Below are positions 1 to 35,638 of a stretch of DNA of 35,638 nt, piece after piece. Where the stretch lies: the NCBI GenBank assembly GCA_020845855.1, contig JADLEZ010000333.1:1-35638 (forward strand). Reading direction: 5' to 3'. Source of the stretch: Burkholderiales bacterium (GTDB taxonomy: Bacteria; Pseudomonadota; Gammaproteobacteria; Burkholderiales; Casimicrobiaceae). Position 1 is the first letter of the stretch, and each line of letters begins with the position of its first letter. Made by a program: the position numbers and the translations under genes. The notes below the pieces were generated by a model that made no database searches, was not told the DNA's origin, and saw only the letters and a program-made list of their open reading frames with translations.

Positions 1-122
1 CGTCGGGGCCGCGCACGTGCAATGTAGGGATCGCGGCTTAACTCGTCCTTAACGGCCCCAGGCGAAACGCGGGCGCGTGGCGAAGCGATCGCTGCGCATC
101 GAGCGCAGCGGCGATCGCGAAT
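1..122. other. Host chromosome left of the prophage, no gene seen
   Basis: This GC-rich stretch carries no convincing reading frame. Before insertion it was continuous with position 35512 onward, so it is the region just downstream of the leftward host gene at the other end of the window. Its only clear structure is the hairpin at 85-118. Confidence 0.7.
85..118 (-). terminator. Probable host-gene terminator hairpin, separated from its gene by the prophage
   Basis: GCGATCGC (85-92) pairs with GCGATCGC (111-118), and TGCGC (93-97) pairs with GCGCA (103-107) around a 5-nt loop, leaving a 3-nt bulge. In the uninterrupted chromosome it would lie within about 15 bases of the stop codon of the leftward host gene now at 35521. 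There is no strong U-tract, so terminator function is inferred from position and stem strength only. Confidence 0.45.
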
Positions 123-127
123 GCTGC
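123..127. repeat. Left copy of 5-bp target-site duplication (GCTGC)
   Basis: GCTGC directly precedes the TGT terminus at 128 and is repeated immediately after the ACA terminus at 35512-35516. Mu-family transposition creates 5-bp duplications, so this fixes the insertion point. Confidence 0.93.
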
Positions 128-290
128 TGTGGGTTAGCGAACGCTTTGAGACATAAATGGTGCGAACAAACAGGCGAAAAACCGCGCCAACTCCGCGACT
201 TAACGCGGGTTCCGAACGGTCGTTCGATATGAGACTTATTTTGCGATTCCGGGCCGTTCGGCCAGGATTTTGCGCGCGCTTTGAGACATT
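128..290 (+). other. Prophage left end with three candidate transposase-binding sites
   Basis: L1 is GCGAACGCTTTGAGACAT at 137-154. L3 is TTTTGCGCGCGCTTTGAGAC at 268-287. A weaker L2 lies around 219-236, sharing the GAGAC core. All are in the same orientation. Near-identical motifs occur inverted at the right end. Three sites within about 160 bases, with the first close to the terminus, resembles the L1-L2-L3 layout of Mu bound by MuA. The stretch is otherwise non-coding. Binding itself is inferred. Confidence 0.8.
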
Positions 291-291
291 G

Positions 292-867
292 CTAATGCAT
301 CGTGGCGCGGACCTCGTCAGTCACGTCCGCTAATTGCTTGTTGGCGATGTGCTTGTTCCATAGGGTGGCGACCTGTTCCTCACTTCCGGAAACCACCTTT
401 CCATCCGGCGCCATCACCGCATAGTTGATCACCAGGGCGGAAAACGCATTCTTCGCGCGGAACTTGATGGCGACCGCGCCTTCCTGGGTGACGACTACCT
501 TCGCCAAATCCACCGACGCGGGGTCATTCGCCCCCTTCTTGATCGCCTGGGCCAAGAGCGCAGCACGTGGCGTGGCGGTGCGGACCTTCGCGTTGAACTC
601 GGCGTCTGCGGCAGCCGCGGCATCTTCTGCCTTGCGTTTCTCAGGCGTCAAGCCCGCGCGCCGCGCCGCCTCTGCCTGGACCTGCTCTTCACGACGTTGC
701 GACGCATTGTGACTCTGATAGATGGCCATCACCGTCGCAAGCACCACGAACACGACCGCCATTTTTGCCGCTCGGCTCGTCCTCTTCACCTTGGCCCCGC
801 AGTTGGGGCACGCGTCGGCCTTCGTGCTCATCTGAGCCTTGCATTCCTTGCACTCCATCATGGCCAC
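292..867 (-). CDS. Zinc-ribbon single-pass membrane protein, left-end cargo gene
   Basis: This 191-aa protein begins with a four-Cys zinc ribbon (CKEC at 6-9, CPNC at 20-23), then a basic stretch and one hydrophobic segment around residues 34-49. The rest is an alanine- and lysine-rich region and a mixed C-terminal domain ending near residue 190. It is predicted to be anchored in the inner membrane with the ribbon on the cytoplasmic side. A GTG start at 867 is chosen because AAGGAG lies 10 bases upstream; ATG codons at 861 and 858 are alternatives. The gene lies on the repressor strand, between repressor and left end, and its stop is two bases from the L3 site. That is the usual place for a lysogen-expressed accessory gene. 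Similar zinc-ribbon/TM proteins occur in bacterial chromosomes; the function here is unknown. Confidence 0.8.
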   Translation of the reverse strand: MAMMECKECKAQMSTKADACPNCGAKVKRTSRAAKMAVVFVVLATVMAIYQSHNASQRREEQVQAEAARRAGLTPEKRKAEDAAAAADAEFNAKVRTATPRAALLAQAIKKGANDPASVDLAKVVVTQEGAVAIKFRAKNAFSALVINYAVMAPDGKVVSGSEEQVATLWNKHIANKQLADVTDEVRATMH

Positions 868-877
868 GATTCAGATG

Positions 878-883
878 CTCCTT
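878..883 (-). promoter_or_regulatory. Shine-Dalgarno AAGGAG supporting the GTG start at 867
   Basis: On the minus strand AAGGAG sits 10 bases ahead of GTG (867-865). The in-frame ATG codons at 861 and 858 are 16 or more bases away, so GTG is preferred. Confidence 0.6.
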
Positions 884-927
884 CTGTTAGAAGTGTGGAT
901 GCCGTCAGCTAGTGCAATGCCATAGAG

Positions 928-1602
928 CTACAGTCGTCGGCCAGCCCAGACGACCCGCCCGACGATCCAGTGATCCGCATCGTCCCACGCGTCGTCCACC
1001 TCGAACGGCTCATAGGCCGGATTTGAGCTGGTGACGCGAACGCGGCGGCCAGCCACGCGCTGCAGGCGCTTGATGGTCATGTGGCCATCGAGCATCAACA
1101 CGTAGATGCCGTCCTGACGCAATTCCTGTGCCGAGCGGTCGACCAGGACCAGGTCGCCGTGTCGGAGTGTGGGCTCCATCGAGTCCCCGTCGACGTAGAC
1201 GACTACGAGTTGCTCGGCGGGAGCGCCGGCCTCCCGCTCCAGCCAGTCGCGCCAGAATCCGGCGCCAACACTTGCGTCCTGCGGCGAATCGGGGCTGCCA
1301 TCGGCGCCGTGTGGATCGAACCGCGGGATCAGTACGAACCCGGCGGGAATTGTGATCGCTCCTAGTCTACGGCCATCGCCGCCCTGTGGAGCCCACCGTT
1401 CTCCACGCCCCGTTAGAAGCCAGGTGGCGTTGATTCCGAGGGCGACAAATGCCCCGATAGCTTCGGCGCCGGGCGCGCTAATGCCGCTTGCGTACTTCTT
1501 GTACGAACCAAGCGGCATGCCAAGCCGCGCAGCCATCGCAGATTGGGACAGCTGCATCTCATCGGTGATCGCCCTAATTCGGGCTGCGATCTCTTCCTTC
1601 AC
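928..1602 (-). CDS. Phage repressor, N-terminal HTH plus C-terminal S24 (LexA/CI-type) peptidase
   Basis: This 224-aa protein is the likely lysogeny repressor. Residues 1-65 form a helix-turn-helix DNA-binding domain (LSQSAMAARLGMPLGSYKKY at 18-37). Residues about 85-220 form an S24 autopeptidase domain with the nucleophile Ser141 in GDSMEPTLRHGD and the general base Lys178 in TIKRL. With both catalytic residues present, RecA-stimulated self-cleavage and SOS induction are plausible, unlike Mu's own ClpX-regulated c repressor. It starts at GTG 1602, inside one arm of the dyad at 1601-1631, suggesting autoregulation. It diverges from the Ner-like gene at 1811 across a roughly 200-base control region, and the zinc-ribbon gene follows it 60 bases downstream on the same strand. 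Confidence 0.93.
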   Translation of the reverse strand: MKEEIAARIRAITDEMQLSQSAMAARLGMPLGSYKKYASGISAPGAEAIGAFVALGINATWLLTGRGERWAPQGGDGRRLGAITIPAGFVLIPRFDPHGADGSPDSPQDASVGAGFWRDWLEREAGAPAEQLVVVYVDGDSMEPTLRHGDLVLVDRSAQELRQDGIYVLMLDGHMTIKRLQRVAGRRVRVTSSNPAYEPFEVDDAWDDADHWIVGRVVWAGRRL

Positions 1603-1631
1603 GCAACAAAATCCAGTCGCTTTTGTTGCGT
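1601..1631. promoter_or_regulatory. Perfect 11-bp dyad, candidate repressor operator
   Basis: ACGCAACAAAA (1601-1611) and TTTTGTTGCGT (1621-1631) are exact reverse complements with a 9-base spacer. One arm covers the repressor GTG start. A matching half-site TTTTGTTGCG recurs at 1739-1748, and an AACAA-G-TTGTT dyad lies at 1715-1725. The set looks like an operator array for the S24 repressor, with the start-codon copy giving autoregulation. Which protein binds is inferred. Confidence 0.7.
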
Positions 1632-1760
1632 TTCGCCTCGCCGAATTTGTGGCGCCGTGGCGTCATGGCATTTCTTTTTTGTTATCAGATACATGCGAGC
1701 TCTCTAAGCCGCTTAACAAGTTGTTGTGCTGGCGTTTCTTTTGTTGCGGTTTTATTGCGT
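1632..1760. promoter_or_regulatory. AT-rich lysis-lysogeny control region
   Basis: This stretch between divergent repressor and Ner-like genes is markedly richer in A+T than the rest of the phage, with runs such as TTTCTTTTTT at 1671-1680. It holds repeated TTTTGTT/AACAA boxes (1677-1683, 1715-1725, 1739-1748). It probably contains the repressor promoter, but no convincing -35/-10 pair could be assigned on the minus strand. In Mu the equivalent region also serves as the transpositional enhancer; that is unproven here. Confidence 0.55.
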
Positions 1761-1803
1761 AGACCTAATTAGGGTTGACATGATCCCTAATTAGGTCTAA
1801 CGT
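1761..1803 (+). promoter_or_regulatory. Early promoter embedded in a perfect 14-bp operator dyad
   Basis: AGACCTAATTAGGG (1761-1774) and CCCTAATTAGGTCT (1785-1798) are exact reverse complements. Each arm also contains the self-palindrome CCTAATTAGG. The 10-base spacer carries a consensus -35 box TTGACA (1775-1780). After 17 bases comes TAACGT (1798-1803), a modest -10. Bound protein would occlude the promoter. Transcription would start at about 1810-1811, essentially at the ATG of the Ner-like gene, implying a leaderless or nearly leaderless message. Confidence 0.72.
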
Positions 1804-1810
1804 TCGCCGC

Positions 1811-2164
1811 ATGCCCCGAAATGAACGTTCGAAAAAACCAGCCGGCAAAACCGACTGGCACAACGCGGACATCGTGTGCGCCCTGCACAAGCAGCGCCTC
1901 ACCCTCCGCAAACTGTCCCTCCTGCACGGCTATACACCGAAGGTTCTCGGGCAGGCTCTTCATAGCCCGTATCCGCGGGCCGAGCGCCTCATCGCCGCCG
2001 CCATCGGCGTGGCGCCCCAGGCCATCTGGCCATCGCGCTACACGGTCGACGGAGCACCGCGAAGCGGGCGCGGCGAGCGGCAACGCCGCGGGCAAGGCCG
2101 GCACCTCGGAGCCTACCGCGCGCCACCGGCCGACGGCAACGTGCAACCACGCGGAGCCGATTGA
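1811..2164 (+). CDS. ner: Ner/Nlp-type DNA-binding early regulator
   Basis: This 117-aa basic protein matches the Ner/Nlp family pattern over residues 15-75. It has a DWHNADIVCALHKQRLTLRKL helix region (positions 15-35), then helix-turn-helix residues through LGQALHSPYPRAERLIAAAI and an IWPSRY end to the domain. Mu Ner represses early and repressor transcription after infection, and this first rightward gene next to the dyad operator is placed for that role. The C-terminal 40 residues after IWPSRY are a low-complexity Arg/Gly tail not needed by the family. No Shine-Dalgarno is visible before ATG 1811, which agrees with leaderless translation from the predicted start point. The gene ends two bases before the next ATG. 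Confidence 0.87.
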   Translation: MPRNERSKKPAGKTDWHNADIVCALHKQRLTLRKLSLLHGYTPKVLGQALHSPYPRAERLIAAAIGVAPQAIWPSRYTVDGAPRSGRGERQRRGQGRHLGAYRAPPADGNVQPRGAD

Positions 2165-2166
2165 CC

Positions 2167-2667
2167 ATGCGCCGCGCCCGCAGCAGCGTCGGCCAGGTCG
2201 AACTCTCGTTCTTCGACGTGCCGGCCGCACCGCAACCAGTGCCGGGCTCACACGATATCAGCGCCGCGGTCCGTGAGTGTCTGGCCGAGGTTCTCGCGCT
2301 CGCGCGCGCCGGCGGCACCGATCGCTACGCGGTCGCCGCCGAAGTCTCGCGGCTATCCGGGCGTGACATGACCAAGAACATGCTCGACCGCTACACCGCG
2401 GCGGACGAGGACAAGCGCTTCCCGCTCGAAGCCCTGCCGGCCCTGGTTGGCGCCACCGGCAATTTTCGCCTCCTCGAACTGGTCGCCGAGGCGTGTGGCT
2501 GCAAGGTGCTCCGCAGCGAGGAAGCGTGGATCACCGAAGTCGGCGCCGCGACACTCCTCGAACGAAGTGTGAGGAGCCGAATCGGGGCGCTGCAGCGGGC
2601 AGTCCCGGATACGGTCCTCGAGCGACTTCTGTCCGAGGTTCTCAAGCGCATCGGGGGCGAGCGATGA
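2167..2667 (+). CDS. Small early regulator-like protein (CII/Cp76-like pattern)
   Basis: This 166-aa protein lies between the Ner-like gene and the transposase, where B3/D3112-type phages also keep a small unknown gene. It looks wholly helical. A central stretch (about residues 66-105) runs from MTKNMLDRYTAADEDKRFPL into a section with a TGN motif and a leucine-rich helix. This resembles the helical core of the CII/Cp76 phage regulator group in pattern only. It shares the ATGA overlap with the transposase gene, indicating translational coupling. TTG at 2161 is a possible in-frame alternative, but ATG 2167 is preferred. Function is not established. Confidence 0.75.
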   Translation: MRRARSSVGQVELSFFDVPAAPQPVPGSHDISAAVRECLAEVLALARAGGTDRYAVAAEVSRLSGRDMTKNMLDRYTAADEDKRFPLEALPALVGATGNFRLLELVAEACGCKVLRSEEAWITEVGAATLLERSVRSRIGALQRAVPDTVLERLLSEVLKRIGGER

Positions 2668-4736
2668 CGAAGGAAGCGGCACCAACGTCACTCATGGAGC
2701 TTGTGGCCGCGCTGGGTATCGACAAATCAAACGTGCTTCGCAGAGCCCGGGCCGGTGGTTGGCGTATCCGCAGGGAGAAGGGAAGGCGAGGGAGGCCGGC
2801 CAATCTGTACGCCCTACGCGATCTTCCATCGGACATCCGCTCCGCCGTCATCGCGCACCGCCTCGCCCAGGCAGCGCCAGCAGCGGCCCCCGCGCCGGCC
2901 CCCGCGCCGGTCCCCGCTGTCGCGACCACAGCCCCGGCCGTGCGCCAGGCCACCGCGCCGGCCGTGCTGCGGGACTGGCAGCGCGCGACGCTCGACGCGC
3001 GGGCGATGATCTGCGCCGAGCTCGACCGCCTCACCGCGATCATGAGTGCCGAGAAGGCGATCTGCCATCTGATTGGCGCCGCCGCCGCCGGCACGCTGGC
3101 CCCTGAGCTGCAGCAGGCGGTCCCCGTTGCCAACGCGCGCGGCGGCGACCTTGGCCATCGGCAGCTCTCGCGTAGCACGCTGTACCGCTGGCTGGCGGCA
3201 CGCCGCGAGGGCAACGCGGCGCTGGCGCCGAAGCCGACCGAGCCGGTGCGCATTCCGGCCTGGGCGCCGCACCTGCTGCAGGTCTATCAACGCCCGCAGA
3301 AGCCCTCCCTGGCATTCGCGGTGGCGCAACTCCCGAAGACCCTGCCGGCGGGCGTCACCGCGCCCTCGTATCACGCCGCGTATCGGTTCCTGGAGCGGAT
3401 GGGCGTCATCGAGCGCCATGCGGGCCGCGTGCTGCCGCGCGAGCTGTCGAAGCAGCGGCCATTCGTACGTCGGGACGCCTCCGAGCTCGACCCTTGCGAC
3501 GTCTACACCGCCGACGGTCACACCTTCGATGCCGAGATCGCGCACCCCGCTCACGGCCGGCCGTTTCGCCCGGAGATCACCAGCGTGGTCGACGTGCACA
3601 CCCGCAAGCTCGTCGGCTGGTCGGTCGGGCTGGCCGAGTCGACCCGGACGGTGGTCGACGCCTGGCGCCACGCGGTCGAATCGCACGGCATCAACGCAAT
3701 CTTCTACGTCGACCGCGGCGCGGGCTTTCGCAACGAGGCGATGGGGAATGAGGCCACCGGCTTCGCGGCACGGCTGGGCGCCACGATCACCCACTCGCTA
3801 CCGTATCGCTCGCAGGCGCGCGGCACGATGGAGCGCTCGCACCAGTCGGTGTGGGTTCGTCTCGCCAAGACGCTCGCGACGTACATCGGCGCCGACATGG
3901 ACCCCGAGGCGAAGCAGCGAGTGTTCCGCATCACGCGCCGTGACGTGAAGGCGGCGGGCGCGTCGCCGTTGCTGTGCGCCTGGCCTCGCTTCGTCGAGTT
4001 GTGCGCGGCCGCCGTCGACGAGTACAACGCGACACCGCACACGGCGCTGCCGAAGCTGCGCGAGAACGACGGCCGCCTGCGGCATCTGACGCCCAACGAA
4101 GCGTGGGCGGCCGCGCAGCAGCGCGGCTGGGAGGCGCATCACGTGGGCCCCGCCGAGGCGGCCGACCTCTTCCGGCCGTACGTCGAGCGAATCGCGCGCC
4201 GCGGCGAGGTCGAGGTCTTCGGCAATCAGTACTTCAGCGCCGATCTCGAGCAGTGGCACGGCGAGAAGGTGCGCGTGGGCTACGACCTGCACAACGCCGA
4301 CCGCGTCTGGGTGCGCAACCTCGACGGCCAGCTCATCACCATCGCCGAGTTCGAGGCCAACAAGCGCGCGTACTTCCCGCAGCCGTTCGTCGAGCGGGCG
4401 CGCGAGAAGCGGGCCGAGGGTCGCGCGCGTCGTCTCGAGGAGCGTCTGGAGGAGGTCCGCCAGGAGCTCGATCCGCCCGCCCTCATCGAGCACCAGGCCG
4501 CGGCCGAGCTGCCGCCGATCGCGGTCCCGGTCGAGGACGACGAGTTTGTCACCAACGTGGTGGAGATTCCGGCGCGCCGGCCGGCCTTCATGCACGACTA
4601 CGGCAAGTACGAATGGCTGCTGGAACACGCCGACCAGGTCGACGACGACGATCGCCGCTGGATCGAGTGGTACCGCACTACGGGAGAGTGGCGCGACCTC
4701 TACGGAGGAGAAGTTTTTAAGGTGGCTGCCCGGTAG
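2664..4736 (+). CDS. A: MuA-type DDE transposase
   Basis: This 690-aa transposase catalyses strand transfer of the phage ends during integration and replicative transposition. Residues 1-65 form the winged-helix Mu DNA-binding domain. An Ala/Pro-rich linker (about 70-95) follows, then a helical end-binding region and the RNase H-like integrase core at about 275-400. The DDE triad is visible as Asp284 (in YTADGH), Asp350 (in FYVDRG) and Glu390 (in GTMERSH), spaced much as in MuA (D269, D336, E392). A Mu C-terminal beta-barrel domain (about 480-560) and a basic helical tail follow; the tail is where MuA contacts MuB and ClpX. ATG 2664 is chosen for its 4-base ATGA overlap with the preceding gene. 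In-frame upstream codons would overlap that gene by about 170 bases and are not needed. Confidence 0.95.
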   Translation: MTKEAAPTSLMELVAALGIDKSNVLRRARAGGWRIRREKGRRGRPANLYALRDLPSDIRSAVIAHRLAQAAPAAAPAPAPAPVPAVATTAPAVRQATAPAVLRDWQRATLDARAMICAELDRLTAIMSAEKAICHLIGAAAAGTLAPELQQAVPVANARGGDLGHRQLSRSTLYRWLAARREGNAALAPKPTEPVRIPAWAPHLLQVYQRPQKPSLAFAVAQLPKTLPAGVTAPSYHAAYRFLERMGVIERHAGRVLPRELSKQRPFVRRDASELDPCDVYTADGHTFDAEIAHPAHGRPFRPEITSVVDVHTRKLVGWSVGLAESTRTVVDAWRHAVESHGINAIFYVDRGAGFRNEAMGNEATGFAARLGATITHSLPYRSQARGTMERSHQSVWVRLAKTLATYIGADMDPEAKQRVFRITRRDVKAAGASPLLCAWPRFVELCAAAVDEYNATPHTALPKLRENDGRLRHLTPNEAWAAAQQRGWEAHHVGPAEAADLFRPYVERIARRGEVEVFGNQYFSADLEQWHGEKVRVGYDLHNADRVWVRNLDGQLITIAEFEANKRAYFPQPFVERAREKRAEGRARRLEERLEEVRQELDPPALIEHQAAAELPPIAVPVEDDEFVTNVVEIPARRPAFMHDYGKYEWLLEHADQVDDDDRRWIEWYRTTGEWRDLYGGEVFKVAAR

Positions 4737-4755
4737 TAGCAGCTACCGAGCAGCC
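4724..4755 (+). terminator. Strong hairpin spanning the transposase stop codon
   Basis: Bases 4724-4736 pair with 4743-4755 (12 of 13 positions, one C-A mismatch) around the loop TAGCAG. The left arm contains the TAG stop of the transposase gene. There is no U-tract, so it may be an attenuator, an RNA-stability element or a translational insulator between the A and B genes rather than a simple terminator. Confidence 0.5.
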
Positions 4756-4799
4756 TGTCAGCAGAGCAGTGCCGCAGTACTGACGATGGGAGTGTAACC

Positions 4800-5540
4800 G
4801 TGAAAAAGCAGTTCGTGCAGACCGGCAATTACAAGCGTTTCCGGGCGGGCATCACCGCCGTGGAGGCCCGCGGCGCGGCGGAGGCGAGCCTCATGCTCGT
4901 CACCAGCCAGGCGGGCTATGGCAAGAGCGCGACGCTCGAATACTGGGCGACGCAGACGCACGCGACGTTCATGCGCGCCAAGGTGCAGTGGACGCCGCGG
5001 TACTTCCTGACCGAGTTGGCCGACCGGCTCGGCGTGTCCTCGAACGGCATCACCAAGGAGGTGTTCTCCGCGGTGTCGCTCGAACTCGCCAAGCACGGCA
5101 CGCCGCTGGTCATCGACGAGATCAATCACTGCCTGGGGCGCGGTGCGGCGGTGCTGGAGGCGATCCGCGACCTTTCCGACCTCACCGAGGTGATCGTGGT
5201 CATCGCCGGCCACGAGGACGTGCAGGGCAAGATCGCGCGCTACCCGCAGATCCGCTCGCGGGTGGCGCAGGTGGTGCGCTTCGAGCCGGCCACGCCGGCG
5301 GACATCCGGCTGCTCGCTGACCAGCTTCTCGACGTGAAGATCGCCGACGATCTCATCGTCGAGATCCAGCGGCAAAGCGCCGGGCGCACGCGCGAGATCA
5401 TGAACGCGCTCGCCCACTGCGAGCAGTTCGCGCAGCGCAACGGCGCCAAGACCCTGAACGCCAAGGACCTCGCCGGCAATCGGCTGGTGTTCGACTGGCA
5501 GCCGCCGCGCGCCGGTGCGCGCGTTCCGGCGGGGGTGTAG
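4800..5540 (+). CDS. B: MuB-type AAA+ ATPase, transposition target selector
   Basis: This 246-aa ATPase would bind target DNA, deliver it to the transposase and confer target immunity. The P-loop is SQAGYGKSAT at residues 36-45 and Walker B is TPLVIDEINH at 101-110. The arginine-rich region (GKIARYPQIRSRVAQVVRF, about 145-163) and C-terminal helical domain fit AAA+ ATPases of the MuB/TniB group. It is shorter than Mu B (312 aa) and lacks an obvious long N-terminal HTH extension, as in the B3/D3112-type relatives. It begins at GTG 4800, with GGGAG at 4789-4793 as a plausible ribosome site, 63 bases after the transposase. The next gene begins three bases after its stop. Confidence 0.93.
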   Translation: MKKQFVQTGNYKRFRAGITAVEARGAAEASLMLVTSQAGYGKSATLEYWATQTHATFMRAKVQWTPRYFLTELADRLGVSSNGITKEVFSAVSLELAKHGTPLVIDEINHCLGRGAAVLEAIRDLSDLTEVIVVIAGHEDVQGKIARYPQIRSRVAQVVRFEPATPADIRLLADQLLDVKIADDLIVEIQRQSAGRTREIMNALAHCEQFAQRNGAKTLNAKDLAGNRLVFDWQPPRAGARVPAGV

Positions 5541-5543
5541 GCC

Positions 5544-6191
5544 GTGGCGCTGCCTCGCGAACAACTCGCGCGACCCTGGCCGTGCCTGCGCGTGCTGCGC
5601 GTCATCGACGGGCTGCAGCAGGTGCAGGAGTTGACCGGCGAACGCTACGTCTGCGTGTGGGCCGATGTCATCCGGGACGAATCCGAAACGTCCACGCGCA
5701 CCTTCAACAACGCCACCAAGACGCTCCTCTCTCGCGGCTACCTCGAGCGCTGTTACTACAGCGGCGAGGACAAGCGCAAGAAGGGCGGCTACCGCATCAC
5801 GCCGGCCGGGCGTGAGGCGCTCGCCACCGAGTGGAGCGGCAAGTCGGGCTCGCGACCGGCGGAGCCGCGCAAGGCGCGCGGCTTGCCCGACATGGCGTGG
5901 TCGGCGATCCGCGTACGGCGCAAGTTCACGGTGGACGAACTCCAGGTGCTGTGCTCGGCGGACCCGATCTTCGTCGCGCGGGACGACCGCTTGCAGCGCA
6001 AGCTGATCCAACGCTACGTGCGTTGGCTCGAGCTCGCCGGGTTCGTGCAGCACCTCACGCACCGAGACGTCTATCTCCTGGTGCGCGACAGCGGCCGCGA
6101 GGCGCCGCTCCTGCGGCAGCGCCGGCGCGAGATGTACGACCCGAACACGCGCACGACGTATCCGGTGGTGACGGGGGCGGGACAGCCATGA
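5544..6191 (+). CDS. Winged-helix early protein, unknown role
   Basis: This 215-aa protein has an N-terminal winged-helix-like segment (about 10-85). It includes ETSTRTFNNATKTLLSRGYL, followed by a basic hairpin and an ITPAGREAL strand-helix typical of MarR/PadR-like wings. A second basic helical region (about 105-175) could be a further HTH. It starts at GTG 5544 three bases after the ATPase gene, so the two are co-transcribed. It overlaps the next gene by ATGA. Its position in the early operon suggests a role in replication control or host takeover, but the family was not recognised. Confidence 0.78.
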   Translation: MALPREQLARPWPCLRVLRVIDGLQQVQELTGERYVCVWADVIRDESETSTRTFNNATKTLLSRGYLERCYYSGEDKRKKGGYRITPAGREALATEWSGKSGSRPAEPRKARGLPDMAWSAIRVRRKFTVDELQVLCSADPIFVARDDRLQRKLIQRYVRWLELAGFVQHLTHRDVYLLVRDSGREAPLLRQRRREMYDPNTRTTYPVVTGAGQP

Positions 6192-6541
6192 TCGACTGGT
6201 TCACTGTCTTGCGCGCGCGGGTGGATGCGACCTCCTGCCAACAGGTGGCCGAGGAACTCGGCTTGTCGCGCACCGCGGTCTCGCTGGTGCTGGGCGGCAA
6301 GTACCCGGCATCGACGGCGCGCATCGCGACCCGCGTGCTGCGCACCTACGACCGCCACCTGTGCCCGTACCTGCAGGAGGAGATCGCCGGCCACGAATGC
6401 CGCCGTTACGCGGCGCGCAAGTTCTCGGCCTCGGCGCCGATGCAGGCGCGGCACTGGCGCGCCTGCCAGGTCTGCCCGCACAACCCGTTCAAGCGCAGCG
6501 ATGCGCCCGTCGTCCAGGAGCCCGTTCATGAAGATGCCTGA
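6188..6541 (+). CDS. HTH protein with C-terminal four-cysteine cluster
   Basis: This 117-aa protein has an N-terminal helix-turn-helix of Xre/LacI type (QQVAEELGLSRTAVSLVLGG at about 17-36). It then carries four cysteines with nearby histidines: HLCPY, HECRRY and CQVCPHNP. The Cys arrangement could bind zinc or an iron-sulphur cluster, suggesting a metal- or redox-responsive regulator. Small proteins of this HTH-plus-CxxC design recur in Mu-like prophages of betaproteobacteria, usually unassigned. It overlaps its upstream neighbour by ATGA and the downstream membrane-protein gene by 14 bases. Confidence 0.8.
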   Translation: MIDWFTVLRARVDATSCQQVAEELGLSRTAVSLVLGGKYPASTARIATRVLRTYDRHLCPYLQEEIAGHECRRYAARKFSASAPMQARHWRACQVCPHNPFKRSDAPVVQEPVHEDA

Positions 6542-6923
6542 TCTCCATCTGCGCCCCACGCCGGCCTACGTCCGCTACGCCCGGCAGGCGCGGGCCGCGG
6601 CGCGGCGCGCCCGGCGCATCGCCTGGTGGCAGGAAAACCGCGATCGGATTAACGCGGTGGCCTACCTCGTTTTGTTGGCGGCGGTCGGCGTGCTCGTGCT
6701 CTTGCTCTGGCAGGCGCAGCAGCGGATGGCCGAGCTCGACGCGCGGGTGCTGCGCCAGGTGGCGCATCAGGAGCAGATCACCGATCTCGTGTTGCGGCTC
6801 GCCCGGCCCACCAACACCGGGCGCTTGTTGATCCGCCTCAACGCCGACGGTAACGACGAGGCGATCGTGCTCCTCGAGCAGATGCGCGAGGTCCTGGTCG
6901 CCGAGCGCGGGGTCGCGCAATGA
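6528..6923 (+). CDS. Small single-pass membrane protein of the early operon
   Basis: This 131-aa protein has a strongly basic N-terminus (residues 1-42), then a hydrophobic segment with VAYLVLLAAVGVLVLLLW (about 44-61) and a charged, helical C-terminal region. The orientation is probably N-in. ATG 6528 is chosen because CAGGAG lies at 6515-6520. It overlaps the neighbouring genes on both sides, by 14 bases and by ATGA. No family was recognised. Membrane proteins in this part of Mu-like phages can be superinfection-exclusion or host-growth-arrest factors, but nothing in the sequence decides that. Confidence 0.72.
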   Translation: MKMPDLHLRPTPAYVRYARQARAAARRARRIAWWQENRDRINAVAYLVLLAAVGVLVLLLWQAQQRMAELDARVLRQVAHQEQITDLVLRLARPTNTGRLLIRLNADGNDEAIVLLEQMREVLVAERGVAQ

Positions 6924-7660
6924 CCGTCGACGCCACCACCATCGTGGCGCTGTTCGGTGGTGATCACGACCTGACGCTGCGCTCGATGGACGTCGCGGCG
7001 CGCCTCGGTGTGGCGCACGCCCACGTAGTGGCGCGCATGGAGGAGCTCATCGATGGCGGCCATCTGGTCGGCGCGAAGGTGACCACCCTCGCCTCCGTCG
7101 ACGGCCGCGAGGTCGAGGCGCGCCTGGCGTGGGGTGCGCCGGTGGCAGCGAAGCCGGCGCCGAGTGAGCCGTCGGCGACGGCGCCCCCCAAGGAGCTGGA
7201 TCCCGAACGCGCGCGCCACCGCATCGCGCAGCACCTCGCGTCGGTGGGTATCTTGCAGTCGACGGAGAACATCGCCAGGGCGGTGGGACTGCCGGCGGCG
7301 CGCACCGCCTACCTCCTGCAATCGATGCTGCAGTTCGGCACCGTCGAGCGCCACGGTCGCGGCCACGGGATGCGCTGGTGCCGGCCGGGGTTGCAGGGCT
7401 GCACGCTGGCCGAGGTGATGGGTGCCGCGCCCAAGCCGGAGCCGAAGCGCTCGGCGCCACCGCCCGCGGGTGAGGACGCGGTTTCCACGCAACGGGTGGC
7501 GGCGGCGAAGTCGGCCGCGCTCGTGGTCGGGCTCTTCTCCGATGGGCACCTGGAGCTCGCCAATGGCGCCGAGCACCTGCGTCTTGCTCCGGACGACACG
7601 CGCATCCTCTGTGACTTCCTCGCGCGCTTTCGCAGTGGCGACGTGGAGGCCCGGCCGTGA
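6920..7660 (+). CDS. Tandem winged-helix protein, unknown role
   Basis: This 246-aa protein appears to have two helix-turn-helix modules. The first (about 1-55) contains LRSMDVAARLGVAHAHVVAR. The second (about 98-148) contains TENIARAVGLPAARTAYLLQ and a GTVERHGRGHGMRW wing. A Pro/Ala-rich linker joins the second to a small C-terminal domain (about 192-240: GLFSDGHLEL, then an LAPDDTRILCDFL helix). It probably binds DNA as a regulator or replication accessory factor. Genes on both sides overlap by 4 bases. The family was not identified. Confidence 0.77.
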   Translation: MTVDATTIVALFGGDHDLTLRSMDVAARLGVAHAHVVARMEELIDGGHLVGAKVTTLASVDGREVEARLAWGAPVAAKPAPSEPSATAPPKELDPERARHRIAQHLASVGILQSTENIARAVGLPAARTAYLLQSMLQFGTVERHGRGHGMRWCRPGLQGCTLAEVMGAAPKPEPKRSAPPPAGEDAVSTQRVAAAKSAALVVGLFSDGHLELANGAEHLRLAPDDTRILCDFLARFRSGDVEARP

Positions 7661-8241
7661 AGATGTCCTGCCCATCGTGTGGCTTCGTGGCCGACGGCGA
7701 AGCGTTCCTGGCCGAGCGGGCGAGCCTCGACGTGCTGGCCGCCGCCCTCACGCTGCCGGCGGCTCTCGCCGGGCCGCTCCTGCAGTACCTGCGACTCTTC
7801 CGGCCGCCGCAACGCGCGCTCACCGTCAAGCGTCTGGGTGCGCTCTTGGGCGAGCTCGTCGAGCCGATCAAGGCCGCGAAGATCGAGCGGCATGGGCGGG
7901 TGTGGCCGGCGCCGGTGAGCGCCTGGCAGTTCGCGCTGGAGGAGATCCTCGCCCGGCGCGACGCCGGCAAGCTCGTGCTGCCGCTGCGCAGTCACGGCTA
8001 CCTCTTCGAGGTGGTGGCGGCGCAGGCCAACGCCGCCGAAGCGCGCGGTGAGAGCCGACGCGAGGAGCAGCGGGCCGGGCGCACGCCGGTGGGCCGTCGC
8101 GCTCCGCAGCCGACGACGCCAGAAGGTGCGGTGGATGAGGTCCCCGCCCGCGACTACGCCGCGGCGCGGCAGGGCTTGCGCAGTCTCAAGGCGGTGCTGG
8201 CCGGCGTCGCCAGCAGCGCCGGGGCGCCCGATGCTGATTGA
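7657..8241 (+). CDS. CxxC-containing early protein of unknown function
   Basis: This 194-aa product starts at GTG 7657, overlapping the previous stop. An N-terminal CPSCG (residues 5-9) gives only half a zinc ribbon. A helical core follows (about 25-130), with YLRLFRPPQRALTVKRLG and an LPLRSHGYLFEVV strand. The C-terminal 60 residues are low-complexity linker plus a short helix. The core resembles unassigned proteins in early regions of Mu-like and lambdoid phages, where a replication or DNA-binding role is usually guessed. The next gene begins inside its last codons. Confidence 0.72.
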   Translation: MKMSCPSCGFVADGEAFLAERASLDVLAAALTLPAALAGPLLQYLRLFRPPQRALTVKRLGALLGELVEPIKAAKIERHGRVWPAPVSAWQFALEEILARRDAGKLVLPLRSHGYLFEVVAAQANAAEARGESRREEQRAGRTPVGRRAPQPTTPEGAVDEVPARDYAAARQGLRSLKAVLAGVASSAGAPDAD

Positions 8242-8452
8242 GCTCACCGAGCGCATCACCACGCACGGCGGGCGCAAGTTCGCTTTCCGTGCCGAGGACG
8301 TGGTGCTGGTGCGCCCGCTCGACGACGGCGGCGTCCTGGTACAGCTCGACTACGGCACGCCGCCCTGGCAGTTCCAGTGCGTCGAAGCCTATGCCGTGGC
8401 CGTCAAGAGCATCAACGACGCGCTGGCGGTGTACCTGACCGAGGAGGAGTGA
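8231..8452 (+). CDS. Small beta-rich protein, unknown
   Basis: This 73-aa protein begins at ATG 8231, overlapping the previous gene by 11 bases. It is mostly predicted beta strand (MLIELTERI, FAFRAEDVVLVRP, VLVQLDYG) with a C-terminal acidic helix. The pattern faintly recalls the small FlbD-like fold but is too weak for assignment. It sits in the uninterrupted early operon and is followed four bases later by a winged-helix gene. Confidence 0.7.
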   Translation: MLIELTERITTHGGRKFAFRAEDVVLVRPLDDGGVLVQLDYGTPPWQFQCVEAYAVAVKSINDALAVYLTEEE

Positions 8453-8456
8453 GGCC

Positions 8457-8798
8457 ATGAGCGAGATCGCGAACGAGCCCCTGACGGTGGGCCACTTCCT
8501 GCAAACTCTCGTCATCGAGCACAGCGGACAGGAGCACGGCATCCGCGCGATCGATCTCGCGGCCAAGCTCGGCATCAGCGAGCGCGAGGTGCGCCGGCTG
8601 TGCACGCAGTTGCGCATCGAGGGGCATCCGATCTGCGCGCATCCCGCGACCGGCTATTTCCTCGCCAAGGATCACGCCGAGCTGTGGTCGACCATCGAGT
8701 TCTTGCGCGATCGCGGGCTGCATCACCTGCAGATCGCCGCGCAGCTCGCGAAGGTGCCCCTCCCCGATTTCATCGGGCAGCAGAAGCTGCCCACCTGA
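8457..8798 (+). CDS. Winged-helix DNA-binding protein
   Basis: This 113-aa protein contains a classic helix-turn-helix (IRAIDLAAKLGISEREVRRL at about 29-48) followed by a wing (GHPICAHPATGYFLA). The HTH is of the replication-regulator or BirA-like kind. A C-terminal helix may mediate dimerisation. The start ATG 8457 follows GAGGAG (8443-8448) near the previous stop. It ends the compact 5544-8798 gene string; a 42-base gap follows. Confidence 0.77.
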   Translation: MSEIANEPLTVGHFLQTLVIEHSGQEHGIRAIDLAAKLGISEREVRRLCTQLRIEGHPICAHPATGYFLAKDHAELWSTIEFLRDRGLHHLQIAAQLAKVPLPDFIGQQKLPT

Positions 8799-8840
8799 CA
8801 TGTAGTCGGCACCCATCCCAACTCGTAAGGAGATCGTATC

Positions 8841-9302
8841 GTGGCAACGAACCAGCGGCCCAAGCCGCAGCTCATTCAGGCCGGCAATCAGGTGCCGGCG
8901 TCCCCGGACCTCGCCGCCTTGTGTCTCGACCTGTGGACCTTGAAGTGCGATATCGACTCGCAGCAGCAGGAGCTCGACGCGATGAAGGCGCGGGTGATCG
9001 AGCTCCTCGACGGCGAGGGCACCGTATTCGATGAGGGGACGTACCGCATCACGGTGGCGCCGCGGTCCTCGGTGGGCATCGCCGATGCTGCCGAGCTCGA
9101 GCGGCGGCTCGGGGATCGCTTCGCCGACCTCGTCACCCGGAAAGTCACGGTGTCGCCCAGCAAGAATCTGCTGGCGATCTTCGAGGACCCGTCGCATCCG
9201 GACTACGGACGGGTGCAGGACTGCCTCATCGTCAATTCGAGCGTCGTGCTGTCGATGCGGGCCGACGTCCCGAAGGATGCGAAGACCGCGCGCGCGGCGT
9301 AG
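8841..9302 (+). CDS. Coiled-coil early protein, Gp157/Gam-like architecture
   Basis: This 153-aa protein starts at GTG 8841, supported by AAGGAG at 8828-8833. A helical N-terminal half with heptad character (LDLWTLKCDIDSQQQELDAM, about 31-50) leads into a strand-rich half (TYRITVAPRSSVGI) and a conserved-looking VTRKVTVSPSKN segment. The architecture is like Gp157/Gam-type phage proteins, in which a long coiled coil precedes a small beta domain. Mu Gam protects DNA ends; similarity here is structural pattern only. It precedes the HU gene by 30 bases. Confidence 0.7.
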   Translation: MATNQRPKPQLIQAGNQVPASPDLAALCLDLWTLKCDIDSQQQELDAMKARVIELLDGEGTVFDEGTYRITVAPRSSVGIADAAELERRLGDRFADLVTRKVTVSPSKNLLAIFEDPSHPDYGRVQDCLIVNSSVVLSMRADVPKDAKTARAA

Positions 9303-9332
9303 CCGCTATTCAACCGAGAAGGAGACCCACAC

Positions 9333-9635
9333 ATGAACAAGCCCGACCTCGTAGCCGCCGCGGCCACCGCCGCCGGTGTCGACAAGAAGATTGTCGAGAA
9401 GGTGCTCGACGCGACGCTCGCCACCATCACCGGCGCGCTCGCCGCCCAGGAGGAGGTGAAGCTCGTCGGCTTCGGCATCTTCTCCGCCCGCAACCGACCC
9501 GCCCGTACCGGGCGCAACCCGGCGACCGGTGCGCCCATCAAGATCGCCGCCAGCGTGGCGCCGGCCTTCGTCGCCAGCGCGCTGTTGAAGACCGCAATCG
9601 CCAGCAAGGCGGCCCCCAAGAAGGTGAAGCGGTAG
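9333..9635 (+). CDS. Phage-encoded HU-family DNA-bending protein
   Basis: This 100-aa HU/IHF-fold protein shows the family landmarks: an N-terminal helical pair starting MNKPDLVAAAATAAGVDKK, the GFGIFSARNRPARTGRNP beta-arm entry (about 50-67), and a C-terminal helix. Mu transposition needs host HU at the left end and IHF at the enhancer; carrying its own HU may let this phage assemble transpososomes independently of host levels. GAAGGAGA (9319-9326) is its ribosome site. It is short of IHF-specific features, so HU-like is the better name. Confidence 0.92.
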   Translation: MNKPDLVAAAATAAGVDKKIVEKVLDATLATITGALAAQEEVKLVGFGIFSARNRPARTGRNPATGAPIKIAASVAPAFVASALLKTAIASKAAPKKVKR

Positions 9636-9708
9636 GAGGCTCGCCAGATCGCCTGCTCACGCGGGCGATCGAGCGAGGCCACTGCCGGCCGCGAGCGAGG
9701 AGGACAGC

Positions 9709-9927
9709 ATGGCAAGCAGCGTTGCACTGACGATCCAGGTCTATCGCGATGTCGCCGGCGAGTGGCGGTGGCGCGGCCGGGCGAAGAACGGGCGCAGCGT
9801 GATCGAGGGCGGGGAAGGCTACAAGAACCGGACCGACCTCGAGGCGGTGATCAAGGCGATCCAGTGGGCATTTGAGACGCGCAATTTCCGCATCCAGCGC
9901 CAGCGCGCCGCGGCAGTGAAGGCGTGA
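9709..9927 (+). CDS. DUF1508 (YegP-like) small protein
   Basis: This 72-aa protein fits the DUF1508 pattern: an aromatic strand pair with YRDVAGEWRWRGRAKNGR (about 12-29) and EGGEGYKNRTDLEAVIKAI (33-51), where the family has GEWRW, NG and EGY. The family's biochemical role is unknown; it is widespread in bacteria and phages. GAGGAGGA at 9697-9704 is a strong ribosome site for ATG 9709. The 73-base gap upstream carries no gene. Confidence 0.85.
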   Translation: MASSVALTIQVYRDVAGEWRWRGRAKNGRSVIEGGEGYKNRTDLEAVIKAIQWAFETRNFRIQRQRAAAVKA

Positions 9928-9930
9928 GCG

Positions 9931-10218
9931 GTGATGCGACGCATCGACGTCACGCTCTCCCCCGCCGAGCTCGAAGCCGCGGCGAGCCCGTTCCTGGCGC
10001 TCATTCAACAGCAGATTGCCGCTGGCGTGCCCTACGACAAGCTCGTCGTGGCCCTGGGCTTCGTGCTCGGCACGGCGCTCGGCGTGCGCGGCATTCGCAT
10101 CGACGGTACGGCGCCCGTCGCCGGCCAGCTCGATGCGGTGCTCCAGGGGCACATCCACGGGGCGACGCGGCTCGCCCTCTACAACGCCGGGCAGCCTGCC
10201 CCCACCTCCGCGCCATGA
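9931..10218 (+). CDS. Small helical protein upstream of gp16
   Basis: This 95-aa protein may begin at GTG 9931 or at the adjacent ATG 9934; the difference is one residue. The sequence is amphipathic and helical, with a conserved-looking DKLVVALGFVLGTALGVRGI middle (about 37-56) that is hydrophobic but probably too short and polar-edged to be a membrane anchor. It overlaps the gp16-like gene by ATGA. Family not recognised. Confidence 0.68.
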   Translation: MMRRIDVTLSPAELEAAASPFLALIQQQIAAGVPYDKLVVALGFVLGTALGVRGIRIDGTAPVAGQLDAVLQGHIHGATRLALYNAGQPAPTSAP

Positions 10219-10652
10219 AGACCGCGACCCCCAACGCGCGCAATGCCGAACTCGCGCGCATTCACATCGCGAAGGCGCAACTCGGCCTTGCCGACGACAC
10301 CTATCGGGCCACCATTCGGGGGATCTCCAACCAGCGCACCGACTCGGCGAAGGATCTCGACTATGGCGAGCGGGCCAAGCTTCTCGAGCACCTGCGGCGG
10401 CTGGGTTTTCGCGACCGCGGCGCGTTGCCGTCGCGGCAAGCGGCCGCGGCCAAGCAGGCGCTGATCGACAAGATTCACGCCCATCTCGCGACGGCGAGCC
10501 GGCCCTGGGCGTACGCCGATGGCATGGCGCGGCGCATGTTTCGCATCGAGCGCGTGGACTGGCTCACCCCGCAGCAACTGCACAAGCTGGTGGCGGCCTT
10601 CGAGTACGACGCCAAGCGCCGGGCCCGCAAGGCGGCGGAGGTCGGCGCGTGA
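10215..10652 (+). CDS. Mu gp16-like protein (DUF1018)
   Basis: This 145-aa protein matches the gp16/GemA-type DUF1018 family. Features are an N-terminal helix with IHIAKAQLGLADDTYRATI (about 16-34), the TDSAKDL segment, and a C-terminal block with WAYADGMARRMF and a WLTPQQLHKLVAAFEYD helix. GemA in Mu modulates host gene expression and DNA supercoiling, and the family is a signature of Mu-like early/middle regions, nearly always next to mor. The gene is coupled by 4-base overlaps to its neighbours on both sides. Confidence 0.92.
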   Translation: MKTATPNARNAELARIHIAKAQLGLADDTYRATIRGISNQRTDSAKDLDYGERAKLLEHLRRLGFRDRGALPSRQAAAAKQALIDKIHAHLATASRPWAYADGMARRMFRIERVDWLTPQQLHKLVAAFEYDAKRRARKAAEVGA

Positions 10653-11056
10653 CGGCGGTCGAGGCGAACCTCGACGAGCTGCCCGCCGGAATGCGCGACC
10701 TGGTCGCGCTCATCGGCTTGCGCCCGGCGTTAAAGCTGGTCGATGCCTTCGGCGGTATAACGCTGCCGATCCCGAAGGGCGATGCCGCCCGTGGCGTGGT
10801 GCGCCGGGAGAGTCTCATCGAGGTCATCGGCGTGCGCGCCACCGAGTTGCTGATCGACACTTACGGCGGCGATCGTCTGTACGTGCCGTCGTGCCGGGCG
10901 GCGATGCTGCAATTGCGCGATCGCGAGATCTGTGCACAATATGGGGCGGGCGTCGGGGTCGCCGAGCTCGCCATCAAGTACCGCCTCTCCGATCGACACA
11001 TCTGGTCGATCCTGAAGAAGACCGACGTCAGCAGTCCGCAGGCGTCCCTCTTCTAG
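10649..11056 (+). CDS. mor: Mor-type transcription activator (Mor/C family)
   Basis: This 135-aa regulator starts at GTG 10649, overlapping gp16. It has the Mor/C layout. An N-terminal dimerisation domain contains LPAGMRDLVALIGLRPALKL. A strand segment with GGDRLYVPSCR follows. The C-terminal HTH has REICAQYGAGVGVAELAIKY and a recognition helix SDRHIWSILKK (to about residue 125). In Mu, Mor activates the middle promoter and its relative C activates late promoters. Only one family member exists here, so it may do both jobs, with its target just downstream. Confidence 0.93.
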   Translation: MTAVEANLDELPAGMRDLVALIGLRPALKLVDAFGGITLPIPKGDAARGVVRRESLIEVIGVRATELLIDTYGGDRLYVPSCRAAMLQLRDREICAQYGAGVGVAELAIKYRLSDRHIWSILKKTDVSSPQASLF

Positions 11057-11116
11057 CCTCGCCCCTGAATTCGTTCAGTCCTGCATCGCGCGCGCGATGC
11101 GTGGGACGCTTGCGGC
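11057..11116 (+). promoter_or_regulatory. Candidate late promoter region with 18-bp perfect palindrome
   Basis: Between the activator gene and the lysis block lie CTGAA-TTCG-TTCAG (11065-11078) and a perfect palindrome GCATCGCGCGCGCGATGC (11083-11100). Mor/C proteins bind dyads just upstream of weak promoters, so this is the natural place for an activated late promoter. The palindrome could instead act as a hairpin in the transcript. No clear -10 was found. Confidence 0.45.
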
Positions 11117-11296
11117 ATGTCGGCGCCACGCGAAGACCGCTGCGGTACCTGTGCGAACTGTGCCCGGGTGGGTGAGCCGGAGGCGAAAGGCGCCCTTCTG
11201 CACCGTTGCCAGTACTTGCCGCAATGGCGCTACGTCGGGCTCAACGCGGGCTGCGCCTTGGTGCCGTCTCGCTATCAAGCGGCGAGAGGGTCATGA
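11117..11296 (+). CDS. Small cysteine-rich protein
   Basis: This 59-aa product begins at ATG 11117. It carries CGTCANC at residues 9-15, a Cys within LLHRCQYLPQW and another within NAGCALVP, five cysteines in all. That spacing suggests metal binding. Its stop overlaps the holin ATG by 4 bases, which supports real translation and coupling. Similar tiny Cys-rich genes precede the lysis cassette in several Mu-like phages of GC-rich proteobacteria; no function is known. Confidence 0.72.
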   Translation: MSAPREDRCGTCANCARVGEPEAKGALLHRCQYLPQWRYVGLNAGCALVPSRYQAARGS

Positions 11297-11745
11297 ACGA
11301 GTTGCACGAAGTCTTCATCTGGTTCTGGGCGGCGGCGGTCGCCGTGACGCTGGTGGGCCTGGGCATGTGGGTCTATCGCCTGGCCACCCATCGCGACGAC
11401 GCGCCGGCGCCGGCCGTCGATGGCGACACGGCGGCGGGCTTCGTCGAGAACGTCCACAGCGTGTTGCTGCCGATGCCGCCGGCCAGGTGGCGGATGCTGG
11501 GCATCGCCGTGGTGACCGTCCTGCTCACGGTGTCGATCTTCTACGTCGCCCGTCAACAGATCGGGGTGCTGGTCTACAAGCAGGTGCTGATCACCCAGGC
11601 GGTGCTCCTGGGCTACCTGGCCGACCGGGCGGCCTTCCCCTATTCGCGGCCGCACGCATTCCCGGCGGAGCTGCGCTGGCGCTACGAGTGGCGACGCATG
11701 GGCCTCATCTGTGCCGCGATGCTGGCTTCGGCGTGGGGGGCCTGA
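11293..11745 (+). CDS. Putative holin
   Basis: This 150-aa membrane protein has three hydrophobic segments: about residues 6-30 (VFIWFWAAAVAVTLVGLGMW), 72-90 (MLGIAVVTVLLTVSIFYVA) and a C-terminal one near 135-149. A periplasmic or cytoplasmic loop separates the first two. It fits the putative holin group found before lytic transglycosylases in Mu-like phages. Such proteins permeabilise the inner membrane to release endolysin. TGATG links its stop to the endolysin start. Confidence 0.83.
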   Translation: MNELHEVFIWFWAAAVAVTLVGLGMWVYRLATHRDDAPAPAVDGDTAAGFVENVHSVLLPMPPARWRMLGIAVVTVLLTVSIFYVARQQIGVLVYKQVLITQAVLLGYLADRAAFPYSRPHAFPAELRWRYEWRRMGLICAAMLASAWGA

Positions 11746-12368
11746 TGGCGCTGTCGCGATTCTTCGCGGGCTTCCTGCTGGGGATGCTGCTGTGCGCGCT
11801 TGCGCTGCAGGTGGCGGCCCAGATCCCGACCGAAGCGGAGCGCTGGCGCAATACGCTGACGCGCAATGCGCGCATGGAGTTGGGTCTCGAGGCGCCGGTG
11901 GCGATGCTCGCCGCTCAGGTGCATCAGGAATCGGGCTGGCGACCCGATGCGCGCTCGTACGTGGGGGCGCTCGGCATGAGCCAGTTCATGCCGGCCACCG
12001 CCACTTGGCTCGCCGGCGCCTACGAACATCTGGGGCCTGCCGATCCGCTCAATCCGGTGTGGGCCTTGCGCGGCATGGTGGTGTACGACGGGCACCTCTT
12101 CGACCGGGTGCGTGCGGCCAACGTGTGCGAGCGCTGGGCGAAGGCGCTGTCCGCCTACAACGGCGGCTTGGGCTACATCGCCAAGGATGAGCGGCTCGCG
12201 AAGTCCAAGGGGCTCGATCCGTTGCGCTGGTTCGGCCACGTCGAAACGGTCAACGCGGTGCGCCGGCCCAGCGCCTGGCAGGAGAACCGTGGCTATCCGC
12301 GGCGCATCCTGCGCGAGCTCGAACCGCGTTACATCGCCGCCGGCTGGGGGATGGGCGCATGCCGATAG
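11745..12368 (+). CDS. Endolysin, SLT-type lytic transglycosylase
   Basis: This 207-aa enzyme cleaves peptidoglycan between MurNAc and GlcNAc, forming 1,6-anhydro ends. The N-terminal hydrophobic stretch (about 5-25) ends in AAQ and acts as a signal peptide or signal-anchor. The SLT domain follows, with catalytic Glu62 in VHQESGW, then GALGMSQFMPATATWLA (about 75-91) and SAYNGGLGYI (about 138-147), the classic SLT motifs. An export signal means it may not depend wholly on the holin for access. The start is coupled to the holin stop. Confidence 0.93.
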   Translation: MALSRFFAGFLLGMLLCALALQVAAQIPTEAERWRNTLTRNARMELGLEAPVAMLAAQVHQESGWRPDARSYVGALGMSQFMPATATWLAGAYEHLGPADPLNPVWALRGMVVYDGHLFDRVRAANVCERWAKALSAYNGGLGYIAKDERLAKSKGLDPLRWFGHVETVNAVRRPSAWQENRGYPRRILRELEPRYIAAGWGMGACR

Positions 12369-12757
12369 TGCTGCTCATCGGCGCCATCGTGCTGGCGGTG
12401 GTGGTGGCGGCCGGTGGCGGGCTCGCCATCGGCTATCAGTGGGGCGCCGGGCAATGCGCCCAGATCGCGCAAAAGCGGGTCGTCGCGGTCGAGAAGGCGA
12501 AGGCGGCGGTGGCGGCAACCGACCAGAAGGCCGCGGCGCGCCTGGCCGTCGACGATGCCACCCGCGAAAGTCACTTCCAAGGAGTCCGGCGTGAGTTCAC
12601 CGCGCAAATGGATGCGAAACCTGATCTGGCCGCTCGTGAGTGCCTCGATGCTGACGTCCTGCGCCTCATTAACGCAGATCGAGCCGGTGCAGTACCCGCC
12701 GCTCGACCCGAGCCTCACCCAGCCGTGCCCGCCGCTGGCGCCGGTGGCGGACGGTAA
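12359..12757 (+). CDS. Rz: Rz-like inner-membrane spanin (i-spanin)
   Basis: This 132-aa protein has an N-terminal membrane anchor (IVLLIGAIVLAVVVAAGGGL, about 3-22), then an Ala/Lys-rich helical region with coiled-coil character (VVAVEKAKAAVAATDQKAAA, about 41-60) reaching into the periplasm. The C-terminal 30 residues are Ala/Pro-rich, where the reading frame is shared with the embedded o-spanin gene. The position right after endolysin and the overlapping Rz1 identify it. It overlaps the endolysin gene by 10 bases. Confidence 0.86.
   Translation: MPIVLLIGAIVLAVVVAAGGGLAIGYQWGAGQCAQIAQKRVVAVEKAKAAVAATDQKAAARLAVDDATRESHFQGVRREFTAQMDAKPDLAARECLDADVLRLINADRAGAVPAARPEPHPAVPAAGAGGGR
12579..12584 (+). 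promoter_or_regulatory. Shine-Dalgarno AAGGAG that sets the Rz1 GTG start
   Basis: AAGGAG ends six bases before GTG 12591, inside the Rz coding sequence. This favours GTG 12591 over the in-frame ATG at 12555 as the start of Rz1. Confidence 0.7.
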
Positions 12758-12887
12758 GGCGGCGACCTTGGCGCGGGCGCTCATCGACGATGCGCAAGCC
12801 TACCGGGCCTGCGCCGATCGCCATCGGCGGCTGGTGGAGGTGGCGCAGTTCCGGCGGACCTTGAAGGAGATCGAACATGCGCAGTGA
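12591..12887 (+). CDS. Rz1: Rz1-like outer-membrane lipoprotein spanin (o-spanin), nested in Rz
   Basis: This 98-aa lipoprotein is encoded in another frame within and beyond Rz. It has a basic start, a hydrophobic stretch and the lipobox LTSC with lipidated Cys24, followed by a proline-rich segment (PVQYPPLDPSLTQPCPPLAP). This is the hallmark of Rz1 proteins. It continues into a helical tail longer than lambda Rz1. Together with Rz it would fuse inner and outer membranes in the last lysis step. GTG 12591 is preferred for its AAGGAG at 12579-12584. Its end overlaps the next lipoprotein gene by 11 bases. Confidence 0.9.
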   Translation: MSSPRKWMRNLIWPLVSASMLTSCASLTQIEPVQYPPLDPSLTQPCPPLAPVADGKAATLARALIDDAQAYRACADRHRRLVEVAQFRRTLKEIEHAQ

Positions 12888-13176
12888 AGACGGATGGTGT
12901 GCCGCGCGGATCACCTTGTTGCTGGCCGTCGCGATCGCTCTGGTGGTGCTTGGCGGTTGCGCCAACGTGCAGAGCAAGGATTACGCGGCGTACCTGGCGG
13001 CATCGCAGAGCGCGGCCAGCAAGGCCGCCGAGCCGGTGTTGCGCATCCGCGCGCAGCCTGGACAGACGATCGAATTCCGCGGGGTCGAGGTGCTCGAAAT
13101 CTACGCGCCGGCGGCCGGCAATCCGGCGACGGCGATCGCCCCGCCGGCGGCGGTCACCAGCAAGGGGCGGGAGTAG
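12877..13176 (+). CDS. Small lipoprotein adjacent to spanins
   Basis: This 99-aa protein has a signal peptide (residues about 10-27) ending in the lipobox LGGC with Cys28, then a helical NVQSKDYAAYLAASQSAA segment and a strand-rich tail with RAQPGQTIEFRGVEVLEIYA. AAGGAG at 12864-12869 supports ATG 12877. Its position beside Rz1 suggests an envelope role in lysis or lysogenic conversion, but it is not itself a spanin by sequence. Confidence 0.8.
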   Translation: MRSEDGWCAARITLLLAVAIALVVLGGCANVQSKDYAAYLAASQSAASKAAEPVLRIRAQPGQTIEFRGVEVLEIYAPAAGNPATAIAPPAAVTSKGRE

Positions 13177-13178
13177 CC

Positions 13179-13403
13179 ATGCACGACGGTCAGTCCACGA
13201 GTCACGCCTACTACGACTTCGACCAGGCCACGATCGATCTTGCCAAGGAGATCCTGGCGCACGCCGAGGCGGCCCGCGACCTTCTCGACGCGCTGGCGGC
13301 ACATCCGGGGTCGAGCCTGCGCTGTCTTGACGTCGCGCGCACCAGTCTGCAGCGCGGCTTCAACGCGGCGGCGCGGGCGATCACCGTCGCCACCACATCA
13401 TGA
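13179..13403 (+). CDS. Acb2-like small helical protein, putative anti-CBASS cyclic-nucleotide sponge
   Basis: This 74-aa protein begins with a Tyr pair (HAYYDF), then two long helices. The second half follows a pattern I associate with the Acb2 family: a Gly loop, an Arg, an A-R-T-x-L-Q-x-G-F turn (RTSLQRGFNAAARAI, about 54-68) and a hydrophobic end. Acb2 proteins, known from T4-like phages and from B3-like transposable phages such as PaMx33, bind cyclic di- and trinucleotides and block CBASS effectors. The gene lies in the accessory pocket between lysis and terminase genes. The match is by pattern recall, not alignment, so it is provisional. It could also be an unrelated helical hairpin. Confidence 0.62.
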   Translation: MHDGQSTSHAYYDFDQATIDLAKEILAHAEAARDLLDALAAHPGSSLRCLDVARTSLQRGFNAAARAITVATTS

Positions 13404-13424
13404 CCTTGGCGGGCTCGTGAACGC

Positions 13425-13634
13425 ATGGACATCGTCGATCAAGCGGAGGCGCTCGCCGAACACGAGCGCGAGCGAGGCATTGCCGCGGCGCGGGCCCGCG
13501 CCGCGGTGATGGTGGAGTGGAGCCCAACGTGTCTCAACTGCGACGAGCCGACGCCCGCGGGCGCGCGTTGGTGCGATCCCGCTTGTCGCGACGACTATCT
13601 GCGCCGGATGGCGTGCCAGGCGACGGACGAGTGA
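13425..13634 (+). CDS. TraR/DksA-like small zinc-ribbon protein
   Basis: This 69-aa protein has a helical N-terminus starting MDIVDQAEALAEHERERGIA, resembling the D-x-A acidic start of TraR/DksA proteins. A four-Cys ribbon follows (CLNC and CDPAC, residues about 37-55). TraR binds RNA polymerase through its secondary channel and alters promoter use. The ribbon here is more compact than DksA's, so it may instead be a generic phage zinc ribbon. TGATG joins it to the next gene. Confidence 0.68.
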   Translation: MDIVDQAEALAEHERERGIAAARARAAVMVEWSPTCLNCDEPTPAGARWCDPACRDDYLRRMACQATDE

Positions 13635-13945
13635 TGCACCAGGATCAGATCCTCCTCGAATTGGGCAAGATCGCCGGCAAGTTGGGCGAGGTCGCCAATA
13701 CGCAGGGCCTGATGATGCAGCAGTTGAACGTGGTGGGCGACGGCCAGGCCCGCATCATCGGCGAGATCGGCGAGCTGCGCGGGACGCAGGTCGAGCATGG
13801 CCGACGGCTGCAGAAGAACGAGGCCGACATCTCGGGCCTCAAGACGCAGAGCACGCGCAATGCCACCCTGATCGGCGCCCTGGCCGGGACCGGGGTCACC
13901 ATCATCGCCGAGGGCATCCGGCAGTTCCTGCGCATGAAAAGCTGA
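13634..13945 (+). CDS. Coiled-coil protein with C-terminal hydrophobic helix
   Basis: This 103-aa protein is helical with heptad spacing over about residues 5-70 (QILLELGKIAGKLGEVANTQ). It then has a hydrophobic segment near 78-95 (TLIGALAGTGVTIIAEGI) that may be a membrane anchor. It occupies the slot of Mu's small genes just before the small terminase (gp25/26-type). Its role is unknown. Its start and stop overlap the flanking genes. Confidence 0.72.
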   Translation: MHQDQILLELGKIAGKLGEVANTQGLMMQQLNVVGDGQARIIGEIGELRGTQVEHGRRLQKNEADISGLKTQSTRNATLIGALAGTGVTIIAEGIRQFLRMKS

Positions 13946-14439
13946 TGAACCGCAAGGACAAGCGCGCGGCGGCACGCGCCGCCTACGTCTTCGAGGGGCT
14001 CGACGCCAAGACCATCGAGCGGCGCCTGCGCGCGCCGTCGCGCACGCTGTATCGCTGGCGCAAGGAGGCGCTCCTCAAGGGCGACGACTGGGACGCCGCG
14101 CGGGCGGCGATGCGCCTGTCGAGCCGCGGCGAGGAGATCCTCGCCGCCAACGTGTTGGAAGACTTCGTCTTCCTCTTCACGGCCACGATGAATGACGTCA
14201 AGCGCTCGTCGCTCACCCCGATGCAGAAGGTGGAGACGCTGTCCAAGCTGTCCGACGCCTACGGCAAGACGACGGCGGCGGTGCGCCGCTCCAATCCCGC
14301 GTTGTCGAAGCTCGCCGTGGCGATGGAAGTGCTCGATCTGCTGGCCGACTTCGTGCGGCGGCGGGCGCCGCAAGGTGCGCCGGCGCTCCTGCAGGTGCTC
14401 GAACCCTTTGGCGCCGAGCTCGCGGCCAAGCTGCAGTGA
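13945..14439 (+). CDS. Small terminase subunit (DUF1804 family)
   Basis: This 164-aa protein fits the DUF1804 family of Mu-like phages. It starts with a basic HTH (AARAAYVFEGLDAKTIERRL and RTLYRWRKEAL), followed by GDDWDAARAA, which is characteristic of the family. A helical oligomerisation region ends in LADFVRRRAP. Small terminases recognise the packaging site and hand DNA to the large subunit; in Mu-type phages the site lies near the left end and packaging is headful into host DNA. It overlaps the large subunit gene by 4 bases. Confidence 0.88.
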   Translation: MNRKDKRAAARAAYVFEGLDAKTIERRLRAPSRTLYRWRKEALLKGDDWDAARAAMRLSSRGEEILAANVLEDFVFLFTATMNDVKRSSLTPMQKVETLSKLSDAYGKTTAAVRRSNPALSKLAVAMEVLDLLADFVRRRAPQGAPALLQVLEPFGAELAAKLQ

Positions 14440-16067
14440 AACTCTCGCGGCGCGAGTTCCAGACCCAGATCGCCGAGCTGGCCGGCGGCTTTCGGCGCAC
14501 GATCGAGGCCGAGGTCGCCGCGTTCGCCACCGATAGCGTCGCCAGCGGCGTCCGTGTCGAGCGGGTGTGCGCGAGCGACGGCGGCTTCGAGTTCTTCGCC
14601 CGCACCTATTTCCCGCACTACGTCAAGTTCGCCAACTCGCTGCTGCACGATTACCTCTACGAGGCGCTGCCGCGGATGGTGACCGATCCGGAAGGCTGGC
14701 GCCTGGCGCTCGCTGCCCCGCGCGGCGAGGCGAAATCGACGATCGTGAGCCAGCTCTTCGTACTCTGGTGCGTGGTCACCGGACGCAAGTGGTATCCGCT
14801 CATCATCATGGACGCCTTCGAGCAGGCGGCGGAGATGCTCGAGGCGATCAAGGCGGAGCTCGCCTACAACCCGCGGCTGGCGGTGGACTTCCCGCACGCC
14901 TGCGGCCAGGGCCGGGTGTGGCGGGCTGGGGTGATCGTCACCGCCAACGATTGCAAGATCGAAGCCTTCGGCTCGGCCAAGCGCATCCGCGGCCGCCGGC
15001 ACGGCCCGCACCGTCCGGATCTCGTCGTCTGCGACGACATCGAGAGCGACGAGAACGTCGCCCAGCCGGCGCAGCGCGACAAGCTCGAAAAGTGGGTGCG
15101 CCGCACGGTGCTCTCGCTGGGCCCGGTCGATGACAGCATGGACGTGGTCATCATCGGCACCGTCTTGCACTACGACTCGGTGCTGTCGCGCTTTCTCAAG
15201 GATCCGCTCTGGCGCAAGCGCAGCTTCCGGGCGATCCTGCGCTTCCCGGATCGCATGGACCTGTGGGACCAGTGGGAAGAGACCCTCCTCAACACGGACG
15301 ACGAGGGTGCCGCCGCCCGAGTCTTCTACCTCGCCCACCAGGCCGAGATGGAGCGCGGCGCCGAAGTGAGCTGGCCCGCTGGCCGGCCGTTGTACGCACT
15401 CATGGTCAAGCGGGCGCGCGACGGCCACGACGCCTTCGACTCCGAGCAGCAGAACGATCCGTTGGCGGGCGACGACGCTCCCTTCGCCAACTGCCTCAAC
15501 TTCTGGGTCAATCGCCTCGCGCAGTGGATCTTCTTCGGCGCCTGCGATCCGTCGCTCGGCAAGCTGGGCAGCGGGCGCGACCCGTCGGCCATCGGCGTGG
15601 GCGGCTTCGACCGCGAGACCGGCATCCTCGACGTCGTCGAGGCGTCGATCGCACGGCGCATCCCGGATCGGATCATCGAAGACATCATCGCCTTCGACGC
15701 CGAGTATCGGTGTCTCGTGTGGGTGGTCGAGGCGGTGCAATTCCAGGAGTTCATGCGCACCGAGCTCGTGAAACGCTCGGCGGCACGGGGTCGTCCGGTG
15801 CCGGCGCGGGCCATCGTGCCGCACGCCGACAAGGCGCTGCGCATCCTCTCGCTGCAGCCGCATATGGCCAACGGGCTCCTGCGCACCCACGTGCGGCATG
15901 TCGCGCTCAACGACCAGTTCCGGCATTTTCCGAAGGCCGACCACGACGACGGCCCCGATATGGTGCAGATGCTGTGGATGGCCGCGACCAGCTACGGCGC
16001 TCCGATCGAGATTGCCAAGCTGCCGCAACGCAGTCATGCGGTGACCGGCCTCGGCGACTACCTGTAA
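14436..16067 (+). CDS. Large terminase subunit, ATPase-nuclease
   Basis: This 543-aa packaging motor starts at GTG 14436. Walker A is APRGEAKST (94-102) and Walker B is DLVVCDDIES (195-204). A coupling motif VVIIGTVLHYDSV lies near 230. The C-terminal RNase H-like nuclease begins with FFGACDPSLG (about residues 367-376), carrying the first catalytic acidic residue; further acidic residues lie in VWVVEAVQFQEF and DHDDGPD. The length and motifs match Mu gp28-type terminases. It cuts headful DNA and threads it through the DUF935 portal encoded 10 bases downstream. Confidence 0.94.
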   Translation: MKLSRREFQTQIAELAGGFRRTIEAEVAAFATDSVASGVRVERVCASDGGFEFFARTYFPHYVKFANSLLHDYLYEALPRMVTDPEGWRLALAAPRGEAKSTIVSQLFVLWCVVTGRKWYPLIIMDAFEQAAEMLEAIKAELAYNPRLAVDFPHACGQGRVWRAGVIVTANDCKIEAFGSAKRIRGRRHGPHRPDLVVCDDIESDENVAQPAQRDKLEKWVRRTVLSLGPVDDSMDVVIIGTVLHYDSVLSRFLKDPLWRKRSFRAILRFPDRMDLWDQWEETLLNTDDEGAAARVFYLAHQAEMERGAEVSWPAGRPLYALMVKRARDGHDAFDSEQQNDPLAGDDAPFANCLNFWVNRLAQWIFFGACDPSLGKLGSGRDPSAIGVGGFDRETGILDVVEASIARRIPDRIIEDIIAFDAEYRCLVWVVEAVQFQEFMRTELVKRSAARGRPVPARAIVPHADKALRILSLQPHMANGLLRTHVRHVALNDQFRHFPKADHDDGPDMVQMLWMAATSYGAPIEIAKLPQRSHAVTGLGDYL

Positions 16068-16076
16068 GGCGACGCA

Positions 16077-17546
16077 ATGGATCGAGACCTCTCCCGCGAA
16101 ATTGCCTCGGTGGCACGCGATCCGTTCGCGACCACCTACCTCAACTTGCTGCAGCCGCGCGACGACACGCTCGCCACCCGCGGCGGGAGCAAGGGGCTCA
16201 AGATCTACGACGACATCGAGCGCGACTGTCACGCCTACGCGGTGCTGCACAAGCGCAAGATGGCCGTGGTGGGCCGGCCCTGGGACGTGCAGCCGGCCGA
16301 CAGCAGCCGCGCCGGCAAGAAGGCGGCCGAGCTCGTCGCGCGGCAATTGCGCAACCTCAACTTCGACCTCCTCACCTACGACCTCCTCGACGCCAACCTC
16401 AAGGGCTTCGCGGTCGGGGAAGTGGTATGGGCGCTCGCTGGCAGCGAGATCGTGGCGCGCGAGGTCATCGCTCGCGACCAGCGCCGCTTCGTATTCGACC
16501 TCGAGCGTCGGCCGCGGCTCATCACGGTGGAGCGCATGCTCGACGGCGAGGAGTTGCCCGCGCGCAAGTTCGTCGTCTATACGTTCGGGGCGAAAGACGC
16601 CAACCCGTTCGGGCTGGGGCTTGGCACCCGACTCTTCTGGCCGGCCTACTTCAAGCGCAAGGGCATCGCCTTCTGGCTGACCTTCGCGGACAAGTTCGGC
16701 AGTCCCACGGCGCTTGGCAAGTACCCGCCGGGCACCACGCCAGACGACCAGGCGAAGCTCCTGGCCGCCCTCGACTCGCTCGCCAACGACGCCGGGGTGG
16801 CCATCCCCGAGGGCCTCGCCATCGAGTTCATGGAAGCGAAGCGCAGGGGCTCGATCGACACCTATGAGAAGCTGGTGCGCTACATGGACGAAGAGATGTC
16901 GCTGGCGGTACTGGGCGAGCAGCTCACCACGACGCCGCGCGCGACCGGCATGGGCAGCGGGCTTGCCGATATCCAGAACGAGGTGCGCCTGGAAATCGCC
17001 GCTGCCGACAGCGATCTCCTCTCGCATACCCTCAACGCGACGCTGGTGCGCTGGATCGTGGAGCTCAACCTGCCGGGGGCGCCGCTCCCGACCGTGTATC
17101 GACAGATGGATGGCGCCGTCGACACCAAGGCGCAGGCCGGGCGCGACAAGATCCTCTTCGACATGGGCTTTCGGCCGTCGCTCGCCTACGTCCTCGATAC
17201 CTACGGCGGGGAGTGGACGGACGCGGCCCGGGCGCCGGCGGCATCGCCAAGTATCACCAGTCCCGCGCCGACCAGTGGCTTTGCGGAAGGGCCGGTGGGC
17301 CCGGCCGACCAGGCCGCCCTCGATGCCATGCTCGAGGCGCTCCCGGCGAGCGCCTTGCAGGCGCAGGCGCGCGCCATGCTGCAGCCCGTCGTGGACATGC
17401 TGCTCGCCGCCGACAGTTTCGACGATGCACTGGGCCGGCTCGCGGACCTCTTCCCGCTGCTGGACAGCCGGGCGCTCGAGACCATGCTGGCGCGGGGCTT
17501 GTTCGTCGCCGAGACCTGGGGCCGCTTGAGTCCGACGGATGCCTGA
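16077..17546 (+). CDS. Portal protein (DUF935, Mu gp29 type)
   Basis: This 489-aa protein matches the DUF935 portal family of Mu-like phages. Signs are DDIERDCHAYAVLHKRKMAV near residue 45, VVGRPWDVQPA, and a central crown/stem region with LGTRLFWPAYFKRKG. A later section contains GEQLTTTPRATGMG and LADIQNEVR, which is typical of the family. It would form the dodecameric DNA channel at the capsid vertex and dock the terminase. It overlaps the MuF gene by 8 bases. Confidence 0.93.
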   Translation: MDRDLSREIASVARDPFATTYLNLLQPRDDTLATRGGSKGLKIYDDIERDCHAYAVLHKRKMAVVGRPWDVQPADSSRAGKKAAELVARQLRNLNFDLLTYDLLDANLKGFAVGEVVWALAGSEIVAREVIARDQRRFVFDLERRPRLITVERMLDGEELPARKFVVYTFGAKDANPFGLGLGTRLFWPAYFKRKGIAFWLTFADKFGSPTALGKYPPGTTPDDQAKLLAALDSLANDAGVAIPEGLAIEFMEAKRRGSIDTYEKLVRYMDEEMSLAVLGEQLTTTPRATGMGSGLADIQNEVRLEIAAADSDLLSHTLNATLVRWIVELNLPGAPLPTVYRQMDGAVDTKAQAGRDKILFDMGFRPSLAYVLDTYGGEWTDAARAPAASPSITSPAPTSGFAEGPVGPADQAALDAMLEALPASALQAQARAMLQPVVDMLLAADSFDDALGRLADLFPLLDSRALETMLARGLFVAETWGRLSPTDA

Positions 17547-18852
17547 CGCACCGCCCAGCCTTGCCCTCGCCTTCGGGCTGCCGCCGGAGAAGGCTGTCGC
17601 GTGGTTCGAGGGCAAGGGCTACGCCATCAGCTGGAACTGGCGCAGTGTCGCCGACGCCACGGCGGCGTATGCGTTCTCGGTGGCCGGCGTTACCCGCGCC
17701 GACGTGCTCGCCGCCATCCGCGGCGCCGGCCAGCGCGCGCTCGACAAGGGCACGACGTTGGCCGAGTTCAAGGCGCGCATGCAAGAGGAACTGACGGCGC
17801 TCGGCTGGTGGGGCCCCCAGCGCATCGTCGACCTGGACACCGGAGAGACGCGGCGCGTCGATCTATCGAATCCGCGTCGCCTCGAGACCATCTATCGGAC
17901 CAACCTGCAAAGCGCCTACATGGCCGGGCGTTACCAGGCGCTGCTGGCGACGGCGCGCACGCGACCCTTCTGGCAGTACATCGCGGTGATGGACGATCGC
18001 ACCCGGCCCTCGCACGCGGCGCTCAACGACCGCGTCTACCGCTACGACGATCCGGTGTGGCAGTACATCTTCCCACCCAACGGCTACAACTGCCGCTGCC
18101 GGGTGGTCGCCCTCGACGCCGACGAGATGCGCCAACGCGGACTCGTGCTGTCCTCGTCAGAGGGGAAGACCGCCTGGAACGTGGTGCCTGCACCCGATGG
18201 CAGCATCGACCAGCGCTTCGTGCTCGATCTCGGTGGCGGCGTCAAATTCGCCCCGGACGTGGGCTTCGCGCGCAATCCGGCGCTCGATGCGCCGTGGCCC
18301 GACATGGTGTTGCCGGCGCGCCTGGCGGTCTTGGGCGATGCGGCCGGGGCCACCATGCAGACGTTTGCGATCGCGCCTACGAAGCTCGCCGCCTTCCGGG
18401 CGTGGATCGCCGAAGTATTCGCCGATGGATATATGGTCCGGAACGCCAGCCAGGTGCTGGGCTACCTCGACACCACGACCATGCGCATCCTCGCCGAGCG
18501 CGGCGTGCAGGCGGTCCGTTATCCCTACGAGATCGGCGACCGCGCGATCAACGGACGGAAGCGCACTAGACATAAGCCGAATACGGATGGGCTCAGCGTA
18601 GAGGAGTTTGCCGCCCTCCCGGTGTGGCTGCAGAATCCGAAGGCGGTGCTCTGGGACAAGAAAAACGACACGCTCGTCTACGTCCTGGCTGACCCGGTCG
18701 ACCGCGCGATGCGCATCAAGGTGATCGTGCAGCTGAACCGCGGCGCGTCACGAGTGCGCGGCGGCGCCAACAGCGTGCGCACGGTGTTTCGAGTGCCGGC
18801 ACGGACCCTGCTGAACGAAGGGCAGTGGACGGTCTTGCAGGGGGCGATTTGA
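17539..18852 (+). CDS. MuF-type minor head protein with C-terminal PBECR-like nuclease domain
   Basis: This 437-aa protein begins with a Mu F (gp30) domain over residues 1-205. It includes IYRTNLQSAYMAGRYQ and the signature DDRTRPSHAALNDRVY, followed by a Cys-rich NCRCRV. MuF proteins are head components carried in few copies near the portal. After a linker comes a second domain (about 284-437): VLGYLDTTTMRILAERGVQA, then RHKPNTDGLSVEEF with His345, LQNPKAVLWD, a strand LVYVLAD and NSVRTVF. This order fits phage Barnase-EndoU-ColicinE5/D-RelE-like (PBECR) nucleases, which are found fused to MuF as polyvalent or toxin domains. The fusion suggests an RNase delivered with the genome. Catalysis is not demonstrated. 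Confidence 0.88.
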   Translation: MPDAPPSLALAFGLPPEKAVAWFEGKGYAISWNWRSVADATAAYAFSVAGVTRADVLAAIRGAGQRALDKGTTLAEFKARMQEELTALGWWGPQRIVDLDTGETRRVDLSNPRRLETIYRTNLQSAYMAGRYQALLATARTRPFWQYIAVMDDRTRPSHAALNDRVYRYDDPVWQYIFPPNGYNCRCRVVALDADEMRQRGLVLSSSEGKTAWNVVPAPDGSIDQRFVLDLGGGVKFAPDVGFARNPALDAPWPDMVLPARLAVLGDAAGATMQTFAIAPTKLAAFRAWIAEVFADGYMVRNASQVLGYLDTTTMRILAERGVQAVRYPYEIGDRAINGRKRTRHKPNTDGLSVEEFAALPVWLQNPKAVLWDKKNDTLVYVLADPVDRAMRIKVIVQLNRGASRVRGGANSVRTVFRVPARTLLNEGQWTVLQGAI

Positions 18853-18975
18853 GACGAGGCGAGGTCTGCGGGTGGGAGGCCGGCGGTCCCTCCATCAGCC
18901 GAACGTGGGCAGCCCCCACGACGACTCGACTAGCCCTGCCGAAAATTTCTAGTCCTCACCCGCAGGAGGAAGAGT
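18853..18975. other. Short intergenic region with small hairpin
   Basis: No gene is seen. CGTGGG (18904-18909) pairs with CCCACG (18915-18920) around a 5-base loop, without a U-tract. AGGAGGA at 18965-18971 is the ribosome site of the next gene. The hairpin may slow transcription or protect the 3' end of the MuF message. Confidence 0.4.
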
Positions 18976-19488
18976 ATGGCGACTGACCGCACCGAGATCA
19001 AGATCGAAGTCGACGCCGCGCAGGCGCAGGCGGCGCTGCGCCGTCTGCTTGAAGCCGGCGAGGACCTGACGCCGATCATGGCCGACATCGCCGGCACCAT
19101 GCAGCGCGAGGTCGAGGAGAACTTCCGCGCGCAGGGCCGGCCGGCCTGGACGCCGCTCGCGCCGTCGACGTTGCGCCGGCGCCGGCAGAGCGGAGCGGAT
19201 GCCAAGATCCTGCAGCACACCGGCCAGCTCGCCGCCTCGATCACCCCGAGCTCCGGGCGCGACTTCGCGCAGGTCGCCACCAACAAGATCTACGGGCCGA
19301 TCCAGCACTTCGGCGGTACCATTCGACGCGCGCCGCGGCCGTCGCGCAGCAAGCGCGGCGGCACCACCAAGGGCGGCGAGATCCGCATCCCGGCGCGGCC
19401 TTTCATGGTGCTCTCCGAGGCCGGGCTCGAGAAGATCCGGCTCGCCCCGACGCGGGTGTTGCAGTCGGCCTTGGACGGGGCAGCATAG
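18976..19488 (+). CDS. Phage virion morphogenesis protein (Mu gpG / P2 S-like)
   Basis: This 170-aa protein belongs to the phage virion morphogenesis family. It has a basic, helical N-terminus, then a FRAQGRPAWTPLAPSTLRRR motif (about 50-69), a LQHTGQLAASI segment and PARPFMVLSEAG near the end. Mu gpG and P2 gpS are associated with head or tail completion. ATG 18976 follows AGGAGGA by four bases. In Mu-like phages the next gene is the protease, and a gene-poor gap separates them here. Confidence 0.88.
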   Translation: MATDRTEIKIEVDAAQAQAALRRLLEAGEDLTPIMADIAGTMQREVEENFRAQGRPAWTPLAPSTLRRRRQSGADAKILQHTGQLAASITPSSGRDFAQVATNKIYGPIQHFGGTIRRAPRPSRSKRGGTTKGGEIRIPARPFMVLSEAGLEKIRLAPTRVLQSALDGAA

Positions 19489-19779
19489 GCGGCATCGAAA
19501 AAGCGGCCCTGTGGGGCATCGGCAACGCGTTTGGCTAGGGTGACCCATCCCCGCCTCGCTGACCCCCGTTAACCCCCCGTTAAATCGAGCCGGAAGGGCA
19601 TGCCCGGGGCGGGGGCGGGCCAGCCAATCCCGGCGCCGGCCGATCCGGGCCGGAAATGACTCCAGCAATCCATCCCGGAATCCGCCCGGGCCCTGAAGCC
19701 GTTCAGGTTTCGCGCCTAGGGCGCACAACGCGATCATCGGCTCATCGCCTCGCGTCGGCTTCGGCCGCTTCCTGCCCGC
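19489..19779. other. Gene-free central gap between gpG and protease
   Basis: These 291 bases carry no supported gene. They contain a doubled CCCCGTTAA-type motif at about 19562-19583, GC-rich inverted segments such as GGCGCCGGCC with GGGCCGG nearby (about 19631-19651), and no strong promoter. The gap is 19.4-19.7 kb into a prophage that spans 128-35511, so it lies close to its physical centre. Mu has its strong gyrase site in exactly this interval, between G and I. Pseudomonas transposable phages place anti-CRISPR genes here. Confidence 0.5.
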
Positions 19780-20907
19780 ATGACCGCGTCACTGCACATC
19801 TTCCGCCCGGGTCGTCACACCGACATGCACGGGCGAACCATCGAGTTCACCGAAGACGACGTCGAAGCGACGGCGCGCGCCTACGACCCCGCCAAGTACG
19901 AGGCGCCGCTGGTGGTCGGGCATCCGGACACCAACGCCCCGGCCTACGGCTGGGTGCGCGCGCTCACCTTCGCCGACACCCTGCAGGCGGAGCCCGACCA
20001 GGTCGATCCGGCCTTCGCCGAGCTCGTCAACGCCGGGCGCTACAAGAAAATCAGCGCTTCCTTCTACCTGCCGGAGGCGCCGGGCAATCCGGTGCCCGGT
20101 GTGTACTACCTGCGTCACGTCGGCTTTCTGGGCGCCGTGGCGCCGGCGGTCAAGGGCTTGAAGGCGGCGAGCTTTCGCGCCGACGAGGCCGGCGTCGTCG
20201 AGTTCGGCGACGCCTACGCGATGTCGCTGATTGCGTCGATGTTTCGCCGCATGCGCGACGCCTGGATCGAGAAGTACGGGCGCGAGGAGGCCGACAAGGT
20301 GATCGAGGACTGGCAGGTCCAGTCCATCGAAGACGCCGCGCGCGCCGAGCGTGACGACGACGCCGTCGAAGCCCCCGCCTACGCCGCACCACCCACCGAC
20401 GAAAGGGACCGCATGTCCGCAGACAACGAGCGCCGGCTCACCGACGAGCTGGCCGCCGCCAACCGCACCATCGAAGAGCAGGCCGCGGCGCTCGCCGCCC
20501 AGCAGCGCGAAGCGCGCCGCGTGGAGTTCACCGGCTTCGCCGACAACCTGGTGCGCGAAGGGCGCCTCCTGCCGACGGCGCTCGCCGGCGCCCTCGCCTT
20601 TGCCGTGACCTTGCCTACCGATCAGGACAGCGTGGTCTTCGGCGAAGGCGACGGAGCCACGAAGCAGTCGCCCTACGCCTGGTTCCGCGATTTCCTCGCT
20701 GCGCAGCCGAAGCTCGTGGAGTTCGGCGAGCACGCGGCGGCGCGCCGCCAGCCGACCGCGCCGACGGCCGCGGACTTCGCCGGCCCCGCCGGGGTCGCAA
20801 TCGACAGCGAGGGCCTCGACCTGCATCAGCGGGCGCTCGCCTACCAGCGCGCGAACGCTGGCACCGACTACATCACGGCGGTGCGCGCCGTCTCGAAAGG
20901 AGCCTGA
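19780..20907 (+). CDS. Head maturation protease with C-terminal scaffold (Mu gpI type)
   Basis: This 375-aa protein matches the Mu I-type prohead protease. The N-terminal protease domain (about 1-145) has the motifs APLVVGHPDTNAPAYGWV (with His) and GRYKKISASFYL (with Ser), as in the family. The C-terminal half is acidic and coiled-coil-like (ADNERRLTDELAAANRTIEE and following), typical of scaffold, and ends with an Ala-rich delta region. In Mu the scaffold Z is made separately from an in-frame internal start; the same arrangement is visible here at 20413. No SD is evident at ATG 19780; the start was chosen as the first ATG before the conserved domain. Confidence 0.9.
   Translation: MTASLHIFRPGRHTDMHGRTIEFTEDDVEATARAYDPAKYEAPLVVGHPDTNAPAYGWVRALTFADTLQAEPDQVDPAFAELVNAGRYKKISASFYLPEAPGNPVPGVYYLRHVGFLGAVAPAVKGLKAASFRADEAGVVEFGDAYAMSLIASMFRRMRDAWIEKYGREEADKVIEDWQVQSIEDAARAERDDDAVEAPAYAAPPTDERDRMSADNERRLTDELAAANRTIEEQAAALAAQQREARRVEFTGFADNLVREGRLLPTALAGALAFAVTLPTDQDSVVFGEGDGATKQSPYAWFRDFLAAQPKLVEFGEHAAARRQPTAPTAADFAGPAGVAIDSEGLDLHQRALAYQRANAGTDYITAVRAVSKGA
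20413..20907 (+). CDS. Nested scaffold protein (Mu Z type), in-frame with the protease
   Basis: ATG 20413 is internal to the protease frame (Met212) and is preceded by AAAGGGA at 20402-20408. It opens a 164-aa product starting MSADNERRLTDELAAAN, a coiled-coil scaffold. Mu makes gpZ from an internal start of gene I in the same way. Internal initiation is inferred from position and the ribosome-site-like bases. Confidence 0.6.
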   Translation: MSADNERRLTDELAAANRTIEEQAAALAAQQREARRVEFTGFADNLVREGRLLPTALAGALAFAVTLPTDQDSVVFGEGDGATKQSPYAWFRDFLAAQPKLVEFGEHAAARRQPTAPTAADFAGPAGVAIDSEGLDLHQRALAYQRANAGTDYITAVRAVSKGA

Positions 20908-20910
20908 TCC

Positions 20911-21255
20911 ATGCGGCAAGCCATTTCCGCTCTCTGCCTGTCCATCCCCGCCAGCGGGGCGGTCATCGGTCGCCGCTTCGTGCGGCCGAGCGGTGCGCAG
21001 GCCGGCGCCGATCACAACACGCTCGGGGTGGCGCGCGCCGATGCATCGTCGGGCGCACAGGTGCCCGTCGACGTGCTCGGCACCGCCATCGTCACCGTCG
21101 GCGCCGCCGTCATCGCGGGCGCCACGCTGAAGTCCGACGCCAACGGCAAGGCGATCACCTGGGCGGCCTCGGGCGCGAAGATTGCCGTCGCGCTGGAGGC
21201 GGCCACCGGCGCCGACCAGGACATCGAGGTTCTGCTCATCCCCAACGTCGCCTGA
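20911..21255 (+). CDS. Capsid decoration/cement protein (DUF2190-like)
   Basis: This 114-aa protein lies directly between protease and major capsid, where DUF2190-type cement proteins sit. It has the beta-rich pattern of that group, including AGATLKSDANGKAITWAAS (about 69-87), like the family's turn with K-x-D-A-x-G-K. It would bind the capsid surface and stabilise it. AAAGGAG before ATG 20911 supports the start. Confidence 0.8.
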   Translation: MRQAISALCLSIPASGAVIGRRFVRPSGAQAGADHNTLGVARADASSGAQVPVDVLGTAIVTVGAAVIAGATLKSDANGKAITWAASGAKIAVALEAATGADQDIEVLLIPNVA

Positions 21256-21286
21256 TCGGCGTCACTTCAGCCAAGGAGCTATCAGA

Positions 21287-22231
21287 ATGCCAGGTCAAAT
21301 GACGCCGGGTGCGGCGCGGGTAATCGATCCGGTCTTGTCCACCGTCGCTCAGGGGTACCGCAACGCCGCGCTGGTCGGCATGGCGCTCTTCCCGGCGGTG
21401 CCGGTGCAGCAGCGCGGCGGCAAGATCATCCAGTTCGGCAAGGAAGCCTTCGAGCTCTACAACACGGCGCGGGCGCCGGGTGCCGCCACCAAGCGCATGC
21501 AGTACGGGTACGCGGGCGTGGGCTTCTCGCTCGTCGACTACTCGATCGAGGGCCAAGTGCCGGTCGAGCTCGAGCAGGAGGCCGACGCGGTTCCGGGCAT
21601 CGATCTGGGCAGTGGCGCGGTCGCCAACGCGCAGGACATCAATGCGCTGCAGCTCGAGGTCGCCCAGGCCAACCTCGCCACCACGGCCGGCAACTACGAC
21701 GGCGCGCACAAGAACACGGCGCTGGCGAGCACGACGCTGTGGTCGGACCCGACCGGCTCGGACCCGATCACCAACATCGAAACCGGCAAGGAGGCGATCC
21801 GCGCCACCATCGGCATGCGCCCGGACACGCTCATCATCGGCCCGAAGGTGATGGCCGCGCTGCGCGTGCACAGCAAGATCATCGATCGCATCAAGTACAC
21901 CGGGCGCGACATCCCGACCGAGGAGCTCCTGGCTTCGCTCTTCGGCGTCAAGCGGGTGTTGTCCGGCGAGGCGGTGTATGCGGACGCGAGCGGCAGCTTC
22001 GTCGACGTGTGGGGCAAGAACGCGGTGCTCGCCTACACCGGCGTGGGCACCGCGGCCGATCGCGGGCGTCCGTCCTACGGCTACACGTACCGCTTGCGCG
22101 GCTACCCGGTCGTCGAGTCGCCGTACTTCGAGCGCAATACCAAGAGCTGGTATTACCCGACCACCGACAGCGTGCAGCCGGTGCTGGCCTCGGCGCTCGC
22201 CGGCTACCTCATCAGCCCCGCGGTGGCCTGA
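21287..22231 (+). CDS. Major capsid protein
   Basis: This 314-aa protein is the expected size of an HK97-fold capsid subunit and follows protease and decoration genes. It contains an N-terminal region with VLSTVAQGYRNAALVGMALF, a middle repeat of strands and helices with NIETGKEAIRATIGMRPDTL and LIIGPKVMAALRVHSKII, and a C-terminal section with YTYRLRGYPVVESPYFER. These match the axial-domain pattern of capsid proteins in B3/D3112-type transposable phages. AAGGAG (21273-21278) supports ATG 21287. Confidence 0.88.
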   Translation: MPGQMTPGAARVIDPVLSTVAQGYRNAALVGMALFPAVPVQQRGGKIIQFGKEAFELYNTARAPGAATKRMQYGYAGVGFSLVDYSIEGQVPVELEQEADAVPGIDLGSGAVANAQDINALQLEVAQANLATTAGNYDGAHKNTALASTTLWSDPTGSDPITNIETGKEAIRATIGMRPDTLIIGPKVMAALRVHSKIIDRIKYTGRDIPTEELLASLFGVKRVLSGEAVYADASGSFVDVWGKNAVLAYTGVGTAADRGRPSYGYTYRLRGYPVVESPYFERNTKSWYYPTTDSVQPVLASALAGYLISPAVA

Positions 22232-22233
22232 CC

Positions 22234-22548
22234 ATGCCGCGCTACATCGCTCGCGCGCCGGGCGTCACCCTGGCCGGCCGGGATTACCGGCCGGGCGACA
22301 CCTTCGAGGCGGCCGCCAAGGAGATGCAAGCGCACCTCGACGCCGGCGTTGTCGAACCGACGACGATCGGCGCAGCGAACACCCCCCCCGAGAAGCCGAA
22401 GGCCGACCCCGTGCAGTCTGCGGGGTCGGCTGGAGGCGCGAAGGCCGACCCCGTGCAGTCTGCGGGGTCGGCTGGAGGCGACCAGCCCGTTGCAGCCGGC
22501 AAGGCTCTCCCCCGCAAGGGGGCCGGCGGCAAGGCGAAGAAGCAGTAG
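22234..22548 (+). CDS. Small head-module protein containing a 14-residue tandem repeat
   Basis: This 104-aa protein begins with a compact domain (MPRYIARAPGVTLAGRDY, then PGDTF), followed by two exact copies of the 14-residue unit AKADPVQSAGSAGG-like sequence (residues about 55-82) and a lysine-rich tail. The repeat is encoded by a 42-base tandem duplication, each copy also containing a 9-bp-stem hairpin. Domain and position suggest a head or head-tail accessory protein; the Pro/Ala/Gly-rich part is probably disordered. Three bases separate it from the capsid gene. Confidence 0.75.
   Translation: MPRYIARAPGVTLAGRDYRPGDTFEAAAKEMQAHLDAGVVEPTTIGAANTPPEKPKADPVQSAGSAGGAKADPVQSAGSAGGDQPVAAGKALPRKGAGGKAKKQ
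22399..22480 (+). repeat. Tandem 42-bp repeat, each copy with a perfect hairpin
   Basis: The unit starting at 22399 recurs at 22441 with identical sequence over at least 40 bases. Inside each copy CCGACCCCG (22403-22411; 22445-22453) and CGGGGTCGG (22421-22429; 22463-22471) form a 9-bp perfect stem with loop TGCAGTCTG, extendable by a G-C pair. Confidence 0.92.
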
Positions 22549-22560
22549 CGACGGGGACCC

Positions 22561-22983
22561 GTGGCGTATGCCGTTCAGGCCGATCTCGAAACGCGCTTCG
22601 GCGCGCAGGAGATCGCGCAGCTCACCGATCGCGACGGCGGCGTGTTTGCCGACGCCGCGGTGGTGGACCGGGCGTTGAGCGACGCCCAGGCGCTCATCGA
22701 CAGCTACCTCGCCGCGCGCTACCCGCTGCCGCTTGCACCGGTGCCGGACGTCATCAACCGGATGTGCTGCGACATCGCCCGTTACTACCTGCACGAGGAC
22801 CGCGTCACCGAGCAAGTGCGCCAGCGCTACGAGGACTGCGTGAGCCTCCTGCAGGCGATTGCCCGCGGGGTGGCCGAGCTCTCGCTCGCTGGCGGCGGTG
22901 CGCCGCCGGCGCCCTCCGGTGGATCGGTGGTGGTCTCGGCGCCGGCGCGGACCTTCAACGTGGAACAGTTGAGCGACTACTGA
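22561..22983 (+). CDS. Head-tail adaptor-like protein (DUF1320, Mu gp36 type)
   Basis: This 140-aa protein starts at GTG 22561 and fits DUF1320: MAYAVQADLETRFGAQEIAQ at the start, a DRALSDAQALIDSYLAARYPLP helix (about 40-60), DIARYYLHEDR, and a variable Pro-rich tail. DUF1320 proteins, including Mu gp36, are predicted head-completion or adaptor proteins. TGATG joins it to the next gene. Confidence 0.9.
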   Translation: MAYAVQADLETRFGAQEIAQLTDRDGGVFADAAVVDRALSDAQALIDSYLAARYPLPLAPVPDVINRMCCDIARYYLHEDRVTEQVRQRYEDCVSLLQAIARGVAELSLAGGGAPPAPSGGSVVVSAPARTFNVEQLSDY

Positions 22984-23408
22984 TGGACCTCTTGAGCACC
23001 GTGGCGCGGCTCAAGACCATCGCCGCCTTCAAGCAGAACGTGGCGGGGGCCGCCGCCTACGCGCAGGCGATCACCGGCGGCTTTCGGGTGGTGCCCGCGG
23101 CGTTCGTGATCCCGCTGGCCGAGACGACGCTGGCCAACCCGTTCGGCAATCAGGTCGTGCAGCAGCAGTTCACGGCGCGCCTGGGTGTAGTGATCGCGGT
23201 CCAGAACAAGCGTGACCCGCTGGGCGGGCAGGCGACGGCCGATCGCGACGCGTTGCGCGAGGCGGTATTCGCGAAGCTCCTCGGCTGGCCGCCGGCGCCG
23301 GGGTTCGGCGGCTTCGAGTGGGCCGGCGGGGCGCTCCTCGACCTCACCGACCAGGTGCTTTTCTGGCAGGACGATTTCACCAGCGACGGTGTGCGCAGGA
23401 GCGTGTGA
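22983..23408 (+). CDS. Tail terminator-like protein (Mu gp37 position)
   Basis: This 141-aa protein sits where Mu gp37 lies and has the alpha/beta layout of tail terminators: an N-terminal helix TVARLKTIAAFKQNVAG, then strands with FRVVPAAFVIPLAE, QQFTARLGVVIAVQNKRDP, a helix DALREAVFAKLLGW and a final strand-turn. Such proteins cap the tail tube and connect it to the head. Its start and stop overlap the flanking genes. Confidence 0.8.
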   Translation: MDLLSTVARLKTIAAFKQNVAGAAAYAQAITGGFRVVPAAFVIPLAETTLANPFGNQVVQQQFTARLGVVIAVQNKRDPLGGQATADRDALREAVFAKLLGWPPAPGFGGFEWAGGALLDLTDQVLFWQDDFTSDGVRRSV

Positions 23409-23620
23409 TGAACAAACGAACCAAGCGAGCGGCGGCGATGGCAGCTGACCAGATCCCGGCGCCGGGCGTGACGCCCGGCGACGAAGGCGAGCCGCAGACG
23501 GTGTTCCTCGCGCCAGCCGAAGGAGGGAGCTACCGGCGCAACCAGGACGGCAGTCTCACCCGCCTCGCCGGGCCCACGATCACTGGCACCCTCCCCAGCG
23601 AACCATCCGAGCAGGAGTAA
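23408..23620 (+). CDS. Small hypothetical protein
   Basis: This 70-aa protein starts in a TGATG overlap with the previous gene and ends six bases before the tail tube gene. It has a basic start, a Pro/Gly-rich middle and a short strand stretch GGSYRRNQDGSLTRLAG near 40-56. That region resembles small phage accessory proteins with a G-S-Y-x-R pattern. Function is unknown. Confidence 0.65.
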   Translation: MNKRTKRAAAMAADQIPAPGVTPGDEGEPQTVFLAPAEGGSYRRNQDGSLTRLAGPTITGTLPSEPSEQE

Positions 23621-23626
23621 CGCGCT

Positions 23627-24556
23627 ATGGCATCCCCGAAAAAGTACCTGGTGCTCGCCAAGATCGAGTCCGTGCAGTTCACTGACGCGGCGCCGACCAA
23701 GGCGCTCAACGCCATCCTCGCCAAGAACATGACCGTCACGCCCCTGTCGGTGCAGACCGAGGATCGCAATCTCCTGCGACCGTACTTCGGTAACAGCGAG
23801 AAGATCCTCGTGGGTGAGGAGGCGGTGGTCGAGTTCGACGTGGAAATGGCAGGCAGCGGCACTGCGGGCACCGCGCCGGCCTACGGTCCGCTGCTGCGCG
23901 GTTGCGCATTCTCGGAGACGATCAACGCCGGCACCGACGTCACCTACGCGCCGGTCAGCGCGGGCTTCGAGTATCTCACCATCTGGGTCTATCGCGATGG
24001 CGTCATCTACAAGATGACGGGTGCGGCCGGTACCATGTCGATCAACATGGCGGCAAAGAAGCTGCCGCACTATCACTTCCGGTTTGTCGGCAAATACACG
24101 CCGGTCACGGACGGCGCGACGCCGACCGATGCGGTCTTCACCGGCTTCACGACGCCGCTGGCATCCATCCCTGCCTGGACTGGCACGCTCACCATCGGCG
24201 GCTTTGCGGCCAAGGTTGCCGCGTTCAGCGTCGACATGGCCAACGAGATCTCGCATGCGCTGTGGATGAATGCGGAAACACTGGCGCCGACCGATCGCAA
24301 ACCGGCTGGCTCGCTCACCGTCGAGGCGGTGACGGTGGCCAGCAATGACTACTTCAGCCATCTGCGCAACGCCGCACCCAAGGCGTTCACGCTCACCCAC
24401 GGGACGACCGCCGGCGCCAAGGTGACCATCGCGGCACCGGCCGTCACCTACAGCGGGTTGAGTGAGACCACGTACGAGAACACGCTGGCCTATCAGTTGC
24501 CAATGGTCCTCAATCCAAGCGTCGGCGACGACGAAATCACCATCAAGGTCTGGTAG
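23627..24556 (+). CDS. Major tail (tube) protein
   Basis: This 309-aa protein has the beta-rich composition and position of a siphovirus tail tube protein. The N-terminal part (about 1-130) includes PYFGNSEKILVGEEAVVEFD and LLRGCAFSETI, as in tube proteins of transposable siphophages. A second domain (about 170-309) could decorate the tube. It precedes the frameshifted tail chaperone, as in most siphophages, which supports a non-contractile tail. GCAGGAGTAA (23610-23619) gives the ribosome site. Confidence 0.82.
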   Translation: MASPKKYLVLAKIESVQFTDAAPTKALNAILAKNMTVTPLSVQTEDRNLLRPYFGNSEKILVGEEAVVEFDVEMAGSGTAGTAPAYGPLLRGCAFSETINAGTDVTYAPVSAGFEYLTIWVYRDGVIYKMTGAAGTMSINMAAKKLPHYHFRFVGKYTPVTDGATPTDAVFTGFTTPLASIPAWTGTLTIGGFAAKVAAFSVDMANEISHALWMNAETLAPTDRKPAGSLTVEAVTVASNDYFSHLRNAAPKAFTLTHGTTAGAKVTIAAPAVTYSGLSETTYENTLAYQLPMVLNPSVGDDEITIKVW

Positions 24557-24639
24557 CAGCGCTGTTCGGCTTCCGGCGTGCCGCCCGCGCGCGCCGGTGG
24601 TCAGCAGCTCCGCACGCGGCGCCAATGAGAGGAGATAAC

Positions 24640-25008
24640 ATGTCGGGATTCATGCGCGGGCGGCTCTCGCCGACCTTCTGGGCGCTCGTCGAGTGCGAGT
24701 TCGCCGCCGAGAACGGTGGCACCCTGACCCTGAAGTTCGAGGCGGAGTTCCGTCGACTCCTGCGCACCGAGTACGACGCTTTCGTCGAACGCTGGGCGAA
24801 GACCCGCGACGACAGCGACGACGGCATCGACCGTACGGTGGCCGCGCTCACCGAAATCATCGTCGGCTGGCGCGGCGTGCCGGGTGACGACGGGCAGCCG
24901 CTGCCGTTCACCGTCGAGCACTTGCGCGACGCCGTCGACGAGGGCTGGGGGCCGGCACTCATTCAGACCTTTATCGCGAAGAACCCAAGGGCGAAGGCAA
25001 AAAACTGA
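24640..25008 (+). CDS. Tail assembly chaperone, short form (G)
   Basis: This 122-aa product ends in AKAKN immediately before TGA 25006. It is acidic and helical, like G-type chaperones that coat the tape measure. ATG 24640 is chosen over ATG 24625 because AGAGGAG (24628-24634) lies just ahead. The final codons contain the slippery heptamer A AAA AAC (24999-25005). Confidence 0.85.
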   Translation: MSGFMRGRLSPTFWALVECEFAAENGGTLTLKFEAEFRRLLRTEYDAFVERWAKTRDDSDDGIDRTVAALTEIIVGWRGVPGDDGQPLPFTVEHLRDAVDEGWGPALIQTFIAKNPRAKAKN

Positions 25009-25388
25009 TCGAGGCCGCGGTGCGCTGGGCGCAACGTGACACGCTGCCGGCATCGCGGCACCTCGACGAACAATTGGCAGCATTCGGCGCGCCTGAAGAT
25101 GTCCGTGCGCAGCTGGCTGAAGAGGCGGTGGCCGATGAGTTCGTGCTCTATGAGGACAACGTCGAGATCGATCGGGCGTTCCGGGCGCTGTCGACGCAGT
25201 GGCGCGTGGTGGTTGGCCCCGTCGGGGCGTTGTGGCTCGGCCTCGACTATGGGTCGGTCCCCGCGGTGCTCGATCTCCTCGACGTCCCGCCCGAGCGCCG
25301 GGCGGAAGTGTTCTCCGGCGTGCGTCTGATGGAAGCGGCAGCGCTGCCCGTGCTCAATGGCGGCGAACCGGTAAACCCCGATGAGTGA
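24640..25388 (+). CDS. Tail assembly chaperone, -1 frameshift fusion (GT)
   Basis: A shift of -1 at A AAA AAC (24999-25005) carries ribosomes from frame 1 into the open frame continuing to 25388, giving a fusion of about 249 aa. The downstream part includes PASRHLDEQLAAFGAPEDV, PVGALWLGLDYGSVP and a C-terminal helix. The shared stretch has no start codon with a good ribosome site other than a weak GTG at 25020, so fusion is the better model. GCCGCG (25013-25018) can pair with CGCGGC downstream. G and GT normally assist tube polymerisation around the tape measure and are not in the virion. Confidence 0.8.
24999..25005 (+). promoter_or_regulatory. Slippery heptamer A AAA AAC, programmed -1 frameshift site
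   Basis: The zero-frame codons read GCA AAA AAC TGA, so the motif is in the correct phase (X XXY YYZ). The stop follows directly, and the -1 frame is open for 127 further codons. Confidence 0.83.
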
Positions 25389-28300
25389 CCTCAATTTCAC
25401 CCTGCGGTTGATCGCCGACGGCTCCGGCTTCTCCGGTACGCTGCGCGCGGCGCAGGATGACGTCACGAATCTGGGGGACAGCGCGCGCAAGGCGGCCTCC
25501 GGCACCGCCGACCTCAACAGTGCGCTCGGCGGTGCGGCGACGAGCACGAGCACCATGCGCGACGCGATGCGCGGTGCCTCCGGCAGCACCGACGATCTGA
25601 AGTCGGCGATGCGCGATGCCGTGATTCAAGGCAATTTGATCGGGGATGCGATCAAATTCGCGGCCGGGAAGGTCTGGGATTGGGTGCAGGCATCGATCGC
25701 GATGGGCGACGAGCTGCGCAACATGTCCATCGGCACCGGAAAATCGATTGGCGACTTGCAGGCGCTTGGCTCGATCGCCGAGAAGAACGGCACCACGCTG
25801 GGCGCGATGACGGGCACGCTCGATTTCGTCGCCAAGGGAATGTCGAAAGCCAGCGATGAGACCGGAAGGAATGCGCGCGCGCTTGACTTCTTCGGCGTTT
25901 CCCTGACGGACGCCTCCGGCAAGGCGAAGAGCGCCGAGCAAGTCGCCTACGAGTTGGCGGTTGCCTACACCGAGAGCGAAAAGACCGCGTCTACCGCGGC
26001 GGCCGCGCAGGTAGCGCTGGGCGGCAACTACGCGAAGATGATCCCGTCGCTGCTAGAGCTGTCTGGCAAGCAGGACGAGCTCAACAAGTTGCGCAGCTAC
26101 GGTGCCGTCGTGGACGACGATCTCGCGAAGGCGTCATCCGACTACAACGCTTCGCTCGTCGATGCGCAATCCGTGGTGACCGGCGTCGGTAACGACCTGG
26201 CGCGCATCCTGCTGCCTGCCATGAAAGGAACCGTTGACCTGTTCGTCACCTCGGCGGCAGATGGCGGGGTGTTGAAGGGTGTCCTATCCGAACTTGGAGT
26301 TGTCGTTGATGTGCTTGTCGGTACGTTCAAGGTCGCGCTATCGGCGCTCATTGGCTTCGACTCAGTCGTGCAGATGGCTGGCAAGAGTGTTGGTGCGTTG
26401 CTGGCGATCATCGATCGTCCGTTGTCGGCCGCGACCATCTGGTCCGAATACAAGGCCGACATCGCCAGCATCAGCGAAAAATCGGCGAAGGCGATCAACG
26501 ACCTTTGGCAGGAAATCGACAAGACCACGGCGTCCACCAAGAACGCGGCCGACGAGGGCAAGAAGCTCATCGATCGCGGCGGGTTTTTTGGGGGAAGGGT
26601 CCCAAAGGAAAGGGATGATGTGAAGGAAGCGCGGACCGAGGTCGACAAATTCGTCGACGCGATGAAGGCTGCACAAGCAGCCGACGAGACCGGGCTGGCC
26701 AAGAACACGATTCGGCAAATGGAATTGCTCGAGCAAGCTCTGAAAACCGGCAAAATCTCGCGCGACCAGTACAACACCTGGGTTGACCTGATCCTCGACA
26801 AGGATCCGGTGCTGGCGAAGGAGCAGGAGGCGATCAACAAGGCGCTGAAGGAGGGCACTGACGCGCTCGCGAAGCTCAATGAAGGCTGGAAGAAAGAGGA
26901 GCGCTCGCTCGACGATCGCATCCAAAAGCAGCGCGACGCCAACACCGCGGTCGGCCTCGGCCAGGCCGCGCTCATCGACCTAGAACTCGCGCACGTCAAC
27001 GAGAAGCTGGCGGTAGAGCGCAGCGGCAACGAGTATTCGGATTACACCGTCCACCTCGAGAATACGCGCGACAAGCTGATCGCGCTGCGCGATGCGACGA
27101 TCGCCGGCGAGCAGCTGGAAGCGAACAAGAAGGCGCTCGAAGCGCAGAGCAAGGCATGGGAGCAATACGCCAAGGAATGGCAGCAGTACATCGACGAGGT
27201 TGCCGACTATGCCAGCGATTTCATCACCACAGGCATTAACGACGGCTGGCGCGCGGCATTCCGCAACTTGTGGGACGACTTCAAGGCGTGGGGCATCAAG
27301 GCCATCGCCGATATCGCTGCACAGAAGCTCATCGTTCCGCTGATCGGCGCTGTGGGTGGCCTTGGCTCGTCAAGCGCCAGCGCCGGCGGATTCGGCCTCG
27401 GCGACCTGGCAAGTGCCGGCAGCAGCATGTGGAACGCGTTCAGCGGCGGCACCTCGAGCATGGTCGGCAACTTCGCAATGTCGGGCGTCGGCCAATCGCT
27501 TGGCCTCTCGACATCGCTCGTCGGCCAGGCCGGCTCGCTCTCTCTCGGCGTTGAAACCGCGGGGGCTGCCGCCGGAGCTGGCAGCCTCACAGGAGTCGGC
27601 AGCGCCCTGATGACAGCTGCACCGTACGCCGCCATCGCCGCGGTGGCCCTGCCGGTGATCATGTCGCTCTTCAAGTCCGGCGGCGGGCCGAAAGAAGGTG
27701 GATTCGCCGCGAGCGGTGAGACTCCCGGCATCTCCGGGACCGACAACAGCGGCCGCTGGTTCACGCCGTCCGGCAGCGACGCGGCGATGCTCTCGTCAGT
27801 CGGCGGGATGAACACGTCGTACCAGTCGTTGCTTGCGCTGCTCGGTGGCACGGGCAGCGCGACCTTCGCGCAGGGGTTTAGCACCGACCCGAAAGGCACA
27901 GCAGCGAGCAACGTGCACAGTGGCGTGTGGGTCGGCGGCGTCCAGGTCGGGAATTTCGAGAATCCGAACGTCGGCCGCACTGACGAAGCGTTGTCGGCGG
28001 AACTGCAAACTCAATCGATGCGCGCGGTTCTTGCTGCGCTGCAGGCGAGCGACTTGCCAGAGATCGTCGCCGGCTACCTCGCGTCCATCGACGTATCGAC
28101 GGCGACCGTCGAGCAGATCAACGCTGCGCTGGCGCACGCGGCTGACCTCAAGGTCCTTGTCGATCAGGTCTCGGCATTGCCGGCGGACATGGCCAGAGGT
28201 CTGCTGGCGGCGCTCGGCGTGAGCGATGAGATCGACGCGCAGATTGCCGCGTTCGCCGCGTCCTTCGCCGCATTCTCGGTGGCCGTGGACAGTTTGCAAT

Positions 28301-29094
28301 CGGCGCTCGATCGCGACCCACAGGCCGAAGCGCTCAAAGCGTATGCAGCGGCGAACACGACGCTCTACGACAAGGTGGGCCTCGCGCGCGACTCACTCAC
28401 CGATCTGGTCAGCCAGTACGACGGCAGCACCGGCGCGACCAACGACCTTGCCGCAGCGACGAACGCGTATCGCAATGCACAGGTCGCTGTGCTCGTGCAG
28501 ATCGAGAGCCTCAAGACGAGTCTGGGGACGATGTTCGGTGACTCGATCCGCCAGCTCGACATGGCCATCCTGGACGCCGGGCAGCGGGGCGATTTCCTCA
28601 AGAACGAGGCAGAGAAGACCATTGGCCTGTTGCAACAGACGACCGATCCGGCGGAGATAGACAAGTTTGCCAAGCTCATCAACAAGGACTTGGTGGACGC
28701 GTTCAACATCCTGTCTCCAGAAGAGCAGAAGATCCAGCACGATGCGTTCGTCAAGCGCCTGGAGGAGACGGACGACCTCGTCCAGCAGCGGCTGGAAGCG
28801 AGCCGGCAAGAGATCGGCGACGACAATGCGAACGCGCAGGTGGTGCTCGGCTCAATCCGCGCGGCGATGGACGTGGCCGCCGAGAAACAGCAGGAAGCGG
28901 CGCAGGCGCTCATCGACGGTGCGCAGGCAGTCAAAGACGCCGCGGCCGTGATCGCTGCGGCCGCCGAGACGAGCAAGGTCGCGGCCGATACGCAGGCGGG
29001 TGCCGCCAACATGCAGCAAGGCGCGGCAACGACGTTCCAGACTGCGGCCAACACCCCGATCACGGTCTGGGTGCAGGAGTCGGTGAACCCATGA
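25381..29094 (+). CDS. Tape measure protein
   Basis: This 1237-aa protein is the largest of the phage and determines tail length. It is helical for most of its length: a coiled-coil N-terminal region, a KSIGDLQALGSIAEKNGTTL segment near 121-140, charged helical stretches at about 415-620, a Gly/Ala/Ser-rich hydrophobic region near 650-770 (including AAPYAAIAAVALPVIMSLF) and further coiled coil to the end. The hydrophobic part may enter the host membrane during DNA ejection. ATG 25381 overlaps the chaperone stop by 8 bases, and the last codons overlap the tip gene by ATGA. With 1237 residues at about 1.5 angstroms each, a tail near 180 nm is expected. Confidence 0.93.
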   Translation: MSDLNFTLRLIADGSGFSGTLRAAQDDVTNLGDSARKAASGTADLNSALGGAATSTSTMRDAMRGASGSTDDLKSAMRDAVIQGNLIGDAIKFAAGKVWDWVQASIAMGDELRNMSIGTGKSIGDLQALGSIAEKNGTTLGAMTGTLDFVAKGMSKASDETGRNARALDFFGVSLTDASGKAKSAEQVAYELAVAYTESEKTASTAAAAQVALGGNYAKMIPSLLELSGKQDELNKLRSYGAVVDDDLAKASSDYNASLVDAQSVVTGVGNDLARILLPAMKGTVDLFVTSAADGGVLKGVLSELGVVVDVLVGTFKVALSALIGFDSVVQMAGKSVGALLAIIDRPLSAATIWSEYKADIASISEKSAKAINDLWQEIDKTTASTKNAADEGKKLIDRGGFFGGRVPKERDDVKEARTEVDKFVDAMKAAQAADETGLAKNTIRQMELLEQALKTGKISRDQYNTWVDLILDKDPVLAKEQEAINKALKEGTDALAKLNEGWKKEERSLDDRIQKQRDANTAVGLGQAALIDLELAHVNEKLAVERSGNEYSDYTVHLENTRDKLIALRDATIAGEQLEANKKALEAQSKAWEQYAKEWQQYIDEVADYASDFITTGINDGWRAAFRNLWDDFKAWGIKAIADIAAQKLIVPLIGAVGGLGSSSASAGGFGLGDLASAGSSMWNAFSGGTSSMVGNFAMSGVGQSLGLSTSLVGQAGSLSLGVETAGAAAGAGSLTGVGSALMTAAPYAAIAAVALPVIMSLFKSGGGPKEGGFAASGETPGISGTDNSGRWFTPSGSDAAMLSSVGGMNTSYQSLLALLGGTGSATFAQGFSTDPKGTAASNVHSGVWVGGVQVGNFENPNVGRTDEALSAELQTQSMRAVLAALQASDLPEIVAGYLASIDVSTATVEQINAALAHAADLKVLVDQVSALPADMARGLLAALGVSDEIDAQIAAFAASFAAFSVAVDSLQSALDRDPQAEALKAYAAANTTLYDKVGLARDSLTDLVSQYDGSTGATNDLAAATNAYRNAQVAVLVQIESLKTSLGTMFGDSIRQLDMAILDAGQRGDFLKNEAEKTIGLLQQTTDPAEIDKFAKLINKDLVDAFNILSPEEQKIQHDAFVKRLEETDDLVQQRLEASRQEIGDDNANAQVVLGSIRAAMDVAAEKQQEAAQALIDGAQAVKDAAAVIAAAAETSKVAADTQAGAANMQQGAATTFQTAANTPITVWVQESVNP

Positions 29095-31106
29095 CGATCT
29101 CGGACGCCGACTTCGCTGCCTGGCTTGCCGCGGAGTCGCGGCCACGGGTGATGCTCGTCGAGTTGGACTGGCTCTTGAACGCCGATCCAATTGGCTTTGA
29201 CGTGAACGTGGCCAACGCGTCGCGGGGCGCAACCGCCACTGCCACCAGCGAGGACCCGTCTGGATCGTATCCGCCGAGCGCCGCGATCGACGGCGAGCGC
29301 ACGGGTGCGGGCGCCTATTGGGCCGCGGATCCTACGCAGCCACTCCCCCAGGCGCTCACCGTCACGTTCAATGGCCTCTACCTCGTCGACCGGGTCGCTC
29401 TCTACTCGCGACAGGATGGCGCGCCGGTGACGCCGGTCGAGAATGCCACGCCGTGCTTCCTGCACCAGATCAAGATCGCCGACGTGCAGGTGTGGGCGGG
29501 CGCCGAATGGATCACGGTGGCCAGCCTGGATGGCAACTTCCAGGCCAAGCGCACCCTGACGTTCGCGCCGCGGTACACGACGGCGATTCGCGTCGTGGTG
29601 AATGCCAGCGCCGACGGAAAGGCGACGATCGTCGAAGTCGAGGCCTTGACGCCGTCGGCGGTAACCGGCACCGAGTACCTGGCCACGCACCCGTTCATCG
29701 CCAAGCCGACCGACTCCCGGCCGAACCAGATCTACCGCTCGATCGTGAAACGGCTGCCGGGCTTCGTGCAGCGGATGAACGACCTGCTGATCGGACGCAC
29801 TACCGCGAACCTTGGCGCGATCGAAGTCGTCAGCTCACAGCTGACGGATGCCTGGCTCTTCGAGCGCTCGTGGATCGGTCGCGGCGTGCGCTTGTACGTG
29901 GGCGACCTGACCTGGTCGCGCGACGACTACCGAGCGGTGTGGCATGGCGTCATTGGCGACCTGCGGGTCCAGGACGACACCACGCTCGTGGTCGAGGCGC
30001 GCGACATGCAGCATCTGCTGTCGCAGCCACTGCGCGTGTCCGAAGTGCCGGCGGGGCCACTGCTGATGCGGCCGATGCCGGTGGCCATCGGGAACGTCTT
30101 CAATGCGCCGGCAATCCTGCTCGACGAGGCCACGCACCTCTATGCGTTTCACGATGGCAGCACCGACGGCATCACCCAGGTGCGCGATCGCGGGGTTTCG
30201 GTCTCCTTCACCGACCTCGGCAACGGCACGTTCACCTTGCCCTCACAGCCGGTGGGCCGGGTTACCGTCGATGCCAAGGGGGCGGTCGGCGGCGATGGCC
30301 CGGTGCGCACGGCGGCCGACATCATCCGCTATCTCGTGGTCGCGCTGGGGTACCTCGACGACGATGATCTCGACGTGGACAGCTTCGCCACGCTGAACGC
30401 ACTGTGCCCGCAACTGCTGGCCCTTTACACCAACGCGGTCGGCAAGACCGTGCTCGATCTCGTCGACGAGGTGTGCGCGACCGTGGGCGCGTTTTCCGCG
30501 GTCACCCGCGACGGGCGGTTCTATGTGCAGCGCCTCGATTTCGACGGGACTCCGGTGATGACCATCACGGAGAGCGCAGACATCGCCGTCGGTGGCCTGC
30601 GCGTCGAGAAGATCCTGCCGCCGGTGCGCGACATCCGCATCGTCGCCGGCCGGAACTACTCGCCCAACACCTATACCACCGGCGGCAGTGGCAGCGGCGT
30701 GTCCGAGACCAACGTCAACACCTACCAGAACGCCCACCGCAGCATGGGGAAAGCGGTGAACGCGACCGCCACCGCCGCCACCGTGCCGCGCGCTCGGGTC
30801 TATCGAGTGTCGGGCGATGCCGCGAGTACGGTGAGCGCCATTGCCAAGGACGAAGGCGCGTACGTGTCGCTCTTCACCAATCAGGCCGACGCGCAGGCCG
30901 AAGCGGAGCGGCGGATGCGCCTATGGGGCTTCACGCGCTACCTCTTCAGCGTGACGTGCAACATCAAGCCGTTGACGCTGCGACTCGGCGACACCGTGCG
31001 CCTCGTACATCGGCGCTATGGGCTGGCGGGCGGCCGTAACGGGGTCGTCGTGAGCCTCGACGCGCGCTTCGCGCAACGCAAGACCGTGCTCGGGGTGATG
31101 GTGTGA
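29091..31106 (+). CDS. Tail-tip protein with inserted discoidin (F5/8C)-like domain
   Basis: This 671-aa protein follows the tape measure, the usual place for tail-tip/hub components. Residues 38-187 look like an F5/8 type C domain: SYPPSAAIDGER, YWAADPTQPLPQALTVTF, a VDRVALYSR strand, QIKIADVQVWAGAEW and a RVVVNAS...EVEAL ending. That domain binds carbohydrate in many proteins. It interrupts the sequence after RPRVMLVELDW and before GTEYLATHPFIAKP, which together read as the normal start of tail-tip proteins in this phage group. The rest has a beta-rich hub-like pattern ending with TLRLGDTVRLVHRRYGL. The inserted domain could help recognise cell-surface glycans. Confidence 0.8.
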   Translation: MTISDADFAAWLAAESRPRVMLVELDWLLNADPIGFDVNVANASRGATATATSEDPSGSYPPSAAIDGERTGAGAYWAADPTQPLPQALTVTFNGLYLVDRVALYSRQDGAPVTPVENATPCFLHQIKIADVQVWAGAEWITVASLDGNFQAKRTLTFAPRYTTAIRVVVNASADGKATIVEVEALTPSAVTGTEYLATHPFIAKPTDSRPNQIYRSIVKRLPGFVQRMNDLLIGRTTANLGAIEVVSSQLTDAWLFERSWIGRGVRLYVGDLTWSRDDYRAVWHGVIGDLRVQDDTTLVVEARDMQHLLSQPLRVSEVPAGPLLMRPMPVAIGNVFNAPAILLDEATHLYAFHDGSTDGITQVRDRGVSVSFTDLGNGTFTLPSQPVGRVTVDAKGAVGGDGPVRTAADIIRYLVVALGYLDDDDLDVDSFATLNALCPQLLALYTNAVGKTVLDLVDEVCATVGAFSAVTRDGRFYVQRLDFDGTPVMTITESADIAVGGLRVEKILPPVRDIRIVAGRNYSPNTYTTGGSGSGVSETNVNTYQNAHRSMGKAVNATATAATVPRARVYRVSGDAASTVSAIAKDEGAYVSLFTNQADAQAEAERRMRLWGFTRYLFSVTCNIKPLTLRLGDTVRLVHRRYGLAGGRNGVVVSLDARFAQRKTVLGVMV

Positions 31107-31945
31107 GGATCATCTACGACAACGCGGCCGACACGGCATTCATCGAGGACCTTTCGGGCTGGGCGCCCCTGTTGCCCGCGCAAAACCTCGCCACCAAGGA
31201 GCGCGAGGTCGTCTGGCGAGGGAGCGCCAACCACACCGTGGCTACGCTTGGTGTGCATCTGGACGGCGCATCGGGGACCGGCGAAAAGACGCCGGTGCAG
31301 TGCGTGGTCTTCTACAACACCAATTTTGCCGATGGTGGCTGGCGGGTATGGGTCTACGAGGACGCCAGCAAGATGGTCGTGCTCTACGACAGCGGGAACG
31401 TTGACGCGCCGCGGCCGCTGCCGTTCGGCGATCTCGTCTGGGGTGTCGACCCGCTCGGCAAGGGCGTGTATACGGACTGGGGCTTTTCCAACATCGCGAT
31501 GTGGCTGCCGCAGATCTACTACAGCAGTTATGTCGAGATCGAGCTGAGCTTCAATCCACCCGATAACTACTTGCAGGCGTCGCGGCTCTTCGTCGGCAGC
31601 TATTGGGAAGTGACGCACGCGCCGAAGCGCGGAATGCAGCTGCAGTGGGTCGATACCAGCAAGCCACAACGCACCGAGGGCGGGACCGTCCACGTGGAGC
31701 TCGGCATTCAATACCGCCGCCTGGCCGTCGCCGGCGACTGGATGACCGAGGACGAGCGCCGGCAAATCGTCGACTTGATCCGCAAGCGGGGTTTGCACGG
31801 CGACGTCTTCGTGTCCGTGTTCGCCGATGAGGGTGGGATTTACGAGCGAGACCACGAAATGCAAGCGGTGCTCGCGTCGCTTGAGCCGATGACGCTGCCG
31901 CAGTACGGGTACGTCAACTTCGCATTCCTGTTCGAGGAAATCTAG
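31103..31945 (+). CDS. Tail-tip associated structural protein
   Basis: This 280-aa protein starts at GTG 31103, overlapping the tip gene by ATGA-type overlap. It is beta-rich and aromatic (ADGGWRVWVYEDASK near 75, WLPQIYYSSYVEIELSF near 133) with a C-terminal stretch containing DLIRKRGLHGDVFVSVFAD. The fold pattern suits a baseplate or fibre-attachment component. No precise family was recognised. The fibre gene begins directly after its stop. Confidence 0.75.
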   Translation: MRIIYDNAADTAFIEDLSGWAPLLPAQNLATKEREVVWRGSANHTVATLGVHLDGASGTGEKTPVQCVVFYNTNFADGGWRVWVYEDASKMVVLYDSGNVDAPRPLPFGDLVWGVDPLGKGVYTDWGFSNIAMWLPQIYYSSYVEIELSFNPPDNYLQASRLFVGSYWEVTHAPKRGMQLQWVDTSKPQRTEGGTVHVELGIQYRRLAVAGDWMTEDERRQIVDLIRKRGLHGDVFVSVFADEGGIYERDHEMQAVLASLEPMTLPQYGYVNFAFLFEEI

Positions 31946-32863
31946 ATGCCGTTACCTTCCACCGTCCACTTCGCGGCCGGACAGACCGACTACATCGCGC
32001 AATTGAACCAGCTGATTGCCGACTTCAACACCATCTATGCCGCATACCTCGCGACCCAGGCCGGCGAGCTGTACAAGGCCACGTCGACGACGAGTCGCAC
32101 GATCGGAACCGGCGGCCACACGCTGACGATCACCGAATCGACGCAGCGAGCATTTGGTGTGGGTTCGCCGATCCGCATCGCGGACTCCGCCGCGCCGAAT
32201 ACGAATTACATGGACGGGTCGGTGACCGCGTACACTCATCCGTCGATCACGATCAGCGTGACGAGCGTGGCGGGCAGCGGGACGAAGGCGGCATGGTCGT
32301 TGGCGATGTCGGCGATCGCCGGGACGGTGCCCGTCGCCTCCGGCGGTACCGGCGCCACCACCGCGGCCGGCGCCCGAACCAACCTGGGGCTGGGGTCGGC
32401 CGCGACCACCGCGGCCGGGGACTACGCGACCGCCGCCCAGGGGGTGAAAGCGGACGCCGCGCTACCGAAGGCCGGCGGCACGCTCACGGGTGACGTGAGC
32501 GCCGGTGACAAGAACCTCACGGCGGTCAAGGTGCTGGGCCGCAGCGCGGAGTACGACAACGGCAACAGCGGTGCGTCGAAAACGATCGATTTCGCGAACG
32601 GCGCGCAGCAGAAAGTGACGCTGACCGCGAACACCACGCTGACCATTTCGACGCCGCCGCAAGTGGGGTATTACCAGCTCCGCCTGATTCAAGATGCAAC
32701 GGGCTCGCGGACTGTCACCTGGTCGGGACTTTCGTCGTCGCGCTGGTTGGGGGCAACAAGCGCGCCCGCGATCAACAGCGTGGCGAACAAAGAAACACTA
32801 ATGTCCATCTATTACGACGGGACGAACCTCACGCAGTCCCAGTCGAAGATCGGGGCCGCCTAG
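31946..32863 (+). CDS. Tail fibre protein
   Basis: This 305-aa protein has typical fibre features. An N-terminal attachment region precedes a Gly/Thr/Ala-rich shaft with VPVASGGTGATTAAGARTNL (about 131-150) and AALPKAGGTLTGDVSAG. A beta-rich C-terminal tip follows, with LTANTTLTISTPPQVGYYQL and WSGLSSSRWLG. The GGTGATT and GGTLTG motifs are widespread in phage fibres. The tip should bind the host receptor. The gene directly abuts its neighbours. Confidence 0.88.
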   Translation: MPLPSTVHFAAGQTDYIAQLNQLIADFNTIYAAYLATQAGELYKATSTTSRTIGTGGHTLTITESTQRAFGVGSPIRIADSAAPNTNYMDGSVTAYTHPSITISVTSVAGSGTKAAWSLAMSAIAGTVPVASGGTGATTAAGARTNLGLGSAATTAAGDYATAAQGVKADAALPKAGGTLTGDVSAGDKNLTAVKVLGRSAEYDNGNSGASKTIDFANGAQQKVTLTANTTLTISTPPQVGYYQLRLIQDATGSRTVTWSGLSSSRWLGATSAPAINSVANKETLMSIYYDGTNLTQSQSKIGAA

Positions 32864-32864
32864 C

Positions 32865-33554
32865 ATGGCAGTCACGCGCGTCGCGGCGAAGTGCAAGCTG
32901 GTCACCGTGGCCGCGTCGTCGATCACGCTCGACGGCTACACCTCTGGCGTGGCGGCCGGTGACGTGATGATTGCGATGGTGGCCTCGCTCAAGGCGAAGT
33001 CTGGCAGTGACCCGTCGGGGTGGACGCTCGAGGGTGGCGCTAGTCCCGCAGGCGCCTACCTGAACGCGTATTCCCGCGTTGCGGACGGGACGAGCTCGGA
33101 CAATTGCACTGTCAATTTCGCGTCCAGCGGCACCGTGTGCGGGGTGCTCGCGGTGTTTACCGCGGATGCCGGGTTCGGAGTCCCGGCGATCAAGACCTAT
33201 TCGTATGTAAATGGAGAATATTCGACCACCACATCGCTCGCGCTCTGGGCGACGCCGGGTGTCGCATTCGCGGATACGTACCCTGTAGGCGTGGGTTGCG
33301 ATGTGTACTCAGCGAGTCAGAACATCACCATCGGTCTGTCAGGCACGAATTGGGCAGTGGACCAGGCGTGGTCAGGAAGCGCCGTCGGGCATGGCGTTAT
33401 CGGTCACCACTCGTCACCGTCGTATATCGATGTGCCGTCAGTGACGTTCAGTTCGGGCGTCACGGGTGGCAAATTCATTTTCTTTGCCGGATTGAAGGAA
33501 GCTGTGCCTTCCAATCTTGCTGGCGGTGGCCTGTTCTGGGCTGGTGGAGCATGA
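32865..33554 (+). CDS. Tail-tip/fibre accessory protein, tandem paralogue 1
   Basis: This 229-aa beta-rich protein shares a clear pattern with the next gene: GYTSGVAAGDVMIAMVAS near the start, SSDNCTVNF, FTADAGFG, SGTNWAVDQAW, VGHGVIG, PSVTFSSGV, and a C-terminal VPSNLAGGGLFW. This marks an ancestral duplication. Its position after the fibre suggests a receptor-binding or fibre-associated role. One base separates it from the fibre stop, and its own stop overlaps paralogue 2 by ATGA. Confidence 0.8.
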   Translation: MAVTRVAAKCKLVTVAASSITLDGYTSGVAAGDVMIAMVASLKAKSGSDPSGWTLEGGASPAGAYLNAYSRVADGTSSDNCTVNFASSGTVCGVLAVFTADAGFGVPAIKTYSYVNGEYSTTTSLALWATPGVAFADTYPVGVGCDVYSASQNITIGLSGTNWAVDQAWSGSAVGHGVIGHHSSPSYIDVPSVTFSSGVTGGKFIFFAGLKEAVPSNLAGGGLFWAGGA

Positions 33555-34234
33555 GCATCTCCATCGTCCCCGCCAAGTGTCAGCACAAGCAGGGTACGAA
33601 TGCCAATTCGGCCGTCATGAATGGCTACGACAACGGCGTGGTCGCCGGCGATCTCATGGTGTGCGTGTTCGCGTCCTACCGTATGCCCACTGGGTTCTCG
33701 TCTGGGTGGACGGAATTCGTCACCGTCGGGTCGACCGGGCAATATCTGCGTGCGCTGTGGCGCATCGCCGCCGGCAACAGCAACGATAACTGTACGGCGA
33801 GCTTCCTCCTCGGCGGACAGGTCGACTGCGTCATGGCCGTGCTTCACAGCGATGCCGGCTTTACAGGAACGCCAGTGAAAAGTCATTCCGAGAACGTCAC
33901 AGGAGCGAGCAGCAGCACGAGTTACGCGCTTGCTACGGCGCTTTCGAGCGTAGTTGCCGGCGAGCTGCCGGCCTTTATCGGTGGCCACAGCGCCAGCTCG
34001 AACAATAACTTGACCCTCGGCGTATCCGGAACGAATTGGGCCAAGCAAGTCGACTGGGTCGGGAACATCTCCGGGCACGCAATGATCGCCACCAGCAGCG
34101 ACACCGGATCGATCCCTGCGCCCTCCGTAACGTTCAGCGCAGCGGTGTCATCGATCAAGTATGCGGTCGGATTGGTATTGCAGGAGGTGCCGTCATCGGG
34201 ATTGGCCGGGGGCGGCTTGTTCTGGGGACAGTAA
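33551..34234 (+). CDS. Tail-tip/fibre accessory protein, tandem paralogue 2
   Basis: This 227-aa protein is a diverged paralogue of the preceding product: GYDNGVVAGDLMVCVFAS, SNDNCTASF, HSDAGFTG, SGTNWAKQVDW, SGHAMIA, PSVTFSAAV and VPSSGLAGGGLFWGQ. The halves differ enough to suggest separate specificities rather than a recent copy. It likely accompanies the fibre at the tail tip. TAATG joins it to the next gene. Confidence 0.8.
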   Translation: MSISIVPAKCQHKQGTNANSAVMNGYDNGVVAGDLMVCVFASYRMPTGFSSGWTEFVTVGSTGQYLRALWRIAAGNSNDNCTASFLLGGQVDCVMAVLHSDAGFTGTPVKSHSENVTGASSSTSYALATALSSVVAGELPAFIGGHSASSNNNLTLGVSGTNWAKQVDWVGNISGHAMIATSSDTGSIPAPSVTFSAAVSSIKYAVGLVLQEVPSSGLAGGGLFWGQ

Positions 34235-34536
34235 TGGCACAGCTACTCGAACTCGTGCAAGCGAGGGACAACGTCTATCTGCAACAGCGCATGATTGCCG
34301 CGGTCGCCGTGCAAGCTGAGGTCGTGCGTACCGAGGCCGGCGGCACGCCGAATCACGCCAAGCGGTTGCTCTGGGCGGCGCAAACGTTCTCGGATCCACC
34401 TGCGATGGCCGATCGCATGATCTGGGCGGTCCTCGCCCAGAACCGGACGGCGACGTTACGGCAGATTCTGGACGCCACAGACGCCGAAGTCGTGGCCGCC
34501 GTCGCCGCGGCGGTCGATGTGTTCACAACCCCGTAG
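34234..34536 (+). CDS. Small helical protein of the tail-end module
   Basis: This 100-aa Ala-rich helical protein starts in a TAATG overlap. Features include QQRMIAAVAVQAEVVRTEAG (about 17-36) and NHAKRLLWAAQTFSDPP. It has no hydrophobic anchor. Small helical genes at the end of tail modules can be fibre chaperones or structural adaptors; the role here is unknown. Confidence 0.7.
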   Translation: MAQLLELVQARDNVYLQQRMIAAVAVQAEVVRTEAGGTPNHAKRLLWAAQTFSDPPAMADRMIWAVLAQNRTATLRQILDATDAEVVAAVAAAVDVFTTP

Positions 34537-34552
34537 GCTTCGATGGCACAAC

Positions 34553-34690
34553 ATGGGATGCCCCACCACCTGGAGGGTGGTTACCGTCGACGCGACCGCG
34601 CGGGCGAAGGCAATCGCAACCGCGAGCAGGGACGCCGGCGCCGTCACGGACGGCATGATTCGTGCGGTCGCGTGGGCGTTGGCGAAGTAG
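34553..34690 (+). CDS. Possible 45-aa protein
   Basis: A short frame from ATG 34553 to TAG 34690 encodes a 45-aa helical product (MGCPTTWRVVTVDATARAKA near the start). It fills the space between neighbouring genes exactly and ends one base before the next ATG, which supports it. No good ribosome site is visible and length alone is weak evidence. An overlapping frame from 34543 gives an Arg-rich product that looks like a shadow. Confidence 0.4.
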   Translation: MGCPTTWRVVTVDATARAKAIATASRDAGAVTDGMIRAVAWALAK

Positions 34691-34691
34691 C

Positions 34692-35288
34692 ATGATCCCC
34701 CGCGTAACAATCACCGCTCGCCGCGACGACGCGCAGACGTTCGCATCGATCGCTTCGTTGATCCAGCTCGGCCGCCTCGAGGAGGCGTGGCAGTGGTTCG
34801 AGCGCGAGGCGAGCGGCGCGCTCGCACGCTTCGGTGGCGCGGTGAATTACGCGCTGACTGCCGCCGATCGAGCGCCGACGTGTCCGGCTGACACCCAGTA
34901 TCTGATGCACGTGTGGGGCGATGCCCGGCGCGTCGAGCTGCCCACGTTCGGCGGCTCGCCGATCGTCGTGACTCTCCCCGTGCCCGCCGGTATACCCACT
35001 TCGCAGTATCTGGGGACAATGCGATTGTTTGAGTTTCGTGACGACCCCGGCATGAAGCAGTTGACGGTCAGTAAGCACGCGTGCGACTGGCGCAACGAAC
35101 TCGACCCGAGCGGCGAGAAAGGTCCGATGATCAACGTCGGTGGAAAGTCGGCAACGGTCGGTTTCGGAGTGTCGAGCGGCGGGGTTGAGGATGCTGTCCT
35201 CAGCGCTGGCGAAACGTACTACGTCAATATGCGCAGCCTGGTGGCTGGGAACTGGCCCGCGGCGTACGAAATTCAGTGGCCGCGGTAG
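34692..35288 (+). CDS. Tail-end module protein, unknown
   Basis: This 198-aa protein has a helical N-terminal third with LGRLEEAWQWFEREASGALA (about 28-47), followed by a beta-rich region with VELPTFGGSPIVVTLPVPAG and FEFRDDPGMKQLTV, and ends GNWPAAYEIQWPR. A beta-rich C-terminus after the fibre genes suggests a structural or receptor-related part. The family was not recognised. TAGTG overlaps the next small gene. Confidence 0.72.
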   Translation: MIPRVTITARRDDAQTFASIASLIQLGRLEEAWQWFEREASGALARFGGAVNYALTAADRAPTCPADTQYLMHVWGDARRVELPTFGGSPIVVTLPVPAGIPTSQYLGTMRLFEFRDDPGMKQLTVSKHACDWRNELDPSGEKGPMINVGGKSATVGFGVSSGGVEDAVLSAGETYYVNMRSLVAGNWPAAYEIQWPR

Positions 35289-35425
35289 TGAAACAGGCGC
35301 GCAATGAGGTTAGGCGCTTGCGAATGACGGTGCGGCGGCTGTTGACACTCGTGGCCGCGTTGCGGGTGGCGCTCGATGACGAGCGCGCCACAATCGCGCA
35401 CGTGCATGTGGTCGGGCGCAGATGA
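35288..35425 (+). CDS. Small basic coiled-coil protein at the right end
   Basis: A 45-aa product opens at GTG 35288 in a TAGTG overlap with the preceding stop and closes at TGA 35425. It is basic and heptad-like (KQARNEVRRLRMTVRRLLTL, residues 2-21). The stop-start overlap argues for translation. It is the last gene before the right terminus. Its role is unknown. Confidence 0.5.
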   Translation: MKQARNEVRRLRMTVRRLLTLVAALRVALDDERATIAHVHVVGRR

Positions 35426-35511
35426 AATATGTATCGCGCGACATACAACCAAGGGGAAACCCTTGTGTCAAAGCGCGCGCAAAGTAGTGTCAAAGCGTTC
35501 GCAAAATTACA
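35426..35511 (-). other. Prophage right end with transposase-binding sites
   Basis: Two inverted matches to the left-end sites are present: GTGTCAAAGCGTTCGC at 35487-35502 (R1) and TGTCAAAGCGCGCGCAAA at 35466-35483 (R2). A weaker candidate with CGCGCG and ACATA lies at 35430-35445. The terminus is ACA at 35509-35511. Closely packed sites at the right end match the R1-R2-R3 organisation of Mu. No gene lies here. Confidence 0.8.
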
Positions 35512-35516
35512 GCTGC
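35512..35516. repeat. Right copy of 5-bp target-site duplication (GCTGC)
   Basis: GCTGC follows the ACA terminus and equals 123-127. The pair is the insertion footprint. Confidence 0.93.
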
Positions 35517-35520
35517 GCGT

Positions 35521-35638
35521 TCACTGCGGCGCACACATCACCACCGGCGGGTCGCCGTAGCCTTCGGCGATGTAGCCCTTGGCCACCATCGCCGCCTGCA
35601 CATCGGCGCGCGTCGTATAGCGGTGATTGGAGTCGCGC
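35521..35638 (-). CDS. Host gene, C-terminal 38 codons (partial)
   Basis: On the minus strand an open frame enters from the window edge and ends at TGA (35523-35521). It encodes a tail with RDSNHRYTTRADVQAAMVAK, a GYIAEGYG stretch and MCAPQ at the C-terminus. This matches the ending I associate with secreted repeat or Ig-like proteins of betaproteobacteria carrying a DUF5648-like C-terminal domain (N-H-R-Y-T-T through V-M-C-A-P). The prophage lies four bases beyond the stop once the target duplication is counted, so the gene itself is intact at this end. Confidence 0.6.
   Translation of the reverse strand, partial: RDSNHRYTTRADVQAAMVAKGYIAEGYGDPPVVMCAPQ

Follow-up and report, generated by a model that had tools for sequence, protein, structure and literature searches.

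A diverged Acb2-family hairpin gene in the late region of a Mu-like phage or prophage

The window analysed here is a stretch of 35,638 nucleotides and represents a whole contig (C333) of a Burkholderiales assembly (G000; 695 contigs totalling 5.84 Mb, with a completeness of 96.5% and a contamination of 8.1%). The window was found to encode a Mu-type transposase, an AAA/TniB-like ATPase which we label MuB-like from its position, GemA, Mor and a transglycosylase, along with a Mu portal, MuF, a virion morphogenesis protein and a tail terminator. A holin was also present and the match to an Rz-like protein was weak (E 0.006). This gene set indicated that the window belongs to a Mu-like phage or prophage. 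The Mu-like part of the original prediction was thus borne out. For a betaproteobacterial host there is only a hint, in that related terminases occur at 37 genome loci and many of these, though not all, bear organism names pointing to such a host.

The gene under study lies at 13179-13403 on the forward strand and encodes a protein of 74 residues (MHDGQSTSHAYYDFDQ...ARAITVATTS) assigned to the Acb2/Tad1 hairpin family. The open reading frame occupies exactly the interval and strand predicted earlier. Its G+C content at codon positions 1, 2 and 3 (0.68/0.52/0.83) matches that of the neighbouring genes, such as terL (0.69/0.44/0.90), and it was confirmed as a real gene. A purine-rich segment, AAGGGGCGGGAG (13162-13173, +), is placed 6-17 nucleotides upstream of the ATG, inside the 3' end of the upstream gene, and may act as the ribosome-binding site. 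No promoter-like sites were found between 10500 and 14500, and terminator-like sites in this region were at chance level (2 against a mean of 1.8).

The neighbouring genes for which coordinates are given here are on the forward strand. The upstream gene (12877-13176) encodes 99 residues with a lipoprotein-like N-terminus (LGGC, recognised by eye) and gave no family above cut-off. The downstream gene (13425-13634) encodes a DksA-like zinc finger protein (phrog_54), for which no relatives were found in the viral_contigs collection. This gene and a gene for 104 residues without a Pfam family separate the acb2-like gene from a DNA-binding protein gene (DUF1804, phrog_756; 13945-14439), which precedes the terminase. 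On the other side lies the Mor-family transcription activator (10649-11056), upstream of the lysis genes. The acb2-like gene therefore has Mor and the lysis genes on its 5' side and DUF1804 and the terminase on its 3' side. From this position, expression in late lytic transcription, as in Mu, may be expected. It would fit the view, given in a review, that Acb2 acts upon induction and not during lysogeny (PMC12043709).

The relationship of the protein to Acb2 was analysed by profile searches. The original prediction had asked for a match to Acb2/Vs.4 profiles, and such a match was obtained. The protein scored 30.5 bits against Pfam PF24729 (Acb2_Tad1_hairpin), for which the curated cut-off is 27, and it matched the PHROG 717 profile with an E value of 2.2e-4. 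PHROG 717 is the group holding the Vs.4 homologues, as stated in PMC10097602. A profile of 12 Acb2 sequences gave an ungapped match to residues 9-69 with 36.6 bits, while the best of 5000 composition-preserving shuffles reached 9.7 bits and the best other open reading frame of the window 8.0 bits. This profile consisted of 11 phage records and one genome sequence (G439), obtained from Pfam hits, other Acb2 queries and annotation; one of its members, from phage MQM1, entered the set following a match to the window protein, though another Acb2 query had listed it earlier. With a larger profile built from 42 sequences, from which the window protein was left out, the score was 41.5 bits and the best shuffle reached 12.3 bits; this set is less independent, as part of it was collected with a profile containing the window protein. 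Among the 42 are 26 canonical relatives and three members of a second hairpin type. The resemblance of the 74-residue protein to Acb2 exceeds chance, and the profile matches show its homology to Acb2 and support its membership in the Acb2/Tad1 hairpin family.

The direct comparisons indicated strong divergence. In blastp, the nine best canonical Acb2 loci were matched with 31-38% identity (E 1e-8 to 7e-8), and the identity to the 26 relatives was 20-35%. Among phage records, a single match was obtained at E<=10, to the Acb2 homologue from Aeromonas phage MQM1, with an E value of 0.8. A profile of the window protein with the 26 relatives matched PaP2 p26 (E 2.6e-26) and T4 Vs.4 (E 5e-5), with the relatives carrying most of the score. 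No close relatives of this variant were found in phages (E<=0.01), in plasmids (E<=1) or, at E<=1e-3, among the stretches of viral_contigs and genome_contigs matching six short peptides of the protein (60 and 595, respectively). A search of 399 genomes of the order with the window protein (E<=0.05) gave matches in 28 of them and listed 29 places, comprising the window, one Acb2 homologue (G439) and 27 others judged as noise on the listing alone. No family was assigned to the protein by PADLOC and NCBIfam. Two leucine-rich-repeat proteins and BGL15, obtained in a single-sequence search of the PDB, were rejected as composition matches, and the Pfam match to DUF6416 was under the cut-off of that family.

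The structure of the protein was predicted as a single chain using AlphaFold2. With the 26 relatives the model was a two-helix hairpin with a mean pLDDT of 80.7, in which the definition was poor over residues 1-10 and in the tail. Helix 1 was predicted at residues 16-41 (13224-13301, +) both with and without the alignment. Helix 2 was predicted at residues 47-70 (13317-13388, +) and contains RTSLQRGF and R66; without the alignment it extended over residues 47-72 and the mean pLDDT was 77.0. The predicted fold is thus the expected two-helix hairpin and no different fold appeared. In Foldseek searches of the PDB with the alignment-based model, Acb2 chains were the top three matches, all weak (E 1.0-2.1; the best with E 1.0 and TM 0.61). 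In the viral library the same model found five proteins named as Acb2/Tad1 hairpins in the best 50 of 294 matches, all weak and amid many unrelated proteins. With the alignment-free model no Acb2 was present among the best 50 of 212 matches, and generic helical hairpins were matched. As these matches are weak and generic, the fold agrees with Acb2 yet does not discriminate it from other hairpins.

The residues of the ligand pocket and of the hexamer were compared on an alignment of the 42 homologues and the window protein. According to PMC10097602, the cGAMP contacts of T4 Vs.4 (PDB 7UQ2) are Y8, F82, H11, K23 and R79, with Y8 stacking on the cyclic dinucleotide, and L29, A66, A73 and A77 are needed for the hexamer. 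The stacking tyrosine (T4 Y8, PaP2 Y11) is kept as Tyr11 (codon 13209-13211, +) and is Tyr in 37 of the 42 homologues; with Tyr12 it forms the N-terminal tyrosine pair noted in the original prediction. The pocket arginine (T4 R79) is kept as Arg66 (codon 13374-13376, +), being Arg in 39 and Lys in 3 of the 42. The conserved Arg/Ala end claimed earlier therefore holds for this arginine, whereas the usual P-x-x-F tail of the family (P71, Pro in 37/42; F74, Phe in 30/42) is lost. The LQ-x-G-F motif is present as LQRGF at residues 57-61; AlphaFold2, however, places it inside helix 2 and not in a turn. T55 corresponds to T4 T68 and is kept; T68M is said in PMC12657230 to lower binding. Among the hexamer positions, A53 (T4 A66) and A64 (T4 A77; Leu in 32/42) are kept, the position of T4 A73 is G60 (Gly in 35/42) and that of L29 is A32, which is smaller than the usual Val, Leu or Ile.

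The most prominent change is at the pocket lysine (T4 K23, PaP2 K26), which is Lys in all 42 homologues and is Leu26 in the window protein (codon 13254-13256, +). The position of T4 H11 is Phe14 (Leu in 37/42), that of F82 is Thr69 (Ala in 36/42 and Phe in only 2/42), that of N20 is Lys23 (Asn in 39/42) and that of M75 is Asn62 (Met in 41/42). Further, unlike T4 Vs.4, the window protein has no inter-helix insertion and its tail is different. Compared with PaP2 Acb2 (p26; PDB 8H2J, 8H2X), it is without K26 and the PDSF tail and is shorter (74 against 93 residues). The 26 canonical relatives share 16 invariant positions. The window protein keeps five of these (Y11, R48, G60, F61 and R66) and departs from the other 11, with conservative replacements at two (I52V, K59R). 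Part of the invariance in helix 2 stems from the retrieval, since most of these relatives were fetched by peptide patterns, including KGFMALVR and WIAIGKTD, from the Acb2 of a Mu-like contig described below (L037).

Position 26 was also compared in 12 further members of the hairpin family taken from whole genomes, two of them shared with the set of 42. Lys was found in nine, Arg in two short, distant proteins (L234, L237) and Asn in one (L010), which indicated that Lys marks Acb2 proper and not every hairpin protein. In the four most distant hairpin sequences the alignment places no Tyr at position 11. The window protein, as aligned, resembles Acb2 proper at Y11 and across helix 2, and the distant hairpins in its lack of the lysine. 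Separately, four genomes belonging to a single genus were seen to carry Acb2-like genes (G064, G113, G157 and G196; L002 at 1468-1701, L007, L008 and L009), in which His replaces the stacking Tyr (GHKPLN). The gene of L002 adjoins genes for a flavoprotein (UbiX-like by eye) and DUF2390, and may encode a chromosomal Acb2-like protein.

The occurrence of Acb2 in the same region of other Mu-like phages was analysed next to the DUF1804 and terminase genes. Scans with the DUF1804 protein, the terminase (80 of 124 viral matches taken) and the portal gave 147 loci (11+80+37+19), with some regions present in both collections. An Acb2 reading frame was found in one of the 147 (L037), many of which are too short to span the slot of the gene. 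A scan with the L037 Acb2 gave 35 loci, four of which (L172-L175) carry Acb2 directly upstream of the DUF1804-like gene and terL. L172 is the same contig as L037, and L173 and L174 encode an identical protein, so that four contigs carry three distinct proteins. Altogether 112 loci had more than 1500 bases before the DUF1804-like frame; with the four from the Acb2 query set aside, Acb2 was present in one of 108 (L037). Canonical Acb2 at this place in L037 and L173-L175 points to a rare but recurrent gene in the late region of Mu-like phages. These contigs are like the window in that the gene lies in the late region, shortly followed by a DUF1804-like gene and by the same type of terL. They differ from it in that their Acb2 is canonical, with K26 and P-x-x-F, and abuts the DUF1804-like gene, where the window has two genes between; in L037 a DUF2730 gene and another reading frame precede Acb2. 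An Acb2 homologue was also found near the head genes of Beetrevirus SS2019XII, a member of a genus of transposable phages. Together with the Mu-like contigs, this agrees with the earlier statement that Acb2 is known from transposable phages.

The best explanation, to which a probability of about 0.7 is given, is that the gene encodes a diverged Acb2-family hairpin protein, probably hexameric, which acts in the lytic phase by sequestering cyclic oligonucleotides of CBASS-type or related defences. The gene, its homology, the predicted hairpin and the shared late-region position are the observations from which this reading starts. The two-helix hairpin would probably assemble as a hexamer, like T4 Vs.4 and PaP2 Acb2. 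It would be produced alongside the lysis and head proteins in lytic growth, and the hexamer would sequester the cyclic oligonucleotides used as alarm signals by the host defences. Binding of cyclic nucleotides and inhibition of CBASS by the protein are what we infer. Having lost both the pocket lysine and the P-x-x-F tail, the protein may differ from canonical Acb2 in its ligand range.

An altered ligand range leads to the alternative that survives best, which overlaps the preferred reading and is held as a tentative possibility. Here the dinucleotide pocket would lose the usual dinucleotides, and the separate trinucleotide site at the trimer interface, or a re-formed pocket, would take another signal. 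Leucine in place of the lysine of all 42 homologues is in accordance with this, as is Lys23, which replaces an asparagine three residues, or one helical turn, earlier. According to the review, Acb2 binds di- and trinucleotides at sites that do not depend on each other, and the spectrum varies among homologues (PMC12043709). Retention of Y11 and R66 of the dinucleotide pocket speaks against it. That the sponge has been re-tuned to capture a signal other than those of known Acb2 proteins, for example trinucleotides only or one that avoids Panoptes-type guards, is considered quite unlikely. In E. coli carrying Panoptes (optSE) on a plasmid, T4 Acb2 arrests colony growth and its binding mutant Y8A has no such effect (PMC12657218).

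It is also unlikely, though the loss of 11 of the 16 canonical-invariant positions gives it some weight, that the protein is an Acb2 descendant which no longer binds nucleotides and either is in decay or has been put to new use as a small helical hairpin with a structural or regulatory role. The intact reading frame, its normal codon-position composition and the several ligand and packing positions that are kept argue against such a loss, and purifying selection is beyond what a single sequence without close relatives can show. The absence of a SMODS CD-NTase from the host assembly would be in line with it. No SMODS CD-NTase was found in that assembly, and three of the 100 genomes searched (the host assembly included) have one; the search matched 3 of 14 control genomes. 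This absence says little, because the phage may meet other hosts and the contamination of the bin blurs the host link. A search for host CBASS with SAVED matched no control genome and was uninformative.

Chance similarity of an unrelated two-helix protein, for which the commonness of helical hairpins and the weak Foldseek matches could be cited, is highly improbable given the curated Pfam cut-off passed, the profile score of 36.6 bits against 9.7 for shuffles and the known Acb2 genes in the same genomic region of related Mu-like phages. That the protein is of the Tad1 type, in which a beta domain precedes the hairpin, can practically be set aside: PF24729 by its name covers Tad1 hairpins and the frame is open upstream to an ATG at 12894, but this open frame overlaps the lipoprotein-like gene at 12877-13176, which lies in another frame with gene-like codon-position composition, and the 74-residue product has space for the hairpin only. 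It shares this hairpin domain with Tad1, in which an N-terminal beta sheet is also present according to PMC12043709.

If the diverged Acb2-family protein binds cyclic nucleotides, the known range of Acb2 would widen to include a highly diverged sequence from Mu-like phages. The pocket lysine would then be dispensable or movable, which would aid the prediction of active Acb2 relatives and of their signals. Otherwise the gene is one more entry in a family known from hundreds of phage records. One Acb2 query matched 223 phage records, and 198 Vs.4 homologues are counted in PMC10097602. The literature search, which covered few subscription papers, gave no paper joining Acb2, Mu-like and prophage, and no title on Acb2 in a Mu-like phage was among the matches listed. 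The gene is a diverged addition to a family already common in phages and priority is not claimed.

In whole genomes, PF24729 at E<=0.001 was found in 3 of 100 relatives, 8 of 399 genomes of the order and 8 of 369 of the class, each count including the host assembly. Some minor observations were made on hairpin proteins elsewhere. One genome (G046) has two hairpin-family genes (L003, 1495-1746; L005, 1489-1734), of which one exceeds the Pfam cut-off and the other falls short of it; both represent a second type with W/F-A-V-K near the end. The L003 protein as a query matched 82 phage records, of which 78 were from Flavobacterium, and Enterobacter phage EcP1 was also matched. A larger frame in L011 (1000-1668) has a possible C-terminal hairpin (21 bits, under the PF24729 cut-off), perhaps in a Tad1-like arrangement. 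In Rhizobium phage RHph_X2_26 (L149, 420-1225) a TIR-domain gene is directly followed by an Acb2-like gene. The Acb2 homologues of Pseudomonas phages, including a Beetrevirus, at L142 (2980-3306), L143 (2980-3267) and L144 (1480-1710) are annotated as 'NAD/FAD-utilizing enzyme', which is apparently an inherited misnaming.
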